Assembly (NCBI GenBank): GCA_003141245.1
Contig: PLLE01000041.1
Span: 39,029-103,028, forward strand
Direction of reading: 5' to 3'
DNA from: Chloroflexota bacterium
Lineage (GTDB): Bacteria > Chloroflexota > Limnocylindria > Limnocylindrales > CSP1-4
DNA length: 64,000 bases
Shown: piece after piece, positions 1 to 64,000 of the stretch
How positions within the stretch are numbered: position 1 is the first letter of the stretch
How the letters are laid out: each line of letters starts with the position of its first letter
Notes under the pieces: generated by a model
What the model was told of the DNA's origin: nothing
What the model saw: only the letters and a program-made list of their open reading frames with translations
The model's database searches: none
Program-made: the position numbers and the translations under genes

Positions 1-58
1 TGTGCTACCATGCGCCGGTCCGCTGTCAGCCGAAGCCACAACGAGGTTGCCGCAAACC

Positions 59-280
59 GTGAACCCTACTCTGGCCCTTGGCCAAGACCTGGTCGGCATC
101 TGCCTGATGCTCGCGATTCTGTTCCAGGCGCGCGGCTCGGGGCTGTCCGCCACGTTCGGCGGCGACTCTTCGGTCTATCGCAGCCGGCGCGGGATCGAGC
201 GACGCCTCTGGCAGTTCACGATCCTTCTGGCAATCCTGTTCTGCGTCTTCTCCGAGGCGAGCTTCATTCTCCCGCACTGA
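59..280 (+). CDS. secG: Preprotein translocase subunit SecG (GTG start; the ORF stays open to the window edge)
   Basis: ORF 2..280; VNPTLALGQDLVGICLMLAILFQARGSGLSATFGG...WQFTILLAILFCVFSE has the two-TM SecG layout with the QxRGSGLS..FGG loop. Confidence 0.8.
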   Translation: MNPTLALGQDLVGICLMLAILFQARGSGLSATFGGDSSVYRSRRGIERRLWQFTILLAILFCVFSEASFILPH

Positions 281-445
281 TCCGCCGAGGCAGCCACCGC
301 CGCCGACGTAGCGGGCCCACCATCCTGGCGTCCGGTCCAGCCGCGATGAGCGGCGCGCGGGGCGGGTCGTGGCTCCGGGAGACGAGTTCGCACGAGGCGC
401 GTGGCCGGCCGGCGCGGCTTCGCCCAGGGGAGCAAACCCGATCTC

Positions 446-2155
446 ATGAATCGACGTGACCAGCTCGCCGTCAGTGCCCTGGTCGTCCTGCTGGCGGTCG
501 TCGGCGCGGCGATGCTCGTTCCGGGGGCCACACCGACCGTCGCTCCCACACCGACCGTCGCTCCCACACCGACCGTGGCCCCGGACGTTACGTATCGCGA
601 GGCGGTCGTCGGCCATCCGAGCTCGATCAACCCACTGACGGCGCGAACCCAGGCAGACAGGGACCTCGTCGCGCTGGTGTTCCGCGGTCTCGTGCGGGCC
701 GCGCCGGACGGTGCCCTGGTGCCGGATCTCGCGAGCAGCTGGACCGTATCGTCCGACGGCCGCACCTACACGTTCTACATACGCAGCGACGCCCGCTGGG
801 AAGACGGGCAGCCCGTTACCGCCGCCGACGTCGCCTTCACGGTGGGTCTCGTCCAGGATCCGGACTATCAAGGTCCGCTGGGGGCGACGTGGCAGGGGAT
901 CAAAACCGCCGCGCTCACCGCTAACATCGTCCGCTTCACGCTGTCGACGCCATTAGGCGGATTCTTGCGCCAGGCGGCCCTGCCGATACTGCCGGACCAC
1001 GTGCTGAACGGCATCGCGGTCTCCGATCTGGCGGACTCCGACTTCAGCGCCCAGCCGATGGGGGACGGGCCGTTCCGAATCGTCGAGATCGACGACAGCC
1101 ACGCTCTGCTCAGCCGGGTGTCTTCGGCCGCGCCGGAGCAGTCTCCGGAGGCGTCAGGTTCCGGCTCGGCGACGGCGAGCGGCGGTGCCGCGGTGCCCGG
1201 CGACGTCCAGGCGCTCGAGATGATCTTCTTCGACGACCAGGCGTCCGCCGTGGCAAGCTTCAAGGCCGGCAGCGTCGATGCCCTTGGCGGACTCGCTCCC
1301 GACGCCGCCGATGCCGCCACCTCCGGTGCCGGAACGCGGGTCGTCCGCTATCCGTGGGCGAGCCTGACGGCCGTGGCGCTCAACCAGCGAGCCTCCCACC
1401 CCGAGTTCCAGAGCGCGGGCGTGCGGCAGGCGCTGCTCTCGGCGATCGACCGCCCGACGATCCTGACGAGCGTCCTGCGCGGCCGCGGTAGCATCGCCGA
1501 TGCGCCGCTCCCGAGCTGGTCCGCGGCCTACGACAAGGCCGCCATCAACGTCACTCCCTTCAGCAGCTCGACCGCGCAGGCGGGTCTGACGGCCGCCGGT
1601 TGGGTCCACGATGCGACCGGGTGGACGCCGCCCCACGGGACGAGTCCGTACACGATCAGGCTCCTTGCACTCGACGAAGCCAGCAACCCGATCGTGTATC
1701 GAGTCGCCCAGCAGGTTGCCACGGATTGGCGGGCCCTGGGTCTGAACGTGACGCTCCAGCCGGTTGCGGCAGCTACCTACACGCAGCGTCTCCAGGGGGC
1801 GGATTTCGATGCCGCGGTCGTCGACTATCGGCTCGGGCTCGACCCCGACGTGAGTTCGCTCTTCCTCTCGACGCAAGTCGCCCCAGCCGGCTCCAACCTC
1901 ACGGGAGTGCAGGACCAGGGGCTCGATCGTCTCCTCGCCAACGTCCGGACGACGACGGATCCGACCGATCGCCAGACGGCAGTTTCGGCCCTGGAGAAGT
2001 ACGTCACGACCAACGTCCTGATGCTGCCGATATGCTTCGCCGACTACGAATTCGTCGTCTCGGATCGCGTCCAGGGGCTCTCTCCGGATGAGATTGCGGA
2101 TCCCTCGGATCGCTACTGGGATGTGCTAGACTGGCGCCTCGCCAGCGACGGGTAA
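446..2155 (+). CDS. ABC transporter substrate-binding protein, family 5 (peptide/oligopeptide)
   Basis: ORF 401..2155; N-terminal TM then YREAVVGHPSSINPLTARTQADRDLVALVFRGLVR...LVPDLASSWTVSSDGRTYTFYIRSDARWEDGQPVTAADVAFT, typical SBP_bac_5. Confidence 0.9.
   Translation: MNRRDQLAVSALVVLLAVVGAAMLVPGATPTVAPTPTVAPTPTVAPDVTYREAVVGHPSSINPLTARTQADRDLVALVFRGLVRAAPDGALVPDLASSWTVSSDGRTYTFYIRSDARWEDGQPVTAADVAFTVGLVQDPDYQGPLGATWQGIKTAALTANIVRFTLSTPLGGFLRQAALPILPDHVLNGIAVSDLADSDFSAQPMGDGPFRIVEIDDSHALLSRVSSAAPEQSPEASGSGSATASGGAAVPGDVQALEMIFFDDQASAVASFKAGSVDALGGLAPDAADAATSGAGTRVVRYPWASLTAVALNQRASHPEFQSAGVRQALLSAIDRPTILTSVLRGRGSIADAPLPSWSAAYDKAAINVTPFSSSTAQAGLTAAGWVHDATGWTPPHGTSPYTIRLLALDEASNPIVYRVAQQVATDWRALGLNVTLQPVAAATYTQRLQGADFDAAVVDYRLGLDPDVSSLFLSTQVAPAGSNLTGVQDQGLDRLLANVRTTTDPTDRQTAVSALEKYVTTNVLMLPICFADYEFVVSDRVQGLSPDEIADPSDRYWDVLDWRLASDG
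533..580 (+). repeat. 18-bp in-frame tandem repeat (ccgaccgtcgctcccaca, ~2.7 copies) encoding (PTVAPT)n linker
   Basis: Direct reading of sequence; protein APTPTVAPTPTVAPTPTVAP. Confidence 0.9.
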
Positions 2156-2170
2156 ACCGCTGCTGTGTGC

Positions 2171-2256
2171 GCCGAGGTGGCGGAATGGCAGACGCGCCGG
2201 CTTCAGGAGCCGGTGCCCGCAAGGGTGTAGGGGTTCAAATCCCCTCCTCGGTACCA
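2171..2256 (+). tRNA. tRNA-Leu(CAG)
   Basis: GCCGAGG acceptor / CCTCGGT; anticodon stem CCGGC-TTCAGGA-GCCGG; GGTTCAAAT T-loop; encoded CCA. Confidence 0.95.
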
Positions 2257-2298
2257 GGAATTATCCAGGTGGCGCGGAGGCGTCGCGACAGTGCTCTT

Positions 2299-2383
2299 GC
2301 CCAGGTGGCGGAATTGGTATACGCGTACGTTTGAGGGGCGTATGGAGCAATCCATCCGGGTTCAAGTCCCGGCCTGGGCACCA
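2299..2383 (+). tRNA. tRNA-Leu(GAG)
   Basis: GCCCAGG...CCTGGGC acceptor; anticodon loop TTGAGGG; long variable arm; GGGTTCAAGTCCC; encoded CCA. Confidence 0.93.
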
Positions 2384-2444
2384 CCCTCTTCCTGACCTAA
2401 GACCTCCGGCCGCGACGCGGCCTGTGCGGTCCCCGCGGCTTCCC

Positions 2445-2520
2445 GGGCGGTTAGCTCAGTGGTCAGAGCGCCTCGTTTACACCGAGGATGTCGCAGGTTC
2501 GAGTCCTGCACCGCCCACCA
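2445..2520 (+). tRNA. tRNA-Val(TAC)
   Basis: GGGCGGT...ACCGCCC acceptor; anticodon loop TTTACAC; GGTTCGAGTCC; encoded CCA. Confidence 0.95.
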
Positions 2521-2789
2521 TTCCTCGCCACGAAGACGGAACCCCGGTCATTCGGCCGGATCAACAACGGCTGAAGCGAGGCTGGGCGAGGGCACGCGGA
2601 TGTGGCCTATGACAACCGAACTTTCGGCCGCTCACGGGAGTCGAACGATTGGGAAACCAAGGTAGGCGACTGCCTGTCTCGAACCGGCTCCGTGCCACGG
2701 ACCGTCGGGCGTCGGGTCGGTAGCCTCCTGCTAGACTGAGCCGACCCGCACCAGAATCCCGTGCGGCCCATCTCGATCGGAGGAGGGAC

Positions 2790-3353
2790 ATGCCACTCGT
2801 CCTGCTAATCATCGTCGGTGTTCTGGTAGTCCTCGTCCTGCTCCTGGTAGGCATCTACAACGGCCTCGTAACGCGGCGAAACCGCATCGACGAGGCGAAT
2901 GCCCAGATCCAGGTCCAGCTCAAGCGTCGCCACGACCTGATCCCGAACCTGGTCAACGCGGTCAAGGGCTACATGGACTTCGAGAAGGGCGTCCTGACGG
3001 CGGTCACCGAGGCGCGCGCCGGCGCCATCGCCGCGGGCGCGCAGGGGCCGGCCCAGCAGGCCCAGGCGGAGAACGTTCTCACCGGTGCCCTCCGCTCGCT
3101 CTTCGCGGTGGTCGAGAACTACCCGCAGCTCAAGGCCAACGAGAACGTCCTCGCGCTGCAGGAGCAGCTGACCACGACGGAGAACCAGATCTCGTTCTCC
3201 CGGCAGCACTACAACGCCACCGTGCTCGATTTCAACAACTCGCTGCAGACCTTCCCCAACGTCCTCATCGCCGGACCGTTGGGCTTCACCAAGCGTGAGT
3301 TCTTCGAGGCCGAGCCCGAGGCCGCCGAGGTCCCCGTCGTCAACCTGGGATAG
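2790..3353 (+). CDS. lemA: LemA family protein
   Basis: ORF 2790..3353; IYNGLVTRRNRIDEANAQIQVQLKRRHDLIPNLVNAVKGYMDFEKGVL is a LemA hallmark; RBS GGAGGAGG. Confidence 0.95.
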   Translation: MPLVLLIIVGVLVVLVLLLVGIYNGLVTRRNRIDEANAQIQVQLKRRHDLIPNLVNAVKGYMDFEKGVLTAVTEARAGAIAAGAQGPAQQAQAENVLTGALRSLFAVVENYPQLKANENVLALQEQLTTTENQISFSRQHYNATVLDFNNSLQTFPNVLIAGPLGFTKREFFEAEPEAAEVPVVNLG

Positions 3354-3412
3354 GTGTCGGGGCCGCGCTGCCGCTCGCGGCGCGACCCACGTCCCCCTGA
3401 GGCCGCATACCT

Positions 3413-4399
3413 GTGTCAACGACCTTCTATGCCGAGGAATCGGCTAACCGTCGAAAATCGTTTCTGCTCGCCCTCCTCGTTGTGGCCTTCCTGGCCGTCT
3501 TCGGCTACATCATCGGCTACGTCGTGGGCCTGGGCAGCGGCAATGAGGCCATCTTCGGGATCGGCGCGCTGCTGATCGCCGTAGCGTTCGGTTTCCTTGG
3601 GGCCATCGGCTCCTATTACGGCGGCGACCAGCTCGTGCTGGCCAGCTCGCACGCTAAGGAGATCGGGCCGCAGCAGGCGCCCGAGCTGTTCAACGTCGTC
3701 AACGAGCTTGCGGTCGCGGCCGGCGTGCCGATGCCCAAGGTCTACATCATCGACGACCCGTCGCCCAACGCCTTTGCCACGGGGCGCGATCCACAGCACT
3801 CGTCCGTGGCGATCACGACCGGGCTGCTTCAGAAGCTCGATCGCGAGGAGCTCCAGGGCGTCATTGGTCACGAGATGTCGCACGTCCGCAACTACGACAT
3901 CCGGTTCACGCTGATCGTGGGCGTCATGGTGGGCAGCATCGCCCTCCTGGCGCAGCTCTTCCTGCGCTACACCTTCTGGTTCGGGGGCGGGCGCAGCAGG
4001 GACAACAACAACAATGGCAGCGGAGGCCTGGGCGCGATCTTCCTTGTCGTGGGGATCGTCCTTGCCATCCTCGCGCCGATCTTCACGGCCCTGGTGCAGA
4101 TGGCGGTGAGCCGCCAGCGCGAATACCTGGCCGACGCGTCGTCGGTCGAGCTTACTCGCAATCCGCACGGCCTCGAGCGGGCCCTGGCCAAGCTGGCGGC
4201 GGACAACGAGCCGCTCCACTCGGCCAACGGCGCCACTCAGCACCTGTACATCGTTAACCCGCTCAAGAAGTTGGGCGGCGGCTCGGCACTCTTCTCGACA
4301 CATCCGCCGATCGTCGATCGGATCAACCGGCTACGCCAGCTGACGGGCGATGCGCCGATGGATCCGACCGAAGTGAAGCAGTTGACCGGGCTCGAATAG
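3413..4399 (+). CDS. htpX: Zinc metalloprotease HtpX (M48 family)
   Basis: ORF 3413..4399; HEMSHVRNYDIR zinc motif, FATGRDPQHSSVAITTGLL, SRQREYLADA. Confidence 0.95.
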   Translation: MSTTFYAEESANRRKSFLLALLVVAFLAVFGYIIGYVVGLGSGNEAIFGIGALLIAVAFGFLGAIGSYYGGDQLVLASSHAKEIGPQQAPELFNVVNELAVAAGVPMPKVYIIDDPSPNAFATGRDPQHSSVAITTGLLQKLDREELQGVIGHEMSHVRNYDIRFTLIVGVMVGSIALLAQLFLRYTFWFGGGRSRDNNNNGSGGLGAIFLVVGIVLAILAPIFTALVQMAVSRQREYLADASSVELTRNPHGLERALAKLAADNEPLHSANGATQHLYIVNPLKKLGGGSALFSTHPPIVDRINRLRQLTGDAPMDPTEVKQLTGLE

Positions 4400-4504
4400 G
4401 CGATCCGTCGGGGCCCGAAAGGGTGCGGGTGGTCGCCTTGCAGCGTTTTGACCCGGCGTGGTACCTTTCCCCGCGCCGACGGGCTGCCAGTCCCGTCAGA
4501 TCGG

Positions 4505-4580
4505 GCCGAGATAGCTCAGTTGGTAGAGCACGCGACTGAAAATCGCGGTGTCGCCAGTTCGATCCTGGCTCTCGGCACCA
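4505..4580 (+). tRNA. tRNA-Phe(GAA)
   Basis: GCCGAGA...TCTCGGC acceptor; anticodon loop CTGAAAA; AGTTCGATCCTGG; encoded CCA. Confidence 0.95.
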
Positions 4581-4603
4581 AAGACGGCTGGCACGGTTTT
4601 CGA

Positions 4604-4679
4604 GCGGAAGTGGCTCAGTTGGTAGAGCATCACCTTGCCAAGGTGAGGGTCGCGGGTTCGAGTCCCGTCTTCCGCTCCA
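4604..4679 (+). tRNA. tRNA-Gly(GCC)
   Basis: GCGGAAG...CTTCCGC acceptor; anticodon stem TCACC-TTGCCAA-GGTGA; encoded CCA. Confidence 0.95.
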
Positions 4680-4730
4680 CTCCCTTCACGCTGCCGACCC
4701 CGGCGGGAGTCCGCCGACAGATCGAGCCTC

Positions 4731-4804
4731 TGCCCCTTCGTCTAGTGGTAGGACAGCGGACTTTGGATCCGTTAGGCGAGGTTCGAATCCTCGAGGGGCA
4801 GCCA
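4731..4804 (+). tRNA. tRNA-Gln(TTG)
   Basis: TGCCCCT...AGGGGCA acceptor; anticodon loop CTTTGGA; GGTTCGAATCC; encoded CCA. Confidence 0.95.
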
Positions 4805-4849
4805 GTCTGATCCGCTCAAGCGCCGGTTCCCCTGCTGGCCGACGTTCGA

Positions 4850-4925
4850 GGCGACGTACCCAAGTGGTTAAGGGGGAGGTCTGCAAAACCTCTATTCGGC
4901 GGTTCGATCCCGCCCGTCGCCTCCA
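4850..4925 (+). tRNA. tRNA-Cys(GCA)
   Basis: GGCGACG...CGTCGCC acceptor; anticodon stem GAGGT-CTGCAAA-ACCTC; encoded CCA. Confidence 0.94.
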
Positions 4926-4988
4926 CTTCTCTCCACGCGCCATGCGCCCAGCCTTCGGGCATGCCGTCGCGCTACCCTTCAGGCATGC

Positions 4989-5075
4989 GCCGGAGTGGCG
5001 GAACTGGTAGACGCAGCGGACTTAAACTCCGCGGCCCGCGAGGGCGTCAGGGTTCGAATCCCTGCTCCGGCACCA
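4989..5075 (+). tRNA. tRNA-Leu(TAA)
   Basis: GCCGGAG...CTCCGGC acceptor; anticodon stem GCGGA-CTTAAAC-TCCGC; long variable arm; encoded CCA. Confidence 0.95.
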
Positions 5076-5241
5076 GACAGCGGTCTCGACGTGGTCGGCG
5101 CGAGTCCTGGCCGACCACCGACCCTGCCGAAACTCGCCCCCGCCGCAAGGTGGCCGAAAGTCAACTCGGCGACCGACAGACGGCCCCGACAGAGACGCCG
5201 GCGTCAAAGGCCGCGCCCGTTCGAGAAGAAAGCGGCCATCC

Positions 5242-5292
5242 TTGACAATTCTCCTCAGATCGCTAGCCTCCACTACATCGCTATTTGATGTA
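5242..5292 (+). promoter_or_regulatory. Promoter (TTGACA-16-TAGCCT) with a palindromic operator TACATC-N7-GATGTA over the predicted start site, upstream of padR
   Basis: TTGACA 5242-5247, TAGCCT 5264-5269, palindrome 5274-5292; PadR regulators often autoregulate through ATGT/ACAT dyads. Confidence 0.6.
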
Positions 5293-5316
5293 CGTCCATT
5301 TGAGGTAGAGCCACAG

Positions 5317-5664
5317 ATGCCCGGGCGGATCAGGGGACAACTTCTCAAGGGGACCACGACGCTGCTGGTCCTGACGGTGCTTCGCGAAGGCGAGCTGTAC
5401 GGCTACGAGATCGCGCAGCGGATTCGCGACAACAGTGGCGGCGCCTTCGTCCCGAACGAGGGATCGCTCTACCCGGCGCTGCACGCCCTCGAAGCGGCTG
5501 GTGCGCTCGAGGCCAGCTGGCGAGAGAGCGATCGCGGCCCGCGCCGGCGCTACTACAAGATCACAAAGACGGGCCTCGGGATGCTCGAAGCGCACGCCCA
5601 GGAGTGGGCCGCCTTCTCGCTCGGCATGGCCCGCGCGATGGGGGTGGCGGGACCGAAGCAATGA
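5317..5664 (+). CDS. PadR family transcriptional regulator
   Basis: ORF 5242..5664 with M at 5317; LLVLTVLREGELYGYEIAQRIRDNSGGAFVPNEGSLYPALHALEAAGALEASW is a classical PadR winged helix. Confidence 0.93.
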   Translation: MPGRIRGQLLKGTTTLLVLTVLREGELYGYEIAQRIRDNSGGAFVPNEGSLYPALHALEAAGALEASWRESDRGPRRRYYKITKTGLGMLEAHAQEWAAFSLGMARAMGVAGPKQ

Positions 5665-7070
5665 CAATCGACTGGCTACGCGCCTTTGTCGTCTTCGGCG
5701 GCGGGCCCGCGCTTCTGATCGCTGCGGTCACGCTGGTCCGGCGCAGCGAACGCAGACTCGGCCACGGACCGGACGAATCTGGTCCCCCGGTCACGACCGG
5801 GCAGACTGGCGCTGCCGAGATATCCGCCTATCTCGATCGAATGACCACGGAGCTCAGGCTGCCTGCGGCCGACGTCGCCGAGGTGCGGGCGGAGCTCGCC
5901 GATCATCTGCGGGACTCGATCGCCTCGCTCGAAGCCGAAGGGTTTGAGCCAGAGAGGGCCATCCGAGAGGCCCTGGGACGCCTGGGGCCGCCCGCTGAGC
6001 TCGGCCGGCAGCTGCGTACCGCCCATCAGTCGACCAGACGGCTCCTGGCCGGTGCCGGTGGAGGTGTCTTTGCCGCGGGCGGCGGTTTCGTGCTCGGCTA
6101 TTTCGGCGGTATAGCGCTGGCTCTGCTGGGGTTCCTGGCAGTGTTCGTCGTTGTAGCGCTGCTGGCGGTGGTCGGCGTCCGCCTGCCGGACATCACGTCA
6201 CACGATGGTGGAAACACGATCAACTCGCTTCTCTACGCAACGACCCTCGCGGTGGCGGCCGCAACCGCAACTCGCTATGCAGTCCGCACCTCGGCCGGCC
6301 TGAGCCGGCGCGCACCGCGCACCGTGGCGGTCTTCTGGGCCGTGGCCGGCGCGCTCGTCTTTGGTTGGCTGGCTCTCTTCGGAATGCGCGGCCCGCAGAG
6401 CTGGCCGGGCGTCGCCCTCGAGCTGTGCATCCCGGTGATCGCGGTCGCGAGTGCGTTCGTCAGAATCGAGCGACCGATGCCCCATGTCGGCCTTTGGGCC
6501 GTCATCGTCGCGGCGCTGAGCGTCGTCGTCATGTCACTCGGCGTGTTCGCTGTCAGCGGGTTGTCCGTCTCTGGCTCGGGCTCGGGCTCGCAGGCCGAGG
6601 AGGCGGAGACAATCCAGCCGCCTGACCTCCACCTGGACGTTGTCGCCCCGATGGCGCCGGCAGCGTGGCTCCCCGAGGGCGGCTTCGGAAGCGCGTATGG
6701 ATCGGAATCGGCGTCGAGCGGGACCCGGCTATGGGCCGACGTTGGCTGGGAACTTCCGGCACCGACTATCGCCACCGTCCTGGCGAACTGGCGGGACATG
6801 CGGTTCGAGGCATGGCACGCGGGGGTCAATCAATACTCGATCGGCGTCGACACGCGGTATTCGAGCCCATTCGAAGTCCAGCCTGCGGTTCTCCATGGCA
6901 GCTCCCTCGACGCCGTCTTCCATTTCGAGCGGCTCCGAGACGCTAGGTCGTGGTGGGTCGTCCTCACCGCCGTCGGTCCGGACGGCCACCGCTACCGCCT
7001 CGACGACGGACAGGGCGGCGACGCCACCTTCAACGGTTCCGCCTGGGATTGGCTGACGGCGCCTCAATGA
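5661..7070 (+). CDS. Membrane protein with N-terminal permease-prefix-like domain (HAAS/DUF1700-like)
   Basis: ORF 5604..7070 with M at 5661; cytoplasmic ISAYLDRMTTELRLPAADVAEVRAELADHLRDSIASLEAEGFEPERAIREALGRLGPPAELGRQL followed by several TM segments; ATGA overlap with padR. Confidence 0.75.
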   Translation: MTIDWLRAFVVFGGGPALLIAAVTLVRRSERRLGHGPDESGPPVTTGQTGAAEISAYLDRMTTELRLPAADVAEVRAELADHLRDSIASLEAEGFEPERAIREALGRLGPPAELGRQLRTAHQSTRRLLAGAGGGVFAAGGGFVLGYFGGIALALLGFLAVFVVVALLAVVGVRLPDITSHDGGNTINSLLYATTLAVAAATATRYAVRTSAGLSRRAPRTVAVFWAVAGALVFGWLALFGMRGPQSWPGVALELCIPVIAVASAFVRIERPMPHVGLWAVIVAALSVVVMSLGVFAVSGLSVSGSGSGSQAEEAETIQPPDLHLDVVAPMAPAAWLPEGGFGSAYGSESASSGTRLWADVGWELPAPTIATVLANWRDMRFEAWHAGVNQYSIGVDTRYSSPFEVQPAVLHGSSLDAVFHFERLRDARSWWVVLTAVGPDGHRYRLDDGQGGDATFNGSAWDWLTAPQ

Positions 7071-7390
7071 GCGGGACCGACGGCCCAGGCAAGGGCGTAA
7101 CAACACTGGCCTACGAGCGCGAACGAGTACTCGAAGCGCTCGACGGCGAGGCTCTGACCGTCCCGGCGATCCTTCGTCGAATGCATGAACGATCGACCGG
7201 AGCCGAGGCTGGGGCCGGGCGCGGCGCGGAGCCGGGCGACCAAAGCCTCCTTTACCCGGCCCTGCACAGCCTCGAGGCGGACTGGAAACTCCGGGCCAGG
7301 TGGCTGTCGGACGCCAACGGTATGCCGCGCCGCACTTACCGAAAGCGGCGCCTGCTGCCGCGTCGACCCGACTGGACCCAGCGAGGCTGA
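7067..7390 (+). pseudogene. Degenerate or truncated PadR-like winged-helix protein
   Basis: ERERVLEALDGEALTVPAILRRMHERS...QSLLYPALHSLEADWKLRARWLSDANGMPRRTYR is PadR-like; the expected LTESG-type tail lies in another frame (see findings). Confidence 0.5.
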
Positions 7391-7595
7391 GTCCCGCCCC
7401 GGGCGCGCGGGGCGTCGCCATACGTCACAAGGCGGCACGCGACGGCCTGCTCGTGAAGCGGCATCCGCGCGGCGGTCTAGCGTCCCTGGCCTGGAGCCTC
7501 GACCAGCTCGGGTCAGCGGGAAGGCCCCTCGACCGCCGCGCCGACTCGCCCGGCTCGCGTCTGGAGAATCGTAGCCGGGTCGCGGAGCACGGCGG

Positions 7596-7632
7596 ACAAA
7601 CAAAGAGGCGGGCCACCAGCGCGGCCCGCCTC
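7596..7632 (-). terminator. Rho-independent terminator on the minus strand
   Basis: Perfect 10-bp stem GAGGCGGGCC / GGCCCGCCTC, 8-nt loop, followed on the minus strand by TTTGTTTGT. Confidence 0.8.
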
Positions 7633-7651
7633 GTCCAAAGTGTCCGGTTGT

Positions 7652-7801
7652 CTAGAACTTCGACCCGATGAAGCTGAGCATGGAATCGAGCCGGCCGCTG
7701 AAGAACGCCAGCGCAGCGACAGCGAGAATCGCGATCAAGGAAAGGATGAGTGCGTATTCCGCGAGACCCTGTCCTTCCTCGCGGCGAGGGAACAAGAACA
7801 A
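7652..7801 (-). CDS. Flp-type (Flp/Fap) pilin component, 49 aa, TTG start; absent from the ORF track
   Basis: Minus strand TTG..TAG encodes MFLFPRREEGQGLAEYALILSLIAILAVAALAFFSGRLDSMLSFIGSKF; prepilin motif G|QGLAEY; SD AGGAGG 5 nt before TTG; terminator downstream. Confidence 0.85.
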   Translation of the reverse strand: MFLFPRREEGQGLAEYALILSLIAILAVAALAFFSGRLDSMLSFIGSKF

Positions 7802-8208
7802 AGTGGCCTCCTTTCACCAGAACAGCCTGGCGGTTGGACGCCCTGGCCGGGAGGGCGCGGGTTCGACAGGTGGCTGGCGGGTCGTCGGTGCGATGGATGC
7901 CCGCCCGAAAGCCTACTTGGGAACGTCGCCGATTGGTAGGGTTACGATCGGTTGCCCCAGCCGCTTGTGGCGAGGCCTAGAGTCCCGCGCCGATCCGGCC
8001 ATACCCGCCGGCTCGGTCGAGGATGGCTTCGCAGGTCAGCCGGGCACAGTCGCCAACGGTCGCTTGCGGCCATCGGGAGCGGACGCAAGACGGACATAAG
8101 GCATGTGCAATCGCAGGCTGCTAGAATTCGCCAGTCCTTTCGGCTCCGACCGGATGGCGTTGCCGTGCGCGCATCGGAGCATTCCCCATGGGAAGGAGTC
8201 TTTGGCGC

Positions 8209-8631
8209 ATGCGCCGTTATGAACTCATGCTCGTGCTGCGCCCGGATCTTGCGGATGACAAGGTCCAGGCCGCCCTCGAGCGAACCGCCCGTGCCATCGC
8301 GGGGGGCGGCGGTCAGATCGTCAAGCAGGCCCCGTGGGGCCGCCGGCGGCTGGCCTATCCCATCGACCACCATCGAGAAGGGTCGTACTACGTAATCCTG
8401 TTCGAGGCGCCGCCCACGGCGATCGCCGAGCTCGAGCGAGGCCTCCTGATCAGCGAGGAAGTCCTGCGCCACCTCGTGACGCGCGTCGAACGTCCGGTTC
8501 GGGCCGCTCGAGGCCGCGATGCCGAGGCCGACGAGGAGGTCAACCTACCCGCCGATGACGAGGAGCTCGAGGACGAGCAGGAGCTGATCGACGAGTCGGA
8601 GAGCGAAGCGGCGCCTGCCGCGATCGACTGA
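8209..8631 (+). CDS. rpsF: 30S ribosomal protein S6
   Basis: MRRYELMLVLRPDLADDKVQAALERTARAIAGGGGQIVKQAPWGRRRLAYPIDHHREGSYYVILFEAPP. Confidence 0.97.
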   Translation: MRRYELMLVLRPDLADDKVQAALERTARAIAGGGGQIVKQAPWGRRRLAYPIDHHREGSYYVILFEAPPTAIAELERGLLISEEVLRHLVTRVERPVRAARGRDAEADEEVNLPADDEELEDEQELIDESESEAAPAAID

Positions 8632-8664
8632 GGCCCGCGCAGGGCGGAGCTGGAGGCACGCTCG

Positions 8665-9111
8665 ATGTCGCTGAACAAGGCGATGATCATCGGCAATCTC
8701 GGACGCGACCCGGAGATGCGGTATACGCCCAATGGGCAGGCCGTGACGCAGTTCACGGTCGCCGTCAACCGCAACTACAAAGACGCCAGCGGGGAGTGGA
8801 AGGAAGAGACCGAGTGGTTCCGGGTGGTTGCCTGGGGCCCGCTCGCGGAGCGGACCGCCGAGTACCTCCGAAAGGGCCGCAAGGTCTACGTCGAAGGTCG
8901 GCTCCAGACCCGTTCGTGGGAAGACAAGGACGGTCAGAAGCGGTACACCACCGAGCTGGTCGCGAACACGGTCACGGGCCTCGATCCGCGACCGCGCGAG
9001 GACGGGGCTCCGGCTCCCGAGGCCGCCGGAGCGCGGCCCGCACGCGGTGGCGCCCCGGCCGCGCCGTCCGACGACTTCGGCTCGAACGACCTGGACGAAC
9101 TCCCGTTCTGA
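8665..9111 (+). CDS. ssb: Single-stranded DNA-binding protein
   Basis: MSLNKAMIIGNLGRDPEMRYTPNGQAVTQFTVAVNRNYKD...DDFGSNDLDELPF acidic tail. Confidence 0.98.
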   Translation: MSLNKAMIIGNLGRDPEMRYTPNGQAVTQFTVAVNRNYKDASGEWKEETEWFRVVAWGPLAERTAEYLRKGRKVYVEGRLQTRSWEDKDGQKRYTTELVANTVTGLDPRPREDGAPAPEAAGARPARGGAPAAPSDDFGSNDLDELPF

Positions 9112-9197
9112 ACTGCGCCGGTCCAGCGCCCACCATCTGACGAACCCAACCGCCGCGCCCCACGCGTGGCCAACGCGAACAAAGGAAGTCCACCGAG

Positions 9198-9476
9198 ATG
9201 CCCATGAATCCTCGCGAGAAGACCAGTCGCAAACGTGATGACATGTACCGCGATCGCCGCCGCCGCAAGGTGTGCACGTTCTGCGCGGACAAGACCGTGG
9301 CGATCGACTACAAGGAAGTGAACCGGCTGCGGCGCTACCTCTCCGAGCGCGCCAAGATCGAGCCGCGACGCAAGACCGGCACCTGCGCCAACCATCAGCG
9401 CCAGCTCGCCGTTGCCCTGAAGCGGGCCCGCATCGTCGCCCTGCTTCCCTACGCGCCCCAGCACGTTCGGCCCTAG
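9198..9476 (+). CDS. rpsR: 30S ribosomal protein S18
   Basis: [71 protein letters not shown]. Confidence 0.97.
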
Positions 9477-9550
9477 CACGTTCGGCGCCGACTCGATCGA
9501 GTCCGGCGTGCCGGCCCGGGTCGGCGCCGTCCAGCCGGGCTGATCGGGCA

Positions 9551-10387
9551 GTGGCCGAGCTGCTGCTCCTGGTTTCCGGCGGCGGCGTAGCGGGCGCCTT
9601 CGGCGCGCTGCTCGGCCTCGGCGGCGGGGTGCTGATCGTCCCGCTGCTCACGCTCGGCTTCGGATTGCCGCTTCGAGAGGCGGTCGGCGCGAGCCTGGTC
9701 TGCGTCATCGTGACCAGCAGTGCGGCCGCCTCCGTGTATCTCGAGCGCGACGTCGCGAACCTGCGACTCGGCATGACGCTCGAGATGTTCACCGCGTCGG
9801 CGGCCCTGGCAGGCGGTCTGGTTGCATTCGCGCTGCCGGACCGTGCACTGGCCCTCATGTTCGCGGCGCTGCTGCTCTACGTGGCGGCCACGATGGCGCG
9901 CGGCCGCGGTGCCGATCTCGCCGTGAAGCCTGCGCCCGACGATCCCGAAGCTCTGGCGCCGGCTCCGGCCGAGGCGCCCGGCAACGGCCTGGCCGCCTCC
10001 CTCTCGGGTCCCGGCTACCGCGTGCGCAATCTAGGCCGCGGCGTTCTCGGCAGTCTGGTGGCGGGAATCGTCTCCGCGCTCTTCGGAGTGGGCGGAGGCA
10101 TCGTCAAGGTGCCCTTGATGAACCTGGCGATGGGCGTGCCGCTGCGCGTCGCCACGGCCACCAGCAACCTCATGATCGGCGTGACCGCCTCTGCGGGCGG
10201 GCTGATCTACCTCCTGCGCGGCGGCATCGATCCGTATGTCGCGGCCCCGCTGGCCGTCGGAGTCTTTGCCGGGGCGAGTCTGGCCTCTCGCATGGCCGAT
10301 CGAGTGGATCTTCGACTGCTTCGCGTGCTCTTCGTGGCCGTGCTGGTCGTTACGGCTACGCAGATGGCTCTGAAGGGGCTCCCATGA
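9551..10387 (+). CDS. Sulfite exporter TauE/SafE family protein (GTG start)
   Basis: In ORF 9272..10387; GAFGALLGLGGGVLIVPLLTLGFGLPLREAVGASLVCVIVTSSAAASVYLERDVANLRLGMTLE; second half GVGGGIVKVPLMNLAMGVPLRVATATSNLMIGVTA. Confidence 0.92.
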   Translation: MAELLLLVSGGGVAGAFGALLGLGGGVLIVPLLTLGFGLPLREAVGASLVCVIVTSSAAASVYLERDVANLRLGMTLEMFTASAALAGGLVAFALPDRALALMFAALLLYVAATMARGRGADLAVKPAPDDPEALAPAPAEAPGNGLAASLSGPGYRVRNLGRGVLGSLVAGIVSALFGVGGGIVKVPLMNLAMGVPLRVATATSNLMIGVTASAGGLIYLLRGGIDPYVAAPLAVGVFAGASLASRMADRVDLRLLRVLFVAVLVVTATQMALKGLP

Positions 10388-10734
10388 GGGCTTCGCGCCT
10401 GGAGAGGAAGGTCGGCCTTGTGCTCGCCGTCGGGTCCGCGGTCAGCGTCGGGCTGTTGACGCTGGGCATAGTCGCGATGGGAGCCTCCCAAATCGGACCG
10501 CTGGACCGACCCTTCCCGCGGTTCGACCTGGGTCGCGTTCCAGCCGACCTGGCGGCCACCGAGCCGGCCGGATTCCTGTGGCTCGGGCTTCTTGCTGTGA
10601 TACTGACGCCGTCTGTTCGGGTGGCTGCGTCACTCGTGGGCTTTGCCGCGTCGGGCGAGCGCCGGATGGCGGTTGTAGCCTTGATCGGGCTGGCGATCAT
10701 CTGCCTGAGCGCCATCCTGGGAGCCGGAGGCTGA
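10384..10734 (+). CDS. DUF1634 family membrane protein
   Basis: ATGA overlap with TauE; three TM segments; DUF1634 proteins are typical TauE/SafE neighbours. Confidence 0.75.
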   Translation: MRASRLERKVGLVLAVGSAVSVGLLTLGIVAMGASQIGPLDRPFPRFDLGRVPADLAATEPAGFLWLGLLAVILTPSVRVAASLVGFAASGERRMAVVALIGLAIICLSAILGAGG

Positions 10735-10736
10735 GC

Positions 10737-11780
10737 TTGGACGTCGTCATCCTCGTCGTATCCTTCGCCATCATCCTCAGCGGCGCCGAGCTGTTCACCA
10801 ACGGGATCGAGTGGTTCGGTCGAAAGCTCGAGCTGGCCGAGGGAGCTGTCGGGTCGGTCCTGGCGGCGGTGGGGACGGCTCTTCCCGAGACGATGATCCC
10901 GTTCATCGCCATCATCTTCGGCGGCGGGGTGGCGGCCAGCGAGGTCGGCGTCGGCGCCATCCTGGGCGCCCCCTTCATGCTCTCGACCCTGGCCATGTTC
11001 GTCACCGGCGCCGCGGTTCTGCTGATGCGAAAGCGCCGCGCCAATCGCGAGGCCCTGGTGGTCAATCCCGGGGTCCTCGGCCACGACATGGCCTACTTCG
11101 CCGTCGCGTATGCGATCGCGGTGGGCGCCGCCCTGCTGCCCGTGGATCTGGTTCTTCCACGCCAGCTGACGGCCATCGTCCTGCTCGGCATCTACGGTTG
11201 GTATGTCCTGGGCCACCTTCGAGCCCAGGCTGCCGAGGAGGCCCAGCTCGCGCCCTTACGCTTCCACCGGCTCGACCGGCGCGGACCGGCTCACCCCGAG
11301 CCGCCGCGCCTGCGGATCGTGTCGCTCCAGGTTCTCGTCGCGCTGGCCTGCATCATCGGCGGAGCCTGGGGCTTCGTGCAGGGGGTGGAGGACATGTCGC
11401 GGTCCTTCGGCCTCAACGGAACGCTGCTGGCGCTGATCGTCGCCCCGATCGCCACGGAGCTGCCCGAGAAGCTGAATAGCGTTATCTGGGTCCGCCAGGG
11501 CAAGGACACGCTGGCGATGGGCAACATCACCGGGGCGATGGTCTTCCAGAGCGCCATTCCGACCTCGATCGGGCTCGTCTTCGCGCCGCAGATCTGGTCG
11601 GCCTCGAGCGCCGGCATCGCCTTCGCGTCGGCAGGTATCACGTTCCTCTCGTCGGCCGCGATCGTCCTGCCGATGCTGCTGCGGCGCCGGCTCGACGGCC
11701 GGGCTCTTCTCGTCGGCGGAGTGTTCTATCTCGTCTATCTGGCGGTGGTGATCGCCACGCTCGCCGGCGGCCACGCCTGA
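10737..11780 (+). CDS. Sodium:calcium antiporter (CaCA family), TTG start
   Basis: In ORF 10578..11780; SFAIILSGAELFTNGIEWFGRKLELAEGAVGSVLAAVGTALPETMIPFIAI and a second repeat GTLLALIVAPIATELPEKLNSVIW. Confidence 0.88.
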   Translation: MDVVILVVSFAIILSGAELFTNGIEWFGRKLELAEGAVGSVLAAVGTALPETMIPFIAIIFGGGVAASEVGVGAILGAPFMLSTLAMFVTGAAVLLMRKRRANREALVVNPGVLGHDMAYFAVAYAIAVGAALLPVDLVLPRQLTAIVLLGIYGWYVLGHLRAQAAEEAQLAPLRFHRLDRRGPAHPEPPRLRIVSLQVLVALACIIGGAWGFVQGVEDMSRSFGLNGTLLALIVAPIATELPEKLNSVIWVRQGKDTLAMGNITGAMVFQSAIPTSIGLVFAPQIWSASSAGIAFASAGITFLSSAAIVLPMLLRRRLDGRALLVGGVFYLVYLAVVIATLAGGHA

Positions 11781-11808
11781 CGAGACCCGCTCTCGGGTAG
11801 GTCCCTGG

Positions 11809-11846
11809 TCGAGGGTCGGGCCGTTCGAGGGTCGGGCCGCTATACT
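11809..11846 (+). promoter_or_regulatory. Direct repeat TCGAGGGTCGGGCCGT x2 abutting a TATACT -10 element upstream of ilvE
   Basis: 15-bp identical repeats at 11809-11823 and 11825-11839; TATACT 11841-11846. Confidence 0.5.
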
Positions 11847-11863
11847 CGGCTACAAGCTGGCTC

Positions 11864-12874
11864 ATGCTGGCGGTAAGCATCAGGAGCGCCGATTCGATGG
11901 TCACGGAGCATGTTTCGGCCACCGCTGCGAGTCAGGCGACGACGCCGGATCAGTCCACTTTCGTCTGCTACTTCCAGGGTGACTACGTAAGGCTTGGCGA
12001 GGCGAAGGTCTCGATCATGACCCACGCCTTCCTGTATGGGACAGCGGTTTTCGAGGGAATTCGAGCCTATTGGAACGCAGACGAGAAGCAGCTGTACGCG
12101 CTCCGGATCAAGGAGCACATCGTCCGGCTCCGCAACTCGAGCCGAATCATGCTCATGGCCGAGCTGCCGTCGGTCGAGGAGTTCACCGAGATCGTCAAGC
12201 AGGTGCTGCGGCGGAACCACTTCCACGAGGACACCTACGTTCGGCCGTCGGTCTACAAGAGCACCCAGGCGATCGGCGTCAAGCTCCACGGGCTCTCCCA
12301 CGATTTCTATGTCCTCGCCGTGCCGATGGGCGATTACATCGACACGAAGAGGGGAATCTCGACCGGGACTGTCTCGTGGCGCCGCACCAGCGACATCTCG
12401 ATCCCGTCTCGTAGCAAGATCACCGGTAGCTACGTGAATCCAGCCTTCTCCAAGACCGAGGCGATGCTCAACGGCTTCGACGAGGCGATCGTGCTGACCG
12501 CCGACGGACACGTCTCCGAGGGCTCGGCCGAGAACCTGTTCATGGTCCGCGACGGCGTCCTGATCACGCCGCCCGTGAGCGACGACATCCTCGAAGGAAT
12601 CACGCGGGCCGGCATCATGGAGATAGCCACCCACCTGGGGATCCCTTTCAAGGAGCGCCACATAGATCGGACCGAGCTGTACATCGCCGACGAGGTCTTC
12701 CTCTGCGGCACCGGCGCGCAGGTTTCGCCGGTGTCTTCGGTGGATCACCGCCCGGTGGGTGACGGCCGTGTCGGACCGATCTCGCGACAGATAGGCAAGA
12801 CCTATTTCGACGCGGTCCGGGGGCGCCTCGACGACTTCCGGCACTGGGTCACGCCGATCTACACGGGTGAGTGA
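11864..12874 (+). CDS. ilvE: Branched-chain amino acid aminotransferase (start may be 11897)
   Basis: VRLGEAKVSIMTHAFLYGTAVFEGIRAYWN..., SEGSAENLFMVRDGVLITPPVSDDILEGITRAGIME. Confidence 0.95.
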   Translation: MLAVSIRSADSMVTEHVSATAASQATTPDQSTFVCYFQGDYVRLGEAKVSIMTHAFLYGTAVFEGIRAYWNADEKQLYALRIKEHIVRLRNSSRIMLMAELPSVEEFTEIVKQVLRRNHFHEDTYVRPSVYKSTQAIGVKLHGLSHDFYVLAVPMGDYIDTKRGISTGTVSWRRTSDISIPSRSKITGSYVNPAFSKTEAMLNGFDEAIVLTADGHVSEGSAENLFMVRDGVLITPPVSDDILEGITRAGIMEIATHLGIPFKERHIDRTELYIADEVFLCGTGAQVSPVSSVDHRPVGDGRVGPISRQIGKTYFDAVRGRLDDFRHWVTPIYTGE

Positions 12875-14597
12875 GCTAGCCGCGCGCGATTCGTCAGCCG
12901 TCCGGCCAGTCGGGGCCGCCGATGAGGCCAAGGCGCAGGTCGAGAAGAAGGTCGCGCGCCACGTCCGCATCCTCGAGATCATCCCGGGGATTGTCACCTG
13001 GCTCCTGATCCTGGGTCCGATCCCGCTCTCGCTGCGGTACCCGCAGATCGTGGGCATCTTCGTCCTGTGCTTCGACTGCTACTGGCTCTATCGCGCCGTT
13101 GAGCTTTCGGTCAGCGTTGCGATCTCGTTCCGGCGGGTACGCAAGGTCATGGCGGTCGACTGGCGCCAGCGCGCCTTTGCCCTGGGCGCGCCGCAGGCGC
13201 GGTTCGACGAGCTGACCGGGCTGATCCAGGTCGTCGGCGAGCGGGCCGAGGAACTGCGCCGGTCCGGCCAGAAGCTGGCCGCTCGAGGTGGCCGCCGCGA
13301 GCAGCGGCGCCTCATCGAGGAGCAGCACGGCCTGGAGCGGATCCAGCGGCTGATGGCCCTCGGCGAGCCGATTCCCGATCCGCGCGAGATCTGGCACGTC
13401 GCCCTCATCCCCACGTATACCGAGCCGTACGAGAAGCTCTATCAGACGATCAAGGCGCTGGCCGAGTCCGACTACCCGCGCGACCTGCGGATGGTCGCGA
13501 TCATCACCCGCGAGACGGACCTGCAGGGCCGCGAGAACGTGGCGAAGCTGCGAGAGGTCTTCGGCTCCAAGTTCTGCCACTTCTTCCACATCCTCGACCC
13601 GCTCGAGCCGGGCGTCGTCGTCGGTAAGTCGAGCGCCATGGCCTACGGCGGCCGGTGGTTGTACCGAGAGTTGACCGAGCTCGGCTTCGACCCCAGGAAG
13701 GTCATCGTCACCGACCTGGACTCGGACTACCGCGTCCATCCGCAGTACTTCGGCTACCTGACGTACGCGTTCGTGGCCGACCGTGACCGCTACCGCCGTC
13801 TCTACCAGCCGATCCCGATGTTCCACAACAATCTGTGGCAATGCCCGCTGCCGGTCCGGCTGATCGCCGTGAGTACGACGCACGTCCAGATGTGGCGGCA
13901 CCTCACGCCGGAACGGCTGGTCAGCTTCAGCTCTTACGCAGTCTCGCTGCAGACCATCCACGACGTGGATTACTGGGCGACGGACGCTATCCCCGAGGAC
14001 AGCCGCTTCTACTGGAAGAGCTTCTTCCGCTACAGCGGGCAGTTCCGGGCCGTGCCGCTCTTCATCCCCGTGTATGGAGACGCGGTTCGCGCCCGCTCAT
14101 ACCCGCGCAGCTTGGTTCAGCAGTACACCCAGATTCGGCGCTGGGCCTGGGGCATCACGGACATCCCGTACTACATCGCCAACGCTTTGCAGCACTCCGA
14201 GATCCCGCTTCGCGAGCGCATCGGGCGGTTGATGTCGCTCTGGGGCGACCACATCAACTGGGCCGTGGCGCCGTTCATCCTGGTGTTCGGGGCCAACCTC
14301 CCGCTCATGCTCAACGACTCGTTCCGGCCGACAACTCTGGGTCAGCAGCTGCCGATGTACGCGGCCTGGCTGCTCACTGGGGCCCTTGCGGCGCTGATCG
14401 TGCTGGTCTTCATCGAGGATCAGCTGGCGCCGCCGCGGCCGAGGGAGTGGGGGATCGGAATGAGACTCGTCTCGTGGCTGCAGTGGCTGTGTCTGCCGGT
14501 GGTAGGGATCGTCTTCACGAACCTGCCGGCCCTCGATGCCCAGACGCGGCTGCTGACGGGGCGTTACCTGGAGTACAGAGTCACCGAGAAGGCCTGA
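12867..14597 (+). CDS. Membrane-bound glycosyltransferase family 2-like protein
   Basis: TM segments at both ends; VALIPTYTEPYEKLYQTIKAL, VIVTDLDSDYRVHPQYFGYLTYAF, QIRRWAWGITDIPYY. Confidence 0.8.
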   Translation: MSELAARDSSAVRPVGAADEAKAQVEKKVARHVRILEIIPGIVTWLLILGPIPLSLRYPQIVGIFVLCFDCYWLYRAVELSVSVAISFRRVRKVMAVDWRQRAFALGAPQARFDELTGLIQVVGERAEELRRSGQKLAARGGRREQRRLIEEQHGLERIQRLMALGEPIPDPREIWHVALIPTYTEPYEKLYQTIKALAESDYPRDLRMVAIITRETDLQGRENVAKLREVFGSKFCHFFHILDPLEPGVVVGKSSAMAYGGRWLYRELTELGFDPRKVIVTDLDSDYRVHPQYFGYLTYAFVADRDRYRRLYQPIPMFHNNLWQCPLPVRLIAVSTTHVQMWRHLTPERLVSFSSYAVSLQTIHDVDYWATDAIPEDSRFYWKSFFRYSGQFRAVPLFIPVYGDAVRARSYPRSLVQQYTQIRRWAWGITDIPYYIANALQHSEIPLRERIGRLMSLWGDHINWAVAPFILVFGANLPLMLNDSFRPTTLGQQLPMYAAWLLTGALAALIVLVFIEDQLAPPRPREWGIGMRLVSWLQWLCLPVVGIVFTNLPALDAQTRLLTGRYLEYRVTEKA

Positions 14598-14773
14598 CGT
14601 TCGGGGTTACCTTGCGCTGAGGCGTCGAGGTGGCGTACGGACTGCAGTTGTCGTCGGTTCGCTAGGATATCCGTGGATGCGTTCCCGGCACCGCCGCGTC
14701 TGCCGGGCGTGTCGAGCCGCCGACGAGGTCGTCGCCGAATCAGCCCACTCCGCCCAAACGAGCACCGAGGCCG

Positions 14774-18118
<3,345 letters not shown>

Positions 18119-18149
18119 GCTTAGCGGAACATCTACGGAGGCCCCGCCA

Positions 18150-18821
18150 CTGGACCCTATCGAAGCGCAGCCTGAGCCAACAACACAACGCCCGGCGATC
18201 GGCCGGGCGGGGGATCGACGGCGCTACGCCGCCGGGACTCTCTTCGCGGTCCTCGCGACCGCGATCGTCGTCAGCGATCAGCTGCTCAAGCAATGGATCG
18301 TCGCCAACTACGAGCCCTGCGGGCCGACCGAGCCCTGCAGACCGAGCCAGATCGTCGGCGATTGGCTGCGCATCGAGTTCATCCACAACGCCGGTGGGCT
18401 CTTCGGGCTCTTCCAGGGCACGGCGCCCGTCTTCGCTCTGGTCACGATCGTCGTGGTCGGGATCATCGTCGCGATGGAGTTCAGGTGGGGCTGGCGGAGC
18501 CCGCTGATGACGGTGGCACTCGGGCTGCTGCTCGGGGGCGCAATCGGCAACTGTATCGATCGCATCCGGTTCGGCTATGTCGTCGACTTCGCCGACATCG
18601 GCATCGGGACGTTGCGCTGGTACATCTTCAACATCGCCGACGCGGCGGTGACCTGCTTCTTCCTGCTGGTGATTGCGATGTGGATCTTCGCTCCGAAGGC
18701 GTTGTCCTTCATTGGCGACGGTCAAAGTGGCGGAGACGAGGTCAAAGGGGAGTCGCAGGCGGGGGCGGGCACGCAGTCAGCAACTGGCGAGGGCGGCACC
18801 CAGGGGCCGGTGGCGGGATGA
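18150..18821 (+). CDS. lspA: Lipoprotein signal peptidase, apparent CTG start; ORF track shows only the 3' part (18453..18821)
   Basis: In-frame LDPIEAQPEPTTQRP...AIVVSDQLLKQWIVANY...FIHNAGGLFGLFQG...GGAIGNCIDRIRFGYVVDF...YIFNIADAAV; GGAGG 9 nt upstream of CTG. Confidence 0.85.
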   Translation: MDPIEAQPEPTTQRPAIGRAGDRRRYAAGTLFAVLATAIVVSDQLLKQWIVANYEPCGPTEPCRPSQIVGDWLRIEFIHNAGGLFGLFQGTAPVFALVTIVVVGIIVAMEFRWGWRSPLMTVALGLLLGGAIGNCIDRIRFGYVVDFADIGIGTLRWYIFNIADAAVTCFFLLVIAMWIFAPKALSFIGDGQSGGDEVKGESQAGAGTQSATGEGGTQGPVAG

Positions 18822-19804
18822 AGCGACAGACGATCGTCGTGCCCGAGACCGCCGCGGGTCGCGTCGATCGGCTTGTCGCCGATGTCTCAGGACTGTCACG
18901 CAGCTACGTCCAGAAACTCATCTCCGAGGGCCACGTCACCGCGGCGGGCTCCGCCGTCAAGTCCAGCGACACGGTCATCCCGGGCTGGGTTCTGGAGTTG
19001 GTAGTGCCGGACCCCATACCGCTCGAGCTCGAGCCCGAACCCATCCCGCTCTCCGTCGTCTACGAGGACGACGACATGCTGATCGTCGACAAGGCCGCGG
19101 GCCTGGTCGTCCATCCGGCAGCCGGCCATTGGAGCGGAACCCTGGTCAACGCCCTGCTGGCCCGCGACACCGAGTACGGTGGCATCGCCGGGGTCCAGCG
19201 GCCGGGGATCGTACATCGCCTGGATCGGGATACCAGTGGCCTGCTCATGGTCGCCAAGAACGACAAGGCGCAGGCGAGCTTGATGGCGCAGCTGAAGGCG
19301 CGCAGCATCAAGAAGACGTATCTGGGCCTGGCATTGGGGGCAGTGGCCGCCACGACCGGGCGCATCGAGGCGCCGATCGGCCGCGACCCCAACCATCGAA
19401 CCCGGATGGCCGTCGTGCCGGATGGCCGTGAATCGGTGACCGGCTATCGAGTCCGCGAACGACTGGGAGCCTGGACCCTTCTCGAGCTGGACCTGGTGAC
19501 CGGTCGAACGCACCAGATCCGCGTCCACCTGGCGGCCATCGGACACCCTCTCGCGGGCGACCCGATCTACGGGAACGGGACCTCCCGGCGTGGGCCCGAG
19601 GGCAACGCCCGACTCTTCCTGCACAGCTGGCGAATCGAGCTGCAGTCGCCCACCGACGGGCACGTCATTCGCGCCACGGCGCCGTTGCCGCCCGAGCTGG
19701 AATCGGTGCTGGGCGCGTTGCGGGCTCAGCACGATGGGCTGCCCGGGCTGGCCCCGGGTCTCGGGTCTGAGCCGGAGAATCCTGTCCAGGAGCGGGATCG
19801 ATGA
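18818..19804 (+). CDS. rluD: RluA-family ribosomal large subunit pseudouridine synthase (RluD type)
   Basis: S4 domain then VVYEDDDMLIVDKAAGLVVHPAAGHWSGTLVNALL...PGIVHRLDRDTSGLLMVAKND. Confidence 0.95.
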   Translation: MKRQTIVVPETAAGRVDRLVADVSGLSRSYVQKLISEGHVTAAGSAVKSSDTVIPGWVLELVVPDPIPLELEPEPIPLSVVYEDDDMLIVDKAAGLVVHPAAGHWSGTLVNALLARDTEYGGIAGVQRPGIVHRLDRDTSGLLMVAKNDKAQASLMAQLKARSIKKTYLGLALGAVAATTGRIEAPIGRDPNHRTRMAVVPDGRESVTGYRVRERLGAWTLLELDLVTGRTHQIRVHLAAIGHPLAGDPIYGNGTSRRGPEGNARLFLHSWRIELQSPTDGHVIRATAPLPPELESVLGALRAQHDGLPGLAPGLGSEPENPVQERDR

Positions 19805-20457
19805 GCGTGTCACCGCGCGACCAGGATCCTGCCCCGGTCGACGCGGCCTCGGTCGACCCGCCGACGCCGATGCTCGTCATCATCTCGGGGCCGTCGGGCG
19901 TGGGCAAGGACACGATCATCGAGGCTCTGCAGAAGCGTGGCCACTTGCCGGCTTACCACTACGTCGTCACCTGCACCACCCGGCCCCGGCGCCCCAACGA
20001 GATCGACGGCCTCAGCTACATCTTCCTCTCGGTCCCGGAGTTCCTTGCCGTCCGAGATGCCGGCGAGCTGCTCGAGGCGAATGAAGTCCACGGCAACTGG
20101 TACGGCACTCCGCGTGCCGGCGTTCGGGATGCTCTGGCGCGCGGCCAGCACGCCATCCTGAAGATCGATGTCCAGGGTGCCCGGGTGGTCAAGGGCTGCT
20201 CCCCGGACGCGCTCCTGATCTTCGTCATTCCACCGTCGCTGGAGACCCTCCACCAGCACTTGAAGGCACGACGGACCGAGTCGGCCGAACAACTGGAGGT
20301 CCGTCAGCGCGACGCCGCCACCGAACTGGCCCGCAAGGACGACTACGACTACGTGGTGGTAAACGAGGAGAACCGCGTGGATCTGACGGCGGAACGGATC
20401 GAGCAGATCATCACGGCGGAGGAGCGGCGCGGGCCGCGCCGACGGGTGACCGTCTAG
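19801..20457 (+). CDS. gmk: Guanylate kinase
   Basis: LVIISGPSGVGKDTIIEALQKRG...CTTRPRRPNEIDGLSYIFLS. Confidence 0.96.
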   Translation: MSVSPRDQDPAPVDAASVDPPTPMLVIISGPSGVGKDTIIEALQKRGHLPAYHYVVTCTTRPRRPNEIDGLSYIFLSVPEFLAVRDAGELLEANEVHGNWYGTPRAGVRDALARGQHAILKIDVQGARVVKGCSPDALLIFVIPPSLETLHQHLKARRTESAEQLEVRQRDAATELARKDDYDYVVVNEENRVDLTAERIEQIITAEERRGPRRRVTV

Positions 20458-20480
20458 GAGGCCGGCCCGAAGGGTGGTGG

Positions 20481-23135
20481 GTGATGACCCAAGATAGCGA
20501 AGGGATCGCCGGGTCGGACGAGCTCGCTCTATGGGTGGGCGCGCGTGCATTCGAGGGGACGAAACCGCGCAGCCAGGGGCCGGTCGAGGTCGCCGTCGAC
20601 GCTCCCGGCGCCTCGCACTCCTACACCTACGCGGTGCCCGAACGACTGGCCGGCATCGAACCCGGCGAGGCGGTCTTGGTCGAATTCGGGCGTGGGCGCC
20701 AGGCGTTGGGTGTGGTTGTCGGGGAGGCCGACCGCGACTTGGCGGTCGATCCGAAACCGATCCTGGCTCGAGTTCGGGCCGATGGGCCGCTGCTTCCACC
20801 GCTGTCGTTGGCTTTCGCCCTCTGGATCTCCGGCGAGTACCTGGCGCCGCCGGCCGCGGTCCTGCGTTCGATGCTGCCGCCCGGGATGTTGGAGCGCCTG
20901 GAGCTCGTGGCGGAGTGGCTGCCGATGCGGTGGCAGGAGAATGCAGGGCCGGTGGCGGGAACGGCGCTGGCGGAGGGGACGGCGCCAGCTGATGGGGTGG
21001 AGCTGGGGTCGGAGCGGTGGGCCCCGGGGCCTGAGCCCGTCGACGCGGCCGAGGAGGCGCTGCGCGAGCGGCTGGCGACCGGCCCGCGCGCGGTCCGGGA
21101 CCTCGAAGGCGGAGAGGGTCGGGCGACCCTGCTGAGACGGTTGCGGGGGATGGCCGCGCGAGGGCTGGTGCGGCTGGAGTGGACGCTGACGTCAGCCGCG
21201 GCCGGGCCTCGCTTCGAGCGCTGGCTGACTTTGACCGATGAGGGGAGGGGAGCGGCAGAGGATCTGGCGGCAGCCGTGGCGGGCGCCCCGGGAATGGCCC
21301 GAGCGGTGGGGGCGCGGCTCGGCCCGCGGCAGCGGGCCCTGCTGGCCGATCTTGCGGCCGCCGGCGACCGCGGGCTCGCGAGCGCGGCTGCGGCGGAGAT
21401 CCACGGATCCGGGACGGCCACGAGCCTGGAGCGGCGCGGGCTGGTGCTCGCTGAAGTGCGCGAGAGGCCCCGGCGGCCGCTGGAGAAGCGCCCGGTCGGC
21501 CGCCGGGGGACGCGCCCGGAGGGAGTGGAGCTGACCGGGCCGCAGCGGGCGGCCCTGGACGCGATCCTGGTCGCGGCCGCCGCTCGCAATCACACGCCGC
21601 TTCTACTGGAGGGAGTGACCGGCGCCGGGAAGACCACCGTCTACGCCGAGGCAATCGCCGAGACCCTCATCTCGGGTCGCCCGGCACTCGTCCTCGTCCC
21701 GGAGATCGCGCTGGCGATGCCCCTGGTCGATCGTCTTCGCGCCGACCTGGACGCGCAGATCGCGATCCTGCATTCGGGCCTCGGCGAGGGAGAACGGGCC
21801 GACGAGTGGCGGCGGATTCGGGCGGGCGGCGTCGACGTCGTCGTGGGCACGAGGATCGCCCTGACCGCGCCGCTCGCCGACGTCGGGTTGATCGTGGTCG
21901 ACGAGGAGCATGACGCCGCGTACAAGAGCGACCGCACCCCGCGACTGCAGGCCCGCGACGCCGCACTGGCGCTTGCCCGCCTTGCCGGCGCGGCGGTCGT
22001 TCTCGGGAGCGCGACCCCGTCCGTGGAGAGCGTCGGCCGCGTGCGCGACGGTAGCTATCGCCACGCGGTGCTGCCGGAGCGCCCCAGCGGCGCCCCGCCC
22101 CGCGTCGAGGTCGTCGATCTTCGCGCCGAGCTGGCGGGCGGCAACCGCAGTCTCCTCTCGGTCGCGTTGCGGGCAGCCCTGGCGGCACTTCCGGCGGGCG
22201 ATCGGGCGATCCTGATGATCAACCGCCGGGGCACCGCCTCGGTGGTCGTCTGCCGCGACTGCGGCCACGTTCAACGTTGTCCCGAGTGCGAGCGAACGCT
22301 CGTCTTCCACCAGGCCGGCGTCACGCTGCGCTGCCACCATTGCGGAACCGCCACGCCGCTGGCGTCGCGCTGTCCGGCCTGCCGCTCCCCGCGGATCCGG
22401 TACCTGGGCGGGGGCACGCAGCGGGTGGAGGAGGAAGTCAAGGCCGTCTTCCCTCACCTGGGGGTCGGCCGGCTCGACCGCGACGTCGCCGAGCACAAGG
22501 GCGCAGTCGAGCGCGTCCTCGACGCTTTCGCCGACGGTCGGCTCGACATCCTGGTAGGAACGAGCCTGGTCGCCAAGGGCATCGACATCCCGGAGGTCAC
22601 GCTGGTCGGCGTGGTCTCGGCCGACGTCGCCCTGAATCTGCCGGACGAGCGCGCCGCCGAGCGGACGTACCAGCTTCTCACCCAGGCCGTCGGGCGCGCC
22701 GGGCGCGGGGAGCGGCCCGGCCTCGCCTTCATCCAGACCTACCAGCCCGACCACCCCGCGATCGTGGCCGTCGCTTCCGGCAACGCCTCGGCCTTCTACG
22801 ACGCCGAGCTGGAGGTCCGGCGCCGGTTCGGGTCGCCGCCGTTCGGCCGTCTGGTGAAGCTGACCGTCGGCCTGCCCGACCATCTGGCGGCCGAGCACGA
22901 GGCCGCCGCGATGGCCGATCGCCTGCGCGCCATGGCCTTGGCTCGGGCCGTCGTCTCGTCCGCCGGCCCCGCCATCTCGGTCACCGTCCTGGGCCCGGCC
23001 CCCGCCTACGTCGCCCGCCGCGCCGGCCGTTGGCGCTGGAACGTCGTCCTGCGCGGCGACCGCCCGCTGGACCTGCTCGACCCGCCGCCGGGCGCACCGT
23101 GGTCGATCGACGTGGATCCCGATTCACTGCTCTGA
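20481..23135 (+). CDS. priA: Primosomal protein N' (PriA helicase)
   Basis: LLEGVTGAGKTTVYAEAIAETL, DEEHDAAYKSDRTPR, CRDCGHVQRCPECERTLVFH zinc motifs. Confidence 0.96.
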   Translation: MMTQDSEGIAGSDELALWVGARAFEGTKPRSQGPVEVAVDAPGASHSYTYAVPERLAGIEPGEAVLVEFGRGRQALGVVVGEADRDLAVDPKPILARVRADGPLLPPLSLAFALWISGEYLAPPAAVLRSMLPPGMLERLELVAEWLPMRWQENAGPVAGTALAEGTAPADGVELGSERWAPGPEPVDAAEEALRERLATGPRAVRDLEGGEGRATLLRRLRGMAARGLVRLEWTLTSAAAGPRFERWLTLTDEGRGAAEDLAAAVAGAPGMARAVGARLGPRQRALLADLAAAGDRGLASAAAAEIHGSGTATSLERRGLVLAEVRERPRRPLEKRPVGRRGTRPEGVELTGPQRAALDAILVAAAARNHTPLLLEGVTGAGKTTVYAEAIAETLISGRPALVLVPEIALAMPLVDRLRADLDAQIAILHSGLGEGERADEWRRIRAGGVDVVVGTRIALTAPLADVGLIVVDEEHDAAYKSDRTPRLQARDAALALARLAGAAVVLGSATPSVESVGRVRDGSYRHAVLPERPSGAPPRVEVVDLRAELAGGNRSLLSVALRAALAALPAGDRAILMINRRGTASVVVCRDCGHVQRCPECERTLVFHQAGVTLRCHHCGTATPLASRCPACRSPRIRYLGGGTQRVEEEVKAVFPHLGVGRLDRDVAEHKGAVERVLDAFADGRLDILVGTSLVAKGIDIPEVTLVGVVSADVALNLPDERAAERTYQLLTQAVGRAGRGERPGLAFIQTYQPDHPAIVAVASGNASAFYDAELEVRRRFGSPPFGRLVKLTVGLPDHLAAEHEAAAMADRLRAMALARAVVSSAGPAISVTVLGPAPAYVARRAGRWRWNVVLRGDRPLDLLDPPPGAPWSIDVDPDSLL

Positions 23136-23203
23136 GCGCGTTCGCTGCGACCAGCCCATCAGGCCGGATGACCCGCGCCGGGCTCTCGGTATACTCTGCG
23201 GCC

Positions 23204-23719
23204 ATGAGTGTCCGACCCATCGTTCTCCTCGGTGATCCCCGGCTGCGCCTGAAAGGCGAGCCCGTCGACAGCTTCGGCAAGTACCTGCACGAGCTGCTCG
23301 ACGACCTGACCGACTCCATGCGCCATGCCCCCGGCGTCGGGCTTGCGGCGCCGCAGCTGGGCGAGGCTGTTCGCGCCTGCGTCGTCGAGGTCGAGGGCCA
23401 GCTCCACGAGTTGGTCAATCCGCGCCTCGTTCGGGCGGACGGCGACGACCGCGACCTGGAGGGCTGCCTCTCGATTCCGGGCTACGTGGCCTATGTCACC
23501 CGGCGGGAGAAAGTTTGGGTCGTGGCCCAGAACCGCCGCGGCCGCAAGATCAAAGTGGCGGGCTCGGGGATGCTGGGCCGCGCGCTGCAGCACGAGCTCG
23601 ACCACCTCGAAGGCAAGCTCTACATCGACTACCTGGGTTCGCTCGACGAGCTGATCTCGACCGAACACGACGAGGACGAGGAAGGTCGACCGGCAGCCGC
23701 GCGTACCGCCGTAGGGTGA
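23204..23719 (+). CDS. def: Peptide deformylase
   Basis: GVGLAAPQLGEAVRACVVE, EGCLSIPGY, LQHELDHLEGKLYIDYL. Confidence 0.97.
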   Translation: MSVRPIVLLGDPRLRLKGEPVDSFGKYLHELLDDLTDSMRHAPGVGLAAPQLGEAVRACVVEVEGQLHELVNPRLVRADGDDRDLEGCLSIPGYVAYVTRREKVWVVAQNRRGRKIKVAGSGMLGRALQHELDHLEGKLYIDYLGSLDELISTEHDEDEEGRPAAARTAVG

Positions 23720-24681
23720 GCGACGGGGCGGCGGTCCAACCTTCGACCGTCGTTCGCGCGGTCTTCTTCGGGAGCGGCTCGTTCGCGGTGCCGATCCTCG
23801 ATGCCCTTGTCGAGTTTCCGGGCGTTCGAGCCCAGGCCGTCGTTTCCGCGCCCGATCGGCCGGTTGGCCGGAAGGCCATTCTGACGCCGACTCCCGTTGC
23901 CGCCCGAGCTCGAGAGCTGGGCCTGCCGCTGCTGCAGCCGGTTCGAGTTCGAAGGTCCGAAGCCGTCGAGGCCCTGGCGGCAGCGGCGCCCGACCTGATC
24001 GTCCTGGCCGACTACGGCCAGCTCATACCGCGGGTGCTCCTCGATCTTCCGCCGCGTGGCTTCCTGAACCTGCATCCGTCTGCGCTGCCTCGCCACCGGG
24101 GCGCGGCGCCGATCCCGGCCACCATCATGGAGGGGGACGAGGAGTCCGCGGTGACGCTGATAGTGGTCACGGAGGAGATGGACGCCGGTCCGATCGTTGC
24201 GGTGGAGCCGTTGGAGGTCCGGCCGGACGACACCGCAGTGACCCTGGAGGAACGGGCGGCCGAGGTGGCGGCTCGACTGCTGATTCGCGCGTTGCCAGAG
24301 TGGCTGGCAGGACGGCTTCAGGCCACACCTCAGGCGTTGGAAGGCGTGACGTTGACGCGGCCCCTGCGCCGCGAAGATGGGCTGCTCGATCCGGGCCGAT
24401 CCGCGGTCGAGCTTGAGCGGCAGGTCCGGGCGTATCAGCCCTGGCCGGGCAGCTACATAAAGAACATCAAGACGGGGGATGAGCGGCTGATCGTTTGGAA
24501 GGCTCACGTGGCTGCCCGCGAGCGCGGCGATGTGGCAGGGCGGTTCGTCACCACGTCCGACGGGGGCCTGGCGATGGCGACGGGCGAGGGACAGCTCGTG
24601 CTGGAAGAGGTCCAGATGGCCGGTGGTCGGAAGATGACCGGCGCCGAGTTGCTCCGCGGCCGGCCGGGCCTGGTCGGCTGA
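23716..24681 (+). CDS. fmt: Methionyl-tRNA formyltransferase (GTG start)
   Basis: VFFGSGSFAVPILDALVEFPGVRAQAVVSAPDRPVGRK, GFLNLHPSALPRHRGAAPIPATIMEGD. Confidence 0.96.
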   Translation: MSDGAAVQPSTVVRAVFFGSGSFAVPILDALVEFPGVRAQAVVSAPDRPVGRKAILTPTPVAARARELGLPLLQPVRVRRSEAVEALAAAAPDLIVLADYGQLIPRVLLDLPPRGFLNLHPSALPRHRGAAPIPATIMEGDEESAVTLIVVTEEMDAGPIVAVEPLEVRPDDTAVTLEERAAEVAARLLIRALPEWLAGRLQATPQALEGVTLTRPLRREDGLLDPGRSAVELERQVRAYQPWPGSYIKNIKTGDERLIVWKAHVAARERGDVAGRFVTTSDGGLAMATGEGQLVLEEVQMAGGRKMTGAELLRGRPGLVG

Positions 24682-24726
24682 CCCGCTCGGGGACCGCTGT
24701 CGACCCGCCGCCGACCCACGGTCGGG

Positions 24727-24770
24727 CCGCCGCCGACCTGCCGCCGACCTGCCGCCGACCTGCCACCGAC
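24727..24770 (+). repeat. 11-bp tandem repeat CCGCCGACCTG (3 near-perfect units plus degenerate flanks)
   Basis: gccgccgccgacctgccgccgacctgccgccgacctgccaccgacgg. Confidence 0.9.
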
Positions 24771-24772
24771 GG

Positions 24773-24976
24773 TTTTGCCCAATACGCCTGGGTGGAGTAC
24801 TGAGCGACGGCGGGGCGCGGGGTCTACCGAGGCTGGCCGTCGTGTCAGCCGTATTCGGCTAATAGATGGCAGATCCAGATCGACGTATGGAGACGCATGC
24901 CCGTCGAAGGCGTCCGTGGCGCCCCTGGATGGACTTGTCTCCAACTCTGTACTCCGTGGGGGCGTGTTGGGGAAAA
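24773..24976 (-). mobile_element. Non-autonomous repeat element E1 (~204 bp): imperfect terminal inverted repeats, central palindrome, no transposase
   Basis: Left TTTTGCCCAATACGCCTGGGTGGAGTACTGAG; right end reverse-complemented TTTTCCCCAACACGCCCCCACGGAGTACAGAG; centre AGCCGTATTCGGCTAAT; the second copy in this window is inverted relative to it. Confidence 0.6.
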
Positions 24977-24983
24977 GCGGGCC

Positions 24984-25155
24984 GCTCGGCTCGGCTCGGA
25001 TCGCCCGGCTCGGCCGGCTCGGCTCGGCCGGCTCGGCCCGCCCGGCTCGGATCGCCCGGGCGCCCGACCGCCTCGGATCGCCTGGGCGCTCGGCTCGCCC
25101 GAGAGCTCGGATCGCCCGGCTCGGCCCGCCCGGGCGCCCGACCGCCTCGGACTGG
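24984..25155 (+). repeat. Low-complexity GC-rich array built on CGGCTCG / CTCGGATCGCCCGG
   Basis: gctcggctcggctcggatcgcccggctcggccggctcggctcgg...; cccgggcgcccgaccgcctcgga occurs twice, 74 bp apart. Confidence 0.85.
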
Positions 25156-25211
25156 CCTGTTCGCCGGGAGTGCGCGGCTCGCGCCGCCACGCATGCGATA
25201 ATCGCCCCCCT

Positions 25212-26552
25212 GTGACAGAGCTTTCCGCGCCGACCGATGCGTCAGCCGGCGACATCTCTCCCGCGTCCGCCCGCGCACCGGCGTCTACGTCTAGGTCGCG
25301 AGGGTCACGCAACGCCACCGACCCGCGCCCCGGGCTGAGTGGCCTGGTCGCGGGCACCCTCGAGGCGTGGCTCGCGATGGAGGGCCAGCCTGCGTACCGG
25401 GCCAAGCAGATCCGCGACGGCGTGTGGCGTCGCAACGCCAAGACGAGCGCCGAGATCCATCCCCTCCCGGTCGCCCTTCGCGCGCGCCTCGACCGGGCCT
25501 TCCGCGTCGACACGATCGCGGCCGACGAGATCACGATCTCCGACCGAGGGCTTACCGAGAAGATGCTGCACCCGCTCTCCGATGGCGCGCTGATCGAGTC
25601 GGTGCTGATGCACTACCCGGCGCGCGGGCACGGCGAGGACGGGCGGCCCGAGCACCGCGAGCGCTACACCCTGTGCATATCGAGCCAGGCCGGTTGCGCC
25701 GTCGGCTGCCCGTTCTGTGCCACGGGCGAGCTGGGCTTCGGCCGTGACCTCGAGACGGCCGAGATCCTCGACCAGGTCCGCCATGCCGCGCGACGGCTTG
25801 CCCCGACCGTCGCGGGTGGGCACGACGCTCATCTGACCAACGTCGTGTTCATGGGGATGGGCGAGCCGCTGCTCAACCTCGACCGCGTTCTGGAGGCAGT
25901 AGCCGCGCTTTCCGACCCGCAACGGTTCGGCCTTGGCGCTCGCCACGTCGTGGTCTCGACCTCGGGCGTCGTGCCCGGGATCCGTCGCTTGACTCAGCTC
26001 AACCCGCAGTTCACGCTGGCCATCAGCCTCCACGCCGCCCGAGACCCCCTGCGCGACGTCCTCGTACCGCTGAACCGCCGCTGGCCCGTGGCCGAGGTCG
26101 TGGCCGCCGCCCGGGCCCACGCGCGCGTAACCGGCCGGCGCGTCAGCTACGAGTACGTAATGATTTCGGGCGTGAACGACACCGACGTGGACGCCGACGC
26201 CCTCTCCGCCTTGTTGCGGGGCGACCTCGCGCACGTCAACCTGATTCCGATGAACCCGGTCGCCCACACGCCCTGGCAGGCCAGCAGCCCCGAGCGGGTC
26301 ACGCACTTCGCCGCGCGGCTGCGCGAGGGTGGCATCGGCGCGACGGTTCGACGCAACCGCGGCCAGGATGCGGGCGCCGCATGCGGACAGCTCGCGGCCG
26401 ATCGGGCAGGGGAGCCGCCGGCTCCGGCCGTGGCTCATCGCCGCGAGGTGATCATCCGGCAGAGTGAGGTGGCTATGAAGGGCGACCGCAGCGGCGAACG
26501 CCTCTCGGCCGATCTCGAAGCCGCGGTCGCGGGCCAGAAGGCGGACCGCTGA
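25212..26552 (+). CDS. rlmN: 23S rRNA (adenine(2503)-C(2))-methyltransferase RlmN (GTG start)
   Basis: CISSQAGCAVGCPFCATGELGFGRDLETAEILDQV (radical SAM CxxxCxxC), NVVFMGMGEPLLNLDRVLEA, RRNRGQDAGAACGQLA. Confidence 0.95.
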   Translation: MTELSAPTDASAGDISPASARAPASTSRSRGSRNATDPRPGLSGLVAGTLEAWLAMEGQPAYRAKQIRDGVWRRNAKTSAEIHPLPVALRARLDRAFRVDTIAADEITISDRGLTEKMLHPLSDGALIESVLMHYPARGHGEDGRPEHRERYTLCISSQAGCAVGCPFCATGELGFGRDLETAEILDQVRHAARRLAPTVAGGHDAHLTNVVFMGMGEPLLNLDRVLEAVAALSDPQRFGLGARHVVVSTSGVVPGIRRLTQLNPQFTLAISLHAARDPLRDVLVPLNRRWPVAEVVAAARAHARVTGRRVSYEYVMISGVNDTDVDADALSALLRGDLAHVNLIPMNPVAHTPWQASSPERVTHFAARLREGGIGATVRRNRGQDAGAACGQLAADRAGEPPAPAVAHRREVIIRQSEVAMKGDRSGERLSADLEAAVAGQKADR

Positions 26553-27559
26553 TGCCGACCCGTCGCACCCTCGTCAGCGCCAGCATCCTGGACGCCGACC
26601 TCTCGAACCTCGCCCGGGACTCCCGAAAGGCGCTCAGGTCCGGCGCCGACCGCCTCCACCTCGACGTCATGGACGGCCATTTCGTTCCGAACATCACCTT
26701 CGGCCCCGGGTTGATCAAGCGCCTGCGGCGCATCGGCAAGCAGCCCTTCGACGCCCATCTCATGATCTCCGAGCCCGGCCGGTACATGGACCAGTTCATC
26801 GACGCCGGCTGCGACTCGATCACCTTCCATGTCGAGGTGGATGAACCGATCGAGCCGACGTTGCTCAAGATTCGAAAGGCCGGCCGGCAGGCGGGCCTTG
26901 CGATCAAGCCCGCGACTCCGCTCTCCGCCCTCGAGCCGTACCGCGAGTTGCTCGACATCGTCATGGTCATGACCGTCGAGCCGGGCTTCGGCGGCCAGTC
27001 GTTCATGAAAGAGGCCGCCACCAAGATCCTGCCCGCGCATCAGATCTTCCGGGGCCGGTCGGACGGGATGCCCGCCGGTCAGGTCCACGTCGACGGGGGC
27101 GTGAGCCGCCAGTCGGCGGAGCTGTGCGGCGGGCTCGCGGCGGAGGTCCTCGTCGTCGGGTCGACGCTGTGGAAGAAGGACCGCGACATCGCCCGCGAGA
27201 TCGGGCTGATCAAGGCGCTCGCCGACGAGGGCTATCGGAACGGCGACGGCAAGGGCCAGAGGGCCGTGCCGCATGACGAGTGGGTGCCGTTTGCGACGCT
27301 GCCCAGGTCGATCGGCCGGCGGCTGCTCAACGAGATCGAGGCGGCCGGGGTCCCCGTCATCCAGATCCGCGCCGAACGGGCGCCCGGAGCCGAAGGGCCG
27401 CGCGACTACGAGCTGCTGATCCCTGCCGGCTGCGAGGACGCCGCGGCGGAGCGGTTCGGGGAGGCCCGTCAGCTGGCACGGGGTGAGGCGGAGGCCAGAC
27501 GGCACGCGCCGCAGGACCGGACCCGACGCGATCCGAACGTTCGAGGAGGGACCGCGTGA
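26552..27559 (+). CDS. rpe: Ribulose-phosphate 3-epimerase with ~110-aa C-terminal extension (DUF2007-like)
   Basis: SASILDADLSNLARDSRKALRSGADRLHLDVMDGHFVPNITFGP, VMTVEPGFGGQSFM, VDGGVSRQSAELCGGLAAEVLVVGS; extension from ~27230. Confidence 0.93.
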   Translation: MPTRRTLVSASILDADLSNLARDSRKALRSGADRLHLDVMDGHFVPNITFGPGLIKRLRRIGKQPFDAHLMISEPGRYMDQFIDAGCDSITFHVEVDEPIEPTLLKIRKAGRQAGLAIKPATPLSALEPYRELLDIVMVMTVEPGFGGQSFMKEAATKILPAHQIFRGRSDGMPAGQVHVDGGVSRQSAELCGGLAAEVLVVGSTLWKKDRDIAREIGLIKALADEGYRNGDGKGQRAVPHDEWVPFATLPRSIGRRLLNEIEAAGVPVIQIRAERAPGAEGPRDYELLIPAGCEDAAAERFGEARQLARGEAEARRHAPQDRTRRDPNVRGGTA

Positions 27560-28812
27560 GCGAAGAAGCGGCAACCGGCCGCGCATTTCCGGCGACTGGA
27601 GTGTTGCCGGCGGGGACCGGGGCCGCAGATACTGCCACGGCCGATCGACCTCACGCTCACCTAGGGCGTCGCAACGACCGGCTGCTGCTGGCCGCGGTGG
27701 CCGCGTACGCGGTACTTCTCTCGGTCCTGATGGTCGCCCGAGGTATCACCGTCACGCCCGACCTGATCGTCGTCGCCTTCGGTCTGGCAGCCCTGCTTCT
27801 GGGCCGTGGCAAGCTCTTCCTGCGCGACTGGATCCCGTTCATCGCGCTGTTCCTCGCCTATGAGCTGATGCGCGGCTACGCCGACAGATTCGGCCTGCCG
27901 ATCCATGTCAACGATGTCGTTTCGATCGAGCGGGTCATAGGCCTAGGTGGCCTTCCCACGGTCTGGTTGCAAGGGCTCCTCCACCAGGGGCCGGCCACGG
28001 CTCCGGACGCCCTGGCCTCCATCTCCGTCATCTTCTACGTCCTGCATTTCCCACTGCCGCTGGCCGTGGGTTTCCTGCTCTGGATCCACCAGCGCCGCAC
28101 GTACTACGATTTCGTAGGAGCTTTGATCGTGCTGTCGATGGCGGCCTTCGTGACCTACCTGCTGCTACCGGTTGCACCGCCTTGGTGGGCCGACAAGTAC
28201 GGCAACGTCAGCGGCGTTCTGCACCTGCGCGATGTGGGGTTCGACGGGCTGGGCCATTTCTTCGGCTTCGGCAACTACTTCTACTCGTATTCGGTCTACA
28301 ACATCAGCTCCAACGACGTCGCGGCCTTCCCGTCTCTCCACGCCGCGTACCCGTTCCTCGCCTTCCTTTTCGCGCGTCGGGCGTTCGGCAGGGTCGGCTG
28401 GCTGATGGCCGCCTACACGGCCTGTGTCTGGTTCTCGATCCTCTATCTCGGCGAACACTGGATCGTCGACATCATTGGCGGCGTGGCCTACGCCTCCATT
28501 GCGTACTTGGTCATCCTTCGCGGTCCCAGGTGGGCTCGGCGCTTCATGGATCAATTCGCCGACGAGGAGATCGAGGCAGGCGTCGAAGCCGAGGATGCCG
28601 GGGAGGTCGGCGCGCTGCGGCGTATCGGTCGACGCGTGCGCTGGGCTCTGGTTCTGCAGGGCCTGGCGGTGGCGATCGTCGGAGCCGCCCTGGCCTACGG
28701 CATGAACAAGCTCGACTGGGTCGGAGGCACGGGCAGTGCCCTCTACCTCATGTCCTGGCTCGCGATCTTGGGCGGTCTGTGGCGGTCGGCCGTCGGCCTC
28801 GTCAGCCGTTGA
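27556..28812 (+). CDS. PAP2-superfamily membrane phosphatase / phosphotransferase-like protein
   Basis: Multi-TM; AAFPSLHAAYPFLAF (PSxH) and LYLGEHWIVDIIGGVAYA (HxxxD) PAP2 motifs. Confidence 0.85.
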   Translation: MSEEAATGRAFPATGVLPAGTGAADTATADRPHAHLGRRNDRLLLAAVAAYAVLLSVLMVARGITVTPDLIVVAFGLAALLLGRGKLFLRDWIPFIALFLAYELMRGYADRFGLPIHVNDVVSIERVIGLGGLPTVWLQGLLHQGPATAPDALASISVIFYVLHFPLPLAVGFLLWIHQRRTYYDFVGALIVLSMAAFVTYLLLPVAPPWWADKYGNVSGVLHLRDVGFDGLGHFFGFGNYFYSYSVYNISSNDVAAFPSLHAAYPFLAFLFARRAFGRVGWLMAAYTACVWFSILYLGEHWIVDIIGGVAYASIAYLVILRGPRWARRFMDQFADEEIEAGVEAEDAGEVGALRRIGRRVRWALVLQGLAVAIVGAALAYGMNKLDWVGGTGSALYLMSWLAILGGLWRSAVGLVSR

Positions 28813-28835
28813 GCCGTTGAGCCGTTGAGCCGCTG
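28804..28835 (+). repeat. 8-bp tandem repeat AGCCGTTG x4 (last unit AGCCGCTG) spanning the stop codon of the PAP2-like gene
   Basis: Direct reading: agccgttgagccgttgagccgttgagccgctg. Confidence 0.9.
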
Positions 28836-28852
28836 ACGCGGGAGGATCGAAG

Positions 28853-29323
28853 ATGCGTGCACTGCTGCAGAGGGTCGCCCGGGCGGAGGTCCGGATCGAG
28901 GGTCGATCCGTCGCGTCGATAGGGCCGGGGCTGCTGATATTGCTCGGTGTCGGCCCGGCCGACGACGAGTGGGTGGCGGCGGGGCTGGCGGCCAAGGTGG
29001 CGGGACTGCGCATCTTCGCCGACGCCGAAGGCCTCACGAATCTGTCCGTGGCGGAGGTCGGCGGCGCGGTGCTTGTGGTGAGCCAGTTCACGCTGTACGC
29101 GGACACGCGGCGCGGCCGCCGGCCGTCGTTCGTCGGGGCCGCGGGGCCGGTCGTCGGCGAGCGGCTGTACGAGGTCTTCTGCGAGATCCTGGCCTCGACC
29201 GGCCTCCTCGTGTCCCAGGGACGCTTTGGGGCGGAGATGCAGGTCGAGCTGATCAACGACGGCCCGTTCACGATCTGGCTCGACAGCGACGAGTTGGGGC
29301 TCGCGCCCAAGCCGGCGTCCTGA
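28853..29323 (+). CDS. dtd: D-aminoacyl-tRNA deacylase
   Basis: MRALLQRVARAEVRIEGRSVASIGPGLLILLGVGPAD..., LVVSQFTLYADTRRGRRPSF, LINDGPFTIWLDS. Confidence 0.96.
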   Translation: MRALLQRVARAEVRIEGRSVASIGPGLLILLGVGPADDEWVAAGLAAKVAGLRIFADAEGLTNLSVAEVGGAVLVVSQFTLYADTRRGRRPSFVGAAGPVVGERLYEVFCEILASTGLLVSQGRFGAEMQVELINDGPFTIWLDSDELGLAPKPAS

Positions 29324-29402
29324 ACTGAAGGGCCGCGCGATCTCGGGGCGGCGTTGGCCCTCTCGCACGCGGCGGGGATGGTTCAATCCGTTGGACTCAG
29401 AT

Positions 29403-29558
29403 GGCAGCCCATTTCCCCAACACGCCTGGAGAGTGCGAGCGGCGGCATCGAAACGGGTGGAGGCGACCCTTTTCCCCAACACGCCTGGGGGAGTGCGAGC
29501 GGCGGCATCGACACGAGTGGAGGCAGCCCTTTTCCCCAACACGCCTGAGGGGAGTACT
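29403..29558 (+). repeat. ~60-bp direct repeat, 2.6 copies, containing the outer end of the E-element
   Basis: Units 29403-29461, 29462-29521 and 29522-29558: GGCRRCCCWTTTCCCCAACACGCCTGGRRGAGTGCGAGCGGCGGCATCGAMACGRGTGGA. Confidence 0.9.
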
Positions 29559-29754
29559 GGGTGAGGCGAAGCGGCCCAGCGATCCCCGGCCCGGTCTCTC
29601 CGGCTGTCGCGATTAGCCGTATACGGCTAGCACTCCCTAAATCGGCGGCCAAATCTGCGTGCAAGAGCGCCTTAGGGGTGAGTCCCAACGGGTTAGGGGC
29701 GAGTCCCAACGGGGTGCTGGCGCCCAGCACGCTCCCCAGGCGTATTGGGCAATA
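29530..29754 (+). mobile_element. Non-autonomous repeat element E2 (~225 bp), second copy of the inverted-repeat element
   Basis: Left TTTTCCCCAACACGCCTGAGGGGAGTACTG; right end reverse-complemented TATTGCCCAATACGCCTGGGGAGCGTGCTG; centre ATTAGCCGTATACGGCTAGCAC. Confidence 0.6.
29672..29714 (+). repeat. 21-bp direct repeat TTAGGGGYGAGTCCCAACGGG x2 inside E2
   Basis: ttaggggtgagtcccaacgggttaggggcgagtcccaacgggg. Confidence 0.9.
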
Positions 29755-29766
29755 CCGAGGTGCTCG

Positions 29767-29822
29767 TGGTTCGCGGCTCGCGGCTCGTGGTTCGCGGCTC
29801 GCGGCTCGCGGCTCGCGGCTCA
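29767..29822 (+). repeat. 7-bp tandem array GGYTCGY, 8 units, next to E2
   Basis: GGTTCGC GGCTCGC GGCTCGT GGTTCGC GGCTCGC GGCTCGC GGCTCGC GGCTCAC. Confidence 0.92.
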
Positions 29823-29919
29823 CCTCGCCACGCGCCCCCAGAAGACACGATCGGCGCCGAACCGAGGGCTCGACGCCGAGTTGGTGCGTTCGATCGCCGG
29901 CCGCCTGGGCCGGCGCGGG

Positions 29920-30117
29920 CTATCGGGGGCCGCGCGAAAGCGTGCGCTGGCAGCGGGTGCAGACGAGGGTCTTCACCTGCTTGCCCTTCTGATCGATGGT
30001 CATCCGCTGGAGGTTGGGGCGGTAGCGCCGATGAGCGCGGACCCGGTTCATCCCGGACGACTGCGGGTTGAAGCCGTCTATGGAGACCTTCCCGCAGACG
30101 GCGCAGGAGCGAGCCAT
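29920..30117 (-). CDS. rpmB: 50S ribosomal protein L28
   Basis: Inside minus ORF 29920..30663: MARSCAVCGKVSIDGFNPQSSGMNRVRAHRRYRPNLQRMTIDQKGKQVKTLVCTRCQRTLSRGPR. Confidence 0.93.
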   Translation of the reverse strand: MARSCAVCGKVSIDGFNPQSSGMNRVRAHRRYRPNLQRMTIDQKGKQVKTLVCTRCQRTLSRGPR

Positions 30118-30222
30118 TAGGTCCTCACGGATACTGAATATAAGAGGCGGCCCCGACCGGGGCCGAACGGGGCGGTATGATAGCACACCGTTTCCGGCTC
30201 CCAGGCTGGAGGTCACATTCGC

Positions 30223-30717
30223 ATGCCCGAGCGTTCGGTGGGCGGCAGATCGATCGTCACCCGCCGCGCCATCGTAGACATTGTCCGAACAGCGGTCCAG
30301 AGCAGCTACGGCGTGACCGGTTTCTGCGACCCCTCGTTCGGACGGCGTCTGCTCCGCTGGGTCGGCCTCGATAGGCCCGGCATCCAGCTCTCCACCGAGA
30401 GCGGTCTGGGCCTTGATCTCTACGTGACGGTGGCCTTCGGGATGCCGGTCGCGGAGGTCGCACGCCAGGTCGATTCGGCGGTGCGCTACTCGCTGCGCCG
30501 GCTCGTTGGCGTGGAGGTCGCGAGCCTGACGATCCACGTCGACGGCCTTGGGTATCAGCCAACGGCCGTGCAGCGCGCGGAGGTGATCGAACGGGAGTCG
30601 ATCGAACTTGCCGAACCGAGCCGGGAAGCCACGACGGAGACGGCCGGACCGGATCAGGCCCATCTCAAGACCACGGCCGAGGGAGAGACGGCTTCGAGAA
30701 GACGCAAGTCAAGATGA
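30223..30717 (+). CDS. Asp23/Gls24 family envelope stress response protein
   Basis: RSIVTRRAIVDIVRTAVQSSYGV...GLGLDLYVTVAFGMPVAEVARQVDSAVRYSLRRLVGVEVASLTIHVDGL. Confidence 0.85.
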   Translation: MPERSVGGRSIVTRRAIVDIVRTAVQSSYGVTGFCDPSFGRRLLRWVGLDRPGIQLSTESGLGLDLYVTVAFGMPVAEVARQVDSAVRYSLRRLVGVEVASLTIHVDGLGYQPTAVQRAEVIERESIELAEPSREATTETAGPDQAHLKTTAEGETASRRRKSR

Positions 30718-30733
30718 GGCATCGAGTCGCCCG

Positions 30734-32545
30734 ATGACGCGCCGAGCCGGTGACGGGGCCGGACTCCTGGCGGCCTTCCACGCCGCTGTCGACAACCTTG
30801 CCGACCACGTCGACGAGGTGAACGCACTCAACGTCTTCCCCGTGCCCGACGGCGACACCGGCAGCAACATGCTCGCCACGGTGCGCGCGGCACTGGCCGA
30901 GGCGGATGGAGTGGCCGGCCGGCCGGCCGATCGAGTGGCCGCCGCCATCAGCTTCGGGGCGCTGATGGGCGCTCGGGGCAACTCCGGCGTCATCGCCTCG
31001 CAGATATTCCGGGGCATGGCCGAAGGGCTGGGCAGCAGGGAGCGTTTCGACGGCGCCGACCTAGCCCGGTCGCTGACCCAGGGGACGGCGACCGCGTACA
31101 AGGCGGTTGCCAAGCCGGTCGAGGGTACGATCCTGACTGTCATCCGTGAAGCCTCGGCAGCGGCCGTGGTCGTCGCCGAAGGGGGCGGCGATCTCGAGTC
31201 TGTCCTCATCGCCGCGGTCCAGGCGGCCGAAGAGGCAGTCGCGAAGACGCCCTCGATGCTGCCGATTCTGCGCGAGGCCGGCGTGGTCGACGCCGGCGGG
31301 CAGGGCCTCTTGCGGCTGCTCCAGGGAGCCCTGAATTACATCGTCGCCCACAACCCGGCCGAGGCGGCGGGCGGACCCCGTGTCGTTACCCACGGGCGAG
31401 CAGTCGCGCTAGCCGCCCCGATCGACGAGGGCTTCGGCTACGAGACCATGTTCCTGCTCCAGACACAGGACGAGCCACTCGACATCGATCGACTGCGGGG
31501 CGAGCTCGAGCGGATCGGCGACTCCGTGCTGGTGGCCGGCGACGGTCGGGCGGTCAAGGTTCACATCCACAACGACCGACCCGACCAGGTGATCGCGCTG
31601 GGCCTGTCGATGGGGTCGATCACCCGAATCACCGTCGAGAACCTGGACTCACAGAGTCAGCAGGCCCGAGAGAAGCGCGAGGCGGAGCGGAGCGTCGGCC
31701 AGCTCGTTGCCGAAGTGGGCGCGCATGGCGAAGGCCACTGGGCGGGACGCGGATCCGGGCATGCGCGCGGCCATCTCGAGGTCCGCCCGCACGTGGACCT
31801 GGAGACCTACGGTGCCGAGGCGGAGCCGGCCGTGGACGCGGCCAATGGGTCGAATGGAACGGGCAAAGGGGCGGCGCCGCTGGAGGCGGTCCCGCTTGCA
31901 GTCGTGGCGGTCACCGCCGGCGACGGGCTGGCGCGAATCTTCGAATCGTTCGGCGTGGCTGCGGTCGTGCAGGGCGGCCAGACCAACAATCCCTCGACTG
32001 GGGAGCTGCTCGACGCGGTGGAGAGGATCGCCGCGGAAGAGATCCTGCTGCTGCCCAACAACCCGAACGTCGTTCTGGCAGCGCGCCAGGCCTCCGAGTT
32101 GACCACTCGCCGCGTGCGGGTCGTGCCGACACGAAACGCCGCCGAGGGCTTCGCCGCGCTGCTGGCGATGGACACGGGCCGGGACGCCACCGCCAATGCC
32201 GAGTTCATGACGCTTGCCGGCCGGGCGATCCAGACATTGCAGGTGACCGAGGCCGTTCGCGATGCGACGATCGGCGGGCGGAAGGTTCGAATGGGCCAGA
32301 CGATCGTCCTCGATCCGGACGACGGCCTGCTGGCGGTGAACAGCGATCGAATGAAGGCCGTCCTGGCAGCAATGCGGGCCCTGGAGCCCGGTTTCGAGCT
32401 CGTGACCATCTACTACGGCGACGGGGCCGAGCTGGCAGAGGCCGAGGAGGTCGCCAGACGGATCGGGGAGTCGCGTCCCGGCGTGGAAGTGGAGGTGATC
32501 CACGGCGGTCAGCCCCACTACCGGTACCTCATCGCGGCCGAGTAG
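30734..32545 (+). CDS. fakA: DAK2 domain-containing fatty acid kinase-like protein (FakA/YloV)
   Basis: In ORF 30608..32545; VNALNVFPVPDGDTGSNMLATVRAALAEADG, MGARGNSGVIASQIFRGMAEG, C-terminal DegV-partner domain. Confidence 0.92.
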   Translation: MTRRAGDGAGLLAAFHAAVDNLADHVDEVNALNVFPVPDGDTGSNMLATVRAALAEADGVAGRPADRVAAAISFGALMGARGNSGVIASQIFRGMAEGLGSRERFDGADLARSLTQGTATAYKAVAKPVEGTILTVIREASAAAVVVAEGGGDLESVLIAAVQAAEEAVAKTPSMLPILREAGVVDAGGQGLLRLLQGALNYIVAHNPAEAAGGPRVVTHGRAVALAAPIDEGFGYETMFLLQTQDEPLDIDRLRGELERIGDSVLVAGDGRAVKVHIHNDRPDQVIALGLSMGSITRITVENLDSQSQQAREKREAERSVGQLVAEVGAHGEGHWAGRGSGHARGHLEVRPHVDLETYGAEAEPAVDAANGSNGTGKGAAPLEAVPLAVVAVTAGDGLARIFESFGVAAVVQGGQTNNPSTGELLDAVERIAAEEILLLPNNPNVVLAARQASELTTRRVRVVPTRNAAEGFAALLAMDTGRDATANAEFMTLAGRAIQTLQVTEAVRDATIGGRKVRMGQTIVLDPDDGLLAVNSDRMKAVLAAMRALEPGFELVTIYYGDGAELAEAEEVARRIGESRPGVEVEVIHGGQPHYRYLIAAE

Positions 32546-32549
32546 GGGA

Positions 32550-35030
32550 GTGGCGACGCGGGGGTCCGAGCGATCGCAGGGAGGGCCGAGTGGCTCCGCC
32601 GGGCGGCCGCCTTCGGGGACGACGCGGGCGTCGACGCGACGAGTCGCGTCACGGGCCACGCCGCGCGGGCCTGTCGGCCCCGAGACCAGGATCGGAGAGA
32701 GCGGCTTCCTCGGCGCCACGACTCTGCGGCGGGTCGGGCCGCGGCTCGGCATCGCCACCGTCCGCGACCTGCTCTTCCACCTGCCTCGCCGCTACGACGA
32801 CCTGCGCGAGCTGAGCTCCGCCCGGGATCTGGTCTGGATCCGCGACGGCGAGCCCGCCAGCGCGCGACTTCAGGTGCGGAACATCTGCGTGGAGCAGACC
32901 TTCCGCCGGCGCATCCAGCGCACGACCGCCTACCTCGGCGATGAGACCGGCGAGGCCGAGGCAACGTGGTTCGGGCGGCGCGGAATCGAGAAGCGGCTGC
33001 ACGAGGGACAGTGGATTGTCATCAGCGGCAAGATCCGCCGCCGCGGCTTCACAACGAGCTTCGACAATCCGGAGTTCCAGCCGGACGACGGGTCGGCGCT
33101 GCTGCATGCCGGACGGATCGTGCCGGTGTATCGGCTCACGGCGGGGCTGACGGCGACGACTCTCCGGCGGGCGATCCGGCAGGCCCTCGACGCGGTTGGT
33201 GCCGCGTATCCGGAGTACCTGCCAGCCGAGGCCGCGTGCATGACAGCAGCGGCCGCACCAGCAGCGGCCGCACCAGCAACGGGTGCACCAGAGGCGGGCG
33301 CGACCCGTCCGCTCTCGATCGCCGCGGCGCTCGAGAGCGCCCACTACCCGGAGAGCTTCGGCGCGCGCGACGCCGCTCTCCGGCGTCTCGGGTTCGACGA
33401 GCTGCTGGCGCTGCAGATCGGCATGGTGGCGCGCGACCGGCAGCGCCGCGTGGCCGTCGGGGAGTCTGTGGCCGTCTCGCCGGCCCGCGTGGCGGAGGCG
33501 ATCGAGCGCGTCGAGACCGCCCTGACCGAGCAGATCCGGGCCCGCGGCGCCACGGAGCCGGCCCGCCTGACCGCGGACCAGGTCGAGGCCGTGAGCGCGA
33601 TCGTGGCCGACCTTGCTCAGCCCCGGCCGATGATGCGGCTCCTGCAGGGCGACGTCGGATCGGGCAAGACCGCGGTCGCAGCGCTGGCGCTGGCCTTCGT
33701 AGCCGACGCCGGGCGGCAGGGCGCGCTACTCGCGCCGACGGATCTGCTGGCCCGGCAGCATCACGTTGCCTTGCGGCGGCTGCTGGAGCCGCTCGGCCAC
33801 GACGTGACACTCCTCACCGGGTCGCTGCCCGCGAGCCAGCGGCGCGAGGCGCTCAAGCTGCTTGCCGCGCCGCCCGTGGGCGGAGGCCTGCTGGGCGGAA
33901 GCAGCGGCCGGATCGTGGTAGGAACGCACGCTCTCGTGCAGGAGGCCGTGCAGTTCGGAGACCTGGCCCTGGCCGTCGTCGACGAGCAGCATCGATTCGG
34001 GGTCGCGCAGCGAGAGGCGCTCGGCGCCAAGGGCCGGTCGCCACACGTTTTGCTGATGACGGCAACGCCGATCCCGAGGACTCTGGGCCAGATCATGCTC
34101 GCCGACCTGGACGTTTCGGACCTGCGAACCCCGCCGGCCGGCCGGCAGCGGATCATGACGGATGTCCGGCATAGCGACGGCCTTGATGGCACTGGCGCCG
34201 ACCCGAAACGGGACGCGTACCGGGGCATCGTCGACCAGGTCAGGAAGGGCCACCGCGCCTTCGTCGTCGTGCCACTGGTTGAGGAGGACGAGGAGACTGC
34301 CGCCCGCTCCGCCGACGAGGTCGCTGCGGCCCTGCCGGCCCAGCTGGGGGAGGCGGCGTCTCGGATGGGCCTCCCCGCGGATCCGACGGTCCGCGTCGGC
34401 GTCGTCCACGGCCAGATGAAGGCGGCCCAGCGCGACACAACGATGGATCTCTTCCGTCGGGGCGAGTTGGACGTGCTCGTCGGCACGACAGTGCTGGAAG
34501 TGGGGGTGGACGTGCCCGAGGCCACGGTGATGCTGATCCTGGACGCGGATCGCTTCGGCCTCGCGCAGCTCCACCAGTTGCGCGGTCGCGTCGGTCGGGG
34601 AGAGGCGCAGGCGTACTGCATCGTCGTGTCCGACTCGAACGACGAGACCGCGAAGGCCCGCCTCGAGGCCCTCGCTACTCACCATGACGGCTTCGAGCTG
34701 GCCGAGCTCGACCTGGAGCTGCGGCGCGAGGGCGAGCTGCTGGGCCTGCATCAGAGCGGTCTGCCGACGCTGCGGATCGCCTCGCTGCGGAACAAGGAGG
34801 ACCGCGAGCGCGCGGCCCAGGCCCGCGCCGTGGCCGAGCGACTCCTCGACGAGAAGGGCGGGCTGCTGCCCGGTCACGATGCGCTGGCCGCGGAGTTGCG
34901 CGACGGTTGGTTGGCCCGGGTTGGTGCGGGCGAGGTGCTGGCGGAGGTCGCCGACGCGGCCTCGGCCACGGAAGCCATGGCCACGGAAGCCGCAGCCGCT
35001 CAGGCGGCGGCCGCGGAGGCGCCCGAATGA
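32550..35030 (+). CDS. recG: ATP-dependent DNA helicase RecG
   Basis: MRLLQGDVGSGKTAVAALALAFVADAGRQGALLAPTDLLARQH, DEQHRFGVAQREAL, LMTATPIPRTLGQIM, QLHQLRGRVGRGEAQAYC. Confidence 0.96.
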   Translation: MATRGSERSQGGPSGSAGRPPSGTTRASTRRVASRATPRGPVGPETRIGESGFLGATTLRRVGPRLGIATVRDLLFHLPRRYDDLRELSSARDLVWIRDGEPASARLQVRNICVEQTFRRRIQRTTAYLGDETGEAEATWFGRRGIEKRLHEGQWIVISGKIRRRGFTTSFDNPEFQPDDGSALLHAGRIVPVYRLTAGLTATTLRRAIRQALDAVGAAYPEYLPAEAACMTAAAAPAAAAPATGAPEAGATRPLSIAAALESAHYPESFGARDAALRRLGFDELLALQIGMVARDRQRRVAVGESVAVSPARVAEAIERVETALTEQIRARGATEPARLTADQVEAVSAIVADLAQPRPMMRLLQGDVGSGKTAVAALALAFVADAGRQGALLAPTDLLARQHHVALRRLLEPLGHDVTLLTGSLPASQRREALKLLAAPPVGGGLLGGSSGRIVVGTHALVQEAVQFGDLALAVVDEQHRFGVAQREALGAKGRSPHVLLMTATPIPRTLGQIMLADLDVSDLRTPPAGRQRIMTDVRHSDGLDGTGADPKRDAYRGIVDQVRKGHRAFVVVPLVEEDEETAARSADEVAAALPAQLGEAASRMGLPADPTVRVGVVHGQMKAAQRDTTMDLFRRGELDVLVGTTVLEVGVDVPEATVMLILDADRFGLAQLHQLRGRVGRGEAQAYCIVVSDSNDETAKARLEALATHHDGFELAELDLELRREGELLGLHQSGLPTLRIASLRNKEDRERAAQARAVAERLLDEKGGLLPGHDALAAELRDGWLARVGAGEVLAEVADAASATEAMATEAAAAQAAAAEAPE

Positions 35031-35719
35031 GCGATGCAGGCCGCGTCATCGCCGGCTCTGCCAGAGGGACGCGACTACTCGCGCCCGGGCCGGGTACGCG
35101 GCCCATTGGCGACCGCGTCAAGCAGACTCTCTTCGCGATTCTGGAGCCGGACCTCCCCGGTGCCGCGATCCTCGATCTCTTCGCCGGCTCCGGAGCGGGC
35201 GGGATCGAGGCGCTTTCCCGGGGAGCGGCCAGGGCCGTCTTCGTCGAGCGTGATGCCGCCGCAGCCCGAGTCATCGCCGAGAATCTGGTCCGGGCCCGCT
35301 TCGCCGAGCGGGGTACCGTGACTCGAGCCGACGCGCTGACCTACCTTGCCGACCGCGCCGTCGCCGACGGCCCATTCGACGTCGTGCTGGTCGACCCGCC
35401 GTATGCCGAACCGCATTTGCTCGAAGCCGCCCTCATCAGGCTTGGGGCCGGCGCCTCAGCCGCCGCCGCCCACGGCGCCTCAGCCGCCGGCCCAGCTGCG
35501 CTCCTGCTGCGACCCGAAGCCTGGGTCGTCGCGAAGCATTTCTGGCGCACCCCTCCACCGCCGGCCGTCGGGCTGCTAGCATCCGTACGGACCCGACGGT
35601 TCGGAGAGACCGCTCTGACGTTCTACCGCCAGGCGGGCTCTGCGCCCCGGGATGCGGAGGAGTCGGCGGCCGTCACGCCCGCCCGGCCCGCCGCCGAGTC
35701 GGAGGAGGCTGCCAGGTGA
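35027..35719 (+). CDS. rsmD: 16S rRNA (guanine(966)-N(2))-methyltransferase
   Basis: GRVIAGSARGTRLLAPGPGTRPIGDRVKQTLFAILEPDLPGAAILDLFAGSGAGGIEALSRGA, DVVLVDPPYA. Confidence 0.94.
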   Translation: MSDAGRVIAGSARGTRLLAPGPGTRPIGDRVKQTLFAILEPDLPGAAILDLFAGSGAGGIEALSRGAARAVFVERDAAAARVIAENLVRARFAERGTVTRADALTYLADRAVADGPFDVVLVDPPYAEPHLLEAALIRLGAGASAAAAHGASAAGPAALLLRPEAWVVAKHFWRTPPPPAVGLLASVRTRRFGETALTFYRQAGSAPRDAEESAAVTPARPAAESEEAAR

Positions 35720-36219
35720 AGATCGCCGTCTACCCGGGCTCGTTCGACCCGATGACGTACGGTCACCTCGACATCGTCGCCCGCGCCGCCGCCGTCTTCG
35801 ACCGCGTGGTCTTCGCCGTGCTCGTGAACCCGCGTAAGTCGGCCCCGATCTTCCCGACGGACGTCCGGCTGGCCGTCATTCGCGAGGCCGTGGACGAGTG
35901 CTGCCCGCCCGAGGTCTCAGCCCGCATCGACGTCGAATCCTTCGACGGCCTGACCGTCGACTTCTGCCGCAAGCGCGGCGCGAAGTTCGTCGTTCGGGGC
36001 CTGCGGGCCATCTCCGACTTCGAATCCGAGCTGCAGATGGCCCACAGCAACCGTAAGCTCGACCCGGAAGTCGACACCGTCTTCTTCATGACCTCGGTCG
36101 AAAACAGCTACCTGAGCTCCAGTCTCGTCAAGGAGATCGCCAACTTCCGCGGTGACGTGACGCAAATGGTGCCTCCGGCTGTCGCCAGGCGTCTGGCGGC
36201 CCGGGGTCCGAGTCTATAA
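35716..36219 (+). CDS. coaD: Pantetheine-phosphate adenylyltransferase
   Basis: MKIAVYPGSFDPMTYGHLDIVARAAAVFDRVVFAVLVNPRK, FFMTSVENSYLSSSLVKEIANFRGDVTQMVPP. Confidence 0.97.
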   Translation: MKIAVYPGSFDPMTYGHLDIVARAAAVFDRVVFAVLVNPRKSAPIFPTDVRLAVIREAVDECCPPEVSARIDVESFDGLTVDFCRKRGAKFVVRGLRAISDFESELQMAHSNRKLDPEVDTVFFMTSVENSYLSSSLVKEIANFRGDVTQMVPPAVARRLAARGPSL

Positions 36220-36280
36220 TCGAGGGAACGGCAGCCCTAGACCTTGCCCCAGGAGGGCCAGTCCGATCGACATCACTCAT

Positions 36281-36802
36281 TTGGTCGAGCGACTCGAATC
36301 TCTCGTGGCAAACGGCCGGAAGCTTCCCCTGACCAGCCGCGTCCTGATCGACCAGGCCTATGCGCTGGATCTGATCGACCAGTTGCGAGTCACGATCCCC
36401 GAGGAGATCAAGACAGCCAATCGCGTCAACTCGGAGGTCGATCGGCTGCTCGAGCAGGCCCGCGAGGAGGCGGAGCAGATTCTGGCCCGGGCCCAGGAGC
36501 AGGCCACGTACCTGATCGAGGAGCGAGAGCTCACCCGTCAGGCCGAGGAGATGGGTCTGGAGATCGTCCGTCAGTCTCGGACTGAAGGCGAGGGGATCCG
36601 ACGTGGCGCCGACGACTACGCCGCCGACGTACTCTCCAAGCTCGAGGTCGAGGTGATCCGCACGCTCAAGAGCATCCGGCTCGGTCTGGATCTATTGGAC
36701 GAAAGGCGCGCCGTCCCCACGGTCGCGGAGAGTAGCGATGGAGAGGGTGCGATCGATGAGTTCGACGAGTCGGCAGGGACAGAACAGCCCGTCCGCCGCT
36801 GA
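36281..36802 (+). CDS. Coiled-coil hypothetical protein (ATP synthase B / DivIVA-like), TTG start
   Basis: MVERLESLVANGRKLPLTSRVLIDQAYALDLIDQLRVTIPEEIKTANRVNSEVDRLLEQAREEAEQILARAQEQA. Confidence 0.7.
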   Translation: MVERLESLVANGRKLPLTSRVLIDQAYALDLIDQLRVTIPEEIKTANRVNSEVDRLLEQAREEAEQILARAQEQATYLIEERELTRQAEEMGLEIVRQSRTEGEGIRRGADDYAADVLSKLEVEVIRTLKSIRLGLDLLDERRAVPTVAESSDGEGAIDEFDESAGTEQPVRR

Positions 36803-37337
36803 CGCGCTGACCTTCAACGTCGCCGGCCTGCTGGCCGAGCCCGCCGGGACGACTCACGACCTCGAGATCTCCTCGCCGGCGCTGGATCTCGGACCGGACC
36901 TCCGGCAGAGCCGCGGCGTTCAGGGGCGGCTTCGCCTGACTCGAACGAACCGCGGCCTCCTGGTCAAGGGCCGGCTTGTCACGTCGCTGGCGCTGGTCTG
37001 CAGCCGATGCCTGCGCGAGATCGACTATCCGGTCGAGATGGAGATCGAGGAAGAGGCGCTGCCGACGATCGATCTGGCGAGCGGCGTGGCGCTCGACACC
37101 GCGGCCGAGCCCGACGCCCTTCGCCTGACGGACCACCACGAGCTGGCCCTGGAGGAAGAGGTTCGCGACGCGATCCTGCTGACCGAGCCGATCGCACCGC
37201 TCTGCCGCGAGGACTGCCCGGGGCTGTGCGTGATCTGCGGCGAGGAGCTGGGCGGCGGCCCGCACGACCACCCAGACGCCGAAATCGACCCCCGACTGGA
37301 GACCCTGCGTCAGTTTCAGTCGCCAGACGAAGGCTGA
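36738..37337 (+). CDS. DUF177 (YceD-like) protein (start may be 36756)
   Basis: TRGLLVKGRLVTSLALVCSRCLREIDYPVEMEIEEEALPT...PLCREDCPGLCVICGEELGGGPHDHPDAEIDPRLETLRQF. Confidence 0.88.
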   Translation: MERVRSMSSTSRQGQNSPSAADALTFNVAGLLAEPAGTTHDLEISSPALDLGPDLRQSRGVQGRLRLTRTNRGLLVKGRLVTSLALVCSRCLREIDYPVEMEIEEEALPTIDLASGVALDTAAEPDALRLTDHHELALEEEVRDAILLTEPIAPLCREDCPGLCVICGEELGGGPHDHPDAEIDPRLETLRQFQSPDEG

Positions 37338-37434
37338 ACCGGCGGATAGCGCCGAATCGGCTCACGGTCTGGAGCATTGGCCCCGGAATCTTCGTCAGCC
37401 AAAGAACGCGCTGCACAGTCGCTAGACTTCGGCC

Positions 37435-38721
37435 ATGCCGTCATTTCACGCCCCCCGGGGCACCCGCGACCTGCTGCCCGACGCAAGCTCGGGCCTGAAC
37501 CGCCTGGAAGGGATCGCCCGCTCGCTGGCCGGCCGCTACGGCTATCGCGAGATGGATATTCCGATCTTCGAGCAGACGGCCGTCTTTGAACGCGGCATCG
37601 GCGAAGCCACGGACGTGGTCGAGAAGGAGCTGTTCCGGCTGGCGTCCCGGACCGAAGATTCGGAAGCGTGGGCGCTCCGACCCGAGGCGACCGCGGGGGT
37701 CGTTCGGGCGTATGTGCAGCACGGGATGCAGACCTGGCCGCAGCCGGTCAAGTTGACCGTGCTCGGTCCGATGTTCCGTTACGACCGGCCGCAGGCGGGT
37801 CGATATCGCCAGTTCTGGCAGTGGGACGCGGAGGCGATCGGCGATCCGGGTCCGGCGGTTGACGCCGAGATCGTCGAGCTGGGATACCGTTTCTACGTGG
37901 AGTCGGGCGTGCCCGATGTCCAGGTCCTGCTCAATTCGATCGGCGACGGCGCGTGCCGGCCGGCGTACCTGGAGCAGCTGACGGCCTACTTCGGGCGCCA
38001 TGAGGCGGAGCTGCCCGAACTCGAGCGGCGACGGCTCGACGCGAATCCTCTGCGCCTGCTCGATTCGAAGGACCCCGCGATGGCCGCGCTGGTGGCTGCC
38101 GCGCCCAGGATCGGCGACTGCCTGTGCGAGGCCTGTGCGGCCCATTTCGCCGCGGTTCGGACGCACCTCGACGCGCTCGGCGTGCCCTATCGCCTGGAGC
38201 CCACGCTGGTTCGCGGGCTCGACTACTACACCCGGACCGCTTTCGAGTACTACCGACACGGAGCCGAAGGGCAGCAGCAGGCCCTCGGCGGCGGCGGCCG
38301 ATACGACGGCCTGGTGGAGTTGCTCGGCGGGCGCCCAACTCCTGGAATCGGCTTCGCGCTCGGCCTGGACCGTGTGATGCTGGCCCTCGAGAAGAGCGGA
38401 GCCGCGGCCGCCGTCGAGGCGCCGCCGCTGGCGGTCGTCGTCGGGGCCGATCCGACCGACACGGTTTCACGCCTGCGGGTGGCGAGCCTATTGCGCGCCG
38501 AAGGGCTGTTCGTGCGCGCGGAGCTGGCCCAGCGCAAGCTCGGCCGGCAGCTGGAGAGCGCGTCGCGGGACCACGCCCACTTCGCGGTGATCATCGGCGA
38601 CGAATTGAACGGAGGCCACGTCCAGCTCAAGGACCTCGAAGCGGGGACGCAGCATCTGGTCGCCCTCGACGACCTGGCCCGCGACCTGGCCCGCGCCGCA
38701 AAGAGCCACCACCACGGGTAA
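37435..38721 (+). CDS. hisS: Histidyl-tRNA synthetase
   Basis: FHAPRGTRDLLPDASSGLNRLEGIARSLAGRYGYREMDIPIFEQTAVFERGIGEATDVVEKELF; GLDYYTRTAFEYY. Confidence 0.96.
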   Translation: MPSFHAPRGTRDLLPDASSGLNRLEGIARSLAGRYGYREMDIPIFEQTAVFERGIGEATDVVEKELFRLASRTEDSEAWALRPEATAGVVRAYVQHGMQTWPQPVKLTVLGPMFRYDRPQAGRYRQFWQWDAEAIGDPGPAVDAEIVELGYRFYVESGVPDVQVLLNSIGDGACRPAYLEQLTAYFGRHEAELPELERRRLDANPLRLLDSKDPAMAALVAAAPRIGDCLCEACAAHFAAVRTHLDALGVPYRLEPTLVRGLDYYTRTAFEYYRHGAEGQQQALGGGGRYDGLVELLGGRPTPGIGFALGLDRVMLALEKSGAAAAVEAPPLAVVVGADPTDTVSRLRVASLLRAEGLFVRAELAQRKLGRQLESASRDHAHFAVIIGDELNGGHVQLKDLEAGTQHLVALDDLARDLARAAKSHHHG

Positions 38722-38817
38722 CGGAGTCTCCGGCACGGCTGCTCCCGCTCCGCGGGAATTTGGGCCTCCAAGGGAACGAAACGCGCCGTCGCACCGGTCA
38801 TAGGTGGTGACGGGCGA

Positions 38818-39363
38818 ATGGAGGCAGCGGTGGAGCGGGAGCTGGTGCTAGCGGCCCGGCTGGGCGACGAGGTCGCCTTTGCCCGGCTGATCGAATCGGA
38901 AGCCCCGCGCACCTATCGCGCCGTCCTGGCGGTGGTCCGCTCGCCCGAGGATGCCCAGGAGGTGATGCAGGATGCGTCGATACGAGCCTGGCGTCAGATC
39001 AGGGGGCTGCGCGACGCCGAGAGCTGGCCGGCCTGGTTTCGTCGAATCGCCGTCCGGCAGGCGATCGATCGAGCCGGCCGTCAGGGCCGAATGCGCCTGC
39101 GTGAGGTCAGCCTGGACTCGGTCGAAGGCGAGCCTGCTCATGACCCGACTGCCCGCTGGACGGACAGGGCGGCAGTGATGGCCGCCCTGCAGCTCCTGGG
39201 GAACGAGGACCGAGCACTGCTGGGCCTGCGCTTCGGTGCCGACCTTGCGGTGCCGGACGTGGCGGCGGCGCTCGGGATTCCTCTTGGCACCGCGAAATCG
39301 CGCCTGCACCGCGCGCTCGGGCGCCTGGCTGCGGCGATGGGAGATGACGATGTCCGGCGATGA
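38818..39363 (+). CDS. RNA polymerase sigma factor, sigma-70 family, ECF subfamily
   Basis: ELVLAARLGDEVAFARLIESEAPRTYRAVLAVVRSPEDAQEVMQDASIRAWRQI...LLGLRFGADLAVPDVAAALGIPLGTAKSRLHRALGRL. Confidence 0.93.
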   Translation: MEAAVERELVLAARLGDEVAFARLIESEAPRTYRAVLAVVRSPEDAQEVMQDASIRAWRQIRGLRDAESWPAWFRRIAVRQAIDRAGRQGRMRLREVSLDSVEGEPAHDPTARWTDRAAVMAALQLLGNEDRALLGLRFGADLAVPDVAAALGIPLGTAKSRLHRALGRLAAAMGDDDVRR

Positions 39364-40588
39364 GCCGATCTTGACCGGCCGGGAAGAGCGCGCCGCCGCG
39401 GCGCTGCGGCTTGCGCTCCGCAGCGTGAGCGAGGAATGGCCTTTGCGAGTGGATGCGGCCGCCTGGGTGGCGAGCGTTCCGAGGCGACGGTCGATCGGGC
39501 GCCGGCTGCCGGTCGGCATCGCCGCCGCGCTCGCGGTGTTGATCGCGGGAGCCATGGCGTTCACGGCGTGGCCTCGGGGCGCCGGACCGCCGTCTCCCGG
39601 GCCATCCTTGCCGGGTACGCCGGGACACTTCGACGACGGTCAGGAGTCGTTCGACTACCCGACCGACTGGTCGGTCCTGGCTGGCAGCGACCACGGCGCC
39701 ACGGGGGTCATGGACGTCCTCGCCGTGCTTGGCAACGGCAGCTGGCACGAGAGTTGCCAGCGCGGTGCCGAAGGGACGAGCTCGTGGATGAACTGCAGCA
39801 CCGACGCTGTCGACGTGCCGTCCGGCGGCGTGGTCGTCAAGATCTACCTGTGGTATGGCGGCCCTTACGTGCCTTGCCGGGGAGACACCCAGGCCAACGC
39901 GACCTTCGGCCACCTCGCCGTGCGCAAGACCGTCGACGCGACCGTCACTACGTGGGAGATACGAGTCCCGGGCAACGAGTTCGGCCAGAACAGCAACATC
40001 TTCGTCGAGGTCCACACCAGCAGCCCGAGCCAGCTGGCTCGGGCGGAAGCGCTGGTGGCGAGCTTCCGCTGGGCTCCCGGTGAATCGAACGTCGGCGGCT
40101 GCGCTTCGATCGAGACTCCAACGCCTTCGCCCAGCCTGGCTCGCTACCACGCCGACGGCATTTCGTTCGACTACCCGGCGAGCTGGCCCGTCATCTCCGG
40201 CTACCAGCACTGGGGTATTCACGGGCCGACAGTCGAGTTCGCGGTGGGGACGGGCACCGTGGGTTCCGGTTGCACCGTGAGCGCCTCACCGAATCCAGGG
40301 GTTTCGTGCGGCGCCCCTAGTCTCAGTGTCACCGCGGATCAGGTGGTCGTCTTCTGGTACGAAGGCGCGTGGTTGATGGATCCCGGTGCCCTCCCCACGG
40401 GGAGCTTGCCACCTGGCCAAGTGCGGGTCACCGTCGGCGGCATGCCGGCAATCGAAAGTCACGCTGACGGCTGGGCAAAGTGGCAGGTGAGCAGGGTCGG
40501 CTACATCGAGGCGCAATGGGGACCTGACGCCACGAATGCGGAAGCCGAGGTGGACGCTCTCGTCGCGAGTCTGTCGCTCGATCGGTAG
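39350..40588 (+). CDS. Putative membrane anti-sigma factor with two homologous extracytoplasmic domains
   Basis: Overlaps the sigma gene by 14 bp; ~60-aa cytoplasmic N-terminus, one TM (VGIAAALAVLIAGAMAFTAW), then two repeats (SFDYPTDWSVL...ARAEALVASFRW; SFDYPASWPVI...AEAEVDALVASLSLD). Confidence 0.65.
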   Translation: MSGDEPILTGREERAAAALRLALRSVSEEWPLRVDAAAWVASVPRRRSIGRRLPVGIAAALAVLIAGAMAFTAWPRGAGPPSPGPSLPGTPGHFDDGQESFDYPTDWSVLAGSDHGATGVMDVLAVLGNGSWHESCQRGAEGTSSWMNCSTDAVDVPSGGVVVKIYLWYGGPYVPCRGDTQANATFGHLAVRKTVDATVTTWEIRVPGNEFGQNSNIFVEVHTSSPSQLARAEALVASFRWAPGESNVGGCASIETPTPSPSLARYHADGISFDYPASWPVISGYQHWGIHGPTVEFAVGTGTVGSGCTVSASPNPGVSCGAPSLSVTADQVVVFWYEGAWLMDPGALPTGSLPPGQVRVTVGGMPAIESHADGWAKWQVSRVGYIEAQWGPDATNAEAEVDALVASLSLDR

Positions 40589-40636
40589 TACTTGGTTCGG
40601 CAAGTCAGGGCGGCGCCTGTCCGCTAGCATTCGCGC

Positions 40637-42529
40637 ATGAGTGACGACCGCCCAGTTCCGCCCGAGCCTGCCTTCAGCCTCGCCACGCCTTATCGCGACG
40701 CGACGTGCGGCGAGCTGCGTGCCGGCGACGCCGGGAGGACGGTGCAGCTAGCGGGATGGGTGCATCGCCGCCGCGACCACGGCCAGCTCATCTTCCTGGA
40801 CCTGCGCGACCGCTACGGGATCACGCAAGTCGTCGTCGACGCCCAGGAGTCGCCCGTGGCTCACGCCGTCGCCAACCGGACCCGCAACGAGTTCGTGCTG
40901 GAGATCAAGGGCGAGGTCGCCAGGCGAATGGCCGGCAAGGAGAACGAGGAGCTGCTCACCGGAGAGGTCGAGCTTCGGGGTCGTGAGGTCGAAATCCTGA
41001 GCGAGGCCCAGACGCCGCCTTTCTACATCAACGAGCCGGACGCTCCGGTCGACGAGAGCCTGCGACTGCGCTATCGCTACCTGGACATTCGTCGACGCCC
41101 GCTGCTCGAGCGGCTCCTGCTTCGTTCGGAGCTGGTCAGGGCGATCCGCGACGCCCACCACAAAGCCGGCTTCGTGGAGATCGAGACGCCGATCCTGCTG
41201 AAGTCGACGCCCGAAGGCGCCCGCGACTTCATCGTGCCGAGCCGCCTGCAGCCGGGTTCGGTCTACGCGCTGCCGCAGAGCCCGCAGCAGCTCAAGCAGC
41301 TGTTGATGGTCGCCGGCATAGACCGCTACTTCCAGATCGCCCGTTGCTTCCGCGACGAGGACCTGCGCGGCGACCGCCAGCCCGAGTTCACGCAGCTCGA
41401 CCTGGAGATGAGCTTCGTCACCGAAGAGCGGGTGATGGAGTTCGTCGAGGCGATGATCATCGAGGTCAGCCGAGCGACCACGCCCGATCGGCCGATCCAG
41501 GAGATTCCATTCCCGCGCTTCACGTACGAGGAGGCACTGGAGCGGTTCGGCTCGGACAAGCCCGATCTCCGCTTCGGAATGGAGCTTGTCGATCTCGCTC
41601 CGGCGCTGAGGGAGGGGACCACCGGCTTCCGCGTCTTCGACGAGACGCTCGCCGCCGGCGGGCGCGTCAAGGCTGTGACGGCACCAGGCATGGCCGACGC
41701 CACTCGCAGCCAGATCGACGAGCTGACGCAGTTCGCGCGCCGGCACGGCGCAAAGGGCCTGGCCCACGTCGCCGTGGCCGCGGACGGGACCGGCCATTCG
41801 CCTATCGCCAAGTTTCTCGGCGAGGAGCGGGTTGCGGCAATTGTGGCCGCGGCCGCCGCAAGGCCTGGCGACCTGATCCTCATCGTCGCCGATCCGAGCC
41901 GTGAGCTCGTCGCCGAAGTCCTCGGCCGGCTCCGCGGGGAACTCGGGCTGCGGCTCGGCCTGGCCGAGCCGGGGGTCCTCGCCTACTGCTGGGTTCACCG
42001 CTTCCCGATGTATCAGTGGGACACCGAGCGCGGCCGCTGGGACGCCACCCACAACCCGTTCAGCGGGGTCGTCCCCGAGGACGAGGCTCTGCTGGTGACC
42101 GCCTCCGGCGATCCGTACGAGCCCTCTCGACAGGATCCGGCCGGCAAGGCCCGGGCGATGCAATACGACGTGGCTCTCAACGGCTGGGAGCTGGGCGGCG
42201 GCTCGGTCAGGATTCATCGCCGTGAACTGCTGGAGCGCAGCTTCGCCCTGCAGGGCTACAGCCTGGAGCAGATGCACGAGCGCTTCGGGGGGATCCTCGA
42301 GGCCTTCGACTTCGGCGCGCCTCCGCACGGTGGGATCGCGATAGGGATCGACCGCTGGTCCGCGCTTCTGGCGTACCAGACGAACATCCGTGAGGTCATG
42401 GCGTTCCCGAAGACCCAGTCCGGCACGGATCTGATGATGCAAGCCCCGTCACAGCCCGATCCGGAGCAGTTCGCCGAACTAGGTCTGCGGTTCGTCGGGA
42501 TCCGACCGGAGCACGTCGCGGAGAGCTGA
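40637..42529 (+). CDS. aspS: Aspartyl-tRNA synthetase
   Basis: DATCGELRAGDAGRTVQLAGWVHRRRDHGQLIFLDLRDRYGITQVV, FRDEDLRGDRQPEFTQLDLEMSFV, PPHGGIAIGIDRWSALL. Confidence 0.97.
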   Translation: MSDDRPVPPEPAFSLATPYRDATCGELRAGDAGRTVQLAGWVHRRRDHGQLIFLDLRDRYGITQVVVDAQESPVAHAVANRTRNEFVLEIKGEVARRMAGKENEELLTGEVELRGREVEILSEAQTPPFYINEPDAPVDESLRLRYRYLDIRRRPLLERLLLRSELVRAIRDAHHKAGFVEIETPILLKSTPEGARDFIVPSRLQPGSVYALPQSPQQLKQLLMVAGIDRYFQIARCFRDEDLRGDRQPEFTQLDLEMSFVTEERVMEFVEAMIIEVSRATTPDRPIQEIPFPRFTYEEALERFGSDKPDLRFGMELVDLAPALREGTTGFRVFDETLAAGGRVKAVTAPGMADATRSQIDELTQFARRHGAKGLAHVAVAADGTGHSPIAKFLGEERVAAIVAAAAARPGDLILIVADPSRELVAEVLGRLRGELGLRLGLAEPGVLAYCWVHRFPMYQWDTERGRWDATHNPFSGVVPEDEALLVTASGDPYEPSRQDPAGKARAMQYDVALNGWELGGGSVRIHRRELLERSFALQGYSLEQMHERFGGILEAFDFGAPPHGGIAIGIDRWSALLAYQTNIREVMAFPKTQSGTDLMMQAPSQPDPEQFAELGLRFVGIRPEHVAES

Positions 42530-43138
42530 GGGCGGAGGTCCGCCTGCCGGTTCGGGCGGCCCCTGGTAGTCCGGCAGGGCATCGCGCGGTGTCGCCATGT
42601 CGTGGACGATCCCCGGATCGCCGAGCTCGTTGGTCAGCAGCGGGACGCCCGCCGCGACGAGCGTCGCCACGGCTTCCTCGCCGTGCTGGCCGGAGAGCGC
42701 GGCCAGACGGTCCGTCAGCGCGACCGGCACCAGGATCGGGAAGCCGGGCTGGCCGCGATACGCCGGCCGGACGATCGCTTCCGGAGCGGCCCCGTGCGCC
42801 TCGATCAGCGAGGTCACGGTCTCGGGATCGACCCAGACGAACTTGAACGGCCACAACAGCGCGCCCGAGACGTCCGCCACGGTGGCCGTCGCCGTCCGCA
42901 TGCCCCGGACGAACCAGGCGATGCCGCGCGGCTCGTCGGGAGTGGGGCTGACAAGCTTGACCGCCAGGTCGGAGACGGCGGCCTGCAGCTCGCCGGTGAC
43001 CTGCGGCGTGACCGCGACGGTCGGCAGCGCGCCGCCCGACCAGGCGGTCTGGGCGATGCGCCGGAGAGCGGGCTCCCCGTCCGCGTCGGCGAGGGCCGCC
43101 GGCAGCTCCGGCACGAGGACTACGGCAGCGACGGTCAT
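42479..43138 (-). CDS. MocA/MobA-like nucleotidyltransferase family protein, degenerate N-terminal signature
   Basis: C-terminal part of minus ORF 42479..44974; MTVAAVVLVPELPAALADADGEPALRRIAQTAW...GQPGFPILVPVALTDRLAALSGQHGEEAVATLVAAGVPLLTNELGDPGIVHDMATPRDALPDYQG; convergent 51-bp overlap with aspS. Confidence 0.65.
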   Translation of the reverse strand: MTVAAVVLVPELPAALADADGEPALRRIAQTAWSGGALPTVAVTPQVTGELQAAVSDLAVKLVSPTPDEPRGIAWFVRGMRTATATVADVSGALLWPFKFVWVDPETVTSLIEAHGAAPEAIVRPAYRGQPGFPILVPVALTDRLAALSGQHGEEAVATLVAAGVPLLTNELGDPGIVHDMATPRDALPDYQGPPEPAGGPPPSALRDVLRSDPDEPQT

Positions 43139-43249
43139 GGGCTGACCTCCTTGATCCGAGTGTAGCGCGGCCGGCCCCGCTTGCCGACGCCTCGTCCCCG
43201 AACTCGTTTGGGGCTCTCGGTCCGGGACTGTGCGACAATTTCGGCGCCC

Positions 43250-45157
43250 ATGAACGACTCTCCTCGTCCCGTCACGCGCTCCGACATCCGGAATCTGGCC
43301 ATCGTTGCCCACGTCGACCACGGCAAGACAACGCTCGTGGACGCGATGCTCCGCCAGGCCGGAGCCTTCCGAGTCAACCAGGTGGTCGTGGATAGAGTCA
43401 TGGACTCCGGGGACCTCGAGCGCGAGAAGGGGATCACGATCCTCGCCAAGCAGACCTCCGTCGACTACGACGGGATCCGCCTGAACATCGTCGACACCCC
43501 CGGCCATGCCGACTTCGGCGGGGAGGTCGAGCGCAGCCTGCTGATGGTCGACTCGATTCTGCTGCTCGTAGACGCGGCCGAGGGACCGCTGCCGCAGACG
43601 CGCTATGTGCTGCAGAAGGCGATGTCGCATCACCTTCCCGTGGTTGTTGCCATCAACAAGATCGACCGCTCGGACGCGCGCGCCGCGGAGGTCCTCGATG
43701 CCGTCTACGAGCTGTTCATGGATCTTGGCGCGGACGCCGCGCAGATCGACTTCCCGGTCGTCTACACGAACGCGAAGACAGGCACGGCGACGCTGAAGAT
43801 CGATGAGCCGGGCACCGATCTCCGGCCGCTCTTCGAGCTGCTGATCGAGCACACGCCCGCGCCAACCTACCAGGAGGGCCACCCGCTTCAGCTGCTCGTC
43901 ACGAACCTCTCCGCGAACGACTATGTCGGACGCATGGCTGTCGGGCGGGTCTGGAACGGCACGATCAGGATGGGCCAGCGGGTCGCGATCGTTCGCGAGG
44001 AAGCCGATGACACAGCCGGCTCGGTCGAGCCCGGCCGCACCATCATTCTGTCCGGCACGGTGACCAGCCTGACGACGGCCCACGGCATCGAGCGCGTCGA
44101 CATCGCGGAGGCGGGCCCGGGCGACATCGTCGCCGTTGCCGGCATCCCAGATGTCACGATCGGCGACACGATCACCGATCCGGGCGACCCGCGGCCGCTG
44201 CCGCGCCTGGATGTTGATGCCCCGACCCTCAGCATGACGTTCGGGGCGAACACCTCGCCTCTCTCCGGACGCGAGGGGCGCTACGTCACCACCCGCCAGA
44301 TCAAGCAGCGCCTGGACCGCGAAGTCCTCGGCAACGTCTCGATCGAGTACCTGCCCACCGACTCCGCCGATACGTATGAGGTCCGCGGCCGCGGGGAGCT
44401 GCAGCTGGCGATCCTGATCGAGCAGATGCGACGCGAGGGCTACGAGCTCCAGGTTTCGCGACCCGAGGTGCTGCTCCACGAAGTTCGCGGCGAGATCCAC
44501 GAGCCCTACGAGCGGATCACGGTCGACATACCGCCCGACTTCATCGGCTCGGTTCAGAGGGCGCTGGCCGATCGCAAGGGGCGTCTCGAGCAGATGAGCA
44601 CCGATGCCGACGGACGCGTCCGGATGGAGTACGTCATCCCGGTTCGCGGATTGATCGGTTTCCGAGGCCAGCTGCTCACCGAGACCCGCGGCACGGCCCT
44701 GCTCCACCAGATCGGCGAGGGCTACGGTCCGTGGGCCGGCGAGGTCACGCACCGCACGACGGGCGTCCTGGTCGCCGATCGAACGGGCGTCTCGAACGGC
44801 TACGGTCTCTTCAACCTCCAGGAGCGATCCGAACTGTTCATCGGCACCGGCGCGGACGTGTACGAAGGGATGGTCATCGGCGAGAACTCGCGCTCCGAGG
44901 ACATGGACGTCAACGCGACCAAAGAGAAGAAGCTGACCAACATGCGGACTCACTCCCACGACGAGGCGCTGCACCTGACGCCGCCGCGGGAGCTGACTCT
45001 GGAGTCGGCGATCGAGTTCATCGGCGGCGACGAACTCGTCGAAGTGACGCCCAAGTCGATCCGGCTACGCAAGAGGGTCCTCTCGCAGCACGATCGGCGT
45101 CGCATCGCCGGCCGCGAATACGACCGGGCAATGGCCGAGCGCGACGCGACCAGATAA
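43250..45157 (+). CDS. typA: Ribosome-associated GTPase TypA/BipA
   Basis: [67 protein letters not shown]. Confidence 0.97.
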
Positions 45158-45207
45158 TCGGGTCTGAAGATGCGGCCCCGACGAGGGCGCGTCGTACAAT
45201 CAGAGCG

Positions 45208-46437
45208 ATGCCGATCTACCTCGACCACGCCGCCACGACTCCGCTGCGGCGCGAAGCGCTCGAGGCGATGCTGCCGTACCTGACGGAGCACTACGGCAAC
45301 CCCTCCTCGGCTCACGGCGTCGGCCGGCGCGCGCGGGCGGGCCTGGACGAGGCCCATGAGCGGGTTGGGCGCGCCATCGGGGCGGAGCCGCGCGAGATCG
45401 TCTTCACCTCCGGCGGGAGCGAGTCGAACAACCTGGCCGTCAAGGGCGCTGCGTGGGCAGGCAAGGCGCGCGGCCATCGGATCGTGACGACCGCGGTCGA
45501 GCACCACTCCGTCGGGCATACCGTCCGCTACCTGGAGAAGTTCGGGTTCGAGATCGTGGAGCTGCCGGTCGATCGCTACGGGCGAGTGGATCCGGAGATG
45601 GTGGAAGCGGCGATCACGCCCAAGACGATCCTCGTCAGCGTCATCCTCGCCAACAACGAGGTCGGCACCATCCAGCCGATCGGTGAGGTCGCGGCCCGCG
45701 TTCGCCGGCACAAGGGCGTGCTGCTGCATGTCGACGCGGTCCAGGCCGCCGCCCACGTGACCCTCGACGTGGCGGACCTGGACGTGGACCTGCTCTCGCT
45801 GGGGGCGCACAAGTTCGAGGGACCCAAGGGTGTCGGGGCCCTCTTCGTGCGCCACGGCACGAACATCCTGGCCCAGCAGCAGGGCGGTGCACAGGAGCGC
45901 TACCGCCGGGCCGGAACGGAGAACGTTGCGGGCGCGATCGGCATGGCGGCGGCCCTGGATCTGGCGGTGGCCGAACGGCCGGCCGTCGGTGGCCTGATCC
46001 GCGGCCTGCGTGAGGCTCTGGCCTCCCGACTCCGCGGCCTCGACGGAATCCAGGAGACCGGCCACCCGACCGAACGTCTGGCCGGCATTCTCTCGCTCGT
46101 CGTCGCTGGGGTCGACGGGGCGGGGCTGGTCATGGCCCTCGATCTGGCGGGGCTGGCCTGCTCGACAGGCTCGGCCTGCGCGACCGGCTCGACCGAAATG
46201 AGCCACGTCCTGACGGCCATGGGCTACCCGGGGGACGAGGCGAAGGGTGCGCTCCGACTTTCGCTGGGTCGGACGACGACGGTCGAGGAGATCGAGCAGG
46301 CGGGACGGTTGATCGTCGGCGCGGTCGAGACCCAGCGCGAAGCGGCTGCCCGGCTTGGCGTGGGCGCGGGAGCCGCCGTCTCGATCCGGGGCTCCGCCTC
46401 GGTCCCGGGCTCCGCCTCCGAGGCACGGGCCGGGTGA
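45208..46437 (+). CDS. Cysteine desulfurase (NifS/IscS family)
   Basis: [75 protein letters not shown]. Confidence 0.95.
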
Positions 46438-47537
46438 CCCGCGTCCTCGTCGCGATGTCCGGCGGCGTGGACTCGTCAGTTGCCGCGGCGCTGGTGCGTG
46501 CCGCCGGCGACGAGGCGATCGGCGTGTGGATGCGCCTGCACGACGTCGCCGACACGTACTCCGACTTCAAGAAGAGCTGCTGCTCGCTCGATGCCGCGGA
46601 GGACGCCCGACGCGTGGCCGCGCAGCTCGAGATCCCGTTCTACGTCATGAACCTGGAGCCCGAGTTCAACGAGGGTGTGCTGCAGCCGTTCCTTCGGTCG
46701 TACCTGGAGGGACGGACGCCCAGTCCGTGCGTGGACTGCAACAACGTCGTCAAGTTCGGTGCGCTCATGGGCCGGGCCCGGTTCCTGTACGAATGCGACG
46801 CCGTGGCGACCGGGCACTACGCGCGTGTGGGCGCGCCGGACGGTGCAAGCTCAGGCTTTCGTCTGCTGCGGGGCCGCGACCGCGACAAGGACCAGAGCTA
46901 CTTCCTCTACGGCCTGGGCCAGGAAGAGCTGGCCCACGTGCGCTTCCCGCTGGGCGAGATGACCAAACCTGCGGTTCGCGAGGCCGCACGCGCGCTCGGT
47001 CTGGCAACGGCCGACAAGCACGACAGCCAGGAGATCTGCTTCGTGCCCCGCGGCGACTACCGCGACGTCCTGCGTGACCGTGCCGGCTGGAAGGCTGAGC
47101 CGGGACCGGTGATCGACGTCGACGGACGGCAGGTCGGCGAACACTTCGGGGCGGCCTCGTACACGGTCGGCCAGCGGCAGGGACTCGGCGTCGCCGTTGG
47201 TGAGCCGCGATACGTTCGGAAGATCGAATCAGGCGCAAACATCGTGCGGCTGGGCCGCCGCGCCGACCTGGAGACTCGCCGGTTCGAGCTCCAGCAGCTG
47301 CGGTTCGTCGCCGGAGAGCCACCCTCGGAATCGGGCTTCCGGGCCGAGGTCCAGATTCGACACCGCGGACGGGCCGCCCCCGCCACGGTTCGTCCGACCG
47401 ATGACGGCCGTTGGAGCGTCGAGACCGATGATCCGGTCTGGGCGGCCGCGCCCGGTCAGGCGGCCGTCTTCTACGACGGCGATGCCGTCATCGGCGGTGG
47501 CACGATCGCACGAGCCGAGGAATCGGCCGGCGGCTGA
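46434..47537 (+). CDS. mnmA: tRNA-specific 2-thiouridylase MnmA
   Basis: [68 protein letters not shown]. Confidence 0.96.
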
Positions 47538-47607
47538 CGGCCTGCCTATACTCTGGCCGATCGCCGCCTTCGAGGAAGGCCGGCACTAACCCCCGACGAG
47601 GAGGGAA

Positions 47608-47895
47608 GTGGCTCTTGGCCCGGCGCATGTACTGGCGTTCCTGATCGGCGGGTTCCACGTCGCCCTGTTCGTGTTTCTGCGGGGGAGGGGAGGCGGCCGG
47701 ATCCTGCTCGTCGCGTGCGCCGCGATCCTTGGAGCGTGGGCCGGAGATGCCGTCGGCGGCAGACTCGGCATCGATCCCGTCCGGATCGGCGACTTCCATC
47801 TGATCTCGGCCTCGATCGTCGCCTGGGTGGGCATCGGCTTCGTCGCGGTGATCTGGGTTCTCGTCCCCACTCCCGCATCGGAGGAATCGCGATGA
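47608..47895 (+). CDS. Small hypothetical membrane protein (GTG start)
   Basis: Three hydrophobic segments; GGAGGGAA RBS upstream of GTG. Confidence 0.6.
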   Translation: MALGPAHVLAFLIGGFHVALFVFLRGRGGGRILLVACAAILGAWAGDAVGGRLGIDPVRIGDFHLISASIVAWVGIGFVAVIWVLVPTPASEESR

Positions 47896-48050
47896 TCCGG
47901 TCGATCCTGTGGACTCTGGTGTGTCGGCGCGCCCCTGGCGGTCCCTCCGATCCGCGGCTGCTCGCTTTCGCCCGTGGCCTGGCCCTGGGCGCGTTGGCCG
48001 GCGCAGCGATTGCCGGCTCGTCGATCTGGAGCCGCCGGCGCAGCGACTAG
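47892..48050 (+). CDS. Small hypothetical protein with one hydrophobic segment (52 aa)
   Basis: ATGA overlap with the preceding gene; MIRSILWTLVCRRAPGGPSDPRLLAFARGLALGALAGAAIAGSSIWSRRRSD. Confidence 0.5.
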   Translation: MIRSILWTLVCRRAPGGPSDPRLLAFARGLALGALAGAAIAGSSIWSRRRSD

Positions 48051-48096
48051 ACGATCGGCCGCGCCATCGCCCTCACGTTTGGTACCGTTAGCGGCG

Positions 48097-50832
48097 ATGC
48101 CTGAAGTGTCGATTTCCTATCTCTCTGGAGCCGAGATCCGGCGCCGCTTCGTCGAGTTCTTCGCCGAGCGAGGCCACACCGTGGTGGCGAGCGCGTCGCT
48201 CGTGCCGGCGGGGGATCAGACGCTGCTCTTCACCAACTCCGGGATGGTCCAGTTCAAGGACGTCCTGACGGGGCGCGAGAAGCGCTCCTATGTCCGAGCG
48301 GTGGACTACCAGCGGGTCCTGCGGGTCGCCGGCAAGCACAACGACTTCGAGGAGGTCGGTCGGACCACGCGCCATAACACGTTCTTCGAGATGCTCGGTA
48401 ACTGGAGCTTCGGCGACTACTTCAAACGCGAGGCGATCCATTGGGCGTGGGAGTTCCTCACCGAGGATCTCGGTATCCCGGGTGACAGGCTGGCAGCCAC
48501 GACCTACAAGGACGACGAGGTTGCCAGGTCGATCTGGCGCGACGAGATCGGACTGCCCGCGGAGCGCATGGCAGTCTGGGGTGACGTCGATGCCGGCGAC
48601 GACAGCAACTTCTGGCGGATGGCCGAGACCGGCCCGTGCGGCCCGTGCAGCGAGATCCACTTCGACCGCGGCGCTCACCTGTCGGAAGGTCCGGAGTGCA
48701 TCCCGGACCACTCTGAGCATTGCCCTCGCTGGCTCGAGATCTGGAATCTTGTCTTCATGGAGTACGACCAGCGGCCGAGCGGGGAGCGCGTGCCGCTGCC
48801 TTTCAAGAGCATCGACACCGGGATGAGCCTCGAGCGGCTGGCGAGCGTCATCCAGCAAGTCCCGAGCAACTTCGACACGGACCTCTTCACGCCCATCCAC
48901 GCCGCCATGCGCGACCTGCTGGGCCACGATCCCGAGGCGTTCGAGGCCGAGCGGTTCAGCTATCAGGTCATCGCCGACCACTCCCGCGCGGTGACGTTCC
49001 TGGTCGCGGACGGAGTGGCGCCTTCCAACGAGGGCCGTGGCTACGTCCTGCGCCGCATCATCCGCCGAGCGGTCCGCCACGGCCGGCTCCTCGGCCGGCG
49101 CGAGCCGTTCATGGAAGTGACCGTCGGCGCCGTGGTCGACGTGATGAAGGACGCCTACCCGTACCTGGCCGAACGGCGCGAGAAGATCCTGAAGGTCGTT
49201 CGCCAGGAGGAGGCCCAGTTCGCCCGAACCCTCGAGACTGGCACGAGCCACCTCGAGACCGCCCTGGCGCCCCTGACGAAAGCCGAACGAACGATCGGCC
49301 GGCTCCCCGACGGCCTTCCCGCGGATGCTCCCGTGCTGGCCGGCGAGGTCGCGTTCCGCCTCCACGACACCTACGGCTTCCCCGTGGATCTCACCGTCGA
49401 CATGGCCGCCGAGTACGGCGTCCGCGTCGATCGCGATGGCTTCGCGGCCGCGATGGCCGAGCAGAAGGAACGCAGCCGAAAAGGCACCAAGGCCGATCTG
49501 GCCCGCCACGCCGAGCTCGGCGATCTGTACCAGGCGATCCAGCGGCGCGCCGGCGAGACTCGTTTCCTGGGCTATGACGGCACGGAGGCGGAATGCCTCA
49601 TCGTGGCGATTCTTCGCGACGGCATGGAGTACCAGGAGCTGACCGGCCAGGGTGAGGCCGAGGTTGTGCTGGACGCCACTCCCTTCTACGGCGAGGGCGG
49701 CGGCCAGGTTGGCGACCGCGGCGAGTTGCTCGAGGCCGGCGGCGGCAGCGCGCTGTTCACGGTCGAAGATACCCAGAAGGCGATCTCCGGGCTCTTCGTC
49801 CACCGCGGCAAGCTGCACGGCCGGCTGCGGGTCGGGGAGACGGTCACTGCCCGCGTAGACGCCGAACGGCGGGCCCGGATAATGCGCAACCACACCGCCA
49901 CGCATCTGCTGCACCGCGCCTTGCGCAACGTCGTCGGCCCCGAGGCGCACCAGGCCGGCTCACTCGTCGCGCCGGAGTACCTGCGCTTCGACTACCCGAT
50001 GGATCGACCGTTGACCGCCGCCGAGAAGCACGCCATCGAAGACGAGGTTCGGCGCACCATCCGGGAGAACCGGCCGGTGACGACCACCGTCCAGGCGATG
50101 GCCGACGCGATTGCGGCCGGCGCGGACGCCTTCTTCGACGAGAAGTACGGCGAGAAGGTCCGGACGGTTCGGGTCGAGGGCTACTCGCTCGAGCTGTGCG
50201 GCGGCACGCACTGTTCGGCCTCCGGCCAGATCGGAGGGTTCGTCATCACCGGCGAGCGGAGCATCGGAGCCGGCACGCGCCGGGTCGAGGCGGTGACCGG
50301 CGACGGAGCGGATGCCCTGCTGCGCGAGCGCACTGACCTGCTGGAGCGAGTCGCCGAGATGGTCGGGGCCACGTCTGTCGACGCGGCGCCGGATCGCGTC
50401 GCCGCTCTGCAGGAGGAGCTGCGCGAGGTTCGGCGCCGGCTCAAGGCGGGAGGAAGCGGAGCGCCCAAGCCCGCGGACCTGGCCGCTCGCGCGGAGGAAG
50501 TCGCGCCCGGCGTCAAGCTCGTCGCCCATTCGGCGGCGTTCGATTCGTCGGAGCAGTGGAAGGGCCTCGTCAAGGAGATTCGCGCCGCCCTGGGTTCAGG
50601 CGTGATCGCCGTCGCCTTCGATGCCGAAGCCCCGCAGATCTTCGTAACCGTCAGCCCGGACTTGCTGGCGCGTGGCATCTCGGCCGGCGAGCTCGTCAAA
50701 GCGGCCATGAGGTCGATGGAGGGCCGCGGCGGCGGCAGACCCGAGATGGCCCAGGGCATGGGGACGCGCCGCGAAGGCGTAGCTTCGGCTTTGCTCGCGA
50801 TCGCGGATACACTACGAATGGTAGGCAAGTAG
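48097..50832 (+). CDS. alaS: Alanyl-tRNA synthetase
   Basis: SGAEIRRRFVEFFAERGHTVVASASLVPAGDQTLLFTNSGMVQFKDVLTGREKR, VRTVRVEGYSLELCGGTHCSASGQIGGFVI. Confidence 0.97.
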   Translation: MPEVSISYLSGAEIRRRFVEFFAERGHTVVASASLVPAGDQTLLFTNSGMVQFKDVLTGREKRSYVRAVDYQRVLRVAGKHNDFEEVGRTTRHNTFFEMLGNWSFGDYFKREAIHWAWEFLTEDLGIPGDRLAATTYKDDEVARSIWRDEIGLPAERMAVWGDVDAGDDSNFWRMAETGPCGPCSEIHFDRGAHLSEGPECIPDHSEHCPRWLEIWNLVFMEYDQRPSGERVPLPFKSIDTGMSLERLASVIQQVPSNFDTDLFTPIHAAMRDLLGHDPEAFEAERFSYQVIADHSRAVTFLVADGVAPSNEGRGYVLRRIIRRAVRHGRLLGRREPFMEVTVGAVVDVMKDAYPYLAERREKILKVVRQEEAQFARTLETGTSHLETALAPLTKAERTIGRLPDGLPADAPVLAGEVAFRLHDTYGFPVDLTVDMAAEYGVRVDRDGFAAAMAEQKERSRKGTKADLARHAELGDLYQAIQRRAGETRFLGYDGTEAECLIVAILRDGMEYQELTGQGEAEVVLDATPFYGEGGGQVGDRGELLEAGGGSALFTVEDTQKAISGLFVHRGKLHGRLRVGETVTARVDAERRARIMRNHTATHLLHRALRNVVGPEAHQAGSLVAPEYLRFDYPMDRPLTAAEKHAIEDEVRRTIRENRPVTTTVQAMADAIAAGADAFFDEKYGEKVRTVRVEGYSLELCGGTHCSASGQIGGFVITGERSIGAGTRRVEAVTGDGADALLRERTDLLERVAEMVGATSVDAAPDRVAALQEELREVRRRLKAGGSGAPKPADLAARAEEVAPGVKLVAHSAAFDSSEQWKGLVKEIRAALGSGVIAVAFDAEAPQIFVTVSPDLLARGISAGELVKAAMRSMEGRGGGRPEMAQGMGTRREGVASALLAIADTLRMVGK

Positions 50833-50853
50833 CGCTTAGCTAGGGGAGCGGCC

Positions 50854-52116
50854 GTGGCATTCTGGCGTAGGATCTGGGGCCGCGAGGAAGTGTCGGCGCT
50901 GGCCGCCTGCACGGCGCTGGATATCGGCACCGAGTTCGCAAAGGCGCTCGTCTTCGACATAGACGACGCCGGCCTGGGCACGGTTCGAGGCGTCGGCCGC
51001 AAACGCCAGGGCCTGGCCCACATGCAATCCGGCACGGTCACGGACATCAACGCCGTCGTCGACAACTGCCAGGTCGCGCTCCAGGAAGCCGAGGAGATGG
51101 CCGGCTTCCGGCCCACGCAGTGCGTCATCGGGATCGCCGGCGAGCTCGTGAAGGGCTTTACGACGGGGCATTCGCACGAGCGCAAGCGGCCGGACGTGCC
51201 GATCTCCGACGCGGAGCTGCAAAAGCTGATCGACGGGGTGCAGCACGACGCGCTGCGCGAGGCGGAGCGGGCGATCACGTGGGAGACCGGCCTGCCTCAG
51301 GTCGACGTGCGATTGGTCCACGCTGCGGTCACCGGCGCCCAGATCGACGGCTATCCAGTGACGAACCCGATCGGCTTCAAGGGCCGGAACGTCAAGATCA
51401 GCATCTTCAACGCCTTCGCCCCTCTGGTCCATCTCGGCGCGCTGCAGAGCGTGGCCGGGCAACTCGACCTGGAGCTGTTGGAGGTCGTGGCCGAGCCCTA
51501 TGCCGTGGCTCGGGTCCTGGCCAGCGAGCAGGTGCAGCAGTCCGGGGCGCTCTTCATCGACATCGGCGGCGGCACGACGGACGTGGCCCTGGTCCGTCAC
51601 GGCGGCATCGAGGGGACGCGCATGTTCGCCCTCGGTGGCCGGGCCTTCACGAAGTCGATCGCGGACCATCTCGATCTGCCGTTCCCCCGAGCCGAAGAGA
51701 TCAAGGTCGACTACTCGAAGGGCACCCGGGTCGAGCATCGAGCCGAAGTGGCCAAGATAGTGGCCGACGACGTGGCGATCTGGGCCGCGGGCGTCGAGCT
51801 TGTTCTGGAGGAGCTGGCGGAGGGCGACCTGCTGCCGAGCCGGGTCTACATGTGCGGCGGCGGCTCGCATCTGCCGGAGATCGGCGCGATATTGCGGAGC
51901 GAGCAGTTCTGGAAGCGACTGCCGTTCAGCCGGCCTCCGGAAGTCATGGTGATGTCGCCTGAACAGGTCGAGCGGATAAAGGACGGGACGCACCTTCTGG
52001 TCGATCAGCAGGACGTCACCCCGCTCGGCCTCGCATACCAGGCGATCGAGATGCAGACCAACGAGGATCCGCTCGATGTCGCTTTGCGCCGGGTCCTCAG
52101 AGTGATGAAGATGTAG
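50854..52116 (+). CDS. FtsA/PilM-type actin-like ATPase
   Basis: ALDIGTEFAKALVFDIDDAG, SHS2-like middle region, GALFIDIGGGTTDVALVRHGGIEGTRMFALGGRAFTKSIA, CGGGSHLPEIGAIL. Confidence 0.85.
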   Translation: MAFWRRIWGREEVSALAACTALDIGTEFAKALVFDIDDAGLGTVRGVGRKRQGLAHMQSGTVTDINAVVDNCQVALQEAEEMAGFRPTQCVIGIAGELVKGFTTGHSHERKRPDVPISDAELQKLIDGVQHDALREAERAITWETGLPQVDVRLVHAAVTGAQIDGYPVTNPIGFKGRNVKISIFNAFAPLVHLGALQSVAGQLDLELLEVVAEPYAVARVLASEQVQQSGALFIDIGGGTTDVALVRHGGIEGTRMFALGGRAFTKSIADHLDLPFPRAEEIKVDYSKGTRVEHRAEVAKIVADDVAIWAAGVELVLEELAEGDLLPSRVYMCGGGSHLPEIGAILRSEQFWKRLPFSRPPEVMVMSPEQVERIKDGTHLLVDQQDVTPLGLAYQAIEMQTNEDPLDVALRRVLRVMKM

Positions 52117-52120
52117 CGCG

Positions 52121-53896
52121 ATGGCGATCTACTACCTCGACATCGACGACGAGATCACATCTGCGGCCTCGCGAATCCGTAATTCGAGCGACACCCGCAT
52201 CGCCCTGGTCATCCACGGAGGCTCCCGCGTGGCGACGTCACGCATCAATTTCAGGCTGCTGGCACGGGAGGCCCACAACCACGGGCGACGGCTGGCGATC
52301 ATCGCCGCCGATGCCTCGGTCCGGTCGCTGGCTCAGACGGCGGGCCTGGCCGTCTTCACGGCCGTCGGTGAGTACCAGAAGGCCGAGGCCGGCCGCCCGC
52401 CGGGCGGTCAGCCCGGTGGCGCCGACGCGGTCTCGGACGCTCTCGACGAGCTGGCGGCGACCATCGACGTGACCGGCTCGGGCGCAGGCGGCGCGGCCGC
52501 GGCACGCTCGCGGGTCGGCGGTTCGGGCAAGTCGGCGAGCCGCTCCAGCCGGGGCGCCAGCGGACCTGGCCTGTCGCGGGCGTTGGTCGTCGTCTTTGCC
52601 ATCGCGCTGATCGTCGCCGGCTTCGGCGCGTATCTCTTCTGGCCCAGTGCGACGGTCGTCCTGACGCTGCGACAGGATCCGGTCGGGCCGATGACGATCA
52701 CCGTGAACGTGGATCCGGCGGTGAAGACGACGAGCGACGCCGCCGCGACCGTGCCCGGCGTGGCCAGGGCATTCCCCCTCAACGCCAGCGGCACCTTCAA
52801 CGCCACGGGCGAGAATGTGGTCGATACGGCCGCCACCGGCAGCGTGACGTTTTCCAACCAGAACAACCTTCTGTCGGTGCCCGTCCCGAACGGTACTAGA
52901 GTCGCGACCGCTAACGGAACGGCGTTTGTCACGACGGCTGCAGTCCTGGTGCCGATGGCGACGCTCTCCGCCGACCTTCGCCTTACGCCGGGGTCGGTCG
53001 ACGCCCCGGTTGAGGCGGTCCTCAAGGGCACCGCGGGCAATGTCGCGGCCGGCACGATCGCAAAGGTTCCGTCGGACCTGTCGGCGTTGCGGATCTTCGT
53101 GACGAACAGGAAGGCCACCTCGGGCGGCACGCATACCGTGACGCCGTTCGTGCAGCAGGCCGACATCGACGGCGCGGAGGTCAGCCTGGCGAGTAAGCTG
53201 GATGCCTCGTTCCGGTCCAATATGGCCGAGCCGGCAGCGATATCGGCGGGCCTCGAGCTCTTCCCTGGTAGCGGCCATCTCGGTGACGCCGCATTCAGCC
53301 CCGATCCGGCGACGCTGCTGAACCAGGCGGTCGCGAGCTTCGACCTCTCCGCCACGAGCACCGGGACGGCCACGGTGGCGGATCTCGCCACTGTTCGCGG
53401 CCTGGCGGAGCGCAGGATCCGAGCCAGAGTCGCGGACGGCAACTCGCTGGTCGAGGGCTCGGTCTCCATGGCGCTCGGATCGCCGTCGGCTCTCGGATCG
53501 GTGGTCTCCGTGCCGGTCGTGGCGAATGCGTTCCAAGCGCCCACGGTCGATGTCGATCAGCTGCGAGCCGCAATCAAGGGCAAGTCGGTGGCGGACGCAA
53601 AGGCCTACCTGTCGAAATACGGCGATGCCGAGATATCAATCTCTCCGTTCTGGGCCTCGACCGTGTCGGGCTTCGATTTCCGGATCGACTTTCAGGTGCT
53701 GGCGCCGACCGCCCAACCCACCGTCGTCGGATCTCAGGGCGCGGGCCCGTCGCCCGAGACCCCGGTGAGCCAGAGCCTTCTGCCCGCATCGCCCGAGCCG
53801 TCGAAGGCTTCCGAGATGGCCGGCGAGCCAACCGCCTCGACGCCGACTTTCGAAGCGACCGCCTCCAGCGAAGCGAGCCCCACGGCGACCCCGTGA
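52121..53896 (+). CDS. Membrane protein with baseplate J/gp47-like domain
   Basis: MAIYYLDIDDEITSAASRIRNSSDTRIALVIHGGSRVATSRINFRLLAREAHNHGRRLAII; TM; GSVTFSNQNNLLSVPVPNGTRVATANGTAFVTT...PGSVDAPVEAVLKGTAGNVAAGTIAKVP. Confidence 0.75.
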   Translation: MAIYYLDIDDEITSAASRIRNSSDTRIALVIHGGSRVATSRINFRLLAREAHNHGRRLAIIAADASVRSLAQTAGLAVFTAVGEYQKAEAGRPPGGQPGGADAVSDALDELAATIDVTGSGAGGAAAARSRVGGSGKSASRSSRGASGPGLSRALVVVFAIALIVAGFGAYLFWPSATVVLTLRQDPVGPMTITVNVDPAVKTTSDAAATVPGVARAFPLNASGTFNATGENVVDTAATGSVTFSNQNNLLSVPVPNGTRVATANGTAFVTTAAVLVPMATLSADLRLTPGSVDAPVEAVLKGTAGNVAAGTIAKVPSDLSALRIFVTNRKATSGGTHTVTPFVQQADIDGAEVSLASKLDASFRSNMAEPAAISAGLELFPGSGHLGDAAFSPDPATLLNQAVASFDLSATSTGTATVADLATVRGLAERRIRARVADGNSLVEGSVSMALGSPSALGSVVSVPVVANAFQAPTVDVDQLRAAIKGKSVADAKAYLSKYGDAEISISPFWASTVSGFDFRIDFQVLAPTAQPTVVGSQGAGPSPETPVSQSLLPASPEPSKASEMAGEPTASTPTFEATASSEASPTATP

Positions 53897-54429
53897 GCAG
53901 CTGCGACGGTGGGGGCCACGCCGGACCGCGCCGCCTCCTGGGGATCGACCTCGGCGAGCGGCGGATCGGGATCGCTCTCGGCGACGTGGAGACGCACTCG
54001 GCGGCGCCGCTGACCATGCTGAGCCGGGCACGGACCACGGACGAAGACGCCCGGGTGCTGACGCGTCTGGCCGAGGAACAGCGGGCGGACGGCCTGGTCG
54101 TGGGTCTGCCGCTGAACGCCGATGGGAGCGAGGGTCCCCAGGCCACGCTCACGCGAGAGTGGGCGGCGGCTGTGGCCAAAGCCACGGGATTGCCGTTACG
54201 CTTCCGAAACGAGCATCTCTCCAGCGTTCGCGCCGAACAACGGATCGGGCGTCCGGCCAGAGGGAAGTCGGGCGGCCCCCCGAGCGCGGCGCAGCGAGAC
54301 GCGCGCCGCGCTCGCATCGATCGAGAAGCGGCCGCGCTGATACTGCAGGACGAACTTGATGCCACGGCCGGAATGGGCGAAGTCCCGCCGCCCGTCGAAG
54401 TCCGGGCGGCTCAACGAGGAACCTCATGA
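53893..54429 (+). CDS. ruvX: Holliday junction resolvase-like protein RuvX/YqgF
   Basis: RRLLGIDLGERRIGIALGDVETHSAAPLTML, DGLVVGLPLNADGSEGPQA. Confidence 0.94.
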   Translation: MSSCDGGGHAGPRRLLGIDLGERRIGIALGDVETHSAAPLTMLSRARTTDEDARVLTRLAEEQRADGLVVGLPLNADGSEGPQATLTREWAAAVAKATGLPLRFRNEHLSSVRAEQRIGRPARGKSGGPPSAAQRDARRARIDREAAALILQDELDATAGMGEVPPPVEVRAAQRGTS

Positions 54430-55865
54430 CCTTGCGAAGCGGGCGAGAGCCGCGACAAAGCAGGCGCAGGGGCGTTCGCGATGACGACCAGGCATCCCGG
54501 CAGCCCTTTGTCGACACGGGATGGGAAGGCTACGACCCGGCGGAGGTGGCCGACGCTCGGGGTTCGCGGCCGGGGCAGGCGGCCGGCAGCGAGAACCGGC
54601 GCAACTACCGAGCCAGCCGCTCGGGCGGGATCGGCTCGGTGCTGCTTTTCGCCGTCTTCGCTCTGGTCCTGGGCGGCATCGTTCTGGGCGCCCTGTATTC
54701 CTTTGCCCGCCCGGCGATCCTCCACGCCATCGTCGACTGGGGAGCCGAGAATCCGACGGCGCTCAAGCTGCCGTTGGTGGCCGACCTCGTGCGTGGGGAG
54801 CTCGGCGCCAGCCTGACCGAGCCGGTCGACGCGACCGACCTCCGCGAGATCGTCCTGCAGATCGCGTACGGCGACACCACGGCGGATATCGGGGACGCGC
54901 TGGTGCAGACGGGAATCATCACCGACTCGCGGGCATTCGTATTCGAGTCGATCGAGAGGGGCGAGACCTACAACTTCATTTCCGGGCGCCACCTCGTCTC
55001 GAAGGCGATGACGGTCGATCAGATCATCGACTCGCTCACGACGCCGCCCTACAACCCACCGACTATTCGGATCGCCTTCCGAGAGGGGCTTCGGATCGAG
55101 CAGATGGTGGCCAAGCTCGAGTCAGTGGAGGCCAACCCGACCGACCCGGCGCTCACCCTCAAGCTCGACGTCAACCTCTACTACCAGCTCGCGACGAACC
55201 CAACGCCCGACCTGCTCGCCAGGTACCACTGGTTGAAGCTGCCGGAAGGCGCCTCGCTGGAGGGCTTTCTCTTCCCGGCCACGTACGACGTCGCTGCGGA
55301 CACCAGCGCGCTGCAGTTGATCGAGCAGCAGCTGGACGCCTTCGCCGCCAACGCTCCGGCGGCGCTGCTCGTTCTACCGCCCGACCAGATCTACCAGACC
55401 GTCCAGGTCGCCTCGATGGTGGAGACCGAGGTGAAGCTGGACACCGACCGGCCGCTCGTGGCCGGGGTATTCGTCAACCGCCTCGACCGCAAGAAGTGGC
55501 CGACGGGGCTGATGAACTCGAACCCTACGGTCAACTACGCGAACGACTCGGTCTGGCTGGCGTCACATCCGATCTCGTCCTGGGTCGACTACACGTTCTG
55601 GACGCCGGTGACAGGCAGCACGCCGCTGGCCAAGATCGTCTTCCCGGAGAAGATCGCGCCGTACAACACCTACGCACACGGGGGCTTGCCGCCGACTCCG
55701 ATCTGCTCGCCCGGGCTCGCGTCGCTCGAAGGAGCGGTCGCCCCCGACACTCAGGACGGCTATTACTACTTCCTGGCCAAGAACGACGGCACCGGGGCCC
55801 TGGCTTTCGCGAAGACCAGCGCCGAGCAGACAGCCAACGAGAAGAAGTACGGCTACTTGCCGTAG
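54426..55865 (+). CDS. mltG: Endolytic transglycosylase MltG
   Basis: TM then YNPPTIRIAFREGLRIEQMVAKLE, LEGFLFPATYDV, QVASMVETEVKLDTDRPLVAGVFVNRL, YNTYAHGGLPPTPICSPG. Confidence 0.95.
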   Translation: MTLRSGREPRQSRRRGVRDDDQASRQPFVDTGWEGYDPAEVADARGSRPGQAAGSENRRNYRASRSGGIGSVLLFAVFALVLGGIVLGALYSFARPAILHAIVDWGAENPTALKLPLVADLVRGELGASLTEPVDATDLREIVLQIAYGDTTADIGDALVQTGIITDSRAFVFESIERGETYNFISGRHLVSKAMTVDQIIDSLTTPPYNPPTIRIAFREGLRIEQMVAKLESVEANPTDPALTLKLDVNLYYQLATNPTPDLLARYHWLKLPEGASLEGFLFPATYDVAADTSALQLIEQQLDAFAANAPAALLVLPPDQIYQTVQVASMVETEVKLDTDRPLVAGVFVNRLDRKKWPTGLMNSNPTVNYANDSVWLASHPISSWVDYTFWTPVTGSTPLAKIVFPEKIAPYNTYAHGGLPPTPICSPGLASLEGAVAPDTQDGYYYFLAKNDGTGALAFAKTSAEQTANEKKYGYLP

Positions 55866-55906
55866 GGACGGTTCTGGATCTCGGGCAGGCGGGTAACATA
55901 GGCTCC

Positions 55907-57136
55907 ATGACCGAGATCGTGCGGCACCTGCCGCATCCAGCCGACTTTGCGGCGCCTCCGGGCCCCGCCGATCTACACCGCTGGGCCGAGGCCGACCGGG
56001 TGGCGCGTCCGGCTCGCCTGGGCCGATTGCGCGCTCGGTTGGCGAGCGAAGGCGTCGATGCCTACTTCGGCATCCGCCCGGAGCACATGCGCTACCTGAC
56101 CGGCTTCATCCTGGAGGATGGCGAGGACCGGGTGGCCGGCAACTCCGGGCGCTTCCTGATCTCCGGCGACGGGGTCGTGGTGCTGGCCGACTCTCGCTAC
56201 CGACTCCAGGCCGTCGCCCAGGCCCCCGAGGCTCGGATCGAAGCTGCGACCTACGATCTGGCGGCGATCTGGCCGGCCCTGGTGGGCAGCATGGGCGCGA
56301 AGCGCGTAGCCGTGGAGGCGGGGTTCGTCAGCCACCAGCTCTGGGGGGAGCTGCACGACGCGGCGCCCGAGATCGAGCTCGTGCCGGTCTCTGGTTGGGT
56401 CGAGGCGGATCGGGCAGTCAAGGAGCCTGCGGAGATCGAGCGTATCGAGGCGGCCTGCGCGGTGGCGGATCGGGCGCTGGCGTCGATACTGCGTCGCATC
56501 AAGGCCGGTGTCACGGAGAGCGAAATGGCGCTGGCCCTCGAATGGGAGATGCGAACCTGCGGGGCCGAGGCGCTTGCGTTCGGCGTGGCGTGCCTGACCG
56601 GTCCGGATGCAGCGCTGCCTCACGGATCGCCGTCGGAGCGTGAGGTCTGCCGGGGCCAGGTCCTGCTCTTCGACTTCGGGGCGATGGTGGCGGGCTATCG
56701 CAGCGACATGACGCGGACGCTCTTCGTGGGCGAGCCGACGCCGCGCGACCTGGCGATCTATGAGACCGTCGCCGCCGCCCAGTCGGGCTGCATTGAGCTG
56801 CTCGCGGCGGCCGCTCGCGGCGAGCGCGCCGTTCCGAACGGGCGCGAGGCCGACGCCGCGGCACGGCAGGTCATCGAGGCGGCCGGCCACGGCGAGCATT
56901 TCGGCCACGGGACCGGCCATGGCATCGGTCTGGCCACTCACGAAATGCCGTCGCTCAGCCATGTCGCCTCCGAGGAGCCCCTGCCGAGCCCCACCGTCTT
57001 CAGCGTCGAGCCGGGGATCTATCTCGACAAGGAGACCGGCGTCCGGATCGAGGATCTCGTTCTCTTCGATGCGGGTGCCGGGAAGCTGGAGCGACTCACG
57101 CGGTTCCCGAGCGAGGTAGTCGTCGTCGGCGTCTAG
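55907..57136 (+). CDS. M24 family aminopeptidase / Xaa-Pro peptidase
   Basis: In ORF 54521..57136 with M at 55907; LLFDFGAMVAGYRSDMTRTLFVGEPT, GHGTGHGIGLATHEMPSL, VFSVEPGIYLDKETGVRIEDLVLF. Confidence 0.93.
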   Translation: MTEIVRHLPHPADFAAPPGPADLHRWAEADRVARPARLGRLRARLASEGVDAYFGIRPEHMRYLTGFILEDGEDRVAGNSGRFLISGDGVVVLADSRYRLQAVAQAPEARIEAATYDLAAIWPALVGSMGAKRVAVEAGFVSHQLWGELHDAAPEIELVPVSGWVEADRAVKEPAEIERIEAACAVADRALASILRRIKAGVTESEMALALEWEMRTCGAEALAFGVACLTGPDAALPHGSPSEREVCRGQVLLFDFGAMVAGYRSDMTRTLFVGEPTPRDLAIYETVAAAQSGCIELLAAAARGERAVPNGREADAAARQVIEAAGHGEHFGHGTGHGIGLATHEMPSLSHVASEEPLPSPTVFSVEPGIYLDKETGVRIEDLVLFDAGAGKLERLTRFPSEVVVVGV

Positions 57137-57323
57137 GCCCGGACCACCGGTCAAGTGCCGCAGACCGAGTGAGACGCAAGCGGCGATCGGTGGATCCGGG
57201 GTAAGGCGCGCGGCCGGTCTTTCGACAGTTTCGGTCGTCCGCTCGGCTACAATCGCGACTGAGTGACACCGATCGGTAGGCCGATGTCCGGCCGGCTGAA
57301 GATCCAAGGAGCCCTCCTCGACC

Positions 57324-57881
57324 ATGATTTCCACCAGCGACCTGCACAAGGGTGTCGTCATCGAGCTCGATGGCGACCTGTGGCAGATCCTCGACTACCA
57401 CCACCTCAAGATCGGGCGAGGCTCGGCCCAGGTCCGTATCAAGCTTCGCCATGTGAAGCGCGGCCAGACTGTCGAGCGCTCCTTCCAGGCCGGCGACAGG
57501 TGGCCGCGCGTCCAGCTGGATCACCGCCAGATCCAGTTCATGTATCAGGACGGCAACGACTATCACTTCATGGAAACTGAGAGCTACGAGCAGTTCAGCG
57601 TGTCCGCCGAGCAGCTCGGTGACGCCGTGAACTACCTCAAGGACGGCATGCTGCTCGATCGCACCAGCTACGAGGGCGAAACGATCGGCGTCGAACTGCC
57701 CGTCACCGTCGACCTCAAGGTGGTCGCGACAGAGCCCGGTTTCGCGGGCGACACTCAGACCGGCGCGCGCAAGGCCGCCAAGCTCGAGACCGGGCTGACA
57801 GTCCAGGTTCCGATCTTCGTCGACGAGGGGGACACGATTCGCGTCGACACGCGGACCGGCGAGTATCAGACCAGGCTCTGA
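57324..57881 (+). CDS. efp: Elongation factor P
   Basis: MISTSDLHKGVVIELDGDLWQILDYHHLKIGRGSAQVRIKLRHVKRGQTVERSFQAGDR; C-terminal VDTRTGEYQTRL. Confidence 0.97.
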   Translation: MISTSDLHKGVVIELDGDLWQILDYHHLKIGRGSAQVRIKLRHVKRGQTVERSFQAGDRWPRVQLDHRQIQFMYQDGNDYHFMETESYEQFSVSAEQLGDAVNYLKDGMLLDRTSYEGETIGVELPVTVDLKVVATEPGFAGDTQTGARKAAKLETGLTVQVPIFVDEGDTIRVDTRTGEYQTRL

Positions 57882-57944
57882 TCTGCCGAACGAACCGACG
57901 ACCGGCGACCCGAGACGCCGGCGGTCAGTCCACGAGGATCTGCC

Positions 57945-59525
57945 GTGAGCCGTAGCGGGCCTCCACAGAACGAGCACCTCTGGGGCGACTTGCCGATCGA
58001 GGAGCCCAGGGGCGACGACCGGTCGAAGCCGCCCGATTGGGCGCTGCCGGCCTGGGATTCCCTGCCGATCGAAGAGGCTGCGGCGGCCCGTTTGCAGCGT
58101 GAGGCGCCCGGGGGTGACGCCGCGCAGCCTCGCGCCGAGGCGTCGCGGGCCGAGGCGTCGCCCACCGAGCCGGCCGGGGGGTTCGCTCTGCGCATCCTCC
58201 AGGTCAGCGAGATCACGCGCGCCGTTCGTGACGCCGTCCGCTCGGACGCCGGCCTGCGCGACGTCTGGGTCGAGGGCGAGGTCGGCCGCGTGACCGTCTC
58301 TTCGGCAGGGCACGCCTACTTCACGCTCAAGGACGAACGCAGTCAGCTGGCCTGCGTCTTCTTCCGCGACGACCGGCTCGGCTCCCCGTTCGAGCCGCGA
58401 ACGGGGCTGCGGGTCGTGGTTCACGGCCGGATCGACCTTTTCGAGAGCCAGGGCGTCTACCAGCTGTACGTGGCCGCGATCCAGCCTGCGGGTTTCGGCG
58501 ACCTGGCGCTGCGGTTCGAGGCGCTCAAGGCGAAGCTCGCCGCCGAAGGCCTCTTCGAGAGCGGCCGGAAAAGGCCGCTGCCGCAGCGCCCCGCCGTGAT
58601 CGGCGTCGCTACGAGCGCAACGGGCGCCGTCTGGCACGACATCTGCCACGTCGTCGCACGGCGCTGGCCGCTTGCCCGGCTGATCCTCGCTCCGTGCCAG
58701 GTCCAGGGCGAGGGCTCGGCCGCGAGCGTCGCCGCGGCGCTCGATCGGCTGGCCCGCTGGGGCGAGATGTGCCGCGCCGAGGGTCGTCCTGACGACGCGC
58801 CGGCCGTCGTCATCTTGGCCCGCGGCGGCGGGTCGCTGGAGGACCTGTGGTCGTTCAACGACGAGCGGGTCGTGCGGGCCGTCGTGGCCCACCCGGTGCC
58901 GGTGGTCTGCGGCGTCGGCCACGAGGTGGACGTGACCCTCGCCGACTTCGCGGCCGACGTTCGCGCACCCACGCCGTCGGCCGCGGCGGAGATGGTCGTG
59001 CCCGATCGAACTGAAGTGGCGGTCGTGCTGCGGGAGCTCGCTCGACGGGCAGGCGGTCACGCGGGTCGCGTTCTGGGCGGCGCGCGGGCCGAGCTCGCCG
59101 CCGAGGGCCGGGCCCTGGAGCGACTCCAGCCGTCGGCTCAACTGGCCCAGGCCCGCGAGAGAGCGGGCTATCTGCTGGATCGAGCCACGCGAGCCCTGCG
59201 CGGTGAGATCGGGCGGCGCCGCGAAGCGGAGCACCGACTGGCGTCACGGCTCGGCCCGGTCCTGGTCGCGCAGATGGGCTGGCGGCGCGTGGCCCTGGAG
59301 CGAAGTTCGGCGGGGCTTGCGGCTCTGGGTCCGCAGGCCACCCTGAATCGCGGCTACGCCATCGTCAGGCGACGCTCGGATGACGCGATCGTGCGCGACG
59401 AGGCCGAGGCTCCGGCGGGCGAGCGACTCTCGGTGCGGCTCGCAAAGGGCGAGGTTGCGGCGACGGTCGACCCAGAATCCGACACGAAGTCCGGCGCCGA
59501 GCTTCACGCGGGCGACCTCCGATGA
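57945..59525 (+). CDS. xseA: Exodeoxyribonuclease VII large subunit (GTG start)
   Basis: LRDVWVEGEVGRVTVSSAGHAYFTLKDERSQLACVFFR, VVILARGGGSLEDLWSFNDERVVRAV, VCGVGHEVDVTLADFAADVRAPTPSAAAEM. Confidence 0.95.
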   Translation: MSRSGPPQNEHLWGDLPIEEPRGDDRSKPPDWALPAWDSLPIEEAAAARLQREAPGGDAAQPRAEASRAEASPTEPAGGFALRILQVSEITRAVRDAVRSDAGLRDVWVEGEVGRVTVSSAGHAYFTLKDERSQLACVFFRDDRLGSPFEPRTGLRVVVHGRIDLFESQGVYQLYVAAIQPAGFGDLALRFEALKAKLAAEGLFESGRKRPLPQRPAVIGVATSATGAVWHDICHVVARRWPLARLILAPCQVQGEGSAASVAAALDRLARWGEMCRAEGRPDDAPAVVILARGGGSLEDLWSFNDERVVRAVVAHPVPVVCGVGHEVDVTLADFAADVRAPTPSAAAEMVVPDRTEVAVVLRELARRAGGHAGRVLGGARAELAAEGRALERLQPSAQLAQARERAGYLLDRATRALRGEIGRRREAEHRLASRLGPVLVAQMGWRRVALERSSAGLAALGPQATLNRGYAIVRRRSDDAIVRDEAEAPAGERLSVRLAKGEVAATVDPESDTKSGAELHAGDLR

Positions 59526-59692
59526 TCGAAGGTCTGGTCTTCGCGGTTCTACTGCTCTGCGGCGCCCTGGTCGTCTTCGTCGTCTCGATCCGGATTGGTA
59601 TCCTCCTGGGGTTGCGTCTGGATCGCGCCCTGGAAGCACGCGCCGCGGCCAGTGGGGCCGGGCCCATTGAGGAGATATGCACCGATGAGTGA
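59522..59692 (+). CDS. Small single-TM protein (56 aa) between xseA and xseB; not in the ORF track
   Basis: ATGA overlap with xseA; MIEGLVFAVLLLCGALVVFVVSIRIGILLGLRLDRALEARAAASGAGPIEEICTDE*; 3' end overlaps xseB. Confidence 0.6.
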   Translation: MIEGLVFAVLLLCGALVVFVVSIRIGILLGLRLDRALEARAAASGAGPIEEICTDE

Positions 59693-59957
59693 CCAGCCGG
59701 CGGCCGGGCAGACAGTCGATATCGCCTCACTGACCTTCGACGAGGCCCTGGCCGAGCTGCAACGGTCGGTGGCCGAGCTCGAGCAGGGCGGCCTGGCGCT
59801 GGAGCGTTCGATCGAGCTCTATGAGCGGGGCGTCGCACTGCACGAGCGTTGCGCCGGGCTGCTCGGTCAGGCCGAGCTGCGGGTGCAGCGCCTGGTGGAA
59901 CGCGCGGCCGGCGAACTTGCCGCAGTCGATGCCCGGACCGAGGACGGGGCCGAGTAG
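59685..59957 (+). CDS. xseB: Exodeoxyribonuclease VII small subunit
   Basis: IASLTFDEALAELQRSVAELEQGGLALERSIELYERGVALHERCAGLLGQAELRVQRLVE. Confidence 0.94.
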   Translation: MSDQPAAGQTVDIASLTFDEALAELQRSVAELEQGGLALERSIELYERGVALHERCAGLLGQAELRVQRLVERAAGELAAVDARTEDGAE

Positions 59958-60057
59958 CTGTAGACTGCCGGTCAGACAAACGAGGCGGCGCTTCACCAGA
60001 CCCGCGAGAGCGCCTCCACAGCAAGGGCGATGCGGGGGTTCGCCCGGGAGTGACGAC

Positions 60058-62196
60058 TTGCCAATCCTGCCGACTCTCCAGGGCCCGAGCGACCTGCGCG
60101 GTCTCAGCGAAGAGCAGCTGAACGGTCTGGCCGCCGAAATCCGCGAGTGCATCATCGCCACCGTCGCCAGGACGGGCGGCCACCTCGGCTCATCGCTGGG
60201 CGTGGTCGAGGTGGCGATCGCGCTGCATCGCGTCCTCGAGTCGCCTCGCGACAAGATCGTCTGGGACACGGGCCATCAGGCCTACGCCCACAAGCTCCTG
60301 ACCGGGCGATACAGCAGGTTCGGAACGCTGCGGCAGCTGGGCGGGCTCGGCGGGTTCCCGCGGCGGGTCGAGTCCGAACACGACGTATTCGACGGCGGGC
60401 ATGCCGGCACCGGCCTTTCGATCGCGCAGGGCCTGGCCACGGCCCGCGATCTGCGCCACTCGATGGAGCGGATCGCGGTGGTAGTCGGGGACGCCGCTCT
60501 TATCAGCGGGCTTTCTCTGGAGGCCCTCAACGACATCGGCCACCGCCAGACGCAGCTGCTCATCGTCCTCAACGACAACGCCATGTCGATCAGCCCGAGT
60601 GTGGGCGCCTTCAGCCACTACTTCTCGACTCTCAAGCTTTCGAACGCCTGGAAGCAGAGCAAGACTGCCTACGACCGAATCGTCGAGTCGCTGCCTGTCG
60701 TCGGCCAGCCGGCTTTGACTCTGTCGCGCCGCATTCGGCGAATGGTCGTCAACTTCGCCCAGCCCGGCCAACTCTTCGAGGATCTGGGCATCACCTACCT
60801 GGGCGTCATCCCGGGCCACAACATCGCCGGCATGGAGCACATCTTCCGGGCCGCGCTTGAGGTTCCAGGCCCCGTGCTCGTCCACGTTCGGACGCGCAAA
60901 GGGCGCGGCTACAGACCTGCTGAGCGCGATCAGGTCGGCTTCCACGGAGCCGCCTTGCCGCCGATGCCGGAGCTGGTCGACGGCCGACCGGTCGAGATCC
61001 ACATCGCCGCTGGTCATCAGCCCATGACCGGCCCCGCCATGGCCCGAAAAGAGAGCGCCATGCCGACGCCCGGCCTGCCCGACGAAGCGCCGGTCGAGCC
61101 CTCCGGCAACGGCGACTCCGTCGCCGGCGGCGCGGACATGGGTACGCCGTCGCAGACGGCGCGGACAGAGGCCGCGTCCAGACCGCCCAACTACACCTAC
61201 CACTTCTCCAAGGAGCTCATAGAGCTGGCGCGGATCGACCGCCGGATCGTGGCGGTGACGGCCGGGATGCCCACCGGCACCGGTCTTCACGCGTTCCAGA
61301 AGGAGTTCCCGGACCGCTTCATAGACGTTGGGATCGCCGAGCAGCATGCCGTCGCGCTCTCGGCCGGGATGGCTCTGGCAGGGGAGCGGCCGGTCGTGGC
61401 GATCTACTCGACGTTCCTGCAGCGAGCCTTCGACCAGGAAGTGCATGACGTCTGTCAGAACGATCTGCCGGTGGTCATCGCCGTCGACCGAGCCGGACTG
61501 GTCGGCGAGGACGGCACGAGCCACCAGGGGATGTTCACGCTGCCGACCCAGCGCCAGCTGCCGAACATGATCATCGCCAGCCCCAAAGACGAGCAGGAAC
61601 TCCGTTCCCTCGTCCGAACTGCCTTCGCGCAACCGCATCCGTTCTCGCTGCACTACCCGCGCGACCCGGGCTTCGGTGTCCCGACCCGGATCCCCGAGGT
61701 GCTACCGGTGGGCGTGGGCGAGCTGCTGCGGGAGGGCCGCCAGATCCTGATCGTCGGCTTCGGCCCGATCGTGGAACGCGGTCGGCAGGCGGCTGAACTG
61801 CTCGAGCGGGAAGGCTGGTCGGTCGGCCTGATCAACGCCCGCTTTGCCAAGCCTCTCGATCGCCAGCTGATCCTCGATCAGGCCCGCGGCAAGAAGCTCG
61901 TCGTGACCCTCGAGGAGAGCGTCGTCACCGGTGGTTTCGGGGCCGGCGTGCTGGAGATGATCGAGGAGGCGCGAGTCGCCGACCCCGTCTACCGCAACGT
62001 GACGGTGCGCATCGTCGGCATTCCGGCGGATCGATTCGTGGATCACGGCTCAGTGGACGATCTGCGTCGCCTGCTGCGACTCGACGCCGACGGGATCGCC
62101 GGGCAGATCCGCGAGACCCTGATCCGGATGCGGCTCACGCCGGACGGGGCCGAAGCCGCGACGCCTGCGGTCATTGGGAGATCGAAGGCGCCGTAG
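60058..62196 (+). CDS. dxs: 1-deoxy-D-xylulose-5-phosphate synthase (probable TTG start)
   Basis: In ORF 59821..62196; GGHLGSSLGVVEVAIALHRVLESPRDKIVWDTGHQAYAHKLLTGR, GDAALISGLSLEALNDIG, DVGIAEQHAVALSAGMALAGERPVVAIYSTFLQRAFDQ. Confidence 0.95.
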   Translation: MPILPTLQGPSDLRGLSEEQLNGLAAEIRECIIATVARTGGHLGSSLGVVEVAIALHRVLESPRDKIVWDTGHQAYAHKLLTGRYSRFGTLRQLGGLGGFPRRVESEHDVFDGGHAGTGLSIAQGLATARDLRHSMERIAVVVGDAALISGLSLEALNDIGHRQTQLLIVLNDNAMSISPSVGAFSHYFSTLKLSNAWKQSKTAYDRIVESLPVVGQPALTLSRRIRRMVVNFAQPGQLFEDLGITYLGVIPGHNIAGMEHIFRAALEVPGPVLVHVRTRKGRGYRPAERDQVGFHGAALPPMPELVDGRPVEIHIAAGHQPMTGPAMARKESAMPTPGLPDEAPVEPSGNGDSVAGGADMGTPSQTARTEAASRPPNYTYHFSKELIELARIDRRIVAVTAGMPTGTGLHAFQKEFPDRFIDVGIAEQHAVALSAGMALAGERPVVAIYSTFLQRAFDQEVHDVCQNDLPVVIAVDRAGLVGEDGTSHQGMFTLPTQRQLPNMIIASPKDEQELRSLVRTAFAQPHPFSLHYPRDPGFGVPTRIPEVLPVGVGELLREGRQILIVGFGPIVERGRQAAELLEREGWSVGLINARFAKPLDRQLILDQARGKKLVVTLEESVVTGGFGAGVLEMIEEARVADPVYRNVTVRIVGIPADRFVDHGSVDDLRRLLRLDADGIAGQIRETLIRMRLTPDGAEAATPAVIGRSKAP

Positions 62197-62265
62197 GTCC
62201 GCATCTCGGCCGGCTATAGCGCCCCCGCGCAGCACGAGATGATCCGGGTGTGCCAGGATTGGGGC

Positions 62266-63108
62266 ATGAGCACTGCTGCCCGGCCCGCTCGACAACGTCT
62301 GGACCAGCTCTTGGTCGAGCGCGGCCTGACTGAATCGCGGACGCGCGCCCAGGCGCTGATTCTCGCCGGGCACGTCCGGGTCGGCGAGGGCGACGCGGCA
62401 CGAACCGATCGCAAGCCCGGCGATCTCGTCGAGACGACCATCGACCTGGAGGTGGAAGCTCCGCCGCCGTTCGTTTCCCGCGGTGGCATAAAGCTGCGCG
62501 CGGCCCTGGACGTCTTCGGATTGGAGCCGGTCGGGATGGTCTGCCTGGACGTGGGATCTTCCACGGGCGGTTTCACGGACCTGCTCCTGCAGCGCGACGC
62601 GAGCCGGGTCTACGCCGTCGACGTTGGCCGTGGCCAACTGGCCGAGACCTTGCGCCACGACCCGCGGGTCATCTCCATGGAGCGCACCAACGCCCGCGCC
62701 CTCGGGCCCGGGAGTCTTCCGACGGCGGTGGACATGGCCGTGGTGGACGTGTCGTTCATCTCGCTGGATCGGATCCTCGGTCCGGTGGCCACGTGCTTCG
62801 GGCCGTTGGGCGGCCGGATCGTGGCCCTGGTCAAGCCCCAGTTCGAGGCCGGCCGCAAGCAGGTCCGCGACGGCGTCGTGCGCGACCCACAGATCCACCG
62901 CCAGACGCTGGAGACCGTGGCCCGGCATGCCCTTTCCATCGGCCTGCGGGTGCGAAATGCCGTGGCTTCGCCGATCACCGGCCCGGCCGGCAATCGCGAG
63001 TTCTTCATCGAGCTGGAAGTGCCCGCGGGCTACGTGCCAACGGAGGGCGGATCGGTGGACCTGCCGGCGGAGTGGTCTATAAAGTTCGGAGAGCTGGCCG
63101 GGATATGA
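62266..63108 (+). CDS. tlyA: TlyA family rRNA (cytidine-2'-O)-methyltransferase
   Basis: RQRLDQLLVERGLTESRTRAQALILAGHVRVGEG, FVSRGGIKLRAALDVFGLEPVGMVCLDVGSSTGGFTDLLLQRDASRVYAVDVGRGQLAE. Confidence 0.95.
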   Translation: MSTAARPARQRLDQLLVERGLTESRTRAQALILAGHVRVGEGDAARTDRKPGDLVETTIDLEVEAPPPFVSRGGIKLRAALDVFGLEPVGMVCLDVGSSTGGFTDLLLQRDASRVYAVDVGRGQLAETLRHDPRVISMERTNARALGPGSLPTAVDMAVVDVSFISLDRILGPVATCFGPLGGRIVALVKPQFEAGRKQVRDGVVRDPQIHRQTLETVARHALSIGLRVRNAVASPITGPAGNREFFIELEVPAGYVPTEGGSVDLPAEWSIKFGELAGI

Positions 63109-63950
63109 AGCTCGATCGGATCGGTTTCGCTTACAACCCCACAAAGGAGGCGGCGCTCGACCTGCGCGAGCGGGCCGAGGGCTGGTGCGAGGTGCGCGGC
63201 ATCGCCCATTGGGCCGCGCCGGCGGGCGAGACGCAGGCACTCGTCGAGAAGCTCCCGGAAACCGGCGCGCTCGTCGTGCTCGGCGGCGACGGCACCTTCC
63301 TGCGAGCGGCGCGGGCGGTCTCGGAAGTGGACGTGCCGTTGCTGGGCGTAAACCTGGGCAAGGTCGGCTTTCTCTCGAAAGTCGAGACACACGACATGGA
63401 GAAAGTCCTCGGGCATCTGGTGGCCGGCGACTTCACGCTCGAAGCAAGAATGGCCCTCCACGCCGAGATCCATCCCGCCGGCCGCGCTGAGGCGAGCGAG
63501 ACCTTCTTCGCTCTCAACGACATCGCCGTCGCTCGCGGGTCGATGGCTCGAGTCTGCCGCATCGAGGTCGAGATCGGCCCGTCTCACCTGGCCACCTTCA
63601 CCGCCGACGGTCTGGTCGTCTCGAGTCCGACCGGTTCGACCGGCTATTCCTTCTCGGCGGGGGGCCCGATCGTGGATCCGACCAGCCGCAACCTCGTGGT
63701 GACCCCTATCGCGGGCTATCTGACGGCGATCCGATCGGTGGTGGTCAGTCCCAGACACACGGTCCGCGTCCGCATCCTGGATGCGTATGACATCCTCATG
63801 AGCGTCGATGGGCGCGAGGACAGGCGGCTCTCAATCGGCGACGTGGTCTCGGTTTCGGAGCTGCCGCGTCCGGTCCGCTTCATCGAGCCACGTGACGCCG
63901 TCCCGTTCTGGGATCTGCTGCGACAGAAGTCGGAGCTGTTGCCGTCATGA
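63105..63950 (+). CDS. nadK: NAD kinase
   Basis: In ORF 62793..63950 with M at 63105; LVVLGGDGTFLRAARAV, GVNLGKVGFLSKVE, LVVSSPTGSTGYSFSAGGPIVDP. Confidence 0.95.
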   Translation: MKLDRIGFAYNPTKEAALDLRERAEGWCEVRGIAHWAAPAGETQALVEKLPETGALVVLGGDGTFLRAARAVSEVDVPLLGVNLGKVGFLSKVETHDMEKVLGHLVAGDFTLEARMALHAEIHPAGRAEASETFFALNDIAVARGSMARVCRIEVEIGPSHLATFTADGLVVSSPTGSTGYSFSAGGPIVDPTSRNLVVTPIAGYLTAIRSVVVSPRHTVRVRILDAYDILMSVDGREDRRLSIGDVVSVSELPRPVRFIEPRDAVPFWDLLRQKSELLPS

Positions 63951-64000
63951 CCACGGCCGCGGACGCGGCAGAAGAGGCGCGGGAGCCGAGCGAGGCCCGA
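63947..64000 (+). CDS. 5' end of the next CDS, truncated by the window (recN would be the usual neighbour of nadK, not verifiable)
   Basis: ATGA overlap with nadK; MTTAADAAEEAREPSEAR open to the window end. Confidence 0.35.
   Translation, partial: MTTAADAAEEAREPSEAR

Follow-up and report, generated by a model that had tools for sequence, protein, structure and literature searches.

Evidence for a dispersed, helically phased two-ended repeat linked to genes for XRE-HTH plus PD-(D/E)xK-like proteins in Chloroflexota

The current study concerns E1, an intergenic repeat in a 64,000-nucleotide stretch of DNA from a Chloroflexota bacterium (the window, meaning the whole stretch that was analysed). 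Comparison of the sequence with those of related genomes leads us to regard E1, with considerable confidence, as a gene-less dispersed copy of a two-ended, helically phased element that is linked to an XRE-HTH plus PD-(D/E)xK-like protein encoded at 1162-1917 of contig C14 in the same genome. It is also probable, at a lower level of assurance, that such elements represent a new class of selfish or domesticated system, in which an HTH/PD-(D/E)xK-like protein would recognise a dyad at the 3′ end of its own gene together with an inverted partner in helical register and would thereby seed and maintain scattered phased copies, while paralogues evolve their own specificity, gene-borne and scattered sites changing together. 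This looks like a gene-plus-repeat system of a kind previously undescribed in bacterial genomes, and no description of such a system was found in the open-access literature searched, the coverage of which was partial.

In the mechanism that we infer, binding, looping and copying would all depend on the partner protein: its HTH domain would bind the end dyads, and the two ends would be brought together on one face of the helix by a short DNA loop, possibly with the help of a factor at the internal motif. The resulting dyad-protein complex would allow a unit of approximately 250 to 284 bp to be copied to new places, perhaps via the nuclease domain, and the same complex would be what selection maintains at old places, old copies being kept because the complex is useful or because it is harmful to lose. 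If this is right, the elements constitute a repeat system that is linked to a gene and has no relation to RAYT/REPIN, and their natural spacing series, with 136 to 220 bp between dyads, is an evolutionary record of the DNA helical repeat. They would also provide a test bed for site-protein co-evolution, the C-terminal codons of the protein being the site, and for the ways in which intergenic repeats spread and persist. Several points speak against this reading: the elements of relatives in genus g5 depart from the common phase, no matching gene was found in some genomes that carry scattered elements, target-site duplications were not seen, and a PD-(D/E)xK domain by itself is not known to act as a transposase.

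Results and discussion

Elements of the window and their copies

E1 and a second, inverted copy, E2, were confirmed at the coordinates in Table 1. E2 exceeds E1 by two helix turns. The four ends were found again in the window by an end model, R2, at 24773+, 24976-, 29530+ and 29754- (E values 2.6e-10 to 6e-7), although R2 was trained on these very ends and independent support is provided by the genome search. The palindrome that the preliminary description had placed at the midpoint is indeed present and scores better than shuffled sequences in the window, as it does in most elements of ~203 bp, but it lies off the midpoint of E1 and is missing from many copies of the family. A scan of the window for family 2 (see below) and for the gene sites of G000 contigs C9 and C46 gave no match. 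Directly after E1, at 24977-25140, the window carries low-complexity repeats of the CGGCTCGG type, none of which occur in the fmt-rlmN junctions of relatives.

Table 1. Family-1 elements, end dyads and internal palindromes in the window
Feature	Position	Strand	Remarks
E1, complete family-1 element, 204 bp	24773..24976	no strand	fmt-rlmN intergenic; BLASTN and end model
E1 left end dyad	24773..24809	+	end model
E1 right end dyad, inverted	24940..24976	-	167 bp from left dyad, centre to centre
E1 internal palindrome TCAGCCGTATTCGGCTAA	24845..24862	no strand	81 and 123 bp from ends
Second tandem partial end site upstream of E2	29412..29432	+	end model
Tandem partial end site upstream of E2	29470..29496	+	end model
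E2, complete family-1 element, 225 bp	29530..29754	no strand	dtd-rpmB intergenic
E2 left end dyad	29530..29566	+	end model
E2 internal palindrome TTAGCCGTATACGGCTAG	29613..29630	no strand	92 and 133 bp from ends
E2 right end dyad, inverted	29718..29754	-	end model

Within the 2.54-Mb genome the core CCCAAYACGCC occurs 25 times, as against once for a reversed control, and a BLASTN search with E1 revealed approximately ten complete paired copies on several contigs, together with partial copies near contig ends. A model of the ends detected family 1 in 10 of the 21 genomes of the genus at E<=0.1 and a broader end model in 13 of the 21, all genomes being drafts and the copies having been found with models built from copies, so that strongly divergent families are missed. 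Outside the genus the broader model gave weak or isolated matches in the bacterial family and clear pairs in two genomes of the genus g5. The possibility, raised in the preliminary description, that only the two copies exist in the genome and none in relatives is excluded by these searches. In a tree of fmt and rlmN the carriers of family 1 form a clade of nine, to which G014 and G005 are added. Searches with the exact pattern returned two single, unpaired and coding-like matches in genome_contigs, which were read as chance, and none in viral_contigs.

A second family was met by chance at the glnA3 junction; its ends have the form TTKCCGAATTCAC-N7-CGACATTNGGCAA, and it is present in 13 of the 21 genomes, a reversed control being without match. 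Downstream of glnA3 in G016 (L214) lies an inverted-repeat pair of ~216 bp with ends like GGARATACATGTCCGACCAY, which is perhaps a third family. An inverted repeat in the fmt-rlmN junction of G016 is single-copy in that genome and was left out of the count.

Many elements and XRE/nuclease genes are situated ~30 to 350 bp from contig ends, as if the assemblies break there (for example C11, C22 and C39 of G000, C37 and C71 of G007, and C110 of G015). One gene-plus-element region was encountered in G009 (C79; L163), G008 (C26; L169) and G010 (C138; L170), identical over the compared element and flanks; the three are supposedly different species, and cross-binning or recent transfer is likely.

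Helical phasing of element length

Each family-1 end is an imperfect dyad of 34-37 bp, YACKC-N7-GMGTR, which is nearly perfect in G014. The consensus of the ends is CGCCTG...GTAGT in this genome, CGCATGGG..GAGT in the sister genomes and ACCAGTGG..GTAGT in G001 and G009, and the left and right cores of the elements differ. Family-1 elements fall into length classes of 203, 213, 224, 235 and 255 bp, in steps of ~10.5 bp, the distance between their inverted dyads being an integral number of helix turns (about 167 bp + 10.5n). This quantisation is pronounced in family 1 (n=48, R=0.861 at 10.55 bp) and in family 2 (n=40, R=0.80), neither value being reached in any of 3000 nulls, and as partners were searched for between 120 and 400 bp it was not imposed by detection. 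It holds when one value is taken per independent locus (21 loci of family 1 and 24 of family 2; in neither case matched by any of 5000 jitter nulls), and both families space their dyads at distances that agree in phase to within 0.2 bp. The internal motif, which is TTAGCCGnnnnCGGCTAA in family 1 and CTGAGCGTGGATC in part of family 2, lies at distances from the ends that, as judged by eye, step by about one turn in both families. The exception to the g1 series is provided by the g5 elements (L151-L157; G030 and G027), which are out of phase with it, all measure 157 bp and carry four palindromic sites, AACACGCC-N5/6-GGCGTGTT, 40 bp apart.

The linked gene and its protein

In eleven of the 94 element regions there is overlap with the 3′ end of a gene whose product is an XRE plus PD-(D/E)xK-like protein; the end site here doubles as the DNA that codes for the C terminus, for example WFLPNTH in family 1 and WFLPDSH in family 2. 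The N terminus of the protein is a Cro/CI-type HTH (Pfam, above cut-off). We read its C-terminal domain as PD-(D/E)xK-like and as a putative nuclease, on the basis of a D...E-x-K core, D115, E130 and K132, which are invariant in 52 proteins, and of structural modelling; Pfam nuclease matches are below cut-off. An AlphaFold model (pLDDT 89.5) matched the HTH folds of HipB and of C proteins in Foldseek, while matches at E about 1e-3 include an R2 retrotransposon protein and Can2. The gene family is present in 97 of the 107 genomes of the bacterial family, several per genome, and is not represented by a dedicated model in Pfam or NCBIfam; the present analysis offers a specific hypothesis for this common HTH/nuclease-like family. 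No member was found in plasmid and phage collections.

An inverted match of the gene's own 3′-end DNA, above 99% of within-gene controls, was found downstream of 33 of 60 genes, with about 0.6 expected (Mann-Whitney p=4e-17), in a test made without known motifs on a list in which eight loci had been chosen for already-known elements. The 34 gene-linked pairs anchored on the WFL codons are likewise quantised in length (R=0.755 at 10.45 bp; 0 of 3000 nulls). Gene-borne sites match the scattered sites of their own lineage best, as in G005, where the family-2 gene and the scattered sites both carry CGACAA, other genomes having mostly CGACAT. In some carriers of scattered elements (for example G004, G017 and G014) the family-1 gene was not found, perhaps owing to incomplete assemblies, contigs often ending near elements.

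In G011 (L145) the family-1 XRE/nuclease gene is broken into two frames and its core is lost. No family-1 copy was found in this genome beyond the one at the broken gene, which is a single case.

Gain, copying and maintenance

In 17 relatives fmt and rlmN are separated by a short junction that contains no element; nine of the 17 have family 1 at other places. Among the other relatives, the junction of G016 is long and has no family-1 element, that of G011 includes an additional reading frame, and fmt itself gave no match in G003. E1 is read as a gain that the relatives lack. In G009 the gene-borne copy on C79 and the gene-less copy on C100 agree at 270 of 284 positions (95%), the similarity ending 25 and 23 bp outside the element, and the two copies are taken to be related by duplication of a ~284-bp unit. 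The empty junctions and this copied unit support the suggestion in the preliminary description of a non-autonomous mobile element. Target-site duplications were not obvious in the flanks, and the true ends of the element are uncertain, as the copied unit extends ~25 bp past the dyads. A similar pair in this genome, on C9 and C25, shares 22 bp on its left side and carries a tandem repeat on its right.

Many elements occupy orthologous loci. At these loci conservation is higher in the ends than in the interior and near flanks, which in more distant pairs approach the identity of shuffled sequences. In alignable orthologues the length either differs by 0 to 2 bp, several of the alignments having indels that compensate for one another, or shifts by roughly whole turns; those of G001 (215 bp) and G009 (236 bp) differ by exactly two gaps, one of 10 bp and one of 11 bp. 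In most of the same comparisons the distance from the element to conserved flank varies by tens to hundreds of bp, edges that depend on BLAST boundaries. Orthologous loci with unalignable interiors could in some cases be separate insertions. An invertible DNA segment was considered and rejected, given the differing left and right cores and the orientation of alignable interiors, which is kept relative to the flanks.

Placement and a possible host function

Among the 67 elements with clear neighbours, 28 lie between convergent genes, as against 14 of 180 control pairs (Fisher p=3e-9; gene calls made by codon usage). Elements lie at a median of 77 bp from gene 3′ ends and 205 bp from 5′ ends, gene-less copies being intergenic and mostly near gene 3′ ends. 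The functions of the neighbouring genes are unrelated, which argues against an ordinary regulon, and a regulon of a promoter-bound regulator was therefore rejected. This placement, the absence of a common neighbour function and the conservation in place of ends and phase would suit a host regulatory or chromosome-architecture element, that is, a looped nucleoid or regulator complex at 3′ ends (for example a transcription roadblock, or an insulator between convergent genes) that would have the XRE gene as just one of several targets. We consider such an element unlikely as the sole explanation: a general host factor leaves unexplained why over half of the XRE/nuclease genes tested have a distinct site of their own, and E1 appears to have been gained, relatives lacking it. 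A host role may additionally be true, as the reason that copies persist.

Comparison with known repeat systems

REPIN/RAYT (TnpA-REP) systems comprise intergenic paired inverted sites and a nuclease-type gene that is adjoined by the same sites (PMC3116915). The likeness is evident in the dispersed paired inverted sites, the conservation of the sites with a less conserved spacer, and the linked gene. The present system differs in that no Y1 transposase gene occurs in the bacterial family (PF01797, 0 of 107 genomes; a control search was positive in 5 of 14 named genomes), in that the sites are duplex dyads without hairpin covariation whereas REP units fold as hairpins, in the quantisation of element length by helix turns, in the position of the site inside the gene's own 3′ coding sequence and in the protein itself, an XRE-HTH joined to a PD-(D/E)xK-like domain. 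The element thus works like REPIN/RAYT but falls outside that group on two features, the Y1 gene and the hairpins.

A conventional MITE or REPIN, moved by a DDE or Y1 (RAYT) transposase and now neutral debris in which phasing reflects transposition geometry only, would account for inverted ends in an element of ~200 bp, for the empty orthologous site, for a discrete copied unit and for the preference for gene 3′ ends and convergent junctions. It is nevertheless a rather improbable reading. Besides the lack of Y1_Tnp in the family, end matches in this genome are ~200-bp elements or partial copies, none being seen to flank a transposase gene, so that the autonomous transposon with the same ends expected of a classical MITE was not seen and the ends match the 3′ coding DNA of the XRE/nuclease gene instead. 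Debris would not be expected to preserve ends and phase in orthologues whose interior and flanks decay, and the phase would appear to be kept in place by selection.

Other repeats share parts of this arrangement. BIME/REP sequences of enterobacteria, with inverted palindromic units, a variable spacer, an internal protein site and placement at gene 3′ ends, resemble the present elements in each of these respects, although we know of no link between them and an XRE/nuclease gene and of no helical length classes. Correia repeat enclosed elements of Neisseria are likewise intergenic and MITE-like (~150 bp), with inverted ends and an internal site for a bending protein (IHF), but their ends differ from the family described here and no gene-borne copy of this type is known to us. 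The XRE fold of the partner protein is shared with the controller (C) proteins of restriction-modification systems, such as C.Esp1396I, and one of the structure matches, 3clc, is a tetramer on its natural operator; as far as we are aware, C proteins are without a nuclease domain and do not seed scattered paired sites.

End dyads as probable duplex sites

Single ends show no covariation, and complementarity between the left and right ends of an element is not above that seen when the two ends come from separate elements of one genome (permutation P 0.64 to 0.96). The ends therefore behave as duplex sites and not as paired arms, and we take them to be candidate duplex recognition sites. Although a single strand of E1 folds better than shuffled sequences (z -6.6), a structured RNA, or a bidirectional terminator, in which the two ends pair with each other is scarcely credible in view of these results, of the lack of compensatory changes seen between the two ends and of a period of ~10.5 bp, which is the pitch of B-DNA and not the ~11 of A-form RNA; the structured repeat entertained in the preliminary description is, as an RNA or hairpin, unsupported.

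The half-site GAGTGCTAA suggested an HrcA/CIRCE operator, which was rejected because CIRCE is TTAGCACTC-N9-GAGTGCTAA while the element sites have N7. A true CIRCE (N9) adjoins hrcA in L154, where it is separate from the element.
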